Below, piece by piece: positions 1 through 64,000 of a DNA stretch of 64,000 bases. The notes beneath the pieces were generated by a model. It had not been told where the DNA came from and searched no databases. It saw only the letters and a program-made list of their open reading frames with translations. The position numbers and the translations under genes were made by a program. The DNA is taken from NCBI RefSeq assembly GCF_009731355.2, contig NZ_AP022810.1, positions 2,880,001-2,944,000 on the forward strand, given 5' to 3'. This DNA comes from Desulfuromonas sp. AOP6. Its GTDB lineage: Bacteria > Desulfobacterota > Desulfuromonadia > Desulfuromonadales > SZUA-540. The stretch's first letter is position 1. The number at the start of each line of letters is the position of its first letter.

Positions 1-3
1 GCA

Positions 4-36
4 TAAAAAAGCCCCGAGGTTGATACCCCGAGGCTT
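4..36 (-). terminator. Intrinsic terminator ending the nif operon
   Basis: Read on the minus strand, a 12-bp stem (AAGCCTCGGGGT / ACCTCGGGGCTT with two G-U pairs, loop ATCA) is followed by a run of Ts. The plus strand would have A-C mismatches at the same places, so only minus-strand transcripts form the perfect stem. It lies about 200 bases past the last nif-type gene. Between it and that gene (37-238) I see a short GAGCTC inverted repeat but no convincing gene. Confidence 0.8.
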
Positions 37-238
37 CATTGCCGAGAGAGAAAATCCGGTACGTCCTTGTACCTGTAAATTGATTTAATCCATAGAATTG
101 CGAATTGCATGCCAAGCTGTGGGGTGTCTAAAACAGGGGATGGGGAGTCCCCTTTCGGCTTTTCCTGCCCATACCAGAGGCAACAATGACAAAACGCGAT
201 CGTTTTTTGTGCAGCAACAAAGAGAGCTCCTTTCGAGC

Positions 239-610
239 TCAGCTGGAACACCCGGATGAACGACAATGACAATGGTTGCCGGCATGCAACGCGGAACAGA
301 TGGCTTCCTCGATCGGTCCGGAGGCGCTGACGTGACGGATACCGGCCTTTTCCAGTTCCTGACGGGGATAATCGCCGATCTGCGCCGTCACCATCAGGGC
401 GCAGCCATCCAGCGCGGCCAGGATGCCAGCCATGCGGCTGTGACTGAAGACATGATCAGGGTCAGCGGAGCAGAACTTGACCACCGGCACCTCGGAGATC
501 TTGGCAGGTGAAGCACAGGATTCCCCGATTTCATAAATGTGAAATTTTTCCGCGTGACCGAAGTGTTGGTCGACTTCGGTTCCGCTTTTGGATGCTACCG
601 CAATACGCAT
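239..610 (-). CDS. NifX/NafY-family FeMo-cofactor binding protein
   Basis: A 123-residue protein of the dinitrogenase iron-molybdenum cofactor family (NifX, NafY, NifB C-terminal domain). It starts MRIAVAS and has the family features DQHFGHAEKF near residue 15 and the late IGDYPRQELEKAGI segment. These proteins carry or protect FeMo-co and its precursors during nitrogenase assembly in the cytoplasm. The start is supported by GGAGG seven bases upstream. The C-terminus ends in a short His/Cys-rich tail (HCHCRSSGC) that could bind metal; that is inference. It is the last gene of the nif cluster and a second paralogue of the same family sits two genes upstream at 1011-1391. Which of the two is the functional NifX cannot be decided from sequence alone. 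Confidence 0.8.
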   Translation of the reverse strand: MRIAVASKSGTEVDQHFGHAEKFHIYEIGESCASPAKISEVPVVKFCSADPDHVFSHSRMAGILAALDGCALMVTAQIGDYPRQELEKAGIRHVSASGPIEEAICSALHAGNHCHCRSSGCSS

Positions 611-691
611 TTCAACCTCCTGAGTTCTACCGGAGTGAGGTCTTCCGGCACCTTGTCCGGAAGACCCGGGAAAACCCCCGTGCAGCGTTTC

Positions 692-961
692 CTAAACTTC
701 CATGGTCGTAAAAGTGAAACACTTTTTGGGGCAGGTGACGCCGCAACCGGCACAACCGATACAATTGTCGGAATTGACAATGGTCATGACCATACGGGTA
801 GAGTCCGTCTCTTCGTCAACAAAGTCCTCAGGACCCAGCACCTTGCGGGAGCAGGCCTTGAAGCAACGGCCACAGCCGATGCATTTTTCGGGGTCGATCG
901 TTTCGGCGAAGGTTGGCGTCCAGTCCTTGCCCCCCCGGGTTTTACCGGTCAGCAATGCCAT
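692..961 (-). CDS. fdxB: nif-associated 2[4Fe-4S] ferredoxin
   Basis: An 89-residue ferredoxin with two cysteine clusters: CIGCGRCFKAC near residue 27 and CIGCAGCGVTCPKKC near residue 68, separated by an acidic insert. This spacing and length match the nif-specific ferredoxin III (FdxB) type, which probably donates electrons for nitrogenase or cofactor synthesis. AAAGGAG lies just before the ATG. It sits between two NifX-family genes in the nif operon. Identification as a nif ferredoxin is firm; the exact partner is inference. Confidence 0.85.
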   Translation of the reverse strand: MALLTGKTRGGKDWTPTFAETIDPEKCIGCGRCFKACSRKVLGPEDFVDEETDSTRMVMTIVNSDNCIGCAGCGVTCPKKCFTFTTMEV

Positions 962-1010
962 GGTGAATCTCCTTTATTGGGGAATGGTGTTTTTCTGAAT
1001 GGATCCGGTC

Positions 1011-1391
1011 TCAAGCTAACCCGGGACGTTCGCCCTTGAGCATAGCCTTCTGGAGCCAGGGTGGCGGGCTGCCGCGCAGAACCTCCTGCAGTTTTTCCAC
1101 GACCGTGGTGATGGCCTCCTGGTCTTTGCTTTTGATCGGATGAATTTTTTTGGCAACGAGCCGAGCCGCAGCGGGCCCGCCGATCTCCGCCACATAGACC
1201 AGCGCACAGTCCGAAAGTCCTGAGCAGCGCGCTTCGATGCGGTCGGCTTCATCAGCGCCTTCGGTCTTGACCTGCACCACCCCACTGAACTCAGCCGCAT
1301 CAGGACCGACTTCCCAGATGGTGAACTGCTCGGCGCGACCAAAGTGTTCGTTTACGTAAACCTTGTCGGTACTGGCAAATGCTACTTTCAT
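1011..1391 (-). CDS. nifX: Nitrogenase cofactor carrier NifX
   Basis: A 126-residue protein beginning MKVAFAST, with the NEHFGRAEQF motif near residue 14 and a C-terminal segment VAKKIHPIKSKDQEAI typical of NifX. NifX binds NifB-co and VK-cluster intermediates on the way to FeMo-co. The start at 1391 is chosen because GGGAGGG lies just upstream; a longer reading frame extends to 1541 but its extra 50 codons run through a dispersed palindromic repeat and are not family-like. It lies directly downstream of nifK, the usual position. Confidence 0.85.
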   Translation of the reverse strand: MKVAFASTDKVYVNEHFGRAEQFTIWEVGPDAAEFSGVVQVKTEGADEADRIEARCSGLSDCALVYVAEIGGPAAARLVAKKIHPIKSKDQEAITTVVEKLQEVLRGSPPPWLQKAMLKGERPGLA

Positions 1392-1461
1392 GGTCAATCC
1401 CTCCCGGCCCGGTCGACCGACGATGACGAATCTGCTGGTGCGAATCATGGGGGTTCTCCCA

Positions 1462-1511
1462 TAGGAGCGTGATTCCATCACGCCTTGGGCGCAAGGAATG
1501 GCGCCCCTTAC
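1462..1511. repeat. Dispersed palindromic repeat, copy A
   Basis: About 50 bp made of two hairpins: GCGTGATtccATCACGC and GGGCGCaaggaatgGCGCCC, bounded by TAGGAGCG on the left and CGCCCCTTAC on the right. It is a slightly diverged member of the family also seen at 3014-3078 and 11694-11816. It lies between nifK and nifX. Confidence 0.6.
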
Positions 1512-1519
1512 CATTTTGG

Positions 1520-2983
1520 CTACCGCATCATCTCGAACCACTGGTCCTCGCAGGTCTCGTCTTTGATCTCAAGGAATTTATTGGCGATCATCGTCAGCAT
1601 GCTGATCGCGCCGTTGTAGCCGATCACCGGGGTGCGGTGCAGGTTGACGCGGTCGATGATGGGGAAGCCGATACGGAACAGGGGAATCCCGGCGTCACGT
1701 GCCGCCCACTTGGCGTGGGTGTCGCCGATGATGCCGTCGACCGGATCGGTGACCAGCAGAGAACGCATGTGCCAGAGATCCTTGTTGATGTAGCAGGTAC
1801 ATCCTTCGCCGAACGGTGACGAGGCGAGCAGCGCGTCCATCTCCTTCTGGAACTTTTTGGTTGCCCGTGAGCAGAGCACATGCCAGGGACGGGCGCCCAT
1901 CTCGAGCAGGAAGCTGACAATGCCGATCAGATAGTCGGGGTCACCAGCCACGGCGAACTTTCGGCCGTGCAGGTACTGGTGGGCGTCGGTCATGGCGTCG
2001 ACCGCCAGGGCGCGTTCCTTTTTGAGCACCTCCGGAATCGGCTTGTCAAACAGGGCGCTCAGCTTGAGCAACAGCTCGTCGGTCTTTTTGATGCCGAAGG
2101 GCATCGGCAGCACCGCCTTCTCGCCAGTGTACTCGGATTCAATCCATTTCATGGTATTGACCGTCGCGTACTTCTGGAAGGAGATGGTCGCCTTGCCGTT
2201 GATCGACTCGGCGGCATCTTCAAGCTTGGTGCCGCCAGGGTAGAGCTTGTACTCGCCGTCGCAGCCCGAATCGAAGACATCGGAGACGTCAGCGAGCATG
2301 GTGTAGGGGATACCCATCAGCTCGCAAATCCGCTTGTACTCACGCAGGTTACCGACGTTGCCGTCGAAACCGGGGATGATGTTGAGTTTGCCGGTACATT
2401 TGCCCTCGACGCTCTTCCCCTCGGTGAGGGTCTGCAGAATACTCAGCAGCATCGCGTCGTAACCGTGGATGTGGGTGCCATTGAAGCTCGGGGTGTTGGC
2501 GTAGGGGGTCGGCACCTCTTCCGGCAGGTGCCCCTGCAGCTTGGCGTTCTTGATAAAGGCGGTCAGGTCGTCGCCGATGACCTCCGGCATACAGGTGGTA
2601 TAGACGGGGATCATCTTCGGCTTGTAGAGGGCGTAGGCGTTCGCCAGACCCTCGAACAGGTTGTTCTGGCCGCCGAACACGGCGCCGTCCTCGGTCATGG
2701 CGTCACAGGTCGCCGCCGCCGGTTCGCGGTAGTGGCGGGAAAAAGTGCTGCGGAAATAGGAGGCACAGCCCTGGGAGCCGTGCACGAACGGCAGGGCGCC
2801 CTCGAAGCCGGTCGCCACCATCTGTGCGCCGAGTGGCTGGCAGGCATGGGCCGGGTTGACCACCAGGGCGGTGCGGGCAAAGTTCTTCTCTTTATACTCT
2901 TCCGAATTGATCCATTCCTTGACCCGGTCGATCTCTGACTCTGGGGTCTCGGTCACAAATTTGATGGCTGTTTCTGCGCTCAT
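1520..2983 (-). CDS. nifK: Nitrogenase MoFe protein beta chain
   Basis: A 487-residue nitrogenase molybdenum-iron protein beta subunit; with NifD it forms the alpha2-beta2 component 1 that reduces dinitrogen. The three cysteines that hold the P-cluster are in place: C48 (NPAHACQPLG), C73 (HGSQGCASYF) and C131 (TTCMPEVIGDD). TPSFNGTHIHGYD near residue 165 is also conserved. The ATG at 2983 is preceded by AGGAGA; a longer reading frame to 3088 reads through a repeat element and is rejected. It is translated after nifD, but with a 108-base gap that holds repeat copy B, wider than the usual nifD-nifK spacing. Confidence 0.96.
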   Translation of the reverse strand: MSAETAIKFVTETPESEIDRVKEWINSEEYKEKNFARTALVVNPAHACQPLGAQMVATGFEGALPFVHGSQGCASYFRSTFSRHYREPAAATCDAMTEDGAVFGGQNNLFEGLANAYALYKPKMIPVYTTCMPEVIGDDLTAFIKNAKLQGHLPEEVPTPYANTPSFNGTHIHGYDAMLLSILQTLTEGKSVEGKCTGKLNIIPGFDGNVGNLREYKRICELMGIPYTMLADVSDVFDSGCDGEYKLYPGGTKLEDAAESINGKATISFQKYATVNTMKWIESEYTGEKAVLPMPFGIKKTDELLLKLSALFDKPIPEVLKKERALAVDAMTDAHQYLHGRKFAVAGDPDYLIGIVSFLLEMGARPWHVLCSRATKKFQKEMDALLASSPFGEGCTCYINKDLWHMRSLLVTDPVDGIIGDTHAKWAARDAGIPLFRIGFPIIDRVNLHRTPVIGYNGAISMLTMIANKFLEIKDETCEDQWFEMMR

Positions 2984-3013
2984 GGCGTAAATCTCCTGTA
3001 TAACGGGGTGACT

Positions 3014-3078
3014 GTAGGGGCGCAATTCATTGCGCCCTTTTTGTTTTCGAAACCGGGCGTGATAAATCACGCCCCTAC
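3014..3078. repeat. Dispersed palindromic repeat, copy B
   Basis: A 65-bp element with inverted ends GTAGGGGCG / CGCCCCTAC. Inside are two near-perfect palindromes, GGGCGCAATtcATTGCGCCC and GGGCGTGATaaATCACGCCC, joined by a T-rich linker. It fills most of the nifD-nifK spacer. It shares its ends and both palindromes with copies A and C. Confidence 0.75.
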
Positions 3079-3091
3079 ATCGCGTCACGGT

Positions 3092-4534
3092 TTAAAACGG
3101 GCTTTTGACCAATCCCCAGGTCGGGCTGTTGATCGCCATGTCGATATCACGGGCGAAGATCTTGAACCCTTCGTAGCCGTGATACGGGCCGGAGTAGTCC
3201 CAGCTGTGCATCTGCCGGAAGGGGATGCCCGCTTTCTGGAACACGTACTTCTCCTTGATACCGCTGCCGACCAGGTCGGGCTTGAACTCTTCGACGAACT
3301 TTTCCAGCTCGAACTCGGAGACGTCGTCGTAGATCAGGGTTCCCTTGGCCATCTCCGGAGCGGTGCGATCGTAGTCGTCCTGGTGGGCGAACTCGTACCC
3401 CGCGCCGGTGATCTGGATGCCGAGGTCCTCGTAAGCGCCGATGGTGTGTCGCGGGCGCAGGCCGCCGACGAACAGCATGGCGGTCTTGCCGTCGAGGCGC
3501 GGCTTGTACTCGGCGATCACCTCGTCCATCTCCTTGCGGTACTTCTTGATCACTTTTTCGACGTTCTTCTTGATCTTGTCGTCGAAGCGCTCGGCGATGG
3601 CACGCAGGCTCTCCTCGATCTTGGTGGGGCCGAAGAAGTTGTACTCGAGCCAGGGGATACCCCACTTCTCTTCCATGACCTTGCACATATAGTTCATCGA
3701 ACGATAGCAGTGGATCAGGTTGAGCTTCACCGCGTGAGTGGCGCCGATCTTCTCGACCTCGCCATCGCCGGTCCAGACCGACTTGACGTTGAGACCGATC
3801 TCTTCAAGGATCGGCTTGGCCGCCCAGACGTCGCCGCCGATGTTGTAGTCGCCGATCAGGGCTACGTCGTAGGGCCCGGGCTCCTCCCGGTACTGATACT
3901 TGCCGATGATGTGGTCACGGATCGAGTCGTTGGAGATATGGTGTCCAAGCGACTGGGAAACGCCGCGAAAACCCTCGCAGTTACAGGGGACCACCAGCTT
4001 GTCGAGTTCGATTTCCATTTTTTTGGCGACGGCGTTGATGTCGTCACCGATCAGGCCGACCGGGCACTCGGAGAGGATCGACATCCCCTTGTTGAGCGGA
4101 AAGAGTTCATCGGCCTCACGTAGCAGGGTTTCAAGTTTCTTGTCGCCGCCATAGACGATGTCACGCTCCTGGAAGTCGGAGGTGAAGTCCATCGGGAAGG
4201 AGGTGACGCCCGGGATGCCCTGCATCAGGTTACGACGGGTTCCCCAGCTGTAGACACCGCAGCCGATCGGACCGTGGGAGACGTGGACCATGTCGCGGAT
4301 CGGTCCCCAGACCACGCCCTTGGCACCGGCGTAGGCGCAGCCGCGCTGGCTCATAACGCCCGGAACGACCTTCTTGTTCGACTTGACCGCGCAGGGGGAG
4401 GCACTCGGCTCGTTGGCGCCGAGGTGCGGCGCTCGCTTCTTGGCGGCCTTGGCCGGCATTTCAGCCAGGGTCTCCGCGATCAGTTTTTCGGTTTTTTCCT
4501 TTGTCACGCCCTTGATGGGCTTTCTCTCAGCCAT
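3092..4534 (-). CDS. nifD: Nitrogenase MoFe protein alpha chain
   Basis: A 480-residue nitrogenase MoFe protein alpha subunit. The P-cluster cysteines C66 (RGCAYAGAK), C92 ([10 protein letters not shown]) and C157 (SECPVG) are present. So are the two FeMo-co ligands, C276 ([11 protein letters not shown]) and H443 ([13 protein letters not shown]), so this is a catalytic chain and not a NifE-like scaffold. The length matches molybdenum nitrogenases. AAAGGAG precedes the ATG. It is the second gene of nifHDK; the 88-base gap to nifH shows no gene. Confidence 0.97.
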
Positions 4535-4622
4535 AGGGTGTCTCCTTTAAAAACGGTGAGGGGTCAGGTGTTAGGAGTAAGGGGGGAAATCTTTACACAT
4601 CACTCCTCTCTCCTCACAGAAA

Positions 4623-5603
<981 letters not shown>

Positions 5604-5690
5604 CTAAAATGACAGAGCCCCATTCGGAAAATCCGGATGGGGCGCCAGTGCCCGGCGGCTCCGTCATGGGACCGCTATAAGTTCTTGCAG

Positions 5691-5728
5691 AAAAAATAAA
5701 ACGCCCGGAGGGGATATCCCGCCGGGCG
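5691..5728 (-). terminator. Leader terminator upstream of nifH
   Basis: On the minus strand the stem CGCCCGG / CCGGGCG, extended inside by GGGATATCCC, is followed by TTTTATTTTTT. It lies about 190 bases before the nifH start and after the putative promoter, so it would stop nif transcription unless disarmed. Its 5' arm overlaps the second hexaloop hairpin. Confidence 0.8.
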
Positions 5729-5766
5729 CCGTTGCCTGCTTTACTCAAGACACCGCTTTGTGTCTC
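5725..5766 (-). promoter_or_regulatory. ANTAR-type dual hairpin in the nifH leader
   Basis: Minus strand, 5' to 3': hairpin P1 is GAGACAC-[AAAGCG]-GTGTCTT (5766-5747). Hairpin P2 is GGC-[AACGGC]-GCC (5736-5725), about ten bases later. Both loops are hexanucleotides with A at position 1 and G at position 4, the published signature of ANTAR-domain binding sites. The 3' arm of P2 uses bases of the terminator stem, so P2 and terminator are mutually exclusive. In Geobacter sulfurreducens the ANTAR regulator GnfR controls nif genes by antitermination, which fits. The regulator itself is not in this window. P2 has only three uninterrupted pairs here, but the same sequence recurs with five pairs at 8845-8860. 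Confidence 0.75.
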
Positions 5767-5866
5767 GGAAAAAGTTTTTGGTTTTGTCTTCCTTTCTGCA
5801 GAAGGCATGCCAGATGTGCATCGGAGTCCCTCACCTCGGGTGGCTGATCCCTTCTGAACCGCTTTA

Positions 5867-5884
5867 TTGCAAGCCATAGTCCAA
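5867..5884 (-). promoter_or_regulatory. Candidate sigma-54 promoter for nifH
   Basis: On the minus strand TTGGACTATGGCTTGCAA has GG and GC separated by exactly ten bases, as needed for -24/-12 elements, and a good -12 TTGCA. The -24 box departs from TGGCAC at three inner positions. It would start a leader of about 355 bases that contains the hexaloop hairpins and terminator. I did not find a clear TGT-N10-ACA activator site upstream. Confidence 0.5.
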
Positions 5885-6111
5885 CTTTCACCCCCCGCTC
5901 GCAACCGCCAATTGTCCTGCGCGGCGGCCCTCGTCGCAGGGGCTACGTGCTTAAAAAACAAGCTATCCTGCCCAAAAAAACACCCCCGCCCCCGCTGCCT
6001 TCTCCTATAAGTCCCCGTTTTTACGTCAATGCCCGGCGGCATGAAGCTTGAAATGGCTGAACCAGCCGGAATCAATGACGCTCCGGCCCCTAAAAACAAG
6101 GAGGTTTTAAA

Positions 6112-7326
6112 ATGGACATGGCTGTCGAATCCCTGGTTCATAGCGGGGACGTACTCTTTCTCATGCTCGGGGCGGTCATGGTCTTTGCCATGCACGCCGG
6201 ATTTGCTTTTCTCGAAGTCGGCACCGTCCGGCGGAAAAGCCAGGTCAATGCCTTCGTCAAGATTCTTACCGACTGGTCGGTATCGACGGTGGTCTATTTT
6301 GCCGTCGGCTTTCCTATCGCCTATGGCATTCATTTCTTCCACCCGGCCGCGGATTTGCTTGCCGCGGATCAGGGCTACCAACTGGTACGATTCTTCTTTC
6401 TCCTCTGCTTCGCCGCCTGCATACCCGCCATCATTTCCGGCGGCATTGCCGAGCGGGCCAAGTTCTGGCCGCAGGTAGCGGCCGGAGCCGTTTTTGCCGC
6501 GGTGATCTATCCCCTGTTCGAGTCGCTGATCTGGGGGCAGAACAGCTCTGGTCTTCAGGCTTTTTTCGAGCAGAATCTCGGAGCCCCTTTCCATGATTTT
6601 GCCGGCAGCGTGGTGGTTCATTCCATGGGAGGGTGGCTGGCCCTGCCCGCTATCATCATCCTTGGCGCCCGCAAGGGACGCTTTGTCAAAGGACAGAGCC
6701 GGGCCATTCCTATCAGCAACATTCCCTTTCTCGCGCTGGGCAGCTGGATTCTGGCCGTCGGCTGGTTCGGCTTCAACGTCATGAGCGCCCAATCCCTTAC
6801 CGGCATATCGGGGCTGGTCGCCCTGAATTCGCTGATGGCCATGGTTGGCGGCGTCCTCTTCGCCCTGGTCGCCGGTCGCAACGACCCCGGCTTCGCCCAC
6901 AATGGCGCTCTGGCCGGCCTGATTGCCATCTGTGCCGGATCGGACATTCTGCATCCGATCGCCGCCTTTGTGGTCGGTGGCATCGGCGCCCTGATTTTTG
7001 TTTACGGGTTCCAGTGGGAACAGGAAAAACTCAAGATCGACGACGTGCTCGGGGTCTGGCCGCTGCACGGCATCATCGGCACCTGGGGAGGCATTGCCGC
7101 CGGCATTTTCGGCTACCCCTTGCTGGGCGGCCTGGGAGGCGTCAGTTTCCTGTCCCAGGTGGCGGGCAGTGTACTGGCCATTTTCTGGGCTGTCGCCATG
7201 GGCACCTTGGTCTACGGAGCCCTCAAGAAAATATCCGGCATCCGCCTCCAGGAGGAGGAGGAGTTCCGTGGCGCCGACCTTTCCATCCACCGCATCGATG
7301 CCTATCCGGAAGAACACGTCAAATAA
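6112..7326 (+). CDS. amtB: Ammonium transporter AmtB
   Basis: A 404-residue inner-membrane ammonium channel with about eleven hydrophobic segments. The pore twin histidines are recognisable in FAGSVVVHSMGGW (near 169) and WPLHGIIGTWGG (near 316). RBS AAGGAGG precedes the ATG by eight bases. It scavenges ammonium and, in the family, reports nitrogen status through a bound PII protein. No glnK/glnB gene flanks it here, unlike the usual glnK-amtB pair. The cytoplasmic tail (RIDAYPEEHVK) is short. It is divergent from nifH and convergent with the FKBP gene, 36 bases away. Confidence 0.95.
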   Translation: MDMAVESLVHSGDVLFLMLGAVMVFAMHAGFAFLEVGTVRRKSQVNAFVKILTDWSVSTVVYFAVGFPIAYGIHFFHPAADLLAADQGYQLVRFFFLLCFAACIPAIISGGIAERAKFWPQVAAGAVFAAVIYPLFESLIWGQNSSGLQAFFEQNLGAPFHDFAGSVVVHSMGGWLALPAIIILGARKGRFVKGQSRAIPISNIPFLALGSWILAVGWFGFNVMSAQSLTGISGLVALNSLMAMVGGVLFALVAGRNDPGFAHNGALAGLIAICAGSDILHPIAAFVVGGIGALIFVYGFQWEQEKLKIDDVLGVWPLHGIIGTWGGIAAGIFGYPLLGGLGGVSFLSQVAGSVLAIFWAVAMGTLVYGALKKISGIRLQEEEEFRGADLSIHRIDAYPEEHVK

Positions 7327-7362
7327 CGTTTTTGGAGGCAGGGGGCCGCATCAGCTCGTCTC

Positions 7363-7791
7363 TCAGGAAATGGAATCCACCTTCAGGGCAAAGGTCAGAT
7401 CGAGACCGGCCAGAGGGTGGTTGCCATCCAGAGTGATGCGGCCTTCCTGCACCTGGATGACGCGCATGGGCAGCAGGTCCCCGTTTTTCAGGGTGAGTTC
7501 CACCCGCTGCCCGGGCTTGGGATGGGACCCGGCGGGGAGCTGATTCTCGCTCAAGGTCAGCAGATTTTCCTTGCGATGAGGGCCGTAGGCTTTTTCTGCG
7601 GGGATAAGCAGATTCTTCACCTCGCCTGCGGCCATCCCTGCCACCGCCTCTTCCAGAGCGGCAAAGACCTCGCCGGCACCCAGAACGAAGGACAGGGGTT
7701 CACGGTCCGTGGTGCTGTCGAAGATGCGGCCGTTGTCGAGGGTGCCGATGTAGTGGATGGCCACCCGGTCGCCGCTGTGGGCTCTTTTCAT
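7363..7791 (-). CDS. FKBP-type peptidyl-prolyl isomerase, SlyD-like
   Basis: A 142-residue FKBP domain protein of the SlyD subtype: GDRVAIHYIGTLDNGRIFDST at the start, ALEEAVAGMAAGEVKNLLIPAEKAYG in the middle, and an insert-in-flap region before the C-terminal strand. It catalyses proline isomerisation and can chaperone. It lacks the His-rich SlyD tail. The two possible starts overlap the stop of the upstream macro gene (ATGATGA); the second ATG is chosen because it is five bases from AGGAG. It ends the four-gene group starting at 8785. Its role in nitrogen fixation is unknown, though helping fold nitrogenase or the ADP-ribosylation enzymes is possible. Confidence 0.85.
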   Translation of the reverse strand: MKRAHSGDRVAIHYIGTLDNGRIFDSTTDREPLSFVLGAGEVFAALEEAVAGMAAGEVKNLLIPAEKAYGPHRKENLLTLSENQLPAGSHPKPGQRVELTLKNGDLLPMRVIQVQEGRITLDGNHPLAGLDLTFALKVDSIS

Positions 7792-8225
7792 CATGTCTCC
7801 TTTCGGCTGATGATCCAGAATCGATCGTCGAAATAACGCGCGAGGAGGGGTCTGACCTCTTTCCACGACAACCCGCCACCTCCGCAGCCAGGGCGCGGCA
7901 CGACGATACGCGTCCACCCCCGGCCATCGGCCAAATCCCTGAGCTGCTGGCACGAGCGCTCGATGATTCGGAGGTCGGGAACCTCGTAAGGACTGTTCTC
8001 GACCGGAAAACTCACCAACCCCTCCATCGGTTCGAAAACCCGGTTTCCGTTGTTACCAATAAACAAACCCAGAGTTGCCGCAAGGCTCGGGAAGCGATCC
8101 CGGGCTTCACGGGCGCATCCCCTCGGCATGGCGCACTCCCCTTTGGGGGTAACGAGCCCGCCGGTGGTGATGGCGATCACGCCGTTGCCGAAATAATCCC
8201 AGAGTTCCCCTTCGATCTCCTGCAT
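7791..8225 (-). CDS. Macro-domain protein, TARG1-like ADP-ribose hydrolase candidate
   Basis: A 144-residue single macro domain. Visible features are [28 protein letters not shown] at residues 13-40, [11 protein letters not shown] near 52-62, and the C-terminal block [33 protein letters not shown], close to the IGCGLDGLNWEKV-like block of TARG1/ALC1-type macro domains. That subfamily binds ADP-ribose and removes it from acidic residues or DNA. It overlaps the FKBP start by one base and follows the 97-aa gene by five bases, so it belongs to the same transcript. Lying next to draT/draG, it may handle ADP-ribose or correct stray modification. The family is well supported; the substrate is inference. 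Confidence 0.75.
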
Positions 8226-8230
8226 GCCGC

Positions 8231-8524
8231 CTACCCCTTGAGAATGTGACGCATGGTCTCGTAGAGGGCATCGTAGACCTCCTCGCGAGTGGAGATAAAG
8301 TCGGGGATGTCGTTGTTGAGAATATCCTCAAGATGCTCGAGAACCAGCCCATCATCGGACTGCAGGGCATCCATTACCGCCGTGAACATGGGGAGTACTT
8401 CGTACAGATCATAGCGGTCAAAGGGCCGAGGATCCGGTTTGCCGGTGAACTTGGGTTGCTCCCGGGTTTCTTTTTTACGGGGATAGCGATACTTCAGGTC
8501 CGAGGGTTTGATCATAACGCCCAT
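8231..8524 (-). CDS. Conserved-looking 97-residue protein of unknown function
   Basis: A small acidic-and-basic protein with no family I recognise. A polar N-terminus ([29 protein letters not shown], residues about 14-42) is followed by an apparently helical part ([33 protein letters not shown], then [15 protein letters not shown]). There are no cysteines, membrane segments or signal peptide, so it is cytosolic. GGAGG precedes the start. It sits between a small HTH protein and the macro-domain protein, both within a few bases, so it is very probably co-translated with them. It could be a partner or adaptor protein. Confidence 0.7.
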
Positions 8525-8542
8525 GAGAGGTCCTCCTTGTGG

Positions 8543-8785
8543 TCAGGATCCGCAACCGGAGCAACCGGATTTCTTGCAATGCGGGACAATTTTTGGGGTG
8601 AGACTGTCAGGGTCACCAAGGCAGGCAGCGATGCTTTCGCGCGTCACCTGCCAGACGCCGTCGATTTCCTTTCCGGAAAGCAGGTTCTGCTTGAGCATCA
8701 TCAGGATACGCACCGGGGTGGTGTTCAGTTCCCGGGCGGCTTGAGCCACGGTCAGCCGGGAAGACGGACAGGATGTTTCGGTCAT
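8543..8785 (-). CDS. Small helix-turn-helix protein with Cys-rich tail
   Basis: An 80-residue protein. Residues about 10-35 (RLTVAQAARELNTTPVRILMMLKQNLL) look like the helix-turn-helix of excisionase/MerR-like DNA-binding domains, followed by KEIDGVWQVTRESIAACL, as in excisionase-like modules that end in a short beta wing. The last 12 residues (HCKKSGCSGCGS) hold three cysteines that could bind a metal or cluster. AAGGAG precedes the ATG. It is the first gene after the leader terminator at 8809-8849. It may be a small regulator or a nitrogen-fixation accessory protein; DNA binding is inference. Confidence 0.7.
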   Translation of the reverse strand: MTETSCPSSRLTVAQAARELNTTPVRILMMLKQNLLSGKEIDGVWQVTRESIAACLGDPDSLTPKIVPHCKKSGCSGCGS

Positions 8786-8808
8786 GGGTTATCTCCTTGT
8801 CAGCTGCT

Positions 8809-8849
8809 AAAAAAAAAGCCTGCACGAAACCACAAAGGTCTCTGCAGGC
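8809..8849 (-). terminator. Leader terminator between draG and the HTH gene
   Basis: On the minus strand GCCTGCA pairs with TGCAGGC, with an inner GAGACC / GGTTTC extension, followed by nine Ts. It lies 24 bases before the HTH gene start and about 60 bases after the draG stop. Its 5' arm GCCTG is also the 3' arm of the hexaloop hairpin at 8845-8860, so only one can form. Confidence 0.85.
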
Positions 8850-8860
8850 GCCATTGCCTG
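8845..8860 (-). promoter_or_regulatory. ANTAR-type hexaloop hairpin overlapping the terminator
   Basis: On the minus strand CAGGC-[AATGGC]-GCCTG: five perfect pairs and a hexaloop with A1 and G4. It shares CAGGCAA(C/T)GGCGCC with the nifH leader. Its 3' arm is the 5' arm of the terminator, the arrangement expected for P2 of an ANTAR antiterminator. I could not find a clean P1 with the same loop rule in the 50 bases upstream. Transcription could come from draT-draG read-through or a promoter I cannot see. Confidence 0.7.
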
Positions 8861-8912
8861 TATCTTCGTTCGCCTTGACCGGACGATTTATCGAGGCCAC
8901 CAGGGGTGCGGA

Positions 8913-9827
8913 CTAAAATCCCCGCTGCGCCAGAGGGGAGAGCAGCGTAAGTTTTCTGGCCTTCTCTTCCACCTCCACACGGGTGGCACGATCGAGCTGC
9001 TTAAGCCACCTGGCAGGAATCGAGGCGGGCCCGTAGAAGGCTCCGGCGATCATGCCCGCGATAGCTCCCGTGGTGTCGGCATCCCCTCCCTGATTGACCA
9101 CGCCGATCAGGCAGTCCTCAAAGGTGGCGGTGGTGAAGAGATAGTGGAACACCGTCTGCATCGTCTCCACCACATAGCCGCTGGCGCGTCCTCGGTAGGT
9201 ACTGAAACGGAAGGTGGGGAACTCGCTGCAGAGCGGCTGGGTTTCTCCGTGCATCTCAAAGCGGTCGGCCCCGAGCAAGGCCTTCTGTACCATCTTTCCG
9301 GCAGTCAGGCACGCCGCGTCAGACAGCGGGTGGTGGTGCGTCAGATGGGCCTGTTCCAGGGTGCAGCGCCGAAACAGATCCTCGTCACCCAGGGTGTAGA
9401 GCGCGACCGGAGCCATTCTCATCACCGCCCCGTTTCCGGCGTCCCAATCATTCTGAGGACGCTGGATGGTGCCGTTGAGCATATAATCCCGGATCCCCTT
9501 ACGCACCGTGGCGCCGATGTCCACCGGCTTGCCACGCATCCAGGCGACGAATTGGTCGGCAATTCCCGTCAGGTCCCAGGTCCCTGCTTCTTCGATGGCC
9601 CGGGCGATACACAGGGACATCTCCGTATCGTCCGTCACCTGCCCCGCCTTGAGGCCGAGCCAGCCACCGCCAATAATCTTACGGTGCACCCCGTATCGGT
9701 GGGTGATCTCCGCCGGGGTCATGAACTCGGTGGTAGCGCCCAGGGCGTCACCAATGGCCACCCCCAGAAAAGCTCCTCTGGCCCTCTCCAGGATCGCCTC
9801 CATGGCACGGCTGCTCTGTTCCGTCAT
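8913..9827 (-). CDS. draG: ADP-ribosyl-dinitrogenase reductase glycohydrolase
   Basis: A 304-residue ADP-ribosylglycohydrolase. The di-manganese site is marked by QVTDDTEMSL near residue 63 and GGDADTTGAIAGM near 250, and the N-terminus RARGAFLGVAIGDALGATTEF is typical of DraG. It removes ADP-ribose from the NifH arginine and so reactivates nitrogenase when ammonium or darkness/energy stress ends. AGGGGAG precedes the ATG. It follows draT with a 12-base gap, so both are probably one transcript. DraG is regulated in other bacteria by AmtB and PII, and amtB lies 1.6 kb away. Confidence 0.95.
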   Translation of the reverse strand: MTEQSSRAMEAILERARGAFLGVAIGDALGATTEFMTPAEITHRYGVHRKIIGGGWLGLKAGQVTDDTEMSLCIARAIEEAGTWDLTGIADQFVAWMRGKPVDIGATVRKGIRDYMLNGTIQRPQNDWDAGNGAVMRMAPVALYTLGDEDLFRRCTLEQAHLTHHHPLSDAACLTAGKMVQKALLGADRFEMHGETQPLCSEFPTFRFSTYRGRASGYVVETMQTVFHYLFTTATFEDCLIGVVNQGGDADTTGAIAGMIAGAFYGPASIPARWLKQLDRATRVEVEEKARKLTLLSPLAQRGF

Positions 9828-9839
9828 GCGCTCCCCTGT

Positions 9840-10694
9840 TCAGCCGCCGGTAAGAATCTTGATCTCAAAGTCCCCGCCGATGACCAGGACTTCTTCTTCG
9901 CCCTTAAGCAGCGCCCTGGGAAGCAGATCACACCGGAAAAAGATTTTGGGCGTCGGCACCTCGACCTGCATGACCCGTGTACCAAACTCCCAGGCCCGCT
10001 CAAAATCGGTGGTGAAAGAGGTCAGGTTGTTCAACCGGATCAAATGCCGGTTCTTGCCCAAGGGCTTGAGAATGCGCTGCTCTGAAAAATCCTGCACGCC
10101 GCGATAGAGGGTGCAGTGCCCCAGCCCGCCTTTTTCCCTCTCCAGCTCATATTGACTGAACTCATAGAGCAGATCGAGCTGCAGTAACAGAGCACTGGTG
10201 CGCGCCGAGCCCTTCATGCGTTCGGTCAGGTAACGGAAATAGGCCTCGCCATGGATATCCTCGATCGGCCCTTTGTGATAGGTGGGGGGCAGACCGATGC
10301 GACTTTCCACCCAGCCTTTGAGAACGGCCCCCTCGATGGAGTTGGCGTCGAACATCCATCCCCGCAGAAAACGCAGATAGCTGTTTTTCAGGCTTTTACG
10401 TCCTCTTTCCGTCGCCTGTTGCTCCCACTGATGCAGCTGAAAGCTGACATCCATGTAGTCATGAAACTGCAGACCGCGCTCTTCACGGGTTTCCAGACAA
10501 GCCAACTGGTCAAAGAGCCGACGGTGCGCCGCGCGCACTCCCTGAATCTCCAGCCGCTGCGGATGGCTGTTGAAGGCCGGGGAGGCGATCACCCAGGGAG
10601 GCAGATTACATCGATTGATGGCTGCGGACGAAAAAGCCACAGAACGCTCCCATGCGATAAAAAAACAGCCAGTGCGTGCTGAACCTTTAATCAC
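9840..10694 (-). CDS. draT: NAD-dinitrogenase reductase ADP-ribosyltransferase
   Basis: A DraT-family enzyme that transfers ADP-ribose from NAD to an arginine of NifH (R104 here). Family blocks include CNLPPWVIASPAFNSHPQRLEIQGVR near 29-54, FLRGWMFDANSIEGAVLKGWVESRIGLPPTYHK near 109-142, and LNNLTSFTTDFERAWEFG. The N-terminus is uncertain: the GTG at 10694 gives 284 residues, near the family length, but no ribosome binding site is visible. A GGCACG-N4-TTGAA match at 10760-10775 on the minus strand resembles a -24/-12 promoter, but lacks the -12 GC, so I do not list it separately. Confidence 0.92.
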   Translation of the reverse strand: MIKGSARTGCFFIAWERSVAFSSAAINRCNLPPWVIASPAFNSHPQRLEIQGVRAAHRRLFDQLACLETREERGLQFHDYMDVSFQLHQWEQQATERGRKSLKNSYLRFLRGWMFDANSIEGAVLKGWVESRIGLPPTYHKGPIEDIHGEAYFRYLTERMKGSARTSALLLQLDLLYEFSQYELEREKGGLGHCTLYRGVQDFSEQRILKPLGKNRHLIRLNNLTSFTTDFERAWEFGTRVMQVEVPTPKIFFRCDLLPRALLKGEEEVLVIGGDFEIKILTGG

Positions 10695-10834
10695 TGTGGT
10701 GTGAAAAGAGTTACTAATAACCCCAATAGACCGCTTTTACACCGTCTGCTTATAATGCTTTCAAAAGGCGTGCCTTATGTTCATGCGACAACCTTCTTTT
10801 TAGACACGACCACGCCATGGGGGGATTAAAGCTC

Positions 10835-10863
10835 TTGACTCCATCCGCCTATGCGGATACATT
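10835..10863 (+). promoter_or_regulatory. arsR promoter with embedded ArsR operator
   Basis: TTGACT (10835-10840), 17-base spacer, TACATT (10858-10863). The spacer holds the perfect inverted repeat ATCCGC-CTAT-GCGGAT (10843-10858), repeated before arsC at 11218-11233. Transcription would start at about 10870, the A of the arsR ATG, and no ribosome binding site is present, so the mRNA is probably leaderless. Confidence 0.7.
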
Positions 10864-10869
10864 CTTCCC

Positions 10870-11199
10870 ATGAAACAGACAGCCAAACAATTCAAGGCTC
10901 TCTCTGACGAAACCCGTCTGCGCATTCTTTCCTTGCTGGGCGCTGGTGAACTGTGCGTCTGTGATCTCATGGCTGTTCTCGAGCTGCCCCAGTCCACGGT
11001 TTCCCGCCATCTGGCCACTCTGCGCAATGCGTCCCTGGTGGAGGACCGTCGCCAGGGGGTATGGATGTACTACCGACTGACAGTCGATGACAGCTTTCTG
11101 CTCGGATTGTTGGAAAAACTGGCCATGACGCCTCAGGGCGAAGCCGATCGGGCAGCATTGCAGGACTTTCTGGTTCAAAAAAAGTCGAGCTGTTCCTGA
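10870..11199 (+). CDS. arsR: ArsR-family arsenite-responsive repressor
   Basis: A 109-residue winged-helix repressor of the ArsR/SmtB family. ALSDETRLRILSLL begins the domain. The metal-site motif ELCVCDL has C29 and C31, and the recognition helix is PQSTVSRHLATLRNASLV. Arsenite binding to the cysteines releases DNA and turns on the downstream genes. It starts 12 bases after a perfect ATCCGC/GCGGAT palindrome set between its -35 and -10 boxes, so it probably represses itself. A poorly conserved C-terminal tail ends KKSSCS, where an extra cysteine could add a ligand. Confidence 0.93.
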   Translation: MKQTAKQFKALSDETRLRILSLLGAGELCVCDLMAVLELPQSTVSRHLATLRNASLVEDRRQGVWMYYRLTVDDSFLLGLLEKLAMTPQGEADRAALQDFLVQKKSSCS

Positions 11200-11217
11200 T
11201 TTTTTTTAAAGCAAAGT

Positions 11218-11233
11218 ATCCGCTTATGCGGAT
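11218..11233 (+). promoter_or_regulatory. Second ArsR operator, upstream of arsC
   Basis: ATCCGC-TTAT-GCGGAT, identical in both arms to the operator in the arsR promoter, 45 bases before the arsC start. It suggests that arsC and the genes after it have their own ArsR-controlled promoter, although I cannot assign -35/-10 boxes here with confidence. Confidence 0.65.
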
Positions 11234-11277
11234 TCTCGATGAGATTTATGCGCTTAATTCACCGAAAGGAAATCTCT

Positions 11278-11697
11278 GTGAAGAAAAAAGTTCTTTTTCT
11301 CTGCACTCACAATTCCTGTCGTTCTCAGATGGCTGAAGGGCTGGTCAATCACGATCTCGGTGACCGCATTACCGCCTTTTCCGCCGGCACCGAAGCGACC
11401 CGGGTCAATCCGCTGGCCGCCAAGGTCATGGCGGAGATCGGTATCGACCTCTCCGGCCACTCCTCCAAGACGCTGGATCAATTTTTTGCGGAATTTTTCG
11501 ATTACGTCATCACCCTGTGCGGCGACGCCAATGAAAAATGCCCCCTTTTTTTCGGCGGCGTCGAGCGTCTGCACATGGGCTTCGAAGATCCTTCCCGGCT
11601 CCCCGGCAGCGAAGAGGAAGTTCTCCCCGAGTATCGCCGGGTCCGGGATGAGATCCGCCAGGCCATGCAGAAATTTTTCACCAAAGAATTACCGTAG
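11278..11697 (+). CDS. arsC: Thioredoxin-coupled arsenate reductase
   Basis: A 139-residue arsenate reductase of the low-molecular-weight phosphatase fold. The catalytic loop is LCTHNSCRSQMAEG (C9 to S16). The relay cysteines C81 and C88 in ITLCGDANEKCPLF mark the thioredoxin-dependent (Staphylococcus-type) class. It reduces arsenate to arsenite, which Acr3 exports. The GTG at 11278 follows AAAGGAA by six bases; the in-frame ATG at 11239 would add a non-family N-terminus. Its TAG stop lies within the end of repeat element copy C, so insertion of that element probably set the present C-terminus. Confidence 0.93.
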   Translation: MKKKVLFLCTHNSCRSQMAEGLVNHDLGDRITAFSAGTEATRVNPLAAKVMAEIGIDLSGHSSKTLDQFFAEFFDYVITLCGDANEKCPLFFGGVERLHMGFEDPSRLPGSEEEVLPEYRRVRDEIRQAMQKFFTKELP

Positions 11698-11816
11698 GGG
11701 CGTGATTTATCACGCCCTGATTCATCACGCCCGCTTGTTGCGCCCCCTACGCATCGTCATCATCGGCCGACACAGGGCGCAATCAAAAACCAGGGCGCCA
11801 TGAATGGCGCCCCTAC
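11694..11816. repeat. Dispersed palindromic repeat, copy C (compound)
   Basis: A compound of the same family as copies A and B. One unit runs from GTAGGGGCGTGATTTATCAC at 11694 to GCGCCCCCTAC at 11750, and a second ends with GGGCGCCAtgaaTGGCGCCC and CCCCTAC at 11816. It fills the arsC-acr3 gap, and its first bases form the arsC stop codon. Confidence 0.75.
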
Positions 11817-11829
11817 AAAGGTTTATTTT

Positions 11830-12888
<1,059 letters not shown>

Positions 12889-12942
12889 TTTTCCAGCCGG
12901 CAGTTTTCGGCCGCACAACCACCTTCCTTTGCGAGATGCCTC

Positions 12943-14262
12943 ATGAACTGGAAACAGGAATGGAAACCGCTGACCATCATCATCGCCGTCTTTGCCGCCT
13001 GCTATTGGCTACCGGTGGACTGGCTGCAGGCCAGTCGCCGGGTGGAAAACGCCCTGTGGGAATCGCTGCATCTGGTCAAATGGTACGCCCAGGAACACGT
13101 CCTTCTCTGCCTAGTGCCGGCCTTTTTCATCGCCGGTGCCGTCGGCGTCTTCGTCAGCCAGGCGGCGGTGATGAAATATCTCGGTCCCAAAGCCAGCAAG
13201 CCGCTGGCCTACGGCGTCGCCTCCGTTTCCGGCACCATCCTGGCGGTCTGCTCCTGCACCATATTGCCCCTCTTCGCCGGCATCTACCGCATGGGAGCTG
13301 GGCTCGGTCCGGCCAGTGCCTTTCTCTATTCCGGCCCGGCTATCAATATCCTGGCCATTGTGCTGACCGGGGCTGTACTCGGCCCCGAAATGGGTCTGGC
13401 CCGTGCCGTAGGCGCCGTGACTTTCGCCATCGTCATCGGTCTCCTCATGCACCTGATTTTCCGCCAGGAAGAACTGGCCAAGATCGACGCGGCCGCCGCC
13501 ATGCCCGAGCCCGAAGTGGCGCGTCCTCTCTGGCAAAATGGCCTCTACTTCGCCAGCATGGTTGGCATTCTTGTCTTCGCCAACTGGGGGAAGCCGGCCG
13601 ACCCCGTCGGCCTGTGGCACGTCCTTTATGAAGGCAAATGGATCATCACCTCGCTGTTCAGCCTTGCCCTCGCGGCCATATTGGTAGCCTGGTTTCAAGT
13701 GGGTTTGGTGCGAATGCTGGTGGCCGCCTTGCCCGTGGTATTTCTGGCCCTCGCCTTTCCAGAGCAGCCGATCCTCGCCTTTGTTGCCGGCTTCCTCGGC
13801 CTCTCGGTCCTCACGGCCAACGGCAAGGATGAAGAGGGTGAACTGCAGGAGTGGTTCTCCACCAGTTGGGATTTTGCCAAAAAGATTTTGCCCCTGCTCT
13901 TCTGGGGCGTGCTGGTGGCCGGCGCCCTGCTCGGTCGCCCCGACCATGAAGGTCTCATCCCTTCCGGCTGGATAGCCGGCCTGGTGGGGGGCAATTCTCT
14001 CTGGGCGAACCTATTTGCCTCGGTGGTCGGCGCCTTCATGTATTTCGCCACCCTGACGGAAGTCCCCATTCTGCAGGGGTTGATCGGCGCCGGCATGGGC
14101 AAGGGCCCCGCCCTCGCCCTGCTGCTGGCCGGCCCGGCCCTTTCGCTGCCGAACATGCTCGTTATCCGCAGCGTCATGGGCACGAAAAAGACGGTGGTCT
14201 TCGTCGGCCTGGTCATTATCATGGCCACCATTTCTGGCCTGCTTTACGGTGCCATCTTTTAA
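12943..14262 (+). CDS. arsP: ArsP/SO_0444-type permease
   Basis: A 439-residue membrane protein of the DUF318 permease family (ArsP, SO_0444). It has about ten membrane segments in two halves around a cytoplasmic loop at 175-195. Family marks are VCSCTILPLFAGIYRMGAGLGPASAFLYSGPAINI near residues 100-135 and LTEVPILQGLIGAGMGKGPALALLLAGPALSLPNM near 370-405. The CSC motif could bind a thiophilic metalloid. ArsP members export trivalent organoarsenicals; the substrate here is inferred from the ars context. It lies 54 bases after acr3 and is followed by thiol-redox genes. Confidence 0.85.
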   Translation: MNWKQEWKPLTIIIAVFAACYWLPVDWLQASRRVENALWESLHLVKWYAQEHVLLCLVPAFFIAGAVGVFVSQAAVMKYLGPKASKPLAYGVASVSGTILAVCSCTILPLFAGIYRMGAGLGPASAFLYSGPAINILAIVLTGAVLGPEMGLARAVGAVTFAIVIGLLMHLIFRQEELAKIDAAAAMPEPEVARPLWQNGLYFASMVGILVFANWGKPADPVGLWHVLYEGKWIITSLFSLALAAILVAWFQVGLVRMLVAALPVVFLALAFPEQPILAFVAGFLGLSVLTANGKDEEGELQEWFSTSWDFAKKILPLLFWGVLVAGALLGRPDHEGLIPSGWIAGLVGGNSLWANLFASVVGAFMYFATLTEVPILQGLIGAGMGKGPALALLLAGPALSLPNMLVIRSVMGTKKTVVFVGLVIIMATISGLLYGAIF

Positions 14263-14311
14263 TTCGACGTGCACCGCGCATTCTTCACCTACTTAAAAAA
14301 GGAGACAAACA

Positions 14312-14548
14312 ATGAGAAAAATCCAGATTCTCGGCACCGGCTGTGCCAAATGCAACGAATTGGCCGCCAACGCCAAAGAGGCTGCGCAGACCCTGGGCGA
14401 AGAGGTAGAGTTTGAAAAGGTCACGACCATCAACGAGATCATGACCTTCGGCTGCATGACCACGCCCGGCCTGGCCATCGACGGCAAGGTCGTTTCTCAG
14501 GGCAAGGTGCTCAAGCCCGAGCAGATCGTCAAACTGCTGCAAGCCTGA
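14312..14548 (+). CDS. Small thioredoxin-like protein (redox-active disulfide protein 2 type)
   Basis: A 78-residue thioredoxin-fold protein with the active site GCAKC (C11, C14), the cis-proline region TTPGLAIDGKVV, and C48 (FGCMT) as a third cysteine. It matches the short TM0996/MTH895-like family. It is cytosolic, with no signal peptide. AAAGGAG precedes the ATG. Such proteins commonly follow the DUF318 permeases, suggesting that it hands reducing equivalents or the metalloid to the transporter; that is inference. Confidence 0.85.
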   Translation: MRKIQILGTGCAKCNELAANAKEAAQTLGEEVEFEKVTTINEIMTFGCMTTPGLAIDGKVVSQGKVLKPEQIVKLLQA

Positions 14549-14585
14549 ATCTATTCGCACCCTCAACCTGCCGGGAGGTTTACCG

Positions 14586-14990
14586 ATGTCCATGCGCACC
14601 CTTTTTGTCCTGGCTTTCACGACCTTTTTTGTCCTGAGCCTTACCGCTTGCAACCAGGCCGATTCCGCCGGTGCCAAGCCGGATACTGCCCCCGCCCCCG
14701 GGGTGGCCACCGGGTTGCCGCGCCTCGTTGATCTGGGCGCCGACAAATGCATTCCCTGCAAAATGATGGCGCCGATTCTGGATGAACTGCAAAAGGAGTA
14801 TGCCGGCAAGATGGACGTGGTGTTCATCGACGTCTGGAAGAATCGGGAGGAGGCCACCCGCTACGGGGTTCAGCTTATCCCCACGCAGATTTTTTATGGT
14901 CCCGACGGCAAGGAACTTCACCGGCATCAGGGCTTTATCGGCAAGGAAGACATCCTCGCTACCTGGAAAAAACTCGGTTTCGACTTCTAA
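14586..14990 (+). CDS. Exported lipoprotein thioredoxin
   Basis: A 134-residue protein with a lipoprotein signal (hydrophobic stretch 5-20, lipobox LTAC, lipidated C22), a Pro/Ala linker, and a thioredoxin domain with active site KCIPCKM (C55, C58) and cis-proline LIPTQIFY. It would be anchored outside the inner membrane. GGAGG precedes the ATG. The next gene is a CcdA-like electron carrier, so the two could act as a split DsbD, passing electrons from cytosolic thioredoxin to an outer thiol target. Confidence 0.87.
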   Translation: MSMRTLFVLAFTTFFVLSLTACNQADSAGAKPDTAPAPGVATGLPRLVDLGADKCIPCKMMAPILDELQKEYAGKMDVVFIDVWKNREEATRYGVQLIPTQIFYGPDGKELHRHQGFIGKEDILATWKKLGFDF

Positions 14991-15044
14991 AACCGTTCCC
15001 GTGGTCGATCTGGCGGCATCCTCTCCAGGCAAAGGACTTTACCG

Positions 15045-15746
15045 ATGGAATCCCTCTTTATCGCCCTTACCCAAGCGGTCACCGGCTCGCCGCTGCTCGC
15101 GCTTGCGGCCGCGCTGGCCTGGGGCGTTCTCAGTGTCGTTCTTTCCCCCTGCCATCTGGCCAGCATTCCCCTTATTGTTGGCTTTATCGACGGCCAGGGA
15201 AGGATGACCACGAAGCGGGCTTTTCTCATCTCCACCCTGTTTGCTTTCGGCATCCTGCTCACCATCGCCTTGATCGGAGTCATCACCGCCTCCGCTGGAC
15301 GCATGATGGGCGATCTGGGCCCCTGGGCCAACTGGTTCGTCGCCGGCATCTTTATCCTGGTCGGACTGCACCTGCTCGACCTTATCCCCATGCCCTGGTC
15401 GGGTCCCGGCCAAGTCGGCATGGCACGCAAGGGGATGCTGGCGGCCTTCCTGCTCGGTCTCATTTTCGGTATCGCCCTCGGGCCCTGCACCTTTGCCTAC
15501 ATGGCTCCGATGCTTGGCGTCGCCTTCAGCCTGGCCGCCGACAACATGCTATACGGGGCCTCGCTCCTGCTCGCCTACGGCATCGGCCACTGTGCCGTGA
15601 TCGTGCTGGCGGGCACCTTCACCGAAATCATCCAGCGTTACCTGGACTGGAACGAAAAATCCAAAGGGGCGGTCATCCTTAAAAAGATTTGCGGTATTCT
15701 CGTGATAGCGGGCGGCCTGTGGCTCATCTACAGCGCCCCCTTTTAA
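15045..15746 (+). CDS. CcdA/DsbD-type transmembrane thiol-electron carrier
   Basis: A 233-residue membrane protein with six predicted segments. The two redox cysteines of the family are C36 in LSPCHLASIP and C148 in LGPCTFAYMAP, each early in a repeated three-helix unit. It moves electrons from cytosolic thioredoxin to exported thioredoxin-like proteins. The lipoprotein thioredoxin upstream is a likely partner. Homologues also serve cytochrome c maturation, but no cytochrome maturation genes are nearby. Confidence 0.88.
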   Translation: MESLFIALTQAVTGSPLLALAAALAWGVLSVVLSPCHLASIPLIVGFIDGQGRMTTKRAFLISTLFAFGILLTIALIGVITASAGRMMGDLGPWANWFVAGIFILVGLHLLDLIPMPWSGPGQVGMARKGMLAAFLLGLIFGIALGPCTFAYMAPMLGVAFSLAADNMLYGASLLLAYGIGHCAVIVLAGTFTEIIQRYLDWNEKSKGAVILKKICGILVIAGGLWLIYSAPF

Positions 15747-15760
15747 CTGGAGGGAAAAAC

Positions 15761-16231
15761 ATGAAAACTTGGGCAAAGTACACCCTGATGCTCCTCGGTG
15801 CGACTCTGCTGTTCGGCACCACAACCCTGGCCGCAGAGCCCATCTCGCTTGAGGATTATCTTCTTAACTACACCTATGAATCCCGCAAGGACATGAAGGC
15901 AACCAGCGGGCAGGTGATCGACTGGGTCGAGGATGGCAAGGCCGTACTGGTCGATATCCGCTTCAAGGAAGAACAGCAGACCTGGGGGGTCAACTTCGGT
16001 CTGAAGATCCCCCTGAGCGAGCTTCCGAAAAGGCTGAACGAGTTGCCCAAGGACAAGATCATTGTCGCCGCCTGCCCCCACAAGGACCGGGCCATCATCG
16101 GCATGGTCTACCTGCGCACCCAGGGCTTCCAGGCCCGCTACCTCACGGACGGCCTGATCGGCCTGATGGAAAACCTGCGTGGAGAAGATGCCTTGTATTT
16201 TCAGGAATTGCTCAAAACGCCCCAGCCGTAA
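15761..16231 (+). CDS. Exported rhodanese-like protein
   Basis: A 156-residue protein with a signal peptide (cleavage near residue 25, TLAAEP) and a rhodanese domain (GKAVLVDIRFKEE, PLSELPKRLNELPKDKIIVAACPHKDRA, GFQARYLTDGLIGL). The active-loop cysteine is C105. Rhodaneses carry sulfane sulfur or act as thiol enzymes. GGAGGG precedes the ATG. It is the last gene of the thiol module after the ars genes and ends before a tRNA on the other strand. Its natural substrate is unknown. Confidence 0.85.
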   Translation: MKTWAKYTLMLLGATLLFGTTTLAAEPISLEDYLLNYTYESRKDMKATSGQVIDWVEDGKAVLVDIRFKEEQQTWGVNFGLKIPLSELPKRLNELPKDKIIVAACPHKDRAIIGMVYLRTQGFQARYLTDGLIGLMENLRGEDALYFQELLKTPQP

Positions 16232-16255
16232 GGTTGCCCAGAAGTTCTGCCGGCA

Positions 16256-16295
16256 TAAAAACAACAAGGGCCTACAGCGAATGCCGTAGGCCCTT
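16256..16295 (-). terminator. Terminator after tRNA-Asn (possibly bidirectional)
   Basis: Perfect 10-bp stem AAGGGCCTAC / GTAGGCCCTT with a ten-base loop. On the minus strand it is followed by GTTGTTTTTA, so it ends the tRNA-Asn transcript. It may also slow the ars transcript arriving from the other side, though the plus-strand side lacks a T-run. Confidence 0.75.
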
Positions 16296-16304
16296 GATAT
16301 TAAT

Positions 16305-16380
<76 letters not shown>

Positions 16381-16397
16381 ATGTGTGACAGGCTGGG

Positions 16398-16426
16398 AAT
16401 ATACTGGATTGCCCTGGGGCTGTCAA
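16398..16426 (-). promoter_or_regulatory. Promoter of tRNA-Asn
   Basis: On the minus strand a consensus TTGACA (16426-16421), a 17-base spacer and TATATT (16403-16398). The start would fall about ten bases before the tRNA. Confidence 0.8.
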
Positions 16427-16473
16427 GTTTTTTGTGCCCTATTTTTTCGTCGTTTTTGCATCCTGGGAACACC

Positions 16474-17064
16474 CTAGCGGCCACCCTTTTTCAGATCAAC
16501 GAGAATCAGTTTGGCCACCGCTTTGAGGGTCTCAAAAACCCCTTCACCTGTCGTGGCACAGGCCTCGAATTCTGGCACATTGGTTGGATTGAGCAGGCTG
16601 CGGAGCTCTTCCAGGGACGAGACGTTGGGAAGGTCCCTCTTATTGTACTGCATGACGAAAGGCAGGTTTTCGAGTTGATAACCTTGTTCTTCGAGGTTTG
16701 TCTTGAGGTTCTCCAGGCTCTCGATGTTGGCGTCGAGGCGTTCTTCCTGGGAATCGGCGACAAAGACAACGCCGTCAACCCCTTTGAGGATGAGCTTCCG
16801 GGAGGCGTCGTAGAACACTTGGCCCGGAACGGTATATAGATGAAAACGGGTCTTGAATCCGCGAATTTCTCCCAGTGCCAGCGGCAGAAAATCGAAGAAC
16901 AGCGTCCGCTCCGTCTCCGTCGCCAGAGAAATCATCTTCCCTTTGGATTCAGGTGCGGTCTTCTGGTAGACGAACTGAAGATTGGTCGTCTTGCCGCAAA
17001 GGCCCGGTCCGTAGTAGACGATTTTGCAGTTTATTTCGCGTGAAGCGTAGTTGATAAAGGACAT
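16474..17064 (-). CDS. mglA: MglA-type small GTPase
   Basis: A 196-residue Ras-like GTPase of the MglA polarity family. The P-loop is GPGLCGKT at 19-26; [16 protein letters not shown] is the G3 region, with the family's TVPGQ in place of DTAGQ; NKRD near 140 is the G4 motif. MglA sets cell poles for motility systems and is switched off by MglB, encoded just upstream with a 13-base gap. The first residues [20 protein letters not shown] are typical. Confidence 0.93.
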
Positions 17065-17077
17065 GCTGGCCTACCTC

Positions 17078-17575
17078 TCAGCTGAAGAGGTTATCAATGT
17101 CATCGTCGGTGATTTCGGCAAAGGGACTCTGGAAATCGCCACTGGATTCCATCTCCTCTGCCTTCTTTTCCAGGTCCTGAAAAATATCACCTAACTCATC
17201 ACTGGACTTTTTGACGCGGAGACGAACCAGCCCCAGTGAACTGCGCTGGTCGAAAATCACGACCAGAATAACCCTTCCGGCCACAATGGAGATATGCAGA
17301 TTATCTTTTTCGCCCTCGTGAAAAAGAATAGAGAACTCCTTCTCGCCGATGAGCTTGGCCAATCCGCCCGTCGCTGCAATATTCCCGGCGGTCAAAGAGG
17401 CCAGACTGGTGGTGTCCAGGTGCTCCGTCTCGCCGACGGCGGTGATTAACTGGCCATTTTTATCAACCAGAAAAATAACCTTGGCGTTGGCTTCACGCAG
17501 CAGCTTTTCAATCGTTGCATTGATTCTTTTCAATTCCTCATCATACATGACGAGCGATGATTGTGGGCCAAACAT
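17078..17575 (-). CDS. mglB: MglB-type roadblock/LC7 GTPase-activating protein
   Basis: A 165-residue roadblock/LC7-domain protein, the GTPase-activating partner of MglA. The domain spans residues about 8-120 (YDEELKRINATIEKLL, VIFLVDKNGQLITAVGE, LISTLTAGNI-like, ILFHEGEKDNLHISIV), followed by an acidic helical tail ending in DDDIDNLFS. The start at 17575 is chosen for AAGGAGC six bases upstream; a longer frame to 17641 begins with sequence unlike the family. It is first in a two-gene unit with mglA. Confidence 0.9.
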   Translation of the reverse strand: MFGPQSSLVMYDEELKRINATIEKLLREANAKVIFLVDKNGQLITAVGETEHLDTTSLASLTAGNIAATGGLAKLIGEKEFSILFHEGEKDNLHISIVAGRVILVVIFDQRSSLGLVRLRVKKSSDELGDIFQDLEKKAEEMESSGDFQSPFAEITDDDIDNLFS

Positions 17576-17695
17576 GCCAATGCTCCTTGATAAGGTTTGC
17601 GCACCAGCGCATTTTATAACATCTATACCCTTAACTATCAAGGTCTTTTAATGACTTAGACAGAGGAAGCCGTGCCTCGAAATCACGAAAAATGC

Positions 17696-17732
17696 AAAAA
17701 AAAACTCCCGGCAGTTTCCTGCCGGGAGTTTT
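17696..17732 (-). terminator. Terminator of the pyruvate:ferredoxin oxidoreductase gene
   Basis: Stem CTCCCGGCAG / CTGCCGGGAG with a four-base loop, T-tract on both strands. It lies 19 bases after the stop of the gene at 17751-21332 and before mglB, insulating the two units. Confidence 0.9.
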
Positions 17733-17750
17733 AAATTACCGAGTTATACC

Positions 17751-20700
17751 TCAGTCTTTTGTGCCGCAATCAACCTGCATTTCAGCCAGCTTTTTGTAGA
17801 GATCGTAGCGAGCGGCTGTTTCCCTGTTGGCCTGCTTCATCAGCCGAGCAGCCACTTCAGGCTCTGCCTTCTGCAACACCTTCCAGCGATTTTCCCCTGA
17901 GGCGAACTCCTCAAAGGTGATGCTGGGCTCCTTGCTGTCAAGTTGCAGCGGGTTCTTGCCTTGGTCGGCCAGGCGCGGGTCATAGCGGAAGAGTGGCCAA
18001 TGACCGGAGTTAACGGCCTTTTTGCACTCATCAACGGCGGTCGTCATATTGATGCCGTGGGCGATACAGTGGCTGTAGGCAAGGATAAGGGAAGGTCCGT
18101 CATAGGAATCAGCTTCCAGCATGGCCTTGACAACCTGCGCGGGATTGGCCAGGGAGACCTTGGCGACGTAGATGTTGCCGTAAGTCATGGCGATCATACC
18201 GAGGTCTTTCTTCGGCATGCGCTTGCCGCCGGCGGCAAACTGAGCCACGGCGCCCAGAGGTGTTGCCTTGGAGGCCTGGCCACCGGTGTTGGAGTAAACC
18301 TCGGTATCGAGAACCAGTACGTTTACGTTCTCACCAGAGGCGAGGACGTGGTCGAGGCCGCCGTAGCCGATGTCGTAAGCCCAGCCGTCGCCGCCATGAA
18401 TCCAGACGGACTTCTTGACCAGGTAATCGGCCACGGACAACAGGTTTTTGCTGTCCGCGTCAGGGCACTTCTCCAGAGATTTCTTCAGCTTGGCGACACG
18501 GACGCGTTGCGCCTCGATCTCCTCCTGATTTGTCTGCGGCGCTTCTTTGATCTCCTTCATCAGAGGGAGACTTTCCTTGCACCCTTTGCAGTCACAAGAG
18601 GACAGCTTATCGACAAGCTCAAGAGCATATTCAGTAAACTTGTCGATGGTCAGACGGAAGCCAAAACCAAACTCGGCGTTGTCCTCGAACAGAGAGTTGC
18701 TCCAGGCCGGACCGAGACCGTCCTTGCGCTTGCTCCAAGGCGTCGTCGGCAGATTTCCGCCGTAGATGGACGAACAACCCGTGGCGTTGGCGACAACCAT
18801 GCGATCGCCGAACAGCTGGGAACAGAGCTTGACGAAAGGCGTCTCGCCACAGCCCGCGCAGGCACCGGAGAACTCGAACATCGGTGGCAACAACTGGCTG
18901 CCCTTCACAGAAGCCCGATTGAACAGCGCCGGATCGGTGTCGGGAAGACCAAGGAAGAACTCGAAATTTTCGCGTTCTGTTTCACGCAGGGCGACCTGCT
19001 CAGCCATATTGATGGCTTTGTGGCCTTCTTTAGTCTTGCTCTTGGCGGGGCAGTTGTACACACAGGCGCCGCAACCGGTACAATCTTCGACCGCTACCTG
19101 CAGGGTAAACTTCTTTCCTTCCACATCCTTGCCTTTGGCATCGCACGACTTGAACGTCTTGGGAGCACCCTTGAGGTCACTCTCGTTGTAGATCTTCATG
19201 CGGATAGTCGCATGCGGACAGACAAAAGAGCAGATGCCGCACTGGATGCACAGCTCCTCATCCCAGGTCGGCACAGAGACAGCGATATTGCGCTTTTCGA
19301 ACATAGCCGTGGCCGTGGGGAAAGTACCATCGGCGGGCATGGCGGATATGGGCAGTTTGTCACCCAAACCATCGATGATGGGGCCGAGGGTTTTCTGCAC
19401 AGACTCTGGAGTACCGGCCCACTTGCCAATCTGCATCTCGATGGTGCTGTCGGCCTTGGCGGGAACCTTCACTTCCTCGACGTTTTTGGCGCCGGCATCG
19501 GCCGCCTCGTAGTTCATCTTGACGACCTTCTCGCCCGCCTTGCCATAAGACTTGTCAATGGCGTCCTTGATTTCCTTGAGGGCCAGATCGAAATCGATGA
19601 TGCCGGAAATCTTGAAGAAGGCCGACTGCATGATGACATTGATGCGGGGTCCGAGACCGATCTTGTTCCCCAGGTGAACACCGTCAATCACATAGAACTT
19701 GAGCTTTTTGTCGATGATCTGCTGCTGCACCTGTTTGGGCAGATGGCCCCAGACCTCATCCTTGCCGTAGGGGCTGTTGAGCAGGAAGGTCGCCCCCTGC
19801 TTGGCGCGGCCGAGCATGTCGTACTTTTCGAGGAAAGAGAAGTTGTGGCAGGCGACAAAATCGGCGCTGTCGATCAGGTAGGTGCTGCGAATGCCCTCTT
19901 TGCCGAAGCGCAGATGGCTGGTAGTCATGCTGCCGGCCTTCTTGGAGTCATAGACGAAGTAGGCCTGCGCGTTGTTGTCCGTATTTTCGCCGATGATCTT
20001 GATGGAGTTCTTGTTGGCGCCGACGGTGCCGTCGGAACCGAGACCGTAGAACATGGCGGCATAGACGTTCTGGGGCACCTTGAAACTCGGATCGAAATCG
20101 AGACTCTTGCCGGTAACGTCGTCCTTGATGCCGACCACGAAGTGATTCATCGGCTTGGCGGCACCGAGATTGTCGTAAACGGCCTTGGCCATGGCGGGGG
20201 TGAATTCGTAGGAGCCGAGACCGTAACGGCCGCCGACGATGGTCGGATAGCCGTCGAAGGAGAAGGTTCCCTCGGACATGGCCTCACCGATGGCGGTCCG
20301 CACGTTGTGGTACAGAGGCTCGCCCATGGAGCCGGGCTCTTTGGTGCGGTCGAGAACGGCGATTTTTTTGACCGTCTTGGGCAGAGCCTTGACGAAAGCT
20401 TCTGTCAGATAAGGGAGGAAGAGGCGCACTTTGAGCAGGCCGACCTTTTCACCCTTGGCCGTGAGATGTTCGACCAGCTCATGGATGGTCTCGCAGGAAG
20501 AACCCATGGCCACGATGACCCGCTCGGCGTCAGGAGCGCCGACATAATCAAACAGATTATACTGGCGACCGGTCAGCTTGGCGAATTTGTCCATCTGGGC
20601 CTGAACGATGCCGGGCACCTTGTCATAGTAGGAATTGACCGTCTCACGCCCCTGGAAGTACACGTCGGGGTTCTGGGCAGTGCCACGCAGAACCGGATGA

Positions 20701-21332
20701 TCGGGCGAAAGGCCGCGCGCGCGGTGAGCACGCACCAGTTCGTCATCGATCATGGCCTTCATGTCGTCCATGGACAGGGCTTCCACCTTCTGGATTTCGT
20801 GCGAGGTGCGGAAGCCGTCGAAGAAGTGCAGGAAGGGGATGCGCGACTCGAGGGTGGCGGCCTGGGCGATCAGGGCAAAGTCCATGACCTCCTGGGGATT
20901 GTTGGAGCACAGAAACGCCCAACCGGTGGAGCGGCAGGTCATGACGTCAGAATGATCGCCAAAAATCGACAGGGCCTGCGCGGCAATGGCGCGGGCGGAC
21001 ACATGGAAGACCGTCGGCGTCAATTCGCCGGCAATCTTGAACATGTTGGGGATCATCAGGAGCAGCCCCTGAGAGGCGGTGAAGGTGGTGGTCAGGGCGC
21101 CGGCCTGCAGGGCACCGTGAACAGCACCGGCAGCGCCACCCTCGGACTGCATTTCGACGACCTTGGGAATCGTACCCCAGATGTTTTTTTCACCCAGGGC
21201 GCTTTTAGCGTCGGAGATCTCACCCATGACCGATGAAGGCGTAATGGGATAGATGGCGATAACCTCGTTGGTTGCATGGGCTACATGCGCCGCCGCGGTA
21301 TTGCCGTCAATATTTACCATAGTGCGCGACAT
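17751..21332 (-). CDS. nifJ: Pyruvate:ferredoxin (flavodoxin) oxidoreductase
   Basis: A 1193-residue homodimer-type PFOR that converts pyruvate and CoA to acetyl-CoA and CO2, reducing ferredoxin. All domains are fused in order: N-terminal thiamine-interacting domain (YPITPSSVMGE near 28), gamma-type domain, two [4Fe-4S] ferredoxin clusters (CIQCGICSFVC near 690, CTGCGACVYNC near 750), CAGCGETP with the proximal-cluster cysteines, and the TPP-binding site GDGWAYDIGYGG near 975. AGGAGG precedes the ATG. It is a single-gene unit with its own terminator. It could supply ferredoxin to nitrogenase and, run backwards, fix CO2 from acetyl-CoA; the direction cannot be told from sequence. Confidence 0.95.
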   Translation of the reverse strand: MSRTMVNIDGNTAAAHVAHATNEVIAIYPITPSSVMGEISDAKSALGEKNIWGTIPKVVEMQSEGGAAGAVHGALQAGALTTTFTASQGLLLMIPNMFKIAGELTPTVFHVSARAIAAQALSIFGDHSDVMTCRSTGWAFLCSNNPQEVMDFALIAQAATLESRIPFLHFFDGFRTSHEIQKVEALSMDDMKAMIDDELVRAHRARGLSPDHPVLRGTAQNPDVYFQGRETVNSYYDKVPGIVQAQMDKFAKLTGRQYNLFDYVGAPDAERVIVAMGSSCETIHELVEHLTAKGEKVGLLKVRLFLPYLTEAFVKALPKTVKKIAVLDRTKEPGSMGEPLYHNVRTAIGEAMSEGTFSFDGYPTIVGGRYGLGSYEFTPAMAKAVYDNLGAAKPMNHFVVGIKDDVTGKSLDFDPSFKVPQNVYAAMFYGLGSDGTVGANKNSIKIIGENTDNNAQAYFVYDSKKAGSMTTSHLRFGKEGIRSTYLIDSADFVACHNFSFLEKYDMLGRAKQGATFLLNSPYGKDEVWGHLPKQVQQQIIDKKLKFYVIDGVHLGNKIGLGPRINVIMQSAFFKISGIIDFDLALKEIKDAIDKSYGKAGEKVVKMNYEAADAGAKNVEEVKVPAKADSTIEMQIGKWAGTPESVQKTLGPIIDGLGDKLPISAMPADGTFPTATAMFEKRNIAVSVPTWDEELCIQCGICSFVCPHATIRMKIYNESDLKGAPKTFKSCDAKGKDVEGKKFTLQVAVEDCTGCGACVYNCPAKSKTKEGHKAINMAEQVALRETERENFEFFLGLPDTDPALFNRASVKGSQLLPPMFEFSGACAGCGETPFVKLCSQLFGDRMVVANATGCSSIYGGNLPTTPWSKRKDGLGPAWSNSLFEDNAEFGFGFRLTIDKFTEYALELVDKLSSCDCKGCKESLPLMKEIKEAPQTNQEEIEAQRVRVAKLKKSLEKCPDADSKNLLSVADYLVKKSVWIHGGDGWAYDIGYGGLDHVLASGENVNVLVLDTEVYSNTGGQASKATPLGAVAQFAAGGKRMPKKDLGMIAMTYGNIYVAKVSLANPAQVVKAMLEADSYDGPSLILAYSHCIAHGINMTTAVDECKKAVNSGHWPLFRYDPRLADQGKNPLQLDSKEPSITFEEFASGENRWKVLQKAEPEVAARLMKQANRETAARYDLYKKLAEMQVDCGTKD

Positions 21333-21513
21333 GAACTCCTCCTTTTGCGTGTTAATGAATCTGTACCCGACGCTCCCTGGCCGCAGGTTAAAAAGAACCA
21401 GGCCAACAGAGGAACTACCGGCTTTTCACAAACTTTCCACCCAAATGACCCGAAACGCCAAGACGCTTCGAAAAACTGTAACAGTATAGCAAAAGATCAG
21501 ACAAGAGCAGGAG

Positions 21514-22113
21514 CTAAAGATCCCGGCGGCCTTCTACGGCCCGGTTCACCGTCGCCTCATCGATATACTCAAGGTCGCTCCCCATGGGGATACCATGGGC
21601 CAGCCTGGTAACCCTGATGCCCAATGGAGAAATCTGTCGGGCCAGATACAGCGCCGTCGTTTCTCCTTCCACCGAAAAATTGGTGGCAATCATGACCTCT
21701 TTGACCGATTCCCCTTGCAGGCGACTCAGGAGCTCTTCAATCTTCAGGTCTTCCGGCCCCACGCCTTCAAGCGGCGAGAGAGCACCATGCAGAACGTGAT
21801 AGCGGCCGCGAAAGGAACGACTGCGCTCGATGGCCATCAGGTCCTGCGGTTGCTCAACCACACAGAGCAGGGATTCATCGCGCCCCGGATCTGTGCAGAT
21901 GGGGCAGGGATCCTCTTCCGTTACGCCAAAACAGCGGGAGCAGAAACGAATTTTCTGTTTCAGCTCCCGGATGGCATCGGCAAGGGCCTCGGACTCCGAA
22001 ACGGGCTGGCGTAGAACATGAAAAGCCAGGCGAACAGCGGTCTTCTGACCTATTCCTGGCAACTTGGCCAATTCCGCGACGAGCCGGGTGAAAGACGGGG
22101 TGGAGTTTAGCAT
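21514..22113 (-). CDS. recR: Recombination mediator RecR
   Basis: A 199-residue RecR: helix-hairpin-helix LAKLPGIGQKTAVRLAFH, four-cysteine zinc finger CSRC...CPIC near 58-74, Toprim domain (LLCVVEQPQDLMAIERS, TNFSVEGETTALYLAR), and C-terminal VTRLAHGIPMGSDLEYID. It acts with RecF/RecO to load RecA at gaps. It follows ybaB and dnaX in the order dnaX-ybaB-recR, which is conserved widely in bacteria. Confidence 0.97.
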   Translation of the reverse strand: MLNSTPSFTRLVAELAKLPGIGQKTAVRLAFHVLRQPVSESEALADAIRELKQKIRFCSRCFGVTEEDPCPICTDPGRDESLLCVVEQPQDLMAIERSRSFRGRYHVLHGALSPLEGVGPEDLKIEELLSRLQGESVKEVMIATNFSVEGETTALYLARQISPLGIRVTRLAHGIPMGSDLEYIDEATVNRAVEGRRDL

Positions 22114-22209
22114 GGGAATCTACAAAAATCCAATAATTTAAAATGGTGTTTTATTTTTTTAACAACACAAAAATTATATTTATCGAGGGTTAAAGCCAGC
22201 CGCCTGCCC

Positions 22210-22524
22210 TTAAAACAAACCGGGAATATTCATGCCTCCGGTAATCTTGGACATTTCCTCTTGCATCATGTCCTGGCTCTTCTTGATCGCCTCATTGACG
22301 GCGGCGACCACCAGATCCTGAAGCATCTCGATGTCTTCGGGGTCGACAACGCCCTGATCGATTTTAAGGGAGATCAACTGCTGCTTGCCGTTGACAACAG
22401 CGGTGACCATGCCGCCACCGGCCGATGCCTCAACCTCGCGCTGAGCCAATTCCTCCTGCATGCGGGCCATCTTCTGCTGCATCATCTGGGCCTGCTTCAT
22501 GATATTTCCGAGACCTTTTGACAT
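22210..22524 (-). CDS. ybaB: YbaB/EbfC-family nucleoid-associated protein
   Basis: A 104-residue protein with the family pattern: coiled N-terminal helix rich in Met/Gln (MKQAQMMQQKMARMQEELAQREVEASAGGGMVTAVVNGKQ) and C-terminal helix ending in GGMNIPGLF. It forms dimers that bind DNA. GGAGGAT precedes the ATG. It sits between dnaX and recR. Confidence 0.95.
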   Translation of the reverse strand: MSKGLGNIMKQAQMMQQKMARMQEELAQREVEASAGGGMVTAVVNGKQQLISLKIDQGVVDPEDIEMLQDLVVAAVNEAIKKSQDMMQEEMSKITGGMNIPGLF

Positions 22525-22603
22525 GACGAATATCCTCCTTGTAATGAATCGCGGGTGCGAATAGTGTGGTGATTAATTTCCTGCAAAGAGATAGGCCAGA
22601 CGC

Positions 22604-24268
22604 CTACACAAAACCCTTATCGATGGGCTTTACCTCGCTGACCTTGCCTTCGAAGATCTCAACAGCCGCCTTGATCATGGGGTGCGCCAGAGCGTCGTTG
22701 CGCAGACGGTTTTTGCGGTCGGATTCCTGAGCCTGACGCTCCTGAACCAAAGAGGGTGGTGCCTTTTTTTCGCCGGCAACGGGGGATAGTTTGATGGTGA
22801 CAGGTTGGGCGAAATATTCACTGGCAAGGGTCGTGATCACCTCAAGCGTTTCCGGATCACGGACCTGTTCAAACATGAAGGAGGCGGCCACATAGCCGAT
22901 TTCAAGAACGGGAAGCTCCAGGCGCAGGAGGCTGCCATTTTCAAGCAGAGTCGCGATCAGGGGGCGACGGGCACGGACATGCTCAACCAGCCCCTGCCAC
23001 CCTCCCGGCGCTGAGGCCTGAGGAGCCGGGGCTTCAGCCTTTTTTGGCAACTCCTCCGGAACCGGCGCTGGGCGCTCTGGCTTCTCAGGAGTCGGTCGGG
23101 GAGGGGTTTGTGGCAGTCCGCTGGCAAGCAGACGCTCAAGGTCCTCGATCTTGCGTACCAGGGCTGCCACGCTCTTGACCTGCGGCATGTGAGCCAGACG
23201 AACCAGGGCCATCTCTAGGATCAACTTGGGATAAGCCGCCGTGGCCAGCTCCGCTTCGGTGCGGATGAGAATGGTCAGAATACGCTGCAGCTCTTCAAGT
23301 TCGCAATCTCCAGCCAGCCCCCGGAGTTCCTGCAGTTCGCTGGAAGTCACCTGCAAGAGCTCACCAGGCTCCTCAACCACCGCGATAAGCACCAGGGATC
23401 GGAGAGTCTCCACCAGCTCCTGACAGAATTGCCGAAAAGAATGGCCCAGATTGTCCACCTGCCGGACAACTTCGAGAACCCGGTGGCCATCCCGGCCCAG
23501 CACGCCCGAGACCGCATCCATAAGAAGACGGCGGTCGACCATGCCGAGAATCCCGAGAACATCCTGGTCTGCTACCTCCATGCCACAAAAGGCGACAATC
23601 TGATCGAGAGCCGACAGCGAATCACGCATGCTGCCTTCCCCCTGGCGCGCCACCAGCCCGAGAGCCTTGTCTGACATCCCGATCCCCTCCGCGTCGACAA
23701 TCTCGCGCAGGCGCTCAGCCACTTTCGGCTGAGAGATTTTCCGAAAATCGAAACGCTGGCAGCGGGAGAGAATGGTAATGGGTATTTTATGGGGTTCGGT
23801 CGTGGCAAAGATGAACTTGGCATGCTCGGGCGGCTCTTCAAGCGTTTTCAACAGGGCGTTAAAAGCATTGATGGAGAGCATGTGGACTTCGTCGATGATG
23901 AAAATCTTGTAGCGGGAGCGAGAAGGCAGGTAGCGGATATTTTCGCGCAGGGCGCGAATATCGTCGACGCCCGTATTGGAGGCCCCGTCGATTTCCAAAA
24001 CATCGACACCCTGTCCGCTGGTGATTTCGACACAGGAAGGACACTGGTTGCAGGGAGTTTCAGTCGGCCCCTCAGCGCAGTTGAGCGCCTTGGCCAAAAT
24101 GCGCGCAGCCGAGGTTTTGCCAACACCGCGGGCGCCAGTAAACAGAAAAGCATGATGAACGCGGCCGGAATGTATGGCGTTGGCCAGAGTGCGACTGACA
24201 TGCTCCTGCCCAACCAGGTCAGAAAAGCTCTGGGGTCGCCATTTGCGAGCCAGTACCAGGTAAGACAT
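22604..24268 (-). CDS. dnaX: DNA polymerase III subunit gamma/tau
   Basis: A 554-residue clamp-loader ATPase. Visible are Walker A TGARGVGKTSAARIL near 44-58, a four-cysteine zinc module (CAEG...CNQCPSC), Walker B FIIDEVHML, the sensor 1 region FATTEPHKIP and RCQRFDFRK. The C-terminal third after a Pro-rich hinge is the tau-specific part. At codons 409-410 the slippery A-AAA-AAG, a GGAGGAG upstream and a stem downstream suggest that a 411-residue gamma form is made by -1 frameshifting, as in E. coli. It is first of dnaX-ybaB-recR, just downstream of the SRP RNA gene. Confidence 0.96.
   Translation of the reverse strand: MSYLVLARKWRPQSFSDLVGQEHVSRTLANAIHSGRVHHAFLFTGARGVGKTSAARILAKALNCAEGPTETPCNQCPSCVEITSGQGVDVLEIDGASNTGVDDIRALRENIRYLPSRSRYKIFIIDEVHMLSINAFNALLKTLEEPPEHAKFIFATTEPHKIPITILSRCQRFDFRKISQPKVAERLREIVDAEGIGMSDKALGLVARQGEGSMRDSLSALDQIVAFCGMEVADQDVLGILGMVDRRLLMDAVSGVLGRDGHRVLEVVRQVDNLGHSFRQFCQELVETLRSLVLIAVVEEPGELLQVTSSELQELRGLAGDCELEELQRILTILIRTEAELATAAYPKLILEMALVRLAHMPQVKSVAALVRKIEDLERLLASGLPQTPPRPTPEKPERPAPVPEELPKKAEAPAPQASAPGGWQGLVEHVRARRPLIATLLENGSLLRLELPVLEIGYVAASFMFEQVRDPETLEVITTLASEYFAQPVTIKLSPVAGEKKAPPSLVQERQAQESDRKNRLRNDALAHPMIKAAVEIFEGKVSEVKPIDKGFV
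23004..23057 (-). promoter_or_regulatory. Candidate -1 ribosomal frameshift signal in dnaX
   Basis: On the minus strand in order: Shine-Dalgarno-like GGAGGAG (23057-23051), five bases, heptamer AAAAAAG (23045-23039) in the A-AAA-AAG phase, then a stem CCCGGC (23030-23025) / GCCGGG (23009-23004). A one-base backward slip gives GGC then the stop TGA at once. The E. coli dnaX signal has the same three parts and also stops one codon after the slip. Confidence 0.7.
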
Positions 24269-24338
24269 GAGGGATCAGATCTCCGATAAGAGGGGAGAAA
24301 GGAGAGAGCAGAAACGCCGGTGGGATTTGCCGGCACAA

Positions 24339-24444
24339 GTGACAGCCAGGCACCCCCGCGGCACACGGCTGAGGTCGTTGCCGCTGCTCCCTTCCGGGCC
24401 TGACGGGGTTGGCGACCGTCCGTTGCGCGGGACCCGGCTGTCAC
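24339..24444 (-). ncRNA. ffs: Signal recognition particle RNA (small, 4.5S type)
   Basis: A roughly 106-nt RNA whose ends pair (GTGACAGCC with GGCTGTCAC). The apical domain has the conserved GTCAGGCCCGGAAGGGAGCAGC, close to E. coli 4.5S RNA GGTCAGGTCCGGAAGGAAGCAGCC, which binds Ffh. It lies just upstream of dnaX on the same strand. Exact ends are estimated from the terminal helix. Confidence 0.92.
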
Positions 24445-24497
24445 TTCTAACGGCAATAGGAGGTAGTAGAGGAATCCGCAGGACTATTTTCTGCAGC

Positions 24498-25055
<558 letters not shown>

Positions 25056-25066
25056 GCGGAAAACGA

Positions 25067-25095
25067 AGATTACACAAATGGCTCGGCCCTGTAAA
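25067..25095 (-). promoter_or_regulatory. Promoter of tRNA-Ser
   Basis: On the minus strand TTTACA (25095-25090), 17 bases, TAATCT (25072-25067), placing the start just before the tRNA. Confidence 0.6.
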
Positions 25096-25233
25096 GCATT
25101 TTTTTCCCTGCTGTTGACAGCATTTTCCCCTGCCTGAAAGGCAAAAAAGCGCCAAAATATCCCAGCCTCTATTGCATTCCCTTTTGGCAATGCTACTGTC
25201 AAAGAACAATGCCATTTTAAGGAGCGCTATTTT

Positions 25234-25422
25234 ATGATGATTCGCGTCATCTACCATGATGGCCGTCAGGATGTCGTCAACAGCAGAGAATTGGACGGAT
25301 TGATCGCCAGCGGGAAAATCCATCAATTTCTTCGTCAATCCGGCTGGGTCATGCCTGGGTATGATCCCATCCGACGGATGACGCAAACCATCAAGCAGGA
25401 AGATCCCCGCCGATCACCCTGA
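25234..25422 (+). CDS. Small conserved-type protein of unknown function
   Basis: A 62-residue protein starting MMIRVIYHDGRQDVVNSRELDGLIASGKIHQFLRQSGWV. It resembles a small uncharacterised family seen in Geobacter relatives (short proteins with IRVIY-DG, a LD-LI-SGKI middle and a GWV-G-DP-R end); this is from memory and unchecked. AAGGAG lies nine bases before the first ATG. It stands alone, divergent from the tRNA-Ser and followed by a shared terminator. No membrane segment, cysteine or signal peptide is seen. Confidence 0.75.
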   Translation: MMIRVIYHDGRQDVVNSRELDGLIASGKIHQFLRQSGWVMPGYDPIRRMTQTIKQEDPRRSP

Positions 25423-25456
25423 TTCGAGGTACCCCAAACCGGCTTTCAGCATTCAG

Positions 25457-25500
25457 AAAAAAACATCCCGCCAGGCAGCAGCCGAACGGGATGTTTTATG
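25457..25500. terminator. Bidirectional terminator
   Basis: Stem AAAACATCCCG / CGGGATGTTTT with a loop of about 16 bases and A/T-runs on both sides. It lies between the small gene at 25234 and tatA on the opposite strand and can serve both. Confidence 0.8.
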
Positions 25501-25528
25501 GATAAGCGAAAATAAAAAATAGAGGCGT

Positions 25529-25723
25529 TCAGTCTTCCTTCTTGTCGTCGGATATTTTTTTCTTCTCGTCCTCTTGCTCTTCGTTCTCTTCCTTGATTCC
25601 CTGCTTGAAGTTACGCAGACCTTTTCCCAGAGCGCCGCCGACCTGCGGCAACTTTCCAGCGCCGAAAATGATGAGCACCAATGCAAGAATGATGAGCAGT
25701 TCCTGAGTTCCGAGACCGAACAT
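25529..25723 (-). CDS. tatA: Sec-independent (Tat) translocase protein TatA
   Basis: A 64-residue TatA/E protein: [40 protein letters not shown] has the membrane segment (residues 8-21), the FGAGKLP hinge and the amphipathic helix, then a charged Glu/Lys tail. It forms the pore for folded, often cofactor-bearing exported proteins. No tatB or tatC lies nearby, so they must be elsewhere. Confidence 0.93.
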
Positions 25724-25812
25724 GGTTTAGAATTCTCCTCTATGGGGTGTTTCAGTGAAGCATACACTCCTTGCGGATAAAGCTCAACAGCCATTTATCG
25801 CGTCACCTTCTA

Positions 25813-25845
25813 CGATAAAAAGGGCCGGCATCGCTGCCGGCCCTT
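25813..25845 (-). terminator. Terminator of the porin gene
   Basis: Stem AAGGGCCGGCA / TGCCGGCCCTT with a four-base loop; on the minus strand a T-run follows. It is 24 bases past the porin stop. Confidence 0.85.
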
Positions 25846-25869
25846 CGAGGTGGTGCTTTCAAGTTCGTA

Positions 25870-27477
25870 TTAGAACTTGACGGTCAGAGAGGCATAGCCG
25901 TCCCATGCTTTGTCCACAACGGGAAGCATGGAGTAAGCGGTGCCATTTATGACATCGTCGACCTTCTGGGGCTTGCCGACGGGAGAACCGCTGCCGGTGT
26001 ACTCGTAGTCATAGTAGATGCCGCCAACCTTGATGAACATGTTGGGGTTGATATCAAAGATGTAGTAAGCCTCGCCAGCGTGGCCGCGGGTGGCCAGCTT
26101 GCTGCCCATGACATCATCCTGGGCCTGGGTGAAGGGAGTCCAGAACTCGGAGCCGTAGTTGTACTCCAGGCCGAACTTACCAAGGGGGGCAGGAACTTGG
26201 ACGCCAGCATAGAACCCATAACCATCTTCGGTATCGCTGGTAAGTGCGTTGCCGGTAGGCACCATGGCAACATCACTGCCAGTAGGCGTCATGCTGATAG
26301 ACCCATCTGCGGCCATAAAAGCCATTTCTGGATCGCTAATCATACCGCCAAACATATTGGCCTTGCCATTGGGGTCCATACGGGTCCAACCCAAGGAACC
26401 AAACCAGTTGACGCCATTCATTTCCTCGCGGGCAAACCCAATGCCGCCAAGAATGATGTCACCAATATTCTCGCGGGCCTGTAGACGAGCATTCAGGTTA
26501 ACACCAGGCATCATTTGGCTGGCAAGGCTTGGGGGCAGGAAGGCCGTTGGCACGGCAAATACACCCTTGAAACCATCCGTGACGTCTTTGGCCATAAACG
26601 CGGTAACCTGCAGGAAGTTAGTGCCGTCGTTCAGGGCATCGATATTAAAGCCACCCAGATGAGTATCATCGAGATCGATCTGGTTGAAGAGCTCGCCATT
26701 GCCATATTCGGACTCATATCCCTGACCGTAGCAGAACCGCACAACCTGGCCTTCGATACCAGTCACTTCGCTCAGATTGTAGCCGATGGTGATACCGTCA
26801 AAATTGAAGTTAACGAGGTGGCCAGAGGGGGTACCGCCACGCAGCTCGTTTTCACGATACTGACCAGGGGGGCCATAGGTCGAAGGACGGCGACCGATGG
26901 AGAGATAAAAATTGGAACCACCGATGCTGTTCCAGTCGAAATAGGCGCGCTCAACCCGCAGCCAGTCGCCAGTGGTATTGCCACCATCGCTACCGTCCAT
27001 GGTGAAGGAGCTCCAGGAATCGAACACTTTGGTCCCGGTGGAATCGCCCCAGTTTTTGTACATGGCAAGACGGCCAGCGAAATTCACGTTGTCATACACT
27101 TTGGCCTTCATGTTCAGACGCAGGCGGGTGGTGTACAGGATGTCGTTGTCGAGGTCCTTGGATTCTCTTTTAAAGGTGGTCGGATCGACCATATTAAAAT
27201 TGAGAAATCCATCCCCATCTGTGTCCATAAAGGGCGGCTGAACATTGGTGACATCCTTATAATGCAGGGTGTCCGCCTTGACGCGCAGGTCGCCAGTAAA
27301 CTCAATACGGTCGAGAGCAGTGTGCTTCTCGGTCTTGTCAACGCGTCCGGAGAGGTAGTCGACTTCGTCGGTCAGTTCTTCGATCTTCTTCTGCAGTTCC
27401 TCGATGCTGGTAGCTGCCAGAGCCGTGGCAGGCGCTACGAGCAGGGCGGCCAGCAGAATGGCCATCAGTTTACGCAT
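25870..27477 (-). CDS. Outer-membrane porin-like beta-barrel protein (DUF3373-like)
   Basis: A 535-residue protein with a signal peptide (residues 1-21, ending ALAA), a short coiled coil at about 24-50 (SIEELQKKIEELTDEVDYLSGRVDK), then a long alternating-strand region ending in an aromatic C-terminal residue (YASLTVKF), as in outer-membrane barrels. Sequence style matches the DUF3373 porins common in Geobacter and relatives, some of which support metal reduction. GGAGG precedes the ATG. The cytochrome gene directly upstream on the same strand has its own terminator. Transport specificity is unknown. Confidence 0.82.
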   Translation of the reverse strand: MRKLMAILLAALLVAPATALAATSIEELQKKIEELTDEVDYLSGRVDKTEKHTALDRIEFTGDLRVKADTLHYKDVTNVQPPFMDTDGDGFLNFNMVDPTTFKRESKDLDNDILYTTRLRLNMKAKVYDNVNFAGRLAMYKNWGDSTGTKVFDSWSSFTMDGSDGGNTTGDWLRVERAYFDWNSIGGSNFYLSIGRRPSTYGPPGQYRENELRGGTPSGHLVNFNFDGITIGYNLSEVTGIEGQVVRFCYGQGYESEYGNGELFNQIDLDDTHLGGFNIDALNDGTNFLQVTAFMAKDVTDGFKGVFAVPTAFLPPSLASQMMPGVNLNARLQARENIGDIILGGIGFAREEMNGVNWFGSLGWTRMDPNGKANMFGGMISDPEMAFMAADGSISMTPTGSDVAMVPTGNALTSDTEDGYGFYAGVQVPAPLGKFGLEYNYGSEFWTPFTQAQDDVMGSKLATRGHAGEAYYIFDINPNMFIKVGGIYYDYEYTGSGSPVGKPQKVDDVINGTAYSMLPVVDKAWDGYASLTVKF

Positions 27478-27525
27478 TTTGTGCCTCCTTGGTTGATGGA
27501 ATCAACGTGGTTGTGTGGTGCCGTG

Positions 27526-27561
27526 CAAAAACAATCCCTGCCCGTATCGACGGGCAGGGAT
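27526..27561 (-). terminator. Terminator of the monohaem cytochrome gene
   Basis: Stem ATCCCTGCCCGT / ACGGGCAGGGAT with loop ATCG and, on the minus strand, TGTTTTT after it. It separates the cytochrome from the porin. Confidence 0.85.
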
Positions 27562-27568
27562 ATGTCAA

Positions 27569-27895
27569 TTAACCGCAGGTCTGGGGCTGGGGCCCGTCAG
27601 CAGCGTGATCGTAGAGGAACTGCTGGATGTCGAGCAGGTCTTTCTCACTGATGCCTTCGAAAGCCTCAGGCTTGGCGGAATGCTTGTCACGCTCGAAGAA
27701 GCGATCCCATTGGGCCATGGTTTTGCTCAGAGGGGTCAGGTTGCCACCCTCGGCGCCTTCAGTGTGGCAGGCCTTGCAGTTTTTCTTGTACAGATACTTG
27801 CCTTTTTTGGGATTGCCGCCGGTTACAGCAAAGGCCGAGGTGGCCATGAAGCCTACCAGCGCCAGAACAGCTGCTGCTTTCATCACCTTGTTCAT
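27569..27895 (-). CDS. Exported monohaem c-type cytochrome
   Basis: A 108-residue class I-like cytochrome c. A signal peptide (residues 1-23, ending SAFA) is followed by one haem motif CKACH (C40-H44) and a methionine in LSKTMAQW that may be the distal ligand. The C-terminal part has the usual ISEKDLLDIQQFLYDH helix. It would be periplasmic and pass electrons between membrane and terminal enzymes. The start at 27895 has GGAGGAAG upstream; a longer frame to 27946 is not needed. Confidence 0.88.
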   Translation of the reverse strand: MNKVMKAAAVLALVGFMATSAFAVTGGNPKKGKYLYKKNCKACHTEGAEGGNLTPLSKTMAQWDRFFERDKHSAKPEAFEGISEKDLLDIQQFLYDHAADGPQPQTCG

Positions 27896-28418
27896 ACTTA
27901 ATCTTCCTCCATTGCTTCTTTGTTGTGGCGACTGCGCACCATACACGGTCGCCAGCCTTCAAACGGGTTCTTGTTAACACCGGATCAGTCAAGAATCAAG
28001 CAAAAACTCCCTACATATAGATACCGGAATATAACGATCAAATAAAAGCGATATATAAATTGCCTCAGATATGCGAACCGCTATATGGCGAATACACGCT
28101 TTATGCCAACAATGGAGACAATCCAACTCCCCCTGTATTTTCAGGAACTACCCCTTTTTTAATCTTTTCCAACCTGCGCGACTTACGCCATATGGCAACG
28201 CTTCTCGTGAAAACACCGGCCATAACACGAAAAGCCCGCTTGTCTCTCAAACCGGCCCTTGATCTCACACAAAAAATCCTTCTTTTTCCCGCCAGTTGCC
28301 CTTTTCCCGCTCGGGCTTTCACCTTGACATCGCTTGGCAGTATTGCTAACGTACCCTTTTGTTTGGCTGGTTTCCTCTATGGCCTTAGGCATTTATCCAA
28401 GTATTCAGGTTCTGGCCT
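27896..28418. other. Intergenic region between cytochrome and serA
   Basis: About 520 non-coding bases. They hold the cytochrome ribosome binding site, a weak TTGATT-N17-TAACAA promoter candidate towards the cytochrome, an AT-rich middle with a GCGATATA/TATATGGCG-like inverted motif near 28045-28090, and the serA promoter at 28324-28352. The reading frames in this stretch are not protein-like. Confidence 0.6.
28324..28352 (+). promoter_or_regulatory. Promoter of the serA-hisZ-purA group
   Basis: TTGACA (28324-28329), 17 bases, TAACGT (28347-28352). The transcript would start near 28359, about 60 bases before the serA ATG. Confidence 0.7.
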
Positions 28419-30002
28419 ATGAAAGTGCTTGTTTCCGACAATTTCTCCCCCGCCGGGCTGGACGTTTTCAAACAAGCCGAAGGCATTGAACTCTGCTATC
28501 ATCCCGGACTATCCCCCGAAGATCTTCTCAAGGAAGTTTCCGACGCCGATGCCCTGGTCGTGCGCGGCGGCACCCAGGTGACCGAAGAGGTTCTGTTGGC
28601 CGCCTCCCGCCTCAAAGTTATCGGCCGGGCCGGAATCGGTACTGAAAACATGGACCTGGCCGCCGCCAATCGCAAAGGGGTGGTGGTCATGAACACCCCT
28701 TTCGGCAGCACCACTACCACAGCGGAACATACCATCGCGATGCTGATGGCCCTCGCCCGGCAGATTCCCCAGGCAAGCCAGTCGACCAAATCCGGTTCCT
28801 GGGAAAAGGATCGCTTCACGGGTGTGGAGATCGCCGGCAAGACGCTGGGGGTCATTGGTGGCGGCAAGATCGGTCGCCTGGTCATTGAGACCGCCCTCTG
28901 CCTCAAGATGCGCGTGCTGCTTTATGACCCCTACCTGTCGGGCGAAATGGCGCGACAACTGATGACCGAGCAGGTGGAACTCGACGACCTGCTGCGGCGC
29001 GCGGACTTCATCACTCTCCATGTGCCCTTAAACAGCGAAACCGTCAATATCCTCGATGAGGAAGCCCTTGGAACGGTCAAGCCCGGCTGTCGCATCATCA
29101 ACTGCGCCATCGGTGGGCTCGTCGACGAGGAAGCCCTGGCCAGAGGAATTCAGAGCGGACGTATCGCCGGGGCGGCGCTCGACGTTTTCAGCAAAGAACC
29201 GCCCCTGAAGGACAATCCCCTGCTTTCTCTTCCGCAGGTTATCTGTACCCCTCATTTGCGGGCGGCGACAACGGATGCCCAGATCAACGTCACGGTCCAG
29301 GTGGCGCGGCAGATCGTTGATTTTCTCCTGCGGGGCAACATCGTCAATGCCATCAATGTGCCGTCTATCAGCGCCGAACTACTGGCGGCAATGAAGCCTT
29401 ACATTGACCTGGCCGGGCGGCTTGGCTCCTTTCAGGCACAGCTGTGCGCCCGCGGCCTGGAGAAACTCACAATAGAATACGCCGGCAGCGTCACCGATTT
29501 CCCCACGGAGCCCTTGACTCTCTCTCTGCTCAAAGGACTGCTGACGCCGATGATCGGCTCGATGGTCAATTATGTGAATGCGCCGCACCTGGCCGAAGAA
29601 CGAGGGATTAAAGTTCTGGAGACCCGCAGCAAGACTTCGGAGGGATTTGCCAACATGATCCGCCTGACGGTCCATTGCGCCGACGGGGAACGTTCCGTCT
29701 GCGGCGCCCTCTTCGGCGAAAGCGACTACCGCATTGTCAGAGTGGACGATTACCCGGTAGAGGCCGTGCCCGATGGGCATATTCTTGTCCTGCACAACGA
29801 TGATCGGCCTGGCGTTATCGGCTTTATCGGCCACACGCTGGCAGAGGCCGGCATCAACGTGGCCATGATGAACCTCTCCCGCCGGAAGATCAAAGGGAGG
29901 GCCATCTCGCTGATCAATGTCGACAGCGAAATACCGGAGGCGGTTCTGGAAAGCATGCGCAACAACACCCACATTTTATCCGCGGTGCAAGTCAGGCTCT
30001 AA
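28419..30002 (+). CDS. serA: D-3-phosphoglycerate dehydrogenase
   Basis: A 527-residue NAD-dependent enzyme for the first step of serine synthesis. The Rossmann motif is GVIGGGKIGRLV near 147. The catalytic histidine lies in ICTPHLRAATTDAQ near 285. After the catalytic half come the intervening domain and a C-terminal ACT domain (DGHILVLHNDDRPGVIGFIGHTLAEAGINV, about 450-527), so it is the long type with possible serine feedback. No strong ribosome binding site is seen before the ATG. It is followed by hisZ with a 78-base gap. Confidence 0.95.
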   Translation: MKVLVSDNFSPAGLDVFKQAEGIELCYHPGLSPEDLLKEVSDADALVVRGGTQVTEEVLLAASRLKVIGRAGIGTENMDLAAANRKGVVVMNTPFGSTTTTAEHTIAMLMALARQIPQASQSTKSGSWEKDRFTGVEIAGKTLGVIGGGKIGRLVIETALCLKMRVLLYDPYLSGEMARQLMTEQVELDDLLRRADFITLHVPLNSETVNILDEEALGTVKPGCRIINCAIGGLVDEEALARGIQSGRIAGAALDVFSKEPPLKDNPLLSLPQVICTPHLRAATTDAQINVTVQVARQIVDFLLRGNIVNAINVPSISAELLAAMKPYIDLAGRLGSFQAQLCARGLEKLTIEYAGSVTDFPTEPLTLSLLKGLLTPMIGSMVNYVNAPHLAEERGIKVLETRSKTSEGFANMIRLTVHCADGERSVCGALFGESDYRIVRVDDYPVEAVPDGHILVLHNDDRPGVIGFIGHTLAEAGINVAMMNLSRRKIKGRAISLINVDSEIPEAVLESMRNNTHILSAVQVRL

Positions 30003-30080
30003 ATCGGACCACCGCTAAACGGACGACCGCCGGAGTCACAGGACTCTTCGCCTACAAGATTTCAGTAACGGATTTAAACC

Positions 30081-32685
<2,605 letters not shown>

Positions 32686-32720
32686 AGACGATGTACCGAG
32701 GAATTTTTTAAAAAAAGGAG

Positions 32721-32749
32721 TTGACTTCCCCGAAGGGTTCCAGTATAAA
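32721..32749 (+). promoter_or_regulatory. Promoter of tRNA-Lys and tRNA-Glu
   Basis: TTGACT (32721-32726), 17 bases, TATAAA (32744-32749), starting the transcript about ten bases before tRNA-Lys. Confidence 0.8.
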
Positions 32750-32765
32750 GTCATTCCTGTTGCAC

Positions 32766-32841
32766 GAGCCGCTAGCTCAGATGGTAGAGCATCTGACTTT
32801 TAATCAGATGGTCGTTGGTTCGATCCCAACGCGGCTCACCA
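32766..32841 (+). tRNA. tRNA-Lys (TTT)
   Basis: A 76-nt cloverleaf: acceptor GAGCCGC / GCGGCTC, D-arm TAGCTCAGATGGTAGAGCA, anticodon TTT in CTGACTTTTAATCAG, T-arm TTGGTTCGATCCCAA, encoded CCA. Confidence 0.97.
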
Positions 32842-32893
32842 AGTCAAACCGTACACAGCGGGGTCATTTCCCGCGGGGTACTTGCAAGTTCAA

Positions 32894-32971
32894 GTCCCTA
32901 TCGTCTAGCCTGGCCCAGGACACCGCCCTTTCACGGCGGCGACGGGGGTTCGAATCCCCCTGGGGACGCCA
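32894..32971 (+). tRNA. tRNA-Glu (TTC)
   Basis: A 78-nt cloverleaf: acceptor GTCCCTA / TGGGGAC, anticodon TTC in CCGCCCTTTCACGGCGG, T-arm GGGGGTTCGAATCCCCC, encoded CCA. It is 52 bases after tRNA-Lys and probably shares its transcript. Confidence 0.96.
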
Positions 32972-32975
32972 AATG

Positions 32976-33019
32976 AAAACAGCCCTGTCACCGTAAGGTT
33001 TCAGGGCTGTTTTCGTTTT
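32976..33019 (+). terminator. Terminator after the tRNA pair
   Basis: Stem AAAACAGCCCTG / CAGGGCTGTTTT with a loop of about 14 bases, then TTCGTTTTC. It ends the tRNA-Lys/tRNA-Glu transcript before rnhA. Confidence 0.85.
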
Positions 33020-33055
33020 CTCTTGATTCTATCTTCCATGACGGTGACCAACCTT

Positions 33056-33514
33056 ATGACGCACACTTCCCGGGTAGTCGAAATCTTTTCGGACGGGGCC
33101 TGTTCCGGCAACCCCGGCCCTGGTGGTTGGGGCACGCTTCTGCGCTATGAAGGACAGCAGAGGGAACTGTCCGGCTTTGATCCCCACACGACCAACAACC
33201 GCATGGAGATGATGGCCGCCATTGCCGGCCTTGAAGCCCTCAAGCGTCCCTGTAAGGTTCACCTGACCACCGACTCCCAATACCTGCACAAAGGCATGAC
33301 GGAGTGGATTCAAGGCTGGATTCGCAAAGGCTGGAAAAACTCCAAGAAAGAAGAGGTTCTCAACCGCGACCTCTGGGAACGCCTGCTGGCGGCCGTGAAC
33401 GGGCACCAGGTCACCTGGGCCTGGGTGCGCGGCCACGCCGGGCATCCCGAAAATGAACGCTGTGACGAATTGGCTCGCGCCGCCATTGTCGAAGGCCTTG
33501 CCCGGGCGCGCTGA
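33056..33514 (+). CDS. rnhA: Ribonuclease HI
   Basis: A protein of about 152 residues that cuts the RNA strand of RNA-DNA hybrids. The four acidic catalytic positions are in [36 protein letters not shown] and [12 protein letters not shown]; the handle region [14 protein letters not shown] is present. Three starts are possible (33023, 33038, 33056). The ATG at 33056 is preferred because it gives the family N-terminus and has GGTGA eight bases upstream. Confidence 0.92.
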
Positions 33515-33524
33515 CATCTCCCAT

Positions 33525-33552
33525 TTGACAAACCACCACTTTGTGGTATTGT
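33525..33552 (+). promoter_or_regulatory. Promoter of the nuo operon with embedded palindrome
   Basis: TTGACA (33525-33530), 16 bases, TATTGT (33547-33552). The spacer contains the inverted repeat ACCAC-CACTTT-GTGGT (about 33532-33547), a possible regulator site. It lies about 110 bases before the nuoA start. Confidence 0.55.
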
Positions 33553-33669
33553 TCCAACTGGCTGTTTATTCGGTCGTTTACAGTCGTTCTTGCACCGATC
33601 CTGGCTGCCCCTTCAGCGGGTATCCGCCAGAATCCCGTATCCTCGGAACCAGGCAACGCGGATCCTATC

Positions 33670-34116
33670 ATGCCCTCATCTTCCGCCCATATTCCTGCCT
33701 TGCCGGCAGGTGGAGAACTCGCGCCCTCTTTCGAGGCCCTGCTGTCTCTTGGGCTTTATGCCGCCATCGCGCTCTTTCTGGTCGGCGTGCTCCTCTTGCT
33801 GGCCTGGGCCCTGGGCCACAAAACGCGCCATCCCGTTAAACAGCAGCCCTATGAATCGGGCATCGCTCCCACCGGCAGTGCTCGTCTGGGTGAGCCGGTG
33901 CCCTTTTATCTCGTGGCTATCTTTTTCATCGTTTTCGACGTGGAGATCATCTTCGTCGTTTCCTGGGCGGTGGCCTACGACCTGCTGGGCTGGGCCGGTT
34001 TCTTCCAGATCACTTTCTTCATTGCCATGCTCTTTGTCGGCCTGCTCTATTTGTGGAAAGCCGGCGGACTCGATTGGGGCCCCAGCGCCATGCGTCGAAA
34101 GGGGAGGAAACCGTGA
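33670..34116 (+). CDS. nuoA: NADH-quinone oxidoreductase subunit A
   Basis: A subunit of about 148 residues in the complex I membrane arm with three membrane segments. [42 protein letters not shown] is the conserved NuoA core. The start at 33670 gives a short extended N-terminus; the ribosome binding site is weak, and an upstream frame to 33541 overlaps the promoter. Its TGA stop overlaps the GTG start of the next gene. Confidence 0.92.
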
Positions 34117-36497
34117 AGGAGAACATTCCGCCAGGCATTATCCTCACCACCCTTGATGACGCCATCAACTGGGGACGCAAAAACAGCCTCTGGCCCATGT
34201 TTTTCGGCCTGTCCTGCTGCTTCGTCGAAATGATGACCAGCATGACCCCGCGCTTCGACCTGGCCCGCTTCGGCGCCGAAGTCCTGCGCGGCAGCCCCAG
34301 GGAAGCCGACCTCATGGTGATCGCCGGCACTCCTTTCAAGAAGATGGGATCGTCCATCCTTCGGCTCTACGAGCAGATGGCCAACCCCAAGTGGGTCATC
34401 GCCATGGGCAGTTGCGCCAACTCGGGGGGCATGTACGACACCTACAGCGTCATCCAGGGGGTAAACCAGATCATTCCCGTGGATGTTTATGTTCCCGGCT
34501 GTCCTCCCCGCCCCGAGGCCTTCATGCAAGGACTCATGCTGCTGCAGGACAAAATTGCCCGGGAGGAACGCCCGGCGCGGCCCGTGCTCGGACTGCCCGG
34601 CGGCAGTGAGGGCACCACCGTGCCTGTTCTCATGGACGGTGTCAGCAAGAGCCGCGACACGCGCGGGCCCGGCTACGGTTCCAGCCCCATTCGCGGCACC
34701 TCCCAACAGCCCCCCGACTTCCGGCTAAACCGCGCTGACAAAATCTGGCGACCTTCACAGCCTCAAGTGGAATTTCCTCGCACCGACGACCTGATTGGCG
34801 CGGTGCGTGAGCGCTTCGCCGAGGCCGTTAGTCTTGATCCGCAGGGGGCCGACATGCCGACCCTGACAACCTCACCGGAAAAGGCGCTTGACGTTCTGCG
34901 TTATCTTAAAGAAGAAGCCCCGCAGAAATACCGTCGCCTGGAGGACATCGCCGCCATCGACGAGTCGGCGCGACGGGTTCGCCCTGACCACGACACCACT
35001 CTGGTCTATCACCTGCTCTCCTTCGAGACACAGAGCTACCTCCGTCTCAAGGTCCCTTTGCAGGGAGAGCATCCCCAGGCGGCCAGTGTCACCGGCATCT
35101 GGCCCTCAGCCAACTGGTATGAACGGGAAGCCTACGACATGTTCGGCATCTCATTTGGCGGGCACCCCGATCTGCGGCGCATTCTGATGCCGGATAGTTG
35201 GCAGGGGCACCCTTTGCGCAAATCCCACCCTTTTCGGGCCACGGAGATGCCAGCTTATACGGCGGCCACGGCCGCCGCCATGGCGCCCCGAGACGGTGGT
35301 GATTTTTTCAAGGGACGCCCCGTCGGTGAGGATGAAGGGACCATGATCCTCAACGTCGGCCCCCACCATCCGGGAACCCACGGGGTACTACGCCTCATTC
35401 TGAAACTGCGGGGCGAGGAAATCGACGATATCGACGCGGATATCGGTTATCACCACCGGGCGGCCGAGAAGACAGGGGAGCGTCAGCACTGGAACCAGTT
35501 CATCCCCTACACCGACCGCATCGACTACCTGTCGGGCGTCATGAACAACCTGGCCTATCTCTATCCTCTGGAGACTCTGCTCGGGGTGGAGGTGCCGGCG
35601 CGTGCCCAGACGGTGCGCATCATGCTGTGCGAACTCTTCCGCATCGCCAGCCACCTGGTCTGGCTCGGCACCTTCGGCAACGATGTCGGCGCCATGACCC
35701 CCGTCTTTTACACCTTTGAATCGCGGGAAAAGGTTTTCGACATCGTCGAGATGATCACGGGGGGCCGCATGCATCCGGCCTGGTTCCGCGTCGGTGGCCT
35801 GCCCGACGACCTTCCCGATGGCTGGAGGGCCGTGGTCGACACCTTTACCCGGGATTTTGCCGCACGACTGGATGAACTGGAGAAGATGTTCAGCAACGGC
35901 CCCATCTTCCGCGCGCGCACCGAAGGGGTCGGGATGCTCTCCGCCGATGAGGCCCTCGACTGGGGAGTGAGCGGGCCGAACCTGCGAGCGACGGGCCTCG
36001 CCTGGGACCTGCGCCGCGCCATGCCCTACGGCGGCTACGACAGGTTCGACTTTGAGGTCGCCACCGCCAATGGAGGGGACTGTTACGCCCGCTACCTGGT
36101 GCGATTGCAGGAGATGCGGCAGAGCCTGAATATCGTCAGACAATGTGCTGAAAAGATGCCCGGGGGACGCTGGGTTACCGACGACTACCGCTACGTCTAT
36201 CCCAAAAAGGCTGACGGGCTGCGCGATATCGAGAGCCTCATTCACCATTTCGTCAATCTCTCCCGTGGCCTGACACCACCGGCGGGGGAATGCTACCGGG
36301 CCATCGAATCGAGCAAGGGGGAATGCGGCTACTACCTGGTCAGTGACGGCGGCAACGTCCCTTACCGTCTGCGCATCCGCACGCCGTCCTTCGCCCACAT
36401 GCAGACCTTGCCGCTACTGAGCCGGGGCTGGATGGTCGCCGATCTCTTCACCATCCTGGCCTCCATCGATTTCGTCCTGGCCGATCTGGATCGCTGA
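34113..36497 (+). CDS. nuoBCD: Fused NADH-quinone oxidoreductase subunits B, C and D
   Basis: A 794-residue three-part protein. Residues about 1-170 are NuoB with cluster N2 ligands ([35 protein letters not shown]). About 215-390 is NuoC ([34 protein letters not shown]). About 415-794 is NuoD ([31 protein letters not shown], ending DFVLADLDR). Together they form the hydrophilic connector that holds the quinone site. E. coli fuses only C and D; the B-C-D fusion is less common. The GTG start overlaps the nuoA stop and has GGGGAGG upstream. No stop or frameshift breaks the frame. Confidence 0.95.
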
Positions 36498-36498
36498 T

Positions 36499-36990
36499 AT
36501 GGCACCTGAACTGCTGAGTCCACAAAAACTGGAAGAGTTTCGAAAGCGCGTCACTCGCTTGGAGCACCCCCGCGAGCTGGTCATCGACGTTTTGCGTGCC
36601 ATTCAGGAGGAATACGGCTGGGTTCCGGACGAAGGCGTGGTGTTGACGGCTTCCCTGTTGGGGCTGTCACCTTTACAGGTGGAAGAAATCGCCACCTTCT
36701 ACGACAAGATATTCCGCCAGCCGGTGGGACGGCGGGTTATTCACGTGTGCGACTCCATCTGCTGCTGGAGCCGGGGGAGTGAAGGAATCGTACGTCATCT
36801 ACAGGACAGGCTCGGCATCGCCCTGGGCGAGACCACCGCTGACGGGGCCTTCACCCTGCTGCCGACCTGCTGCCTGGGGGCCTGCGGCCAGGCGCCGGCC
36901 ATGATGATCGGTTTTACCCTCTATGGACACCTGGACGCGCAGAAGATCGACGCCATTCTGGCGGCCGAACGAACCGGGGGCACACCATGA
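36499..36990 (+). CDS. nuoE: NADH-quinone oxidoreductase subunit E
   Basis: A 163-residue thioredoxin-fold [2Fe-2S] subunit (cluster N1a). Ligands are in HVCDSICCWSRG near 82 and LPTCCLGACGQAP near 122. It starts one base after the nuoBCD stop and overlaps the nuoF start by four bases (ATGA), so translation is coupled. With NuoF and NuoG it forms the NADH-oxidising module. Confidence 0.95.
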   Translation: MAPELLSPQKLEEFRKRVTRLEHPRELVIDVLRAIQEEYGWVPDEGVVLTASLLGLSPLQVEEIATFYDKIFRQPVGRRVIHVCDSICCWSRGSEGIVRHLQDRLGIALGETTADGAFTLLPTCCLGACGQAPAMMIGFTLYGHLDAQKIDAILAAERTGGTP

Positions 36991-38264
36991 AAAAACACAC
37001 CCTGCTCCTCTTCAAAAATCGGCGGCCCGGCGAATGCGTCTTTTTGGAGGAATATCGCCGACAGGGAGGCTACACGGCGCTGGCCAAGGCCCTGAAGCAG
37101 ATGGACCCCGCCGCCGTGCGCGACGCCGTCAAGGCCTCCGGCTTGCGCGGCCGCGGCGGCGCCGGCTTTCCGACCGGGGTCAAATGGTCCTTTTTCCCCT
37201 CGGAGCAGCCGGGACAGAAATACCTGGTATGCAATGGCGACGAGATGGAGCCGGGGACCTACAAGGATCGCCAGTTGCTGGAAGCCGATCCGCACCAGCT
37301 GGTGGAAGGGATGATCCTCGCCGCCTACGCCATGCAGATCCCCACGGGCTTTATTTTTATCCGCTACGCCTATCGCCAGGCCATGCACAACCTGGAGAGA
37401 GCCATCGCCGAAGCGGCGCAGGCCGGCCTGCTGGGCCAGAACATCCTCGGCTCCGGCTTTTCCTTCGACCTCCATGTACACGGCAGCGCCGGGCGCTATA
37501 TCCTCGGCGAGGAAACGGCCCTGCTCAACGGTCTGGAAGGCAAGCGCGCCAACCCCCGCTCCAAGCCCCCCTTTCCAGCCGTTCGCGGCCTCTTCGACAA
37601 GCCGACCACGGTGAACAACGTGGAGACGCTCGCCAACATCCCCCATATCATCCAGGGCGGGGCCGACTGGTTTGCCGGCCTCGCCTATACGGAAAAGGGG
37701 GCCGGCACCAAGCTCTACGGCCTCTCGGGACACCTGGAGCGCACCGAATGCCACGAGCTGCCCATCGGCATCACCCTGGGCGATCTCATCACCGAATACG
37801 GCGGCGGCGTCTGGAAAGGCCGCGCCTTCAAGGCCTGCCTGCCCGGCGGGGCCTCCACCCCCTTTCTGACCGCCGAACATCTGGCCGTGCCGCTGGACTA
37901 CGAAGCCCTGGAACAGGTCGGCAGCCGCCTGGGGACGGGCGGGGTCACCGTCTTCGATGACCACACCTGCATGGTCGCGGCGACCCTCAACCTCAACCGT
38001 TTCTTTGCCCGGGAAAGTTGCGGCTGGTGCACGCCCTGCCGGGACGGACTGCCCATGGTATCCTGGCTGCTGGAAAAAATTGAGAAGGGGCAGGGAAACA
38101 TGGACGATCTCGACATGCTGCGCGGCCAGGTGCGCAACATCAACGGCCGCTCCTTCTGCGCCCTGGCCACGGGAGCGATGGGGCCGGTCGAGAGCCTGCT
38201 GCGCCTCTTTGAGGAAGAACTCGTTGACCATATTCGCCGGGGTCGCTGCCCCCTTGCTAACTGA
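36987..38264 (+). CDS. nuoF: NADH-quinone oxidoreductase subunit F
   Basis: A 425-residue NADH- and FMN-binding subunit. GLRGRGGAGFPTGVKWSF near 50-68 binds NADH, CNGDEMEPGTYKDR and FDLHVHGSAGRYILGEETALLNGLEG line the FMN site, and SCGWCTPCRDG near 350 plus a later cysteine (NGRSFCAL) hold [4Fe-4S] N3. It follows nuoE by ATGA overlap and completes the NADH input end of complex I. Confidence 0.96.
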   Translation: MKKHTLLLFKNRRPGECVFLEEYRRQGGYTALAKALKQMDPAAVRDAVKASGLRGRGGAGFPTGVKWSFFPSEQPGQKYLVCNGDEMEPGTYKDRQLLEADPHQLVEGMILAAYAMQIPTGFIFIRYAYRQAMHNLERAIAEAAQAGLLGQNILGSGFSFDLHVHGSAGRYILGEETALLNGLEGKRANPRSKPPFPAVRGLFDKPTTVNNVETLANIPHIIQGGADWFAGLAYTEKGAGTKLYGLSGHLERTECHELPIGITLGDLITEYGGGVWKGRAFKACLPGGASTPFLTAEHLAVPLDYEALEQVGSRLGTGGVTVFDDHTCMVAATLNLNRFFARESCGWCTPCRDGLPMVSWLLEKIEKGQGNMDDLDMLRGQVRNINGRSFCALATGAMGPVESLLRLFEEELVDHIRRGRCPLAN

Positions 38265-38278
38265 CGATGTGAACTGCC

Positions 38279-40678
38279 ATGCCGACACTGACCATCGACA
38301 ATCTGACCATCACCGTCCCTGAGGGCACCAACGTGCTGCAGGCCGCCGAGCAGCTGGGCATCGTCATCCCGCACTTCTGCTACCACGCCGCCCTCGGGGC
38401 GGTGGGCGCCTGCCGCCTCTGTGCCATGACCTTTGTGGACGGCCCGGTCAAGGGGGTGCAGATGAGCTGCATGGTCGAGGCCAAAGATGGCATGGTCGTC
38501 TCGACCTCGGATGCCCAGGCGCAGGAACAGCGGGCCCACGTCATCGAATGGCTGATGATGAATCATCCCCACGACTGTCCAGTGTGCGACGAAGGCGGCC
38601 AGTGCCAGCTGCAGGACATGACCATCGCCGGCGGCCACGGCCTGCGCCGCTATGGCGGCAGAAAAAGAACCTTCCGCACCCAGGATCTCGGACCCTTCGT
38701 CATCCAGGAGATGAATCGCTGCATCCAGTGTTACCGCTGCGTGCGGACCTATCAGGACTATTGCGGCGGCACCGATTTCGGCGTGATGGGCAGTCGTCAG
38801 CGCCTCTTCTTCGGTCGCTTCCAGGACGGCTGCCTGGAGAGCCCCTTCTCGGGCAATCTGGTGGACGTCTGTCCCACCGGTACCTTCACGGATAAAACCT
38901 TCCGCTACCGTTCCCGCGTCTGGGATCTGGAGGAGGCCGCCTCTATATGCCCCCACTGTTCCTTGGGCTGCGCCACCATCCCCGGCGCCCGTTACGGTGA
39001 GCTGCAGCGCGTGCGAGCCGGCGTCAATCCCCACACCAATGGTTACTTTATCTGCGATCGGGGGCGCTTCGGCTACGGCCACGCCAATCATCCCGAGCGC
39101 CGCCGCCGCCCGCGCCTTGGCGGCGCCGAGGTCAGCTGGGAGAAGGCTCTCGCTGCCCTGGAGGATCGTCTCGCCACCATTCGCCGCATTCATGGACCCG
39201 ACAGTATCCTCTTTGTGGGCTCCGCACGTGCCAGCCTGGAGGCCAATGCCCTGTTCGGCCAATGGGCCGGCAGACAGGGCGAGAGGCGCCTTGTCTACGA
39301 GGTTCACCCCCAGCGCGACCGGGCTGCCCGTCATACCGCCGCCCTGCTGGGCGATCACGCCCGCAGTCTGGCGGATATCCGTCAGGCCGACTTCGTCCTG
39401 ACGCTGGGCTGCGACCCGATCGGGGAAGGCCCCCTTCTCGCCCTGGCCATCCGGCAGGCCGTGCGGGCGGGGGGGCTGGCCGCCAGCATCGACCCCCGTC
39501 CCGTCGATCTCTGCTGTCCGGCCGCGCACCTGCCCATGCCGCCCCAGCGCCTGCTTGAGGTGCTGGCGGCGCTGCGCACCAGGGATTTTTCCCGATTTGC
39601 CCGTCAGGAAGCAAGCTTCCTCGAAGGGATTGCCAGTCGCCTTGAGCGGGCGCAGCGCCCCGTCATCGCCGCCGGCGCCGATCTGCTTGGTGGTGACGGC
39701 GTCCGCGCGCTCTTTCGCACCCTGGCAGCCTTCTCGCCCACCGATCGCTCCTGCGGCGCCTTTGTGCTGCTGGGCGGACCCAACAGCTACGGGGGCGCCT
39801 TGCTCTCGCAGGGGGAAGATACGTTCGACCACCACCTGAATGCCATGCTTAACGGCAGCGTCCGGGCCATGGTGTGCCTGGAAACGGATCCTTTCAGCGA
39901 GTATCCCGATCCGGCCCGGGCGGGGGCGGCCCTCTCGCGCCTGGAGTATCTCGCCGTTTTCGACTCGCTCCCCACGGTTGCTTCTCGCCATGCCGACCTG
40001 CTGCTGCCCACCACGGTAACGGCTGAAGGAGAAGGGATCTTTGTCAACAATGAGGGGCGGCCTCAAGCCTTTCAGCCGGTGTTCTCGGCCGGCCTTTCCC
40101 TGCGGGAGACGGGCCAGGGCAAGCACCCGCCGCGTGAATTCACCGAGCCAGGTGCTGACGAGCAGCCCCGGCAGGCCTGGGCCATCCTGGCCGATCTTCT
40201 GGGATTGAAGGACTCGCTGACTGCCCTGCGCCATCACCTTGCCACCCAGAATCCCCTGTTCGCGGCCCTAGCCGAACGTCCAGGGGAACGTCTGTCAGCG
40301 CCTGCGGCCGCTGTGGCCGAAAGCACCGCCCAGCCGCTGGAGTGTGTGCCAGAAAAGGCCCTGACCCTGATACCTGTCGAATCCCTTTTCGGTTCCGAGT
40401 TGCTGGCCAGCCTGTCGACGCCCCTGCAGCTCAGAGACACCGACCCCTATGTGCTGCTCCATACCGAGGATGCCAGGGAGCGCGGCCTGCGCGAAGGAGA
40501 CCGGGTTCGCCTCTCCTCCTCCCTGGGCCATTTCAGCCTGACTCTGCGCCTTTCTTCCCGGATGGCTCGGGGCGTCGCCCTGGTGCCGCGACGGCGCGGC
40601 AGCGGCATCGAGCTGTTGGTACCCGGGGGGCCGCGGCAATACGGCTGGCTGGAAACGGAGCCGGGAGGTCCGCCATGA
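38279..40678 (+). CDS. nuoG: NADH-quinone oxidoreductase subunit G
   Basis: A 799-residue Fe-S subunit. The N-terminal [2Fe-2S] domain has cysteines at about 34, 45, 48 and 64; HPHDCPVCDEGGQCQLQD is N5 with its histidine; CIQCYRC...CPTGTF is N4. ICPHCSLGC...CDRGRFGYG supplies the extra cluster N7 found in E. coli-type NuoG. The rest is a molybdopterin oxidoreductase-like fold without cofactor function. It is distinct from the SfrA paralogue at 49449-52016. Its TGA stop overlaps the nuoH start. Confidence 0.95.
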   Translation: MPTLTIDNLTITVPEGTNVLQAAEQLGIVIPHFCYHAALGAVGACRLCAMTFVDGPVKGVQMSCMVEAKDGMVVSTSDAQAQEQRAHVIEWLMMNHPHDCPVCDEGGQCQLQDMTIAGGHGLRRYGGRKRTFRTQDLGPFVIQEMNRCIQCYRCVRTYQDYCGGTDFGVMGSRQRLFFGRFQDGCLESPFSGNLVDVCPTGTFTDKTFRYRSRVWDLEEAASICPHCSLGCATIPGARYGELQRVRAGVNPHTNGYFICDRGRFGYGHANHPERRRRPRLGGAEVSWEKALAALEDRLATIRRIHGPDSILFVGSARASLEANALFGQWAGRQGERRLVYEVHPQRDRAARHTAALLGDHARSLADIRQADFVLTLGCDPIGEGPLLALAIRQAVRAGGLAASIDPRPVDLCCPAAHLPMPPQRLLEVLAALRTRDFSRFARQEASFLEGIASRLERAQRPVIAAGADLLGGDGVRALFRTLAAFSPTDRSCGAFVLLGGPNSYGGALLSQGEDTFDHHLNAMLNGSVRAMVCLETDPFSEYPDPARAGAALSRLEYLAVFDSLPTVASRHADLLLPTTVTAEGEGIFVNNEGRPQAFQPVFSAGLSLRETGQGKHPPREFTEPGADEQPRQAWAILADLLGLKDSLTALRHHLATQNPLFAALAERPGERLSAPAAAVAESTAQPLECVPEKALTLIPVESLFGSELLASLSTPLQLRDTDPYVLLHTEDARERGLREGDRVRLSSSLGHFSLTLRLSSRMARGVALVPRRRGSGIELLVPGGPRQYGWLETEPGGPP

Positions 40679-41670
40679 TGGATATGCTGCTGACTCTCGC
40701 CCTGATTCTGGTCAAGCTCCTCCTCATCTTTGGCGTCGTTCTGACCCTGGCTGCCTATCTGGTGCTGGCCGAGCGCAAGATCCTCGGACGCCTGCAATTG
40801 CGTCACGGCCCCAATCGCGTCGGCCCCTTCGGCCTGTTACAGCCGCTGGCCGACGTCATCAAGCTGCTTACGAAGGAGGACACGATTCCGGCCGGCGCCG
40901 ACCGGCCCATCTTTCTGCTGGCGCCCGGCCTCACAGCCATCACGGCCCTGCTCGCCTTTGCCGTGGTCCCTTTTTCGCCCCCCATCACCCTTTTCGGCCG
41001 TACCGTTCCTATGGTCGTGTGCGATCTGAACATCGGGGTGCTCTACTTTCTCGGCCTATCGTCCCTGGCCGTCTACGGTGTGGCCTTGGGCGGCTGGGCC
41101 TCCAATTCCAAATACGCCCTGCTCGGCTCCATTCGCGGCCTGGCCCAGCTCATTTCCTACGAACTGTCCATGGGACTGGCCATCGTGCCGGTGGTGCTGG
41201 CCACGCGCTCCTTCTCCCTCACCGATATCGTCATGGCCCAGGCGAACATTCCCTTCGCCCTGGTGCACCCTTTGGCCTTTCTGATATTCTTTATCAGCAT
41301 GCTGGCGGAATCGAAGCGGGTTCCCTTCGACCTGCCCGAGGCGGAAGCCGAGCTGGTGGCCGGATTTCACACGGAATATTCGGGTATGCGTTTCGGCCTC
41401 TTTTTTGTCGGCGAATACATCAACCTCATCATTCTCAGCGCGATGATCACCGTCCTCTTTCTCGGCGGCTGGCATGGCCCTCTGCTGCCGCCGCTGGTTT
41501 GGTTCGTCGGAAAAGTTCTGTTCATCTGCTTTATCTTTATTTGGATCAGGGGCTCGTTGCCACGGCTGCGCTACGACCAGCTCATGCACTTCGGCTGGAA
41601 GGTGCTGGTGCCCCTGGCCCTGCTGAACGTCCTCGTTACCGGAGCGGTACTGCTCTGGCTGGGAGTCTGA
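40675..41670 (+). CDS. nuoH: NADH-quinone oxidoreductase subunit H
   Basis: A 331-residue membrane subunit with about eight segments that forms the quinone chamber next to Nuo[38 protein letters not shown] near 28-62 and the acidic loop [29 protein letters not shown] near 211-240 are family hallmarks. GGGAGG lies upstream of ATGATG; the first ATG is given. The start overlaps the nuoG stop. Confidence 0.95.
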
Positions 41671-41671
41671 C

Positions 41672-42202
41672 ATGTCCCTCTGGCGCGACATCCAGGGTAC
41701 GCTGCAGCCTTTCTGGGTCACCCTGCGCAATATGATGCGAAAACCGGTAACCCGGCAGTACCCGGAAGAAAAAACCGTTCCGTCTTTCCGCTACCGGGGC
41801 CGCCTGGTCCTGACGCGCGATCCCCAGGGTGAGGAGCGCTGCGTCGCCTGCCATATGTGCAGCGCCGCCTGCCCCGTCGACTGCATTTCGATGCAGGCGG
41901 CCGAAGCCGAAGATGGCCGCCGCTACGCCGCCTGGTTCCGCATCAACTTCGCCCGCTGCATCTTCTGCGGCCTCTGCACCGAGGCCTGTCCGACCCTGGC
42001 CATCCAGATGACGACGGATTACGAGTTCGCCAAGAGAGATCCGCTGCACTTCGTCTATGAGAAAGACGACCTGCTCATCCACGACGGCGGCAAGGATCTC
42101 CACTATGATTTTTATCGTCATGCCGGCATCGGCGTGGCCAACCCCCGGGGAAAGAACGCGGACGAATATGGTCCCGTCGACCCCCGCAGCCTGCTGCCCT
42201 GA
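41672..42202 (+). CDS. nuoI: NADH-quinone oxidoreductase subunit I
   Basis: A 176-residue ferredoxin-like subunit carrying [4Fe-4S] N6a and N6b: [16 protein letters not shown] near 54 and [16 protein letters not shown] near 97. It passes electrons from NuoG to NuoB. It starts one base after the nuoH stop. Confidence 0.96.
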
Positions 42203-42214
42203 GGTAATCACATC

Positions 42215-42742
42215 ATGGCGACCGCCCTCTTCTACATTTTGGCCCTCACCGCCCTGGCCGCCACGGGCATGTGCATCACCCGGCGCAATCCCGTGCATGC
42301 GGTCCTCTACCTGGTCAACGCCTTTTTCGCCCTGGCCCTGCTCTTTTATCTGCTCGGCGCCCCCCTGGTGGCCGCCTGGGAGGTCATCATCTACACCGGG
42401 GCGATCATGGTCCTTTTTCTTTTCATCATCATGATGCTCGAACTGGCCCCGGACCAACCCGTGCAGGGGGCAGGCTGGCGTCGCTGGGGACCGGTCGTGC
42501 TGCTGTCCGGCGTGCTGCTGAGCTGCACCCTTCTTTTGCTTGGCCTCGACAGCAGCGGTGCCGACGGGTTGCCCCATTTCTATGCTTCACCGCGCACCTT
42601 CGGCTACGCCCTGTTCAAGGAATACCCTCTGGCCGTGGAAATCGTCTCTTTCCAGCTGTTGTTCGCGGCGGTGGGCGCCTACTACGTGGGACGCGTCGAC
42701 AGCAGGAAACAACGTCCCGAAACGGAAAGGGAGGACGCATGA
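42215..42742 (+). CDS. nuoJ: NADH-quinone oxidoreductase subunit J
   Basis: A 175-residue membrane subunit with five segments; NPVHAVLYLVNAFFALALLFYLLGAPLVAAWEVIIYTGAIMVLFLFIIMML (from about 23) is the conserved core. It overlaps nuoK by ATGA. Confidence 0.94.
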   Translation: MATALFYILALTALAATGMCITRRNPVHAVLYLVNAFFALALLFYLLGAPLVAAWEVIIYTGAIMVLFLFIIMMLELAPDQPVQGAGWRRWGPVVLLSGVLLSCTLLLLGLDSSGADGLPHFYASPRTFGYALFKEYPLAVEIVSFQLLFAAVGAYYVGRVDSRKQRPETEREDA

Positions 42743-43044
42743 TCGTGCCTCTCTCGCATGTGCTCGGCTTTGCCGCCGCCCTCTTTCTCATGGGACTCGC
42801 CTGCACCCTGGCGCGGCGCAATCTGATCATGATCCTCATCGGCATCGAGATCATGCTCAACGCCGCCGGTCTGGCCTTTATCGGCGCCGCCGCCTTCTGG
42901 CGCCAGGTCGACGGCCAGATTTTTGTCATTTTTCTGATGGCCATGACTTCAGCCGAAGTCGCCATTTCCCTGGCTATGGTCGTCTACCTGCGTCGGCAGA
43001 AGACCAGCCTCGAGGCCGACGCTTATGACGGGATGAAGGGATGA
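42739..43044 (+). CDS. nuoK: NADH-quinone oxidoreductase subunit K
   Basis: A 101-residue membrane subunit with three segments and the proton-path glutamates in IGIEIMLNAAGL (near 35-46) and SAEVAISLAMVV. The ATG at 42739 has GGGAGG upstream and overlaps the nuoJ stop; longer upstream frames are nuoJ shadows. It overlaps nuoL by four bases. Confidence 0.95.
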   Translation: MIVPLSHVLGFAAALFLMGLACTLARRNLIMILIGIEIMLNAAGLAFIGAAAFWRQVDGQIFVIFLMAMTSAEVAISLAMVVYLRRQKTSLEADAYDGMKG

Positions 43045-44909
43045 CCCACTCAACGCTGCTGCTCATACCCCTCGCTCCACTTATAGGGGGGATCCTCAAC
43101 GTCCTTTTCGGCATGCGTCTGCCGCGCCGTCTGAGCGAATTTCTGGCCGTGGCCGGGGTAGCCGCAAGCGCGCTGCTGACCCTGGCCGCCTGGCCCCTGG
43201 CCGGCGGTGAAGGTACCCACTTCACACTTTTCACCTGGCTGCAGAGCGGTACCCTGCAGATTCCCTTTGAGCTCCTTTTCGACCCGCTCTCTGCCCCCAT
43301 GGCGCTCATGGTCACCTCAGTTTCCACCCTCATCCACCTTTACGCCATCGGCTACATGCAGGGTGAAGAAGACTATGCCCGCTTTTTCGCCCTCCTCAAC
43401 CTGTTCGTCTTCGCCATGCTCCTCATCGTGCTGGCCGATAATCTGCTGGTGCTCTTTCTGGGCTGGGAAGGGGTAGGCTTCTGTTCCTATGCTCTCATCG
43501 GCTTCTGGTATCGGCAGGAGAAAAACGCCAACGCCGGACGCAAGGCGTTTCTCGTCACCCGCGTCGGCGATGTTTTTCTCGGCATCGCCATCCTCTGGCT
43601 GTTCGACCTCTTCGGTACTCTCTCCATCAGCGCCATCAACAGCCAGGCCGCCGGGCTCGCTGCCGGCGTGCTGACCCCCTTGGTCATCCTGCTTCTACTG
43701 GGGGCCTGCGGCAAGTCGGCCCAGCTGCCCCTCATGACCTGGCTCCCCGACGCCATGGCCGGACCCACTCCCGTATCGGCCCTCATTCATGCCGCCACCA
43801 TGGTCACCGCCGGCGTCTACCTGCTCTGCCGCCTCTTTCCCCTCGTCAGCCTGTCAGCCACCGGCATGGCCCTGATCAGCGCCGTCGGCGCCTTGACCGC
43901 CTTTTACGCCGCCACCTGCGCTTTGGCCCAACGAGAGATCAAAAAAGTACTGGCCTACTCCACCATGAGTCAGGTCGGCTACATGTTCCTCGGTGTCGGC
44001 TCCGGTGCCGTCGCCGGCGCCATGTTTCATCTCTTCACCCACGCTTTTTTCAAAGCCCTGCTGTTCATGGCGGCGGGCTGTGTTATTCACCTGTGCGCCC
44101 AGGAGAACGACATCTTCCGCATGGGTGGGCTGGCCAGAAAAAGCCCGCTTGTTTTCATTCTCTTTCTGGCAGGGGCACTGAGCCTGGCCGGCGCGCCTTT
44201 GAGCAGCGGCTTCTTTTCCAAGGACAGCCTCCTCGCCGCCGACTACGCCCTGCACACCCCTTTTTACACTGGACTGCTTGTCCTGGCTGTGCTGACGGCC
44301 CTGCTGACAGCCGTCTACACCTTTCGCCTGCTTTACCTCGTTTTCGCCGGAACGCCACGTTTTTCTGGTGAGCCGCACCACCTGCCACGGCTGATGACCT
44401 GGCCTTTGATTCCTCTTGCCATCGTCGCCGTCGGCGGCGGCCTGATCAACCTGCCCGAGTTCTACGGTGGCCATGCCTGGCTTTCTCACTTTCTAGGCTC
44501 TCTGGCCGGCGCCCCTGTTCACATCAGTCACACGGAGGAAGGATTCATCGCCGCTCTCGCCGCTATCCTCTTCGTGCTCGGCTGGCTGCTGAGCCGCCGG
44601 CGCTATCAGGGAGACCTCCCCGAGGAGACCGGCCCGGTCTGGCGGTTTTTATTGTCCGGCTGGCAGGCGGATACGCTCATTCGCAAGGTTTTGCTGCACC
44701 CCTTCGCCTCTCTCGCGCGTTTTTTCTGGCAGGGGACGGATAGATCCCTTATCGATGGCATCCTTCACAGTCTCGCCCGGGGCTGTCAGCTTGGCGGGGA
44801 CCGACTGAGAGCCTTGACCAGTGGTCGGCTTTCCCACTACCTCGCTGCTGTCGCCTGGGGATTATTACTGTTCATGCTCTTTTTTCTGGTGCAGGTAGCC
44901 CAGAGCTAG
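43041..44909 (+). CDS. nuoL: NADH-quinone oxidoreductase subunit L
   Basis: A 622-residue antiporter-like proton pump subunit. WEGVGFCSYALIGFWY, CGKSAQLPLMTWLPDAMAGPTPVSALIHAATMVTAGVYLL and STMSQVGYMFLGVG are conserved; the C-terminal part holds the long lateral helix. It carries one of the antiporter-like proton channels of complex I. It starts in a four-base overlap with nuoK and is followed by nuoM after 34 bases. Confidence 0.96.
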   Translation: MTHSTLLLIPLAPLIGGILNVLFGMRLPRRLSEFLAVAGVAASALLTLAAWPLAGGEGTHFTLFTWLQSGTLQIPFELLFDPLSAPMALMVTSVSTLIHLYAIGYMQGEEDYARFFALLNLFVFAMLLIVLADNLLVLFLGWEGVGFCSYALIGFWYRQEKNANAGRKAFLVTRVGDVFLGIAILWLFDLFGTLSISAINSQAAGLAAGVLTPLVILLLLGACGKSAQLPLMTWLPDAMAGPTPVSALIHAATMVTAGVYLLCRLFPLVSLSATGMALISAVGALTAFYAATCALAQREIKKVLAYSTMSQVGYMFLGVGSGAVAGAMFHLFTHAFFKALLFMAAGCVIHLCAQENDIFRMGGLARKSPLVFILFLAGALSLAGAPLSSGFFSKDSLLAADYALHTPFYTGLLVLAVLTALLTAVYTFRLLYLVFAGTPRFSGEPHHLPRLMTWPLIPLAIVAVGGGLINLPEFYGGHAWLSHFLGSLAGAPVHISHTEEGFIAALAAILFVLGWLLSRRRYQGDLPEETGPVWRFLLSGWQADTLIRKVLLHPFASLARFFWQGTDRSLIDGILHSLARGCQLGGDRLRALTSGRLSHYLAAVAWGLLLFMLFFLVQVAQS

Positions 44910-44943
44910 CCTGTTGCATTAAGCCTTTTCCTGACGGTTTGCC

Positions 44944-46437
44944 ATGGAGACCTCGTTGCCTTTACTTTCCCTGCTAGTGTGGCTGCCTTTGCTGGGAGCC
45001 CTGACCTGCCTGCTGCTGCGTCCTTATACCGGGGCCGGTCGCTGGACAGCCCTGGCTGTGACCACCGCCGTTTTCTCCCTGAACCTCTGGGCTTTCCTGG
45101 AAAGCCGCGGCCTCGACGGTTGGCTCTGGCAGGAAGACCATGCCTGGATCCCCCGCTACGGCATTCGCTACACGCTCGGTATGGACGGTCTTTCCCTGAC
45201 CCTGACCCTGCTGACCGCCTTTTTGCTGGTCATCGCCGTCCTTATTTCCTGGCGCCTCGACGTCCACACGCATTTCTTCTTCTCACTGCTGCTCTTGATC
45301 GAGAGCGGCATCATGGGCGTTTTTCTCGCTCTTGATCTGGTTCTCTTCTATCTCTTCTGGGAGGTCATGCTCATCCCCATGTTCTTCCTTATTGGCGTCT
45401 GGGGGCATGAGAACCGCCTCTACGCCGCCGTCAAATTCTTTCTCTTTACCCTGGCCGGCAGCCTGCTTATGCTGCTGGCCATGATCACGCTCTACCTTGT
45501 GCATGGAGACCAGAGCGGGCATTACACCTTTGCGCTGGCATCCCTGGTGGACACCCAACTGCCACCGGCCCTTTCCTGGTGGCTCTTTGGCGCCTTTTTT
45601 GCCGCCTTTGCCGTCAAGGTGCCCCTCTTCCCCCTGCACACCTGGCTGCCCGACGCCCACACCGAAGCCCCGACGGCCGGCTCGGTCATCCTGGCCGGGG
45701 TGCTGCTCAAAACAGGGGTCTACGGGCTGCTACGCTATGGCTTTCCCCTCTTTCCCGAACCGGCCAGGGCAAGCCTGCCCGTGCTGGGCGTATTGAGCCT
45801 GATCGCCATTTTTTATGCCGCCTGGATCGCCTACACCCAGAGCGACGCCAAACGGCTGATCGCCTACTCCTCGGTAGCGCACATGGGTTTCGTGATACTT
45901 GGGATAGCGGCCTGGAACACGACGGCTCTGGAGGGGAGCCTGCTGCAGATGGTCAATCACGGCATCACCACCGGAGCGCTCTTTGCTCTTATCGGAATGA
46001 TCGACGCACGCGCCCACACCCGCGAAATCTCAGAGCTGGGAGGGCTGTGGGCAAAGGCTCCTGTTCTCGGTGCCTTTTTCCTCTTCTTTGCCCTGGCCTC
46101 CCTCGGGCTGCCCGGCCTGAACAACTTTACCGGTGAAATTCTGATCCTGATCGGCACTTTTGCTGTCCATCCCCTCTGGGCCTCTCTGGGGCTGGTGGGC
46201 GTGCTCTTTGCCGCCATCTACATGCTCAGGCTCGTGCAGGGCGTACTCTGGGGACAATCTCACAGTACCCAGGACTGGGGGGATATTTCCTGGCGGGAGA
46301 CGCTCATCCTGGCGCCTCTTGCCCTGCTCGTCCTCTGGCTTGGTCTTTACCCACACCCTTTTCTTGAACCCCTGCGGGAACCCGTACAGCGTCTTTTACT
46401 GGAATCCTCGTTGAGAGGTCTGGGAGGACTGCCATGA
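44944..46437 (+). CDS. nuoM: NADH-quinone oxidoreductase subunit M
   Basis: A 497-residue antiporter-like subunit: FYLFWEVMLIPMFFLIGVWG, FPLHTWLPDAHTEAPTAGSVILAGVLLKTGVYGLLRY and SSVAHMGFVILGI are typical. The glutamate in WEVML and the lysine in VLLKTG are the expected proton-channel residues. The ribosome binding site is weak. It overlaps nuoN by four bases. Confidence 0.96.
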   Translation: METSLPLLSLLVWLPLLGALTCLLLRPYTGAGRWTALAVTTAVFSLNLWAFLESRGLDGWLWQEDHAWIPRYGIRYTLGMDGLSLTLTLLTAFLLVIAVLISWRLDVHTHFFFSLLLLIESGIMGVFLALDLVLFYLFWEVMLIPMFFLIGVWGHENRLYAAVKFFLFTLAGSLLMLLAMITLYLVHGDQSGHYTFALASLVDTQLPPALSWWLFGAFFAAFAVKVPLFPLHTWLPDAHTEAPTAGSVILAGVLLKTGVYGLLRYGFPLFPEPARASLPVLGVLSLIAIFYAAWIAYTQSDAKRLIAYSSVAHMGFVILGIAAWNTTALEGSLLQMVNHGITTGALFALIGMIDARAHTREISELGGLWAKAPVLGAFFLFFALASLGLPGLNNFTGEILILIGTFAVHPLWASLGLVGVLFAAIYMLRLVQGVLWGQSHSTQDWGDISWRETLILAPLALLVLWLGLYPHPFLEPLREPVQRLLLESSLRGLGGLP

Positions 46438-47861
46438 CCCTGCTGGAACTGCACGCCCTCCTCCCCGTTCTGCTGCTGGCGGCCGGCGCCGTTGCCCTGT
46501 TGCTGGCCGGAGCCTGGCAAGCTCACTATGTCACCGCCATGACGTACGGCGTCCTCATCGCTCTCGGAGCAGCCGCCATCGCGCTATTTTATGAACCGGC
46601 CACCGCGTCCACGGCCTTGGGCCTCTTCACCATGGACAGCTACAGCCGGTTTTTCGCGGTCCTCTGGTCTTTGCTGGCCGCCCTCACCCTCCTCATGTCC
46701 TTTCGCTACGGGCAAAGGCACTATTTTTTGGGTGGTGAATATGCCGCCCTGATTCTCTTTGCCGCCGCCGGCATGATTCTACTGTCCAGCGCCTCCTCCT
46801 TCTTCGGCCTTTTTCTCGGCCTGGAGACCTTCACTCTCGTCTTTTACATCCTCATCGCCTTCCACAAAGGTTCGCCTTTGGGGGCAGAGGCCGGCCTCAA
46901 ATACCTGATCATGGGAGGAGTGGCCACCGGCCTGCTCGCCATGGGGATCGCCCTGATCTATGCCGCCACGGGCACCTTTCATTTCGACTCAGCTTCCTTG
47001 ATACCTGTCGGCGATCAGGCCCTGCGTCCCCTGCTCCTCGCCGGTTGGGCCCTGCTGCTGGGCGGACTCGGCTTCAAAACGTCCCTGGTCCCCTTTCACC
47101 TCTGGACGCCTGACGTCTACGAGGGAGCCCCATCGCCGGTAACCGCCTTGCTGGCTACGGGATCCAAGGGAGCCGTCTTCGCCGCCCTGGTTCTGCTCTT
47201 TGCCGGCAGCGATTTGACCGGATCCCCTTTGGGCAGCCTCCTATGGCTGCTGTCCGCCCTCTCCATGGCAGTCGGTACCCTCTGCGCCCTGCGGCAGCAC
47301 AACCTCAAGCGCATGCTCGCTTATTCCTCGGTCGTTCACATGGGCTATCTGCTGCTGGCCCTCCTCCCCGCCGGGAGCAACGGCTCGGGGGCCATTCTTT
47401 TCTATCTGGTCGCCTACAGCGGTGCCACTCTCGGGGCTTTTGCCGTGCTTACCGTGTTCTCAACCGGCGAATCCGAGGCGGCATCCTATGATCATTTCCG
47501 TGGGGTCGGGTATCGACAGCCGCTGGCAGCCCTGGTGCTGCTGATCTGTATGCTCTCCCTGGCTGGTATCCCCCCGACGGCGGGCTTCATGGGCAAGTTT
47601 TCCATTTTTTACGCCGCCATTGAAGGAGGGTATACAGGTCTGGCCCTCATTGGTATACTCAGCTCCCTGATCTCCCTTGCTTATTATCTGCGGCCCGTCA
47701 TGGTCATGTACATGGCGGGCACAGAGGATGGTATGACGGTCACCGAAACATCGTGCTCGGCCGCTGAAAAATCGGTCCTGATCCTCTGTTTGCTGGTTAC
47801 ATTGCTGCTGGGTGTCTATCCTGGCCCTCTTTTCGATACGATCGCCCTTATTCTGCCGTGA
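46434..47861 (+). CDS. nuoN: NADH-quinone oxidoreductase subunit N
   Basis: A 475-residue antiporter-like subunit: GLETFTLVFYILIAFHKGSPLGAEAGLKYLIMGG, GFKTSLVPFHLWTPDVYEGAPSPVTALLATGSKGAVFA and YSSVVHMGYLLLAL. It closes the nuoA-N operon, which is complete. The following gene starts 22 bases later and may be on the same transcript. Confidence 0.96.
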   Translation: MTLLELHALLPVLLLAAGAVALLLAGAWQAHYVTAMTYGVLIALGAAAIALFYEPATASTALGLFTMDSYSRFFAVLWSLLAALTLLMSFRYGQRHYFLGGEYAALILFAAAGMILLSSASSFFGLFLGLETFTLVFYILIAFHKGSPLGAEAGLKYLIMGGVATGLLAMGIALIYAATGTFHFDSASLIPVGDQALRPLLLAGWALLLGGLGFKTSLVPFHLWTPDVYEGAPSPVTALLATGSKGAVFAALVLLFAGSDLTGSPLGSLLWLLSALSMAVGTLCALRQHNLKRMLAYSSVVHMGYLLLALLPAGSNGSGAILFYLVAYSGATLGAFAVLTVFSTGESEAASYDHFRGVGYRQPLAALVLLICMLSLAGIPPTAGFMGKFSIFYAAIEGGYTGLALIGILSSLISLAYYLRPVMVMYMAGTEDGMTVTETSCSAAEKSVLILCLLVTLLLGVYPGPLFDTIALILP

Positions 47862-47883
47862 ACCCTGAACCAGGAGAATTGCC

Positions 47884-48282
47884 ATGGAAAACCGCATCGC
47901 ACAATTTCTCAAGGCTGATACCTTCGCCGTCGCCGGCGCTTCCACAAATCGGGACAAATATGGCAACAAGGTGCTGCGCTGCTACCTGCAGAACGGCAGA
48001 AAGGCCATCCCCATCAACCCCAGAGCGACTGAAATCGAAGGAATCCCCTGCGTGTCCTCTGTGGCAGAGCTTCCCGCCGAGGCGAAGAGCCTTTCCATCA
48101 TCACCCCGCCGAAAATAACCGAACAGGTGGTCACCGCCGCCATCGCCAAAGGCATCGAGAACATCTGGATGCAGCCCGGCGCCGAGAGCCCTGCCGCCAT
48201 CGCCCTTTGCGAAGAAAAGGGCATCAATGTCATTGCCGATGGCAGCTGCCTGCTCGTTGTCCTTGGTTTTCGCGATGTTTGA
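47884..48282 (+). CDS. CoA-binding domain protein (YccU-like)
   Basis: A 132-residue single-domain Rossmann protein of the CoA_binding_2 family: FAVAGASTNRDKYGNKVLRCYLQNG near 13-38, PINPRATEIEGIPCVSSVAELP, and WMQPGAESPAAIALCEEKGINVIADGSCLLV near the end. Members bind CoA or a nucleotide; their role is not settled. AGGAG precedes the ATG. It sits directly behind nuoN, so co-transcription is likely, but no functional tie is evident. Confidence 0.9.
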   Translation: MENRIAQFLKADTFAVAGASTNRDKYGNKVLRCYLQNGRKAIPINPRATEIEGIPCVSSVAELPAEAKSLSIITPPKITEQVVTAAIAKGIENIWMQPGAESPAAIALCEEKGINVIADGSCLLVVLGFRDV

Positions 48283-48320
48283 GCTGATCCTGTGCTCCTG
48301 TGCTCTTCCATAGCGCCGTC

Positions 48321-49364
48321 ATGAAAAGGTCCTCTTTTTTCACTCTGGCCAGCTTTTTGATTCTCATCGGCTTGGCCGCGCTGACCCTACGCCCGTCGGA
48401 ACCTTCGCCACCGGTCAGCCAATTTACCGGCCTGACCATGGGGACTACCTTCACCGTCACCCTGGCCGGTGACATCGACGCAACCACACTCGATGCCATC
48501 AAGCAGGAAGCCTTTGCCGTACTGGAGGACATCAATCAAAAGATGTCTACCTATCTCCCTTCCTCCGAGGTAAGCCGTTTCAGCGACGAACAGACCACGG
48601 AGTGGATGCCTGTATCCACCGCGACGGCAGAGGTCGTTGACCTGGCTCTCCGCATCGGAGCCGAGACCGCCGGCGCCTTTGACATCACGGTTGGCCCCCT
48701 GGTAGATCTCTGGGGATTTGGTCCCGTCTCCCGGCCTGACCTGGTGCCCGCCCCATCGGACATCGACCGTCTGCTGGCAATCACAGGCTACGAGAAGGTG
48801 GAATGCCGGCTGGCGCCACCGATGCTCCGCAAAGTCGATCCCAGGCTGCGTATCGACCTCTCCGCCATTGCCAAAGGCTATGCCGCCGATCGCGTCGCCG
48901 CCCGGCTTCTCTCGCGCGGCCTGCATGATTTCATTGTCGAAGTCGGTGGGGAAGTCGTGGTCAGGGGTGCCAAAGGGCCGCAGACTCCCTGGCGCATCGG
49001 CATAGAATCACCCTTGTCCGACCGGCGAGAGATTGGCGATGTTCTGAGCCTGCGGGATATGGCCATGGCCACTTCGGGCGACTATCGCAACTACTTTGAA
49101 GATAACGGTCGGCGTTATTCGCACACGATCGATCCACGCACAGGATACCCTATCGATCATGCCCTGGCCGCTGTCACCATCCTCGACCCTTCCTGCGCAC
49201 GGGCCGATGCGCTGGCCACCGCCTTTATGGTGCTCGGACCCGACCAGGCCTTTTCCTTGGCAGAGAAGGCCAACATTGCCGCCTTACTCATTGTCAAAAC
49301 CCCAAGCGGCTTTGTCGAAAAACGCAGCAAGGCCTTTCAGGCGAAAGCACCTCAATCCCTATAA
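48321..49364 (+). CDS. apbE: FAD:protein FMN transferase
   Basis: A 347-residue flavin transferase that attaches FMN to a threonine of target proteins outside the inner membrane. The N-terminus is hydrophobic (SFFTLASFLILIGLAAL) and may be an anchor or a signal. Conserved motifs are GLTMGTTFTVTL near 37-49, ITVGPLVDLWGFGP near 120, DLSAIAKGYAADRV near 180, and MATSGDYRNYFEDNGRRYSHTIDPRTGYP near 250-280. No target subunit (NqrC/RnfG-like) is in the window. The start is uncertain; an in-frame GTG lies at 48300, and neither start has a good ribosome binding site. Confidence 0.92.
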   Translation: MKRSSFFTLASFLILIGLAALTLRPSEPSPPVSQFTGLTMGTTFTVTLAGDIDATTLDAIKQEAFAVLEDINQKMSTYLPSSEVSRFSDEQTTEWMPVSTATAEVVDLALRIGAETAGAFDITVGPLVDLWGFGPVSRPDLVPAPSDIDRLLAITGYEKVECRLAPPMLRKVDPRLRIDLSAIAKGYAADRVAARLLSRGLHDFIVEVGGEVVVRGAKGPQTPWRIGIESPLSDRREIGDVLSLRDMAMATSGDYRNYFEDNGRRYSHTIDPRTGYPIDHALAAVTILDPSCARADALATAFMVLGPDQAFSLAEKANIAALLIVKTPSGFVEKRSKAFQAKAPQSL

Positions 49365-49385
49365 GGATTTTTCCTTTTACCCGTT

Positions 49386-49433
49386 AAAAACAAAAAGCCC
49401 CGGACTGCTACACAGTCCGGGGCTTTTTGTTTT
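49386..49433. terminator. Bidirectional terminator between apbE and sfrA
   Basis: Perfect stem ACAAAAAGCCCCGGACTG / CAGTCCGGGGCTTTTTGT with a five-base loop and A/T runs on both sides, placed between the converging nuo-apbE and sfrBA transcripts. Confidence 0.95.
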
Positions 49434-49448
49434 TGAATACGAGGGGAA

Positions 49449-52016
49449 TCAGGCTTTGCGAACCTCGACTTTGACCAGGTTCTTCCCCTGCGGCATGACC
49501 TGTTGGATGTTCAGGTCGGCGAAGTGATAGTTGGCAAAGAGCAGATCCTGAGGAATCTTGTCGGTCAGACGAGCCTTGCTCGTGGCCGACCCCAATGAGG
49601 AGACGACCTGAATCTTATCCCCATCGGCCACCTGCAGAGTGGCGGCTGTGGCCGGATTCATCTCTACCCAGCCTTCGGGAGCAATTTCGAGATTGGCCGG
49701 GCTGTGGGTGGTCAACAGGTCGAAGTGGAAGAGATTCTTGCCAACGAGGAGCTGCAGACCCTCTTCAACGTCACCCTGGGTGGCCGCGATGAATTGCAGA
49801 CTCTTTTCTTCGGGAGCGAAGGGCAATTTCCGGCAAGGCTTACACAGTCCCTCTCCGGCAAAACAGAGGTCACCGTAGAGACTGGTGAGCTCTTTTGCCT
49901 CACGCAGCAACACCTCGGTATTAATCTTGTCGGTACGCCGGCTGACACGGTTGTACAGTTCGGCGAGAATAGTCCAATCTTCACGGGCTTCGCCGACGGG
50001 CTCAATAGCCTGCCCCAGGCAGCTGATACGCCCGTCCAGAGCGGTAACGCTCCCCGTCTTTTCGGCAAAAGAGGCACCCGGCAGCACCACATGCGCCAGC
50101 TTGGTCAGTTCGCTGTCCAGAATGTCCTGAACGATGAGGAAATCAAGCTTTTCCAGGGCCTTACGCCAACGAGCACTTTCCGGAAAGGAGACCAGCGGAT
50201 TGGTAGCGGCCAGGTAGAGAGCACGGATGTTCCCTTTTTCGATCTGTTCCAGCATCTGCAGAGCGTTGTAGCCATCCTGTGGCAGAGCGGTACGCCAGGC
50301 GACATCGAACTTGCCACGAGCCGCGCTATAGTCCTGGAAGCCGGGCAGGAACTCAGGGCAAACGCCCATATCGAGAAGACCCTGCATATTGCCTTCTTCA
50401 TGCACAGGAAAGAGACCACCGATATCGCCATGCAGGGCTCCGCACACCAGGGCCAGAGTGACAATCGCCCTGGTCTTGTCGCCAGCATTCGCTGCAGTCA
50501 GAATATCCCGGCCGAAGATGACGGACACGCTTTTGGCCTGTCCGAGATGTTCGGCGGCTTCCTCCAGGAACTGGCGGGAGACCCCCGTCTCTTTGATCGC
50601 CTTGTCGAGATCGACGGCGGCCAGTGCCTGCTTCATATCATCGAGGTTGCCCACAAAGCGGGTGAGGTAGTCCTCGTCTGCCAGGCCTTTGTCGAGAATG
50701 AGGCGGGTCAAGGCGTTAGCCAAGGCCACTTCACTTCCGGGCCGGTAGCCGAGGAAGGTGTTGGAATGACGGCGCAGCTTGACGGAGCGCATGTTGGCCA
50801 CCACCAGGGGCGCATCGTTTTTACGGCAGGCTTTTTCGATCTGCCAATCGACGGCGGGAGCCTCGGCGGTCACGTCAGCTCCAAAAACCAGTACCGCCCT
50901 CGACGATCCAATCTTACCGAGGGCATTGCTGCTGCCGGCGTAACCGAGCGTTTCCCGAAGGGCCTTATAGGCCTCCAGCACACCGAAACGGGCGCCGGAA
51001 TCGATATTGTTGGAACCGATGGCCACGCGGAAGAGCTTCTGGAACAGGTAATTCTCTTCATTGGTCAGGCGGCCGGAGCTCAGGCCGGCAATAGCGGCGG
51101 GCCCGGACTCCTTACGGATCTGCTGGATTTTGTCGGCGACCGCACCGAAGGCTTCGTCCCAGGAGACGTGAACGGTGGACTGTTCGTCCTTCAGACTGGG
51201 GCGCTGCAGCCGCTCGGGAGAGTGAATGAAGGCATGGCCGAAGAAACCGCCGACACACAGGTTGCCATTGTTGACAGTCCCTTCGTCTTCGGAAGTCAGG
51301 CGGTAAACCTGGCCGTTTTTGACATTGATATCCACCTGGCAGTGACTGCCGCAGGTCGTGCAGACGCTGGCCTTCCTGGTCATTTCCCAGGGTCGGGACT
51401 TAAATTTGAAGGGTTTTGAGATCATGGTGCCGGTAGGACACACGGCGACACAGTTGCCGCAGAACTCACAAAGATCGAGGTCTTTGTCGATAAAGGTTCT
51501 GTCCCCCTTGTCATTGACGAAAAGGGCGCCGGAACCGATAGTTTCGTGACAGACCTTGACGCATTTTTCGCAGAGCACACAGCGGTTGGGAACCTGCTGA
51601 ATCAGGGGCCAGCCGTTGATAGCCTCATGATTGACGTCCTCGGCCGTAAAGGGTTGGGTCGTGACCTCGAGATCAAAGCAGATATTCTGCAGATCGCACT
51701 CACCGGCGGCATCGCAGACCGGACAATCCAGGGGATGGTTGACCAGCAGCAGCTGTACAATTTCCTTCCGGATCTTTTTGAGACGTTCGGACTGGGTGGT
51801 GACTTCCATCCCATCAACGACCCGGGTATTGCAGGCCGTCATCAGCTTGTCTACACCCTTGATCTCGACCACACAGACCCGGCAGGCGCCCGTGGGAGAC
51901 ACTTTCTTCAGAAAACAGAGGGTTGGAATCTTGATGCCGACTTTTTCGGCAGCCGCCAGAATGGTGGCCCCTTTTTCTATCTGGACATCTTTTCCGTCGA
52001 TCTTGAGATTGACCAT
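49449..52016 (-). CDS. sfrA: NADPH oxidoreductase alpha subunit, SfrA-type (NuoG-like)
   Basis: An 855-residue NuoG/formate-dehydrogenase-like Fe-S protein. It has an N-terminal [2Fe-2S] domain (cysteines at about 34, 45, 48, 62), HPLDCPVCDAAGECDLQ, two ferredoxin clusters (CVLCEKCVKVC near 145, CEFCGNCVAVCPTG near 185) and CTTCGSHCQVD leading into a molybdopterin-oxidoreductase fold. It pairs with SfrB, as in Geobacter sulfurreducens SfrAB, a soluble NADPH oxidoreductase first purified as an Fe(III) reductase and later linked to NADPH balance during acetate growth. GTG or later codons are not needed; the ATG at 52016 begins the domain. It lies 87 bases after sfrB. Confidence 0.9.
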   Translation of the reverse strand: MVNLKIDGKDVQIEKGATILAAAEKVGIKIPTLCFLKKVSPTGACRVCVVEIKGVDKLMTACNTRVVDGMEVTTQSERLKKIRKEIVQLLLVNHPLDCPVCDAAGECDLQNICFDLEVTTQPFTAEDVNHEAINGWPLIQQVPNRCVLCEKCVKVCHETIGSGALFVNDKGDRTFIDKDLDLCEFCGNCVAVCPTGTMISKPFKFKSRPWEMTRKASVCTTCGSHCQVDINVKNGQVYRLTSEDEGTVNNGNLCVGGFFGHAFIHSPERLQRPSLKDEQSTVHVSWDEAFGAVADKIQQIRKESGPAAIAGLSSGRLTNEENYLFQKLFRVAIGSNNIDSGARFGVLEAYKALRETLGYAGSSNALGKIGSSRAVLVFGADVTAEAPAVDWQIEKACRKNDAPLVVANMRSVKLRRHSNTFLGYRPGSEVALANALTRLILDKGLADEDYLTRFVGNLDDMKQALAAVDLDKAIKETGVSRQFLEEAAEHLGQAKSVSVIFGRDILTAANAGDKTRAIVTLALVCGALHGDIGGLFPVHEEGNMQGLLDMGVCPEFLPGFQDYSAARGKFDVAWRTALPQDGYNALQMLEQIEKGNIRALYLAATNPLVSFPESARWRKALEKLDFLIVQDILDSELTKLAHVVLPGASFAEKTGSVTALDGRISCLGQAIEPVGEAREDWTILAELYNRVSRRTDKINTEVLLREAKELTSLYGDLCFAGEGLCKPCRKLPFAPEEKSLQFIAATQGDVEEGLQLLVGKNLFHFDLLTTHSPANLEIAPEGWVEMNPATAATLQVADGDKIQVVSSLGSATSKARLTDKIPQDLLFANYHFADLNIQQVMPQGKNLVKVEVRKA

Positions 52017-52103
52017 GGACTCATCACCTTTGGTTTATCTGGGCAGCCCCTTCTCCGATCCCTGGCAGCGCGAAAGCCCAGGGTACGTTTTTCAGGGCAA
52101 TGA

Positions 52104-54059
52104 CTAGTTGACCGCAACCATCCCAACGCGATAGCAACGCAGACAGCGTTCCGCCTCGGCAACCGCCTGGCTCTCGGGCATGGCCAATTCGATTTCGTCG
52201 TAGTTCGTGGCCCGTTCCGCGCCATTCACCTTGGGCTGGTGCTCACGATGAAGGCCACCGAGAATACCCACATTTTCCTTGTCGTTGAAGACGCCGAACT
52301 GGTTGACCAGATCTTCCATGGCGTCCTCGTCATCAAGATAGGCCTTCCCTTCGGTAAGATAGCGGTGCATGGCCCGGGCCGCCCGGCGGCCGTGACCCAC
52401 GGCAACAACCACGGTCATGGCTCCGTATTCGCAGTCGCCGCCGGCAAAGATCCCTTCGCAGTCGGTCATCATGGTGCCGCCCTTGGTGACAATGCTCTTC
52501 CAACGGGTCTGCTTGATGCCGAAGTCATCTTCACCGAGATAATCGAGATCGGGATCCTGTCCGATAGCGGGGATAACCAGTTCACAGGGAATAACATATT
52601 CGCTGCCGGGAACAGGCTGCGGACTGCGACGGCCGGATTCATCCGGTTCGCCCAGTTCCATTTTAATGACCTCGACGCCGACCACACGGTTATCCTCGGT
52701 GACCAGGCGGGTGGGATTGCGAAGAAACTCGAACTTGACGTTTTCTTCCTCGGCGTCATCGACCTCGTAGGGCTCGGCCGGCATTTCCTTGCGGGTACGC
52801 CGGTAGACCAGGATCGATTCCTCGGCTCCTTCACGCAGCGCCACACGAACACAGTCAATGGCGGTGTTACCACCGCCGACAACCACGATGCGTTTGGGCG
52901 TTTCAATGGGCTGACCCAGCGCCACGGCCCGCAGATAGTGAATGCCACCGGGGGAGAATCCGTCGTAGCCTTTATCCTCGCCTTCAACACCCATGGGCTT
53001 TGATTTAAAGGCGCCTGTACCAAGGAAAACAGCGTCGTACTGTTCTTTTAGCTGGCTCAGCGACACATCGCGCCCCAGTTTGACACCGTACTCGATCTCA
53101 ACGCCGAGGGAAGCCACGATGTCGGCTTCGCGCTGCAGGAGATGACGAGGCATGCGATAATCGGGTATGCCGACGGCCACGGTGCCGCCCGGCTCGGACA
53201 ACATGTCGATGATCTTGACCTTGTGCCCTTCGAGAGCCAGATAGTAGGCGCAGGTCAAACCCGCGGGGCCGGCGCCGACCACCATGATTTTTTTACCCGT
53301 GGGCGCCTTGGGAACCAGCGGGGGCGCCTGGTGATGCATCCACTCGTGGTCAGAGGCGACACGCTTGAGAACCATAATGCTCACCGGCTCATCAACAAGC
53401 GCGCGACGGCAGGCTTTCTCACAAGGATGGGGGCAGACCCGGCCGCAGACGGCCGCAATCGGCATGTTGCGACGAATAGTGGAAAGAGCGTCGGTGTAGC
53501 GCAGTTCCTTGATTTCTTCAATGTAGGCGGGAATATCGATATGAGCCGGGCATTTGTCCATACAGGGAGCCGTCAGCTTATCCTGGTAGGACTTGGCGGG
53601 ACCGGGGGTCCTTTCGCCATTGATATAAGCCTGATAATCGTCGCGAAAATATTTCAGCGTGTGAAAAACCGGAACGGCCGCTGTCATGCACAGGGTGCAT
53701 TTGCATTGCTCCAGCAGCGAGGTCAGATCCTCCATGACCTGGAGATCTTCCTCCTTGCCCTGGCCAGCGACGATGCGCGCCAACGCATCCTGCAGAACCT
53801 TGGTAGCCCGCTTCCCGGGCGTACACTTACCGCAGCAATGCTTCTCCTGGACGCGCTTCATATATTCGGCGGCCATGGCTACGACATCGGTATCCTTCTC
53901 CATGACAACAACGCCGTCCCAGCCCATGAATGCACCGATCTTACCTTCGCTCAGGTAGGTTTCGGGCAGCTTGAGCTTCAGGGAGACGCCTTCCGCAGCC
54001 TCGCCGCTGCGATTGTCTACAATTTTTCCTTCCCAGCTGGAAAATACAACCTGAGCCAA
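52104..54059 (-). CDS. sfrB: NADPH oxidoreductase beta subunit, SfrB-type (GltD-like)
   Basis: A 651-residue flavoprotein. An N-terminal region has a NuoF-like cysteine set (HCCGKCTPGKRA near 74, CKCTLCMTAA near 119), then a GltD-like part with CMDKCPAHIDIPAY near 165, CGRVCPHPCEKACRR near 205, FAD motif VVGAGPAGLTCAYYLALEG near 260, NADPH motif VVVGGGNTAIDCVRVAL near 395, and C-terminal CLRCYRVG. It would oxidise NADPH and feed SfrA. AGGAGG precedes the ATG. It is the first gene of the sfrBA unit, with a promoter candidate at 54174-54202. Confidence 0.9.
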   Translation of the reverse strand: MAQVVFSSWEGKIVDNRSGEAAEGVSLKLKLPETYLSEGKIGAFMGWDGVVVMEKDTDVVAMAAEYMKRVQEKHCCGKCTPGKRATKVLQDALARIVAGQGKEEDLQVMEDLTSLLEQCKCTLCMTAAVPVFHTLKYFRDDYQAYINGERTPGPAKSYQDKLTAPCMDKCPAHIDIPAYIEEIKELRYTDALSTIRRNMPIAAVCGRVCPHPCEKACRRALVDEPVSIMVLKRVASDHEWMHHQAPPLVPKAPTGKKIMVVGAGPAGLTCAYYLALEGHKVKIIDMLSEPGGTVAVGIPDYRMPRHLLQREADIVASLGVEIEYGVKLGRDVSLSQLKEQYDAVFLGTGAFKSKPMGVEGEDKGYDGFSPGGIHYLRAVALGQPIETPKRIVVVGGGNTAIDCVRVALREGAEESILVYRRTRKEMPAEPYEVDDAEEENVKFEFLRNPTRLVTEDNRVVGVEVIKMELGEPDESGRRSPQPVPGSEYVIPCELVIPAIGQDPDLDYLGEDDFGIKQTRWKSIVTKGGTMMTDCEGIFAGGDCEYGAMTVVVAVGHGRRAARAMHRYLTEGKAYLDDEDAMEDLVNQFGVFNDKENVGILGGLHREHQPKVNGAERATNYDEIELAMPESQAVAEAERCLRCYRVGMVAVN

Positions 54060-54173
54060 ATCGACCTCCTGTTAGACCCCTCTTAGCGACAGCCAAAGGG
54101 GGACGCAAAGCCCCAAACAAAAGGGGAAAACCCCTCGTTCTTCGGCGCCATCCCCCTTCTATTTTGTATACAG

Positions 54174-54202
54174 TATGCAGGTAAATACCATAAGCGCGTC
54201 AA
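54174..54202 (-). promoter_or_regulatory. Candidate promoter of sfrB-sfrA
   Basis: On the minus strand TTGACG (54202-54197), 17 bases, TGCATA (54179-54174), giving a leader of roughly 105 bases before sfrB. The -10 box is imperfect. Confidence 0.45.
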
Positions 54203-54319
54203 CCAAATCAAGGGAAATTTTACCCGGAATTACCGGGGTTCACGCAATAACAGCTTGGAATGACGATTTTTTCTGCATGCCTCCCGAGCCGAAAAACAGC
54301 CTTTGCCGAAGCGTTCGCC

Positions 54320-54739
54320 TCAGGGGAAGGGCGGAAAGGGTGAAGCAATGAACCAGGTTTCCGCCGCCTTCGGCTTCAGCCCCGCATAGGCCCAGTCCAG
54401 CTCAAAAGCGAAAGTCTTGACCGAAACGGACGGCAGCAGAAAATATTCCAGCGTCATGCGGGTAGTAGCCCCTTGCCCGCCAGCATCCAGGTCAATCGTT
54501 TCGACCCGCACGTCCGTTATCTGCAGATCCCTCATCTCGGCAAAAACGTCCACAAAGGCATGTTTCTTATCCGCATCATCGAAATAGCGGGCAGCCCCGT
54601 TAAAATCTTTCCAGCGTAGACGCTGGGCGAAGTCATAAGCGGCGGGGGTCAGATCATCGGAAATCCTCGGCACAGCGGCACAAGCCGACAGCACGGCTAC
54701 CATGACACACCCGCATAGTACCTTTATCCATCCTGGCAT
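54320..54739 (-). CDS. Small lipoprotein of unknown function
   Basis: A 139-residue predicted lipoprotein: MPGWIKVLCGCVMVAVLSAC is a signal with lipobox LSAC and lipidated C20. The rest (YDFAQRLRWKDFNGAARYFDDADKKHAFVDVFAEMRDLQITDVRVETI, then strands ending in LEYFLLPSVSVKTFAFELDWAY) looks like a helical start with a small alpha-beta sheet domain of the NTF2 or similar type; this is a guess. The ATG at 54739 has GGAAGC upstream and makes a proper signal; the longer frame to 54838 does not. It is divergent from grxC. Confidence 0.75.
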   Translation of the reverse strand: MPGWIKVLCGCVMVAVLSACAAVPRISDDLTPAAYDFAQRLRWKDFNGAARYFDDADKKHAFVDVFAEMRDLQITDVRVETIDLDAGGQGATTRMTLEYFLLPSVSVKTFAFELDWAYAGLKPKAAETWFIASPFPPFP

Positions 54740-54836
54740 TTTTGCGCTTCCCTTCCATCGACACCTTGCATCCAGGCAAAGCTCGGGTAAAGTTGACCAT
54801 CGAGGATTAAAAACACCATGGCTTTCGGAGCACCCC

Positions 54837-55115
54837 ATGAAAGAGGTTGAAATCTACACCAAAAACTATTGCCCCTACTGTCACCGGGCTAAAGAACTGT
54901 TGCGCATCAAAGGGGTTCCTTTCACCGAACATGACGTGACCACTGATGCGGAGACAGAGCGGCAAATGCAGCTGCGCTCAGGCGCCCGCACGGTTCCCCA
55001 GATTTTTGTTTCGGGAACCTGCCTGGGTGGCTGCAGCGAACTCTTCGAATTGGACGAGAAGGGGGAACTGGACCAGCTCCTGGACCTTAAACCTGCTCGG
55101 AACGGATCTTCTTGA
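54837..55115 (+). CDS. grxC: Glutaredoxin 3
   Basis: A 92-residue glutaredoxin with active site NYCPYCHRAK (C12, C15), TVPQIFVSGTCLGGCSEL (cis-proline and the glycine-rich glutathione site), and a C-terminal helix. It reduces disulfides with glutathione or another thiol. A weak ribosome binding site precedes the ATG; an upstream frame to 54702 is not family-like. Its last 29 bases overlap the end of the converging gene at 55087-56937. Confidence 0.92.
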   Translation: MKEVEIYTKNYCPYCHRAKELLRIKGVPFTEHDVTTDAETERQMQLRSGARTVPQIFVSGTCLGGCSELFELDEKGELDQLLDLKPARNGSS

Positions 55116-56937
55116 GCAACTCCATGGCCAACTCAACGCGACCAAAGGGCGGCATGAGATAATAACCACCCACCTTTCCTCGCCCCCACGCAATCAACTC
55201 GCCGGCAATGTTCATCCCCTCCAGAACGCCAGCCTCTCCCGTCTTGCCCCGCATCCGTTCACGCACCGAATCCGGCAGCACAATGCCCGGAACTTCGTTG
55301 TGAAGAAACTCGGCGTTTCGCTCACTGACCAGAGGGAGAATGCCGACCAGGACAGGGATATCGTAAGGAGCGGTGCGCTCGACAAGACGCGCCAGGATGT
55401 CAAGAGAATACACCGGCTGTGTCTGCACGAAACGGGCCCCGGCCTCGATCTTCTTTTCCAGTTTTTTAAGTTGTCCTTCCAGATTGGCGGCATTGGGGTT
55501 GAAAGCGGCGCCGACAAGAAAATCGGTGCTGCCACCCAAATCCGCGCCCAGCAGGTTTCGACCGGCATTCAACGCACTGAGAAGTTTGAGAATGCCGATG
55601 GAATTAAGATCAAAGACGCTGGTGGCACCGGATTCGTTGCCAACGGAAACAGGGTCGCCGGTGACAGCCAGCACGTTGCGGATACCCAGATGATGGGCTC
55701 CCATCAGCTCTGAATGCAGGCCGATGAGATTACGGTCGCGGCCGGTCAGGTGGACAATCGCCTCGATGCCGACCTCTTCCTGGATGATACGCGCCAGGGC
55801 GATATTGCTCATGCGGATGCGGGCCAGCGGATTTTCCGCCAGACTGATGGCATCCACACCCGCCTTCGACAGCATGCGGGCGCCCACGAGAATTTTCCCC
55901 GTCTGCAGCCCCTTGGGAGGATCGAGCTCGACCGTGACGACGGGACGGCGTCCCCAGTGAGCAAGGAATGTCGGTCGCGCCGGTACGGACGGGGAAGCCG
56001 CCGGTGGCGAGGGAGCGGCGGTGTGGGCCACCGGCTCGCGCACCACCGGGCTGAGGCCGGCCACGGCCTGGGCCAGGGCCCGGATATGGTCGGGACTGGT
56101 GCCGCAACAGCCGCCAAGCAAAGAAGCGCCCACGGCCACCATGTCCCGACCCATGGCGGCAAAATACTCGGGAGTCGCCAGGTAGATGTAACGACCATCG
56201 ACATACTGGGGAAAACCGGAATTGGCAAAGGCCGACAGAGGCAGATTCGACACCTGCGCCATGCGCTCCAGTACCCGCAGGATTTCACGGGGGCCGGAGC
56301 CACAATTGGCGCCGATGACGGCAGCCCCGGCCGCTGTCAGACGGCGGGCCACTTCCTCGGCGGAACCACCTTCCCGCGTATTGCCTTCCTCGACAAAAGC
56401 CATCTGGGCCACCACCGGCAGCCCCAGGGATCTGCCGACGCCGACAGCCAGCTCCAAATCATCGATGGATGAAAAGGTTTCGAGCAGAAAGAGATCGACC
56501 CCACCCTCGGCGAGGGCTTCCATCTGCTGCCGGAAAATTTCTTCCTTCTCGGCGACACCCAGGTCGCTCTGCTCCCCCTTGGGACGGATGAGCGGACCGA
56601 CGGAGCCTGCCACGAACCGATCGGCGCCGGCAGCCGTTCGTGCCAGCCGAGCGGCCGACTCGTTGATGACCCGCACCTTTTTTTCGAGCCCGACCGTCCC
56701 CAGCCGCAGGGCGTTGGCTCCAAAGGTGTTGGTCTCCAGCAGCATGGCGCCGGCAGCGGCATAGTCCCGGTGAACCTGCTCGATCAGCGCCGGATTGATC
56801 AGGTTGAGGTATTCGAAATTGGCATCCAGAGGTACCCCGCGAGCGTACAAAAGGGTACCCATGGCACCATCGCCTACGATAACCTCGCTGGCAAGACGGT
56901 CAAGAAACAACTGACTGCGTTTTGAAAAATGACTCAT
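55087..56937 (-). CDS. Bifunctional homocysteine S-methyltransferase / methylenetetrahydrofolate reductase
   Basis: A 616-residue fusion. Residues about 1-295 are a zinc homocysteine methyltransferase (GDGAMGTLLYARG at the start, ANCGSGP near 215, GGCCGTSPDHIR near 282 supplying Zn cysteines). After a Pro/Ala linker at 310-330, residues about 335-616 are a MetF-like TIM barrel (SLAENPLARI, TGDPVSVGNESGATSVFDLNSIGI, RFVQTQPVY). It resembles B. subtilis YitJ. The ATG at 56937 has GGAAGC upstream. It would make methyl-THF and methionine, or handle folate one-carbon units in acetogenesis-like metabolism. Confidence 0.92.
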   Translation of the reverse strand: MSHFSKRSQLFLDRLASEVIVGDGAMGTLLYARGVPLDANFEYLNLINPALIEQVHRDYAAAGAMLLETNTFGANALRLGTVGLEKKVRVINESAARLARTAAGADRFVAGSVGPLIRPKGEQSDLGVAEKEEIFRQQMEALAEGGVDLFLLETFSSIDDLELAVGVGRSLGLPVVAQMAFVEEGNTREGGSAEEVARRLTAAGAAVIGANCGSGPREILRVLERMAQVSNLPLSAFANSGFPQYVDGRYIYLATPEYFAAMGRDMVAVGASLLGGCCGTSPDHIRALAQAVAGLSPVVREPVAHTAAPSPPAASPSVPARPTFLAHWGRRPVVTVELDPPKGLQTGKILVGARMLSKAGVDAISLAENPLARIRMSNIALARIIQEEVGIEAIVHLTGRDRNLIGLHSELMGAHHLGIRNVLAVTGDPVSVGNESGATSVFDLNSIGILKLLSALNAGRNLLGADLGGSTDFLVGAAFNPNAANLEGQLKKLEKKIEAGARFVQTQPVYSLDILARLVERTAPYDIPVLVGILPLVSERNAEFLHNEVPGIVLPDSVRERMRGKTGEAGVLEGMNIAGELIAWGRGKVGGYYLMPPFGRVELAMELLKKIRSEQV

Positions 56938-56970
56938 TTTTATGCTTCCGGACAAAAAACAGGCCCGTGA

Positions 56971-58206
56971 TCAGGCACGTTCCCTGACGATGGCCGTATA
57001 GAACAGGTGACCTTCCGATTCGGCGACAGAGAGAGAAACCTCCAGATAGAACAAACTGCCATCCCGCTTCCTGCCGGGGACCTTATGCAGACTGCGCACC
57101 AGCGCTCCGGCCTCTTCCTTGAGATAGGCGGTAATGCCGACCTCCTGCAGAGAGGTGCATTCCTCGTGGATGAGCTTTTCCACACTGACCCCGATAATCT
57201 CCCGTTTGCTGTACCCGAACATCTTTTCAGCCCGGCGGTTGAACAGAATGATCTGCCCGTTGCTCAGGAAAGAGACGATGCCATCGCGGGCAGTCTCCGT
57301 CAGCACCCTGAAACGCTTCTCCGATTCTTCCAGGTGTTCGGTCTTTTCCCGCAGATGATCGTTGAGTTCATTGAAACTGTCCACCAGCAGGCCGATCTCG
57401 TCCATGCCGCCTCTGGGAATCTTTTTGTCGAAACGTCCCGTCCGGATGATCTCCCGGATCACCAGGCCCAGCCGCGCCAGGGGCCGCGTCACCGCGATGC
57501 GGATGAGGGCGCCAAGGAATATCAGCAGGGCCAGGAAGATGCCCCCGGAATAGAGGACGTCCGTCCCCATGTTGGCGTAAACCTGCCGATAAAGGCGGTC
57601 AAGGGGGATACTGACGGAGGCGGCGCCGATGGCATCGCCAAGCTCATAATGATAGGCCTTATCCGTTTCGGCAGGGAACATCTCCCGAATAAAGTCCGGG
57701 GCCCGTCCGGGATCGCCGTGACACTCCAGGCAGCTGGTGTCGGCCTTGAAGGAATGGAGGTAGCGGAAGACCTTTTTGCCGTCCATATCGACGACATCGT
57801 AATGCTCCTGCAGATCCTGACGCTGGCGCAAAAGGTCGAGGACACGGAGCTCAAAATCATCAGGGGCGTTATTGGCGTTGCGGTAGCGGTCGGATACCTG
57901 GCGAATGGTATAGCCGATATCGCGGCTGACCAGTTCGCCGATTCGGGTCGAGGCGACCACGGGAACCAGACCGTAGCGTTGTTTGGACAGCTCGACGCCG
58001 CCTTCCAGCAGCTGCCCCGAGAGATATTCGCGGGTCCGGATCGCCTCGAAAGCGACGATTCGTGCCTTTTCCACCGCTTCAGCCAGAATGAAGGCCCGCT
58101 GCTGACGGAAATTCAAAAAGGTGAACAGACTGAAGAAGCCAAGCAGGATCAACAGAATGATGATGCTGATCTTGGTGAACAGACCAAGGTTTCTGAACTG
58201 AAGCAT
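56971..58206 (-). CDS. Membrane sensor with c-type haem motif, HAMP and PAS domains
   Basis: A 411-residue protein. Membrane segments lie at about 12-33 and 217-239. Between them is a periplasmic domain of the DUF3365/Tll0287-like type with a haem c motif CLECH (C159-H163), preceded by YDVVDMDGKKVFRYLHSF. After the second segment come a HAMP domain (about 240-293), a short coiled coil and one PAS domain (about 294-405, ILFNRRAEKMFGYSKREIIG). It ends there: no kinase, cyclase or chemotaxis output domain is present, so it must signal through a partner or be truncated. Haem-bearing sensors of this type are known in Geobacter. It lies between the methyltransferase fusion and rpe. Confidence 0.85.
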   Translation of the reverse strand: MLQFRNLGLFTKISIIILLILLGFFSLFTFLNFRQQRAFILAEAVEKARIVAFEAIRTREYLSGQLLEGGVELSKQRYGLVPVVASTRIGELVSRDIGYTIRQVSDRYRNANNAPDDFELRVLDLLRQRQDLQEHYDVVDMDGKKVFRYLHSFKADTSCLECHGDPGRAPDFIREMFPAETDKAYHYELGDAIGAASVSIPLDRLYRQVYANMGTDVLYSGGIFLALLIFLGALIRIAVTRPLARLGLVIREIIRTGRFDKKIPRGGMDEIGLLVDSFNELNDHLREKTEHLEESEKRFRVLTETARDGIVSFLSNGQIILFNRRAEKMFGYSKREIIGVSVEKLIHEECTSLQEVGITAYLKEEAGALVRSLHKVPGRKRDGSLFYLEVSLSVAESEGHLFYTAIVRERA

Positions 58207-58279
58207 GGCGCCCCCCCGGAATTCAAGTTCATTTCATTCTAGCGGCTTGGCCAGGCCTTGCAAGGCGCTCGCAACAAGG

Positions 58280-58945
58280 CTAGGCCACAACGGATTGAGC
58301 GTTCTCCTTGAGCCGTCGGATGGTGGCCCCATAATCGTCCGTGCCAAAGACGGCGCTGCCGGCCACGAAGACGTCGGCGCCGGCGGCGGCGACTTGACGG
58401 ATGTTGTCCGCCTTGACGCCGCCATCCACCTCAAGTTCGATGGACAGCCCGCGCCGGTCGATCATCTGGCGCAGGGCCTCGATCTTGGTGAGGGCGGCGG
58501 GGATGAAGCTCTGGCCGCCGAAGCCCGGATTGACGCTCATGACCAGGATAAGATCGACCTCGTCCAGAATCACTTCCAGGGTCGAAACGGGCGTCGCCGG
58601 ATTGATGGACACCCCCGCCTTCTTCCCCAGGCTGCGGATCAGCTGCACGGTCCTGTGCAGATGGGGAACGGCCTCCTGGTGAACCGTCAGGATATCGGCG
58701 CCGGCCTCGGCGAACTGGGGAATATAGAGATCGGGATTCTCGATCATCAGATGCACGTCGAGAGGCAGCGAGGTGGAACGGCGGGCCGCCTCCAACACGA
58801 GGGGTCCGATGGTGATATTAGGGACGAAATGTCCGTCCATCACATCCACATGCACGTAATCGGCACCGCCGCGCTCAATGGCGGCAATCTCCTCTCCCAG
58901 CCGTGAAAAGTCGGCGGACAGAATCGAAGGGGCAATCTTGACCAT
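58280..58945 (-). CDS. rpe: Ribulose-phosphate 3-epimerase
   Basis: A 221-residue TIM barrel interconverting ribulose-5-phosphate and xylulose-5-phosphate. [37 protein letters not shown] (metal His and Asp), [24 protein letters not shown], and [12 protein letters not shown] are all in place. It follows rsmB with a 32-base gap in the def-fmt-DUF116-rsmB-rpe group. Confidence 0.97.
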
Positions 58946-58977
58946 GGCAAATCTCCGGGTTCAGGGTATTGAATCAG

Positions 58978-60351
58978 CTATGCACTGGGTTTGCGATAAA
59001 AACGGGCCGCAAAAAAGGCGTCCATCCCGCCGCAGCGCTGGGGCGTGGTGCGCAAGGCGCCCCGCTCGTCAAAGAGGGGTGCCCAGGCGGCAGGGGTCTC
59101 CTGGCGCAGGTCTTCAAGGACGAAATCGGGATGGCTGGTCAGAAAGTCGTCCACAACCCCCCAGGTCTCCCGGGCGGTCAGCGTACAGAGGGAATAGAGC
59201 AGCCGGCCACCGGGACGCACCAGCAGGGCGGCATTTTGCAGAATGGTCCCTTGCAGGTCGGCCAAAGCCTGAAAATCGGGCGGCGTAGGCCGCCAGCGGA
59301 TTTCCGGGTTGCGTCGCAAAACGCCAAGACCGCTGCAGGGGGCGTCGACGAGCACACGATCGAAGCTCCTCTGCTCCAGAAAGTCAGGGAAACAGGACAT
59401 ATCCCAGGCTTTCGCCTCAATGCCTTCGCACCCAAGCCGTTGCGCGCCTTCCAGGATCAGACGCACGCGCTGGGGGTGAAGATCCAGGGCCAGCAGGCGG
59501 TTATCGTTCCCGGTCAGTGCCGCCATATGGGTCGTTTTGCCGCCGGGGGCGGCGCAGGTGTCGAGCAGGCGCTGGCCGGGGCGAACATCGAGCAGATGGG
59601 ATATCAGCATGCTGGCCTCATCCTGCACCTGAAACCACCCTTCATCCATGCCGGCCAGGGGAGAAGCGCCCCGACGGGTGACGACAACCCCTTCGGGCGC
59701 GTACTGACAAGGCCGCACTTCATGGCCAGCGGCCCGCATCTTCTCCAGAAACGAATCCCGGTCCAGGCGCAGGGTATTGACCCGCAGGGTGAAGGGGGGC
59801 TGCCCCAGCATGCTCTCGGCCAGGGCCATCGCCTCGGCGGCTCCCCAGTCTTTTATCCACAGTTCCGCCAGCCAGCGGGGCACAGACAGTACGTGCTCCA
59901 GATAGGCCCTTTCCTTTTTGGTACGGTCGGGCCATTGGATTTTCTCGCGCTGGCGCGCCAGGTTGCGCAGAACGCCGTTGATGAATCCCGTGGCCCTCTC
60001 CAGATTCTCACTGCGGGCCAGTTCGACGGCCTGATTGACGGCGGCCGAGGCCGGAATCCTGTCAAGCTCCAGAATCTGGTAGGCGCCCAACCGCAGCAGC
60101 CAGAGCACCTTGAGTTCGAGCTTTTTGAGGGGTGTTTTGCAGAGCTGGGACAGGGCAAAATCAAGGCGGCCGCGCTGGCGGAGCGCGCCATAGACCAGCT
60201 CGGTGGCCAGATTCCTGTCGCGTCCGTCGAGACGTGTATTTTTCTCAAACGCGGCATTCAGGGCGAGATCGGCATAGGCGCCGTCCTCGACACGCAGGAG
60301 AATATCCAGGGCTATTTTTCGGGGGTCGGATAAAGGCACGTATTTTTCCAA
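58978..60351 (-). CDS. rsmB: 16S rRNA m5C967 methyltransferase
   Basis: A 457-residue SAM-dependent RNA methyltransferase. An NusB-like helical domain occupies the first 150 residues (PRKIALDILLRVEDGAYADLALN, ATELVYGALRQRGRLDF, NGVLRNLARQ). The catalytic domain follows with LDTCAAPGGKTTHMA near 258, DAPCSGLGVLRRNPEIRW near 322, and YSLCTLTARE near 378 supplying the catalytic cysteine. It modifies C967 of 16S rRNA. Confidence 0.95.
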   Translation of the reverse strand: MEKYVPLSDPRKIALDILLRVEDGAYADLALNAAFEKNTRLDGRDRNLATELVYGALRQRGRLDFALSQLCKTPLKKLELKVLWLLRLGAYQILELDRIPASAAVNQAVELARSENLERATGFINGVLRNLARQREKIQWPDRTKKERAYLEHVLSVPRWLAELWIKDWGAAEAMALAESMLGQPPFTLRVNTLRLDRDSFLEKMRAAGHEVRPCQYAPEGVVVTRRGASPLAGMDEGWFQVQDEASMLISHLLDVRPGQRLLDTCAAPGGKTTHMAALTGNDNRLLALDLHPQRVRLILEGAQRLGCEGIEAKAWDMSCFPDFLEQRSFDRVLVDAPCSGLGVLRRNPEIRWRPTPPDFQALADLQGTILQNAALLVRPGGRLLYSLCTLTARETWGVVDDFLTSHPDFVLEDLRQETPAAWAPLFDERGALRTTPQRCGGMDAFFAARFYRKPSA

Positions 60352-60450
60352 AAGCCGATCAGGTACCGAGAAGGCCCGGAGGGGACGGCCGTGAAAGAGG
60401 GGACAACCAGGTTTTTGGTGGGGCCACTATAGTGAGGCGGGGCCGAAAAA

Positions 60451-61239
60451 TCAAGGCTCGCCGGATATGACGTGTTCATCCAGCGCCGCTTCCACCTCAT
60501 CCAGCCAGATACGCGTGTTGAAGCAGGGACCTTCGGGCCGGTGATTGAGGATGCCGATAACCGGCAGGGGGTAAGCATCGCGGATCCCCGAGGTCAGATC
60601 CCGTTCGCAGGCCACGGCCAGGATGAACCGGGGCCTCTTCTCGACGATAATCTTGCGGGCCAGCGTGCCGCCGGTGGCCACGGCGATGTCGATCCCCCGT
60701 TTCTGCGCCAGGGCGGCCAGACCGCTGATGTCGCAGCGCCCGCAGCGCACGCACTTGTTGACATCCCCAGTAATTTTGATGGCACAGTCAAACAGCTGAA
60801 TACAGTGCGGCAGCAGAATGAGCACCTTTTCCGGCGGCACCCGCAGCTTTTTGGAACGCACGAGCTGATTGTTGAGGGCGATAAAGGACTGCTGCAGAGA
60901 GTCACGATCAATCCCCACCAGGCGCCCCACGGCGATGATGGCCGGGAAGAGGTACTTGATGACGATCCCCCGCAGCCGCTGGGAGAAGAAGAGATCCCGG
61001 CCGGTCAGGAGGGTGAGGACGAGCAGAAGCAGGCCGCCGACGATGAGCAGGCAGAGCAGGCCGAGCACCACGCCGAGAACCACGGGAAGCAGAGGATGCA
61101 GGGTGCGCAGACCAACGCTGGGGACCCACCACAACAAAAAGGCACCGACGAGAACCAGTGCGCTGGCACCCGCCAGCAGACCGATAAAGAGGCGTTTGCC
61201 AGGAGCGAACCCCTTTTCCTGGCCGGAAGAAACACTCAC
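60451..61239 (-). CDS. DUF116 family membrane protein
   Basis: A 262-residue protein. Two hydrophobic segments lie at about 16-38 and 48-76. The cytosolic DUF116 domain follows with ILLPHCIQLFDC near 145 and DVNKCVRCGRCDISGL near 165, a ferredoxin-like cysteine set (CxxCxxC) that may hold an Fe-S cluster, then FILAVACERDLTSGIRDAYPLPVIGILNHRPEGPCFNT. Its function is unknown. The GTG at 61239 lies one base after the fmt stop, with GGAG eight bases upstream. It is translated with def and fmt, and homologues are found in the same neighbourhood in related genomes. Confidence 0.85.
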   Translation of the reverse strand: MSVSSGQEKGFAPGKRLFIGLLAGASALVLVGAFLLWWVPSVGLRTLHPLLPVVLGVVLGLLCLLIVGGLLLLVLTLLTGRDLFFSQRLRGIVIKYLFPAIIAVGRLVGIDRDSLQQSFIALNNQLVRSKKLRVPPEKVLILLPHCIQLFDCAIKITGDVNKCVRCGRCDISGLAALAQKRGIDIAVATGGTLARKIIVEKRPRFILAVACERDLTSGIRDAYPLPVIGILNHRPEGPCFNTRIWLDEVEAALDEHVISGEP

Positions 61240-61240
61240 G

Positions 61241-62188
61241 TCACAGCTCCAGTCGAACACCGGGCTCAAGGGACTTGCCGCGCAAAAAGTCGGCGGCGGA
61301 CAACCATTTTTTCCCCGGCAGCTGCAAAGAGCGGATATAGAGGGAATTCTCGCCACAGGAAACGAGGATGCCCCGTTCGGTGGCGGACACGATGGTGCCC
61401 GGCAGGCCTTCCACCTCCGCGTGGGGAAGGGTGTCGGCGATCTTCAGCATCTCGCCCCCCAGAAAGGTATAGGCGCCCGGCCAGGGATGCAGGCCCCGCA
61501 CCAGATTATGGATGGTCTCGGCGTTCTGCGCCCAGTCGATACGGCCATCCCCTTTGTTCATCATGGGAGCGTAGCTGCTCTGACTGTCGTCCTGGGCTTC
61601 GGGCTTCAGTTCGCCGGCGCAGAGCTGGCGCAGGGTTTCTTCCATGGCCTCGCGGCCAAGGACGGCGAGGCGGTCATGAACCTGCCCGGCGGTCTCCAGC
61701 GGCCCGATGGGGGTCGCACGCTTGACGAGCATATCCCCCGTATCCAGGCCCACATCCATGAGCATGGTGGTGACCCCAGTCTCCTTCTCACCATTGACAA
61801 TCGCCATGTTGATGGGCGCGGCGCCGCGATAGCGGGGCAAGAGGGAGGCATGGACGTTGATGCAGCCATATTTGGGAATATCCAGAACGCTTTTGGGCAG
61901 AATCTGTCCATAGGCCACCACGACGATAAGGTCAGGGGCCAGCTCCTGGAGGACAGCCACCGCATCAGGACTGCGGAGTTTTTCCGGCTGATAGACGGGG
62001 ATCTGGTGCTTCGCGGCCAACTCCTTCACGGGGGGCGCCGCCAGTTTGCGGCCACGACCCTTGGCCCGGTCAGGTTGCGTAAAGACAGCGCACAGGTTCA
62101 CCCCGGCCTCAATAAGCCCTTGCAGTGTAGGCAGGGCGAAGTCAGGGGTGCCCATGAAAACGGTGCGGATTTCCCGGGGTTCGATCAC
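61241..62188 (-). CDS. fmt: Methionyl-tRNA formyltransferase
   Basis: A 315-residue enzyme that formylates initiator Met-tRNA. FMGTPDFALPTLQGLIEAG at the start, INVHASLLPRYRGAAPINMAI near 106-126 (formyl-site Asn and His), and GVTTMLMDVGLDTGDML near 135 are typical, with a C-terminal OB-like domain from about 205. It overlaps def by four bases and is followed by DUF116. Confidence 0.96.
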   Translation of the reverse strand: MIEPREIRTVFMGTPDFALPTLQGLIEAGVNLCAVFTQPDRAKGRGRKLAAPPVKELAAKHQIPVYQPEKLRSPDAVAVLQELAPDLIVVVAYGQILPKSVLDIPKYGCINVHASLLPRYRGAAPINMAIVNGEKETGVTTMLMDVGLDTGDMLVKRATPIGPLETAGQVHDRLAVLGREAMEETLRQLCAGELKPEAQDDSQSSYAPMMNKGDGRIDWAQNAETIHNLVRGLHPWPGAYTFLGGEMLKIADTLPHAEVEGLPGTIVSATERGILVSCGENSLYIRSLQLPGKKWLSAADFLRGKSLEPGVRLEL

Positions 62189-62703
62189 AGTTGCTCCTTC
62201 ATCTGTTCCAGTATTTTCTGGTATTTTTTGCGGAAAAATCCCTTTTTAAGGGGAGAGAGATGATCCACGAAGAGAACGCCGTCCAGGTGGTCGATTTCGT
62301 GCTGGAAGGCGATGGCCAGGAGGCCATCGGCCGTCATCTCCACCGGACGGCCCTCCAGATCCAGAAAGCGGATCGTCACCTGGGCGCAGCGATGAATGGC
62401 GGAGTAATAGCCGGGCACCGACAGGCAGCCTTCCTCTTCATAGGACTCGCCTTCGCTGGCGACGATCTGCGGGTTGAAGGCGGTAATGAGTTGAGGAGGC
62501 TCGCCGCTGCCGGCGCAGTCCAGCACGATCAGCCGTTGGGAAACCCCGACCTGAGGAGCGGCCAGCCCGACACCGGGCGCGGCGTACATCGTCTCAGCCA
62601 TGTCGCGGGCCAGGATCCGCAACTCTTCAGTGACGGCCTCCACCGGCACGGCCTTCTGCTTCAGCACAGGATCGGGATAATGTCGTATGGGAAGGAGTGC
62701 CAT
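62185..62703 (-). CDS. def: Peptide deformylase
   Basis: A 172-residue metalloenzyme that removes the formyl group from new proteins. The three motifs are GVGLAAPQVG near 45, EEGCLSVPG near 90 (metal Cys) and QHEIDHLDG near 132 (two metal His and the catalytic Glu). It begins the def-fmt-DUF116-rsmB-rpe group and overlaps fmt by four bases. Confidence 0.97.
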   Translation of the reverse strand: MALLPIRHYPDPVLKQKAVPVEAVTEELRILARDMAETMYAAPGVGLAAPQVGVSQRLIVLDCAGSGEPPQLITAFNPQIVASEGESYEEEGCLSVPGYYSAIHRCAQVTIRFLDLEGRPVEMTADGLLAIAFQHEIDHLDGVLFVDHLSPLKKGFFRKKYQKILEQMKEQL

Positions 62704-62824
62704 GACACAGGTCCTTTTAATGACTGGGGCCCGCCCACAGGGGGCCCTTTTTCACAAATAAAAATCATAAGGGCAGAAGACCGTTAAAGTCAACTTTTAC
62801 TCCGTTAACCCTGGCAAACCTGCT

Positions 62825-62853
62825 AAAAAAGGGACCGGCTTGCGGCCGGCCCC
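62825..62853 (-). terminator. Terminator after sucD
   Basis: On the minus strand GGGGCCGGC pairs with GCCGGTCCC (one G-U), loop CGCAA, then TTTTTT. It ends the sucC-sucD transcript 50 bases past the sucD stop. Confidence 0.85.
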
Positions 62854-62861
62854 GGCTTTTT

Positions 62862-62894
62862 CTCACACCTCACACCTCACACCTCACACCTCAC
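62862..62894. repeat. Short tandem repeat (CTCACAC)n
   Basis: Four perfect copies of the 7-mer CTCACAC followed by CTCAC, between the sucD stop and its terminator. A looser C/T- and A-rich stretch of similar flavour lies between nifD and nifH (about 4558-4622). Confidence 0.8.
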
Positions 62895-62903
62895 GAACCC
62901 AGG

Positions 62904-63782
62904 TTACTTCTTTACCCCCATGGCGGCGGCCATCGCTTCACCCATACGGGTCGGGCTGTCGGCCACCACGACGCCGACCGCCTTGAGGGCGGCAATCTTG
63001 TCCTTGGCTTTGCCCTTGCCGCCGGTGATGATGGCACCGGCGTGTCCCATGCGCTTGCCGGGGGGCGCCGTGACGCCGGCGATGAAAGCCGCCACCGGCT
63101 TTTTCATGTGCTCGCGGATCCACTCGGCGGCTTCCTCTTCTTCGCCGCCGCCGATCTCCCCGATCATGAAGACCCCTTCCGTCTCCGGGTCGTCATTGAA
63201 GCGCTGGAGGACGTCGATAAACTTCATGCCGATGATGGGATCGCCGCCGATGCCGACGCAGGTCGACTGGCCCAGGCCCGCATCGGTCAACTGCTTGACC
63301 GCCTCATAGGTCAGTGTGCCGCTGCGGGAAACGACGCCGATCTTGCCGGGCTTGTGAATATACCCGGGCATGATGCCGACCTTGCATTCGCCGGGGGTGA
63401 TCACCCCCGGGCAGTTGGGCCCGATGAGCAGGGTGCGACTGTCGTCCACGACCCGCTTGGTCATGACCATATCCTTGATGGGCACGCCCTCGGTGATACA
63501 GATAGCCAACTCGATGTTGCTGGCACAGGCTTCCAGGATGGCATCCGCTGCTCCCGGCGGCGGCACGAAAATCAGGGAGACGTTGGCGCGGGCCACGCGG
63601 ACCGCTTCCTCCATGGTGTCGAAAACGGGAATGCCTTCAACGTGGATGCCGCCTTTTCCCGGCGTGACCCCGGCCACGATCTGCGTACCGTATTCCCGGC
63701 ATTGCTTGGTATGAAAGAGGCCGGCCTTGCCGGTGATCCCCTGTACGACGATTCTTGAATTCTTATTGACCAGAATGGACAT
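62904..63782 (-). CDS. sucD: Succinyl-CoA ligase (ADP-forming) alpha subunit
   Basis: A 292-residue CoA-binding subunit of succinyl-CoA synthetase. [33 protein letters not shown] is the CoA site, [20 protein letters not shown] the middle, and [12 protein letters not shown] near 243 carries the histidine that is phosphorylated. GGAGAG precedes the ATG. It follows sucC (68 bases), the normal order, and serves the TCA cycle. Confidence 0.97.
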
Positions 63783-63850
63783 GATGCTCTCTCCGGATGA
63801 TGTAAGAGGTTATCCCGTGGACAGACCGCCTGGCGACCAAGAAACCCGTC

Positions 63851-64000
63851 AGGCGTTTTCCGGTTGGGCTTCCGCCAGCATCTGCACGATGGCGGCGGCC
63901 CCGTCCCCCAGAAAATCGACGCTTTTGACATTCAGCCCCGAATCGACCAGCAGCTTCTTGCCCTCCTCTACCTGGGAACCGTCCATGCGCACCACGATAG
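63851..64000 (-). CDS. sucC: Succinyl-CoA ligase beta subunit, C-terminal fragment
   Basis: The last 49 codons of sucC, running off the right edge: IVVRMDGSQVEEGKKLLVDS..., ending AEAQPENA and TGA at 63851. The VVRMDG-EEGKKLL pattern is the conserved end of the ATP-grasp beta subunit. The start lies outside the window. Confidence 0.92.

Follow-up and report, generated by a model that had tools for sequence, protein, structure and literature searches.

Two ANTAR-type attenuators in series predicted in the nifH leader of Desulfuromonas sp. AOP6

The nifHDK locus and its promoter

The window analyzed here is a stretch of 64,000 nucleotides from Desulfuromonas sp. AOP6, in which the nitrogenase structural genes lie on the minus strand, downstream of the leader that is the subject of this work. 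The genes and the best promoter candidate, in window coordinates, are as follows.

1520..3088, minus strand: nifK (TIGR01286)
3092..4534, minus strand: nifD (TIGR01282)
4623..5501, minus strand: nifH (TIGR01287, 468 bits)
5797..5812, minus strand: putative sigma-54 (-24/-12) promoter, TGGCATGCCTTCTGCA, matching 15 of 16 positions of the consensus used, with a predicted +1 near 5786

Upstream of the leader, an ammonium transporter gene (6112-7326) is oriented divergently. The original prediction had placed a -24/-12 promoter at the 5884 end of the leader, a limit that fits TGGACTATGGCTTGCA at 5883-5868, which matches the consensus used at 13 of 16 positions. The best site, however, lies about 70 nt further downstream, at 5812-5797. 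In G001, a genome of the same genus, the downstream site keeps its 15/16 match and the upstream one falls to 12. Sites matching at 13 or more positions were found within 600 nt in 59 of the 62 nifH leaders compared, as against 49 of 620 mononucleotide-shuffled leaders. Furthermore, in 44 of the 47 leaders that possess the first P2 hairpin described below, such a site stands 56-105 nt upstream of that hairpin (in one case 165 nt). Because this spacing matches the position of 5812-5797, the downstream candidate is taken to be the promoter, and the transcript probably starts near 5786.

The first putative attenuator

Downstream of the putative promoter lie two hairpins and a terminator, together referred to as site 1.

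5746..5767, minus strand: P1, an 8-bp hairpin with the hexaloop AAAGCG, CGAGACAC-AAAGCG-GTGTCTTG (-9.7 kcal/mol)
5725..5736, minus strand: P2, the putative antiterminator, a hexaloop hairpin GGC-AACGGC-GCC with a 3-bp stem (-2.8 kcal/mol)
5691..5730, minus strand: terminator T1, a hairpin at 5730-5702 followed by a U-tract at 5701-5691 (-23.2 kcal/mol)

ANTAR substrates have been described as dual hexaloops, each loop beginning with A and having G as its fourth letter (A1/G4), of which the second overlaps a terminator, and in the eut targets of E. faecalis the linker between P1 and P2 measures 5-12 nt (PMC3369931). Site 1 has each of these properties. Its two hairpins, with stems of 8 and 3 bp where at least 3 bp were called for, both carry 6-nt loops; A1 and G4 are present in AAAGCG as well as in AACGGC; the linker is 9 nt long (5745-5737); and the 5' arm of T1 begins with the GCC of P2 (5727-5725), making P2 and T1 mutually exclusive. 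The original prediction was accurate in this respect, having placed P1, P2 and an intrinsic terminator overlapping P2 on this strand and at this position, with the A1/G4 rule obeyed by both loops.

When the stretch 5866-5691 is folded, P1 and T1 appear in both the minimum-energy and the centroid structures. Given the large difference in energy between P2 and T1, P2 would be expected to win only if bound by protein or kinetically. The leader folds only slightly better than its shuffled versions (z = -1.83, with 9 of 200 dinucleotide shuffles as good), and the P2 sequence GGCANNGNNGCC is weak evidence by itself, as it has 510 copies in the genome. Both observations would suit a reading in which these are ordinary terminators or insulators that carry hexaloops by chance and are not subject to ANTAR regulation. 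A search with Rfam models, at gathering and at lax thresholds, produced no credible match to the window's leader, and the gathering score was reached in none of six leader loci, the window's own among them. Since the fold energy is so little out of the ordinary, the case rests on the comparison with relatives.

Conservation of the leader among relatives

A nifH match at E below 1e-40 was obtained in 66 of the 98 genomes searched, and leaders were taken from 62 nifH loci in 61 genomes, the window's own included; G042 contributed two loci, and G009, G061, G082, G086 and G090 contributed none. By a single filter, P2 with an overlapping terminator was found in 54 of these 62 leaders of the order. 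A hexaloop P1 with A or G at position 1 and G at position 4 is present in 37 of the 54, at least one of which (L009) is probably spurious. Among the eight leaders without a site by this filter, two (L031 and L038) show a P2 by eye. A first, stricter motif filter had returned a dual hexaloop in 24 of the 62 leaders and an overlapping terminator in 10; the later filters were looser, and the shuffle controls apply to the last, looser one only. In these controls, P2 with a terminator appeared in none of 310 dinucleotide-shuffled leaders, and on the opposite strand of the leaders it appeared in 2 of 62, neither with a P1.

The combination was also sought in 80 further nifH loci from named records, sorted by title (24, 2 and 54). 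It is present in 20 of the 24 leaders titled as Desulfuromonas-, Pelobacter- or Geobacter-like, some of which (such as L120 and L124) seem already counted among the genomes above, in one of the two titled only as Deltaproteobacteria, and in none of the 54 titled as other groups. Leaders of the Geobacter kind mostly possess one P2, usually GGC-AAAGGC-GCC, with a terminator and no evident hexaloop P1; L140, L143 and L149 resemble these but fell below the filter.

For the comparison of loop letters, rows were picked by GGC-N6-GCC and a terminator, with the loop itself ignored. G4 is present in 92 of the 92 rows so obtained and A1 in 83. Removal of three rows as overlapping or chance, all of which have G4 and none A1, left 47 site-1 and 42 site-2 rows, with G4 in 89 of 89 and A1 in 83 of 89. 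In the site-1 P2 loop, A1 is found in 44 of 47 rows, and A2 and G4 in all 47. The relatives thus keep, in the great majority of rows and in 54 of 62 leaders respectively, the A1/G4 letters and the P2-terminator overlap on which the original prediction had made itself dependent. The rule is looser for the loop of P1: all 33 aligned rows have G at position 4, but at position 1 there are 14 with A and 19 with G.

The alignments used for covariation comprise 33 of the 47 site-1 rows and 36 of the 42 site-2 rows, rows whose P1 was hard to line up having been omitted (some with good hexaloops, others without any), a choice that favors structure. In site-1 P1, three of the five inner pairs are changed on both sides, 94.5% of cells are paired, and none of 500 shuffles reaches the observed score. 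The outer pairs of T1 are 91.9% paired and their covariation score lies above that of all shuffles, with two of six pairs changed on both sides against 1.7 in shuffles, which is no excess. The P2 stem is invariant in the alignment because the stem itself was a selection criterion.

The reading of site 1 as an ANTAR target is supported overall, but within the genus P1 is imperfect in both other genomes, which speaks against it. G001 keeps a hexaloop, AAAGCA, on a stem with an A.A mismatch, and the site-1 P1 of G002 is GCACAACGGTTGTGC, which RNAfold draws as a triloop and which bears the letters CA-ACGGT-TG, of the type seen in the second attenuator below. A strict hexaloop P1 on an unbroken stem occurs in one of the three same-genus genomes.

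The ANTAR protein

The genome contains a single ANTAR gene, encoding a protein of 187 aa with REC and ANTAR domains that matches EutV at E = 4e-32. Of the 11 RNA-contact residues of EutV compared, eight are identical in this protein (R142, K143, K147, K149, E160, Y164, M172 and R175), and R168, N173 and R177 differ. Among 31 ANTAR proteins, 21 have Y, 9 have F and one has H at position 164. The EutV-RNA structure, in which G4 stacks on Tyr164, led to a new definition of the minimal site, one hexaloop alone, and to the suggestion that a methionine plug sets the loop size (PMC8934654).

An ANTAR gene is present in all 66 genomes with detectable nifH and in 15 of the 32 without it (Fisher p = 1.2e-10, for genomes that are not phylogenetically independent); conversely, all 17 genomes without an ANTAR gene are without detectable nifH. 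This co-occurrence, the covariation of P1, the presence of G4 in every one of the rows picked regardless of their loop, and the absence of P2 with a terminator from both the shuffled leaders and the leaders of other groups together make hexaloops arising by chance in ordinary terminators a very improbable explanation. The ANTAR reading of the original prediction is favored instead, by the retention of A1/G4, the covarying P1, the single REC-ANTAR gene and the accompaniment of nifH by ANTAR in 66 of 66 genomes.

A second putative attenuator downstream of T1

As to its extent, the leader had been described with one attenuator. A second one, at 5675-5606, and a further hairpin, P3, at 5576-5563, had been missed. 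The second attenuator (site 2) begins 15 nt past the U-tract of T1.

5655..5675, minus strand: P1', a 21-nt hairpin GCGGT.CC-ATGAC-GG.GCCGC of the pentaloop class, covarying in relatives
5641..5652, minus strand: P2', a hexaloop hairpin GGC-ACTGGC-GCC, loop letters conserved in relatives
5606..5643, minus strand: terminator T2, its 5' arm common with P2' and its U-tract, CTCTGTCATTTT, weak; covarying in relatives

P2' is an A1/G4 hexaloop overlapping the terminator, as in site 1. P1' is not an A1/G4 hexaloop and belongs here to a pentaloop/heptaloop class, and the linker between P1' and P2' is 2 nt (5654-5653), outside the range of 5-12 nt. The minimum-energy fold of the full leader does not contain P1' as drawn.

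At least two elements of P2 and terminator are found in 35 of the 62 leaders; in L053 and L060 alike, two of the elements counted are real and one more is overlapping and spurious. A pentaloop-class P1' is found in 34 leaders, and both a hexaloop P1 and a P1' in 24. The nifH leader of G013 (L025) holds two site-2-type elements in series, at -248 and -164, and by the filter no site-1 element.

Over 36 of the 42 site-2 rows, five of the seven pairs of P1' are changed on both sides, in 27 cells against 4.0 expected, and none of 500 shuffles reaches the score; in T2, both-side changes are seen in six of 12 pairs. The outer five pairs of P1' covary and are followed by a frequent mismatch, a C-G pair and then a C-G or A-U pair that closes the loop A-N-G-R-N, with four loop-region positions (C20, A22, G24 and G28 of the first row) invariant over the 36 rows. 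The P2' loop has G4 in 42 of 42 rows and A1 in 39 of 42. The linker is 2-5 nt long in most lineages, below or at the edge of the range of the E. faecalis eut targets.

Models of site 2 (R1) and site 1 (R2) were built with the terminator brackets displaced and the P1 pairs correct. With R1, applied to 45 first-look candidates in each genome, 52 of the 98 genomes gave at least one place better than E = 1e-6, for a total of 53 places. These places adjoin nifH in 51 of the 52, the exception being G094, in which nifH was not detected, and the best place away from nifH reaches E = 2.0e-6 (G076). The match in G094 (G094:C272:5989-6073, minus strand) is strong, in a genome that yielded no nifH and no ANTAR gene; the assembly, 86% complete with 8% contamination, is probably incomplete. 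Seventeen of the 52 genomes lay outside the training set, and the places in 15 of these (all but G090 and G094) were viewed. Eight show a P1' with a pentaloop closed by CC or CA (G010, G025, G034, G036, G070, G071, G078 and G079). In five genomes of the f19 family (G042, G051, G065, G069 and G073) a drawing of P1' is possible that has a bulge and, closed by C-G, a hexaloop AAGGTT or AAAGTT; the drawing by RNAfold differs. The place in G074 is of the site-1 type, and that in G017 has a hairpin and a terminator without a GGC-N6-GCC P2'.

In four further rows (L012, L013, L015 and L023), the letters of P1' give an octaloop with A1 and G4. Together with the f19 hexaloop drawings and the P1'-type letters in the site-1 P1 of G002, these octaloops suggest that the P1 and P1' loop types interchange between lineages and that they appear to be versions of one recognition element.

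Which factor reads site 2 can be considered in the light of these results. Were site 1 the only ANTAR switch, P1'-P2'-T2 might answer another factor, such as an RNA-binding protein, a small RNA or a metabolite, that recognizes the P1' loop, and nifH would then integrate two signals after initiation. The usual pentaloop (C-C/A-A-N-G-R-N-G/T-G) with its four invariant positions would be consistent with this, as would a linker short for a canonical dual hexaloop and the fact that the best P1' matches adjoin nifH, whereas one genome can carry the site-1 type in several places. We nonetheless regard a separate factor as unlikely, if worth serious attention, in view of the canonical hexaloop with which P2' overlaps T2 and of the seeming interchange of the loop types. 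These same two features point to the ANTAR protein as the probable reader of both sites. A comparison of P1' by eye with the CsrA consensus, which we take to be CANGGANG, was set aside, as the loop in most rows is without an A after GG.

T2 is followed by CTCTGTCATTTTAG, which has 5 T in the 12-nt tail scored and ranks among the eight poorest in T of the 42 rows; the U-tract of T2 is weak in G001 too. Such a tail raises the question as to whether site 2, while functional in relatives, has decayed here and left T1 as the only terminator that matters in this genome. Against decay, the hairpins, the P2' loop and the T2 stem are all intact both here and in G001, where the P2' loop reads AACGGC in place of ACTGGC and A1 and G4 are kept. 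Decay is thus the improbable case, although a credible one, and a working site 2 remains the preferred reading.

A hairpin near the nifH start codon

Downstream of T2 and close to the start of nifH lies a further element.

5563..5576, minus strand: P3, CATC-AACGGG-GATG, an A1/G4 hexaloop hairpin without a U-tract, followed by a conserved CCGCC (to 5558)

The 9-mer GATGCCGCC is held by 36 of the 62 leaders, and the six letters before it read A-A-N-G-N-N (A1, A2 and G4) in 36 of 36, with stems of 2-5 pairs; these rows were selected on the 9-mer and not on the loop, and plain sequence conservation could also explain the loop letters. The minimum-energy fold of the P3 stretch favors an overlapping hairpin. 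As a motif restricted to nifH, P3 was rejected: 59 of the 98 genomes hold TCAANGNNGATGCCGCC, at 91 places in all, many of these distant from nifH, with 3 for the reversed-pattern control. Because TCAANGNNGATGCCGCC is so widespread, only the position of P3 and the conservation of its loop in the leaders are informative. ANTAR control of translation near the start has been reported in actinobacteria (PMC8164766).

The conserved GATGCCGCC contains an AUG, from which a leader peptide beginning, for example, M-P-P could be translated and could drive ribosome-mediated attenuation. The frame is not conserved beyond MPP, however, with 15 frames ending after 3-28 codons and 21 having no stop in the stretch read, and the AUG lies downstream of both terminators. 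Attenuation of this kind is therefore extremely improbable. The leader-peptide reading of AUGCCGCC was rejected, its frame not being conserved.

Other ANTAR-type leaders

Two further elements of this kind lie in the window.

1..81, minus strand: ANTAR-type leader before a radical-SAM gene (putative nifB), running 4 bases past the window edge (R2, 41.4 bits)
8804..8888, minus strand: P2 hexaloop hairpin GGC-AATGGC-GCC with a terminator and no clear P1, after draG and upstream of a small ORF at 8543-8785 (R2, 20.9 bits)

The first comprises P1 (GGTAC-AAGGAC-GTACC), P2 (GGC-AATGAA-GCC) and a terminator, and the gene behind it, in which a Radical_SAM domain is seen, is taken to be nifB from its place. 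With 150 of 1609 first-look candidates scored, R2 matches above 40 bits in this genome numbered two, the nifH and nifB leaders. The element at 8804..8888 scores no better than two probably spurious places, at 2322257 (21.1 bits), within an ORF, and at 1270940 (20.9 bits), just past a response-regulator ORF; a score of 20-22 bits is thus not evidence by itself. This element is followed by two small uncharacterized ORFs, of 80 and 97 aa (window 8231-8785, minus strand), and by eye similar ORFs follow site-1 matches in G022 (L235) and G027 (L242).

Upstream of the window, at L002:8809-11407 (minus strand), nifV, a GNAT acetyltransferase-like gene and the REC-ANTAR gene stand in a row behind an ANTAR-like leader (R2, 22.2 bits; P1 CCAGC-GAGGAC-GCTGG, P2 GGC-AACGAC-GCC), an arrangement that would make the ANTAR regulator read through its own switch. 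As a general feature such autoregulation found no support: 30 ANTAR loci of relatives, for each of which about 1 kb upstream was available (33 nt in one), gave only two loose and unconvincing matches. A P-II-like gene, so named from its first residues, has a leader (L119, G000:C1:1048800-1049100, plus strand) with a sigma-54-like site, an ANTAR-like hexaloop and a strong terminator; it scores 16.7 bits with R1, and shows P2 GGC-AAAGGC-GCC and, by eye, P1 GGAC-AAAGAC-GTTC.

In relatives, R2 matches number as many as seven in a single genome, and 32 of 38 genomes have one or more at E<=0.01. Eight of 20 stretches taken from matches away from nifH begin with a NifB-like protein, called by profile in L229 (E = 2.1e-94, under the curated cut-off) and by the letters HPCFG...GRIHL or ARIHL in the other seven. 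Three of the 20 begin with a protein bearing AxVIFWEKPGCKGN, identified in L236 by the profile TIGR01616 (nitrogenase-associated) and in two by letters.

Relation to known systems and proposed mechanism

In Geobacter sulfurreducens, the nif genes are reportedly controlled by GnfK/GnfR and GnfL/GnfM, and Ueki and Lovley are said to have proposed in 2010 that sigma-54 initiation is followed there by antitermination through a REC-ANTAR response regulator. The "double lock" put forward for the present leader fits its sequence, from the promoter match to the leader elements, but reportedly amounts to this earlier Geobacter model and is not new. The likeness to the GnfR system reportedly lies in sigma-54 initiation combined with REC-ANTAR antitermination, the promoter here being a sequence match only. 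Unlike the Geobacteraceae leaders compared, which have one P2 and terminator and mostly no evident P1, the present leader has two attenuators.

An ANTAR nif leader is already known in kind from Pelobacter carbinolicus, for which Ramesh et al. (2012, PMC3369931) predicted ANTAR substrates in three transcription units of nitrogenase genes. The same paper reports 13 or more attenuation systems, spread over six units, for Desulfotomaculum acetoxidans. The present leader shares with the Pelobacter regulon the dual A1/G4 hexaloops and the P2-terminator overlap, and the text portions compared (PMC3369931) describe no additional nifH attenuator in which P1 is other than a hexaloop. With the EutV targets of E. 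faecalis eut (PMC3369931, PMC8934654) it has in common A1/G4 hexaloops in P1 and P2, an intrinsic terminator that P2 overlaps, the presence of several attenuators at a single locus and most of the ANTAR contact residues. Unlike in those targets, as far as these texts describe them, site 2 here has another P1' loop class and a 2-nt linker, and position 1 of P1 is often G in relatives. No description of a second nifH attenuator was recognized in the literature searched, a partial collection of texts without figures or supplements; within the scope of these searches, neither the P3 hexaloop nor the second site that follows in series, with a conserved P1' of its own, has been described.

We consider it likely that expression of nifHDK is controlled twice in its leader, by sigma-54-dependent initiation and then by ANTAR antitermination at two serial terminators. 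From the elements described above we infer the following course. Transcription would start at the sigma-54 promoter just upstream and, by default, RNA polymerase would stop at T1. The single REC-ANTAR protein, the presumed counterpart of GnfR, would be activated under nitrogen limitation and bind the hexaloop of P1 and then P2. P2 would thereby retain the GCC required by T1, T1 could not form, and transcription would go on. P1', P2' and T2 would repeat this logic downstream, probably read by the same protein, and with one terminator following the other, repression of nifH in the presence of fixed nitrogen would be multiplied.

An extended form of this mechanism, which we hold to be distinctly unlikely, would have one ANTAR dimer handed along P1, P2, P1', P2' and P3 and, once past the two terminators, affecting translation or the stability of the mRNA near the nifH start, with P1' a new ANTAR-recognized loop class, of 5 or 7 nt, selected at nifH. 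If so, nitrogenase would need a sustained and not a momentary nitrogen starvation.

Nitrogenase is an expensive enzyme, and these anaerobic bacteria appear to control it in a way unlike the textbook case of NifA/NifL. Near nifHDK lie draG and draT (window 8913-10694, minus strand), whose ADP-ribosylation control of nitrogenase would add another layer, after translation. The leader itself is compact, with initiation and each of the two terminators open to separate study, and site 2 offers a natural way of asking whether an ANTAR protein will accept a loop that is not a hexaloop.
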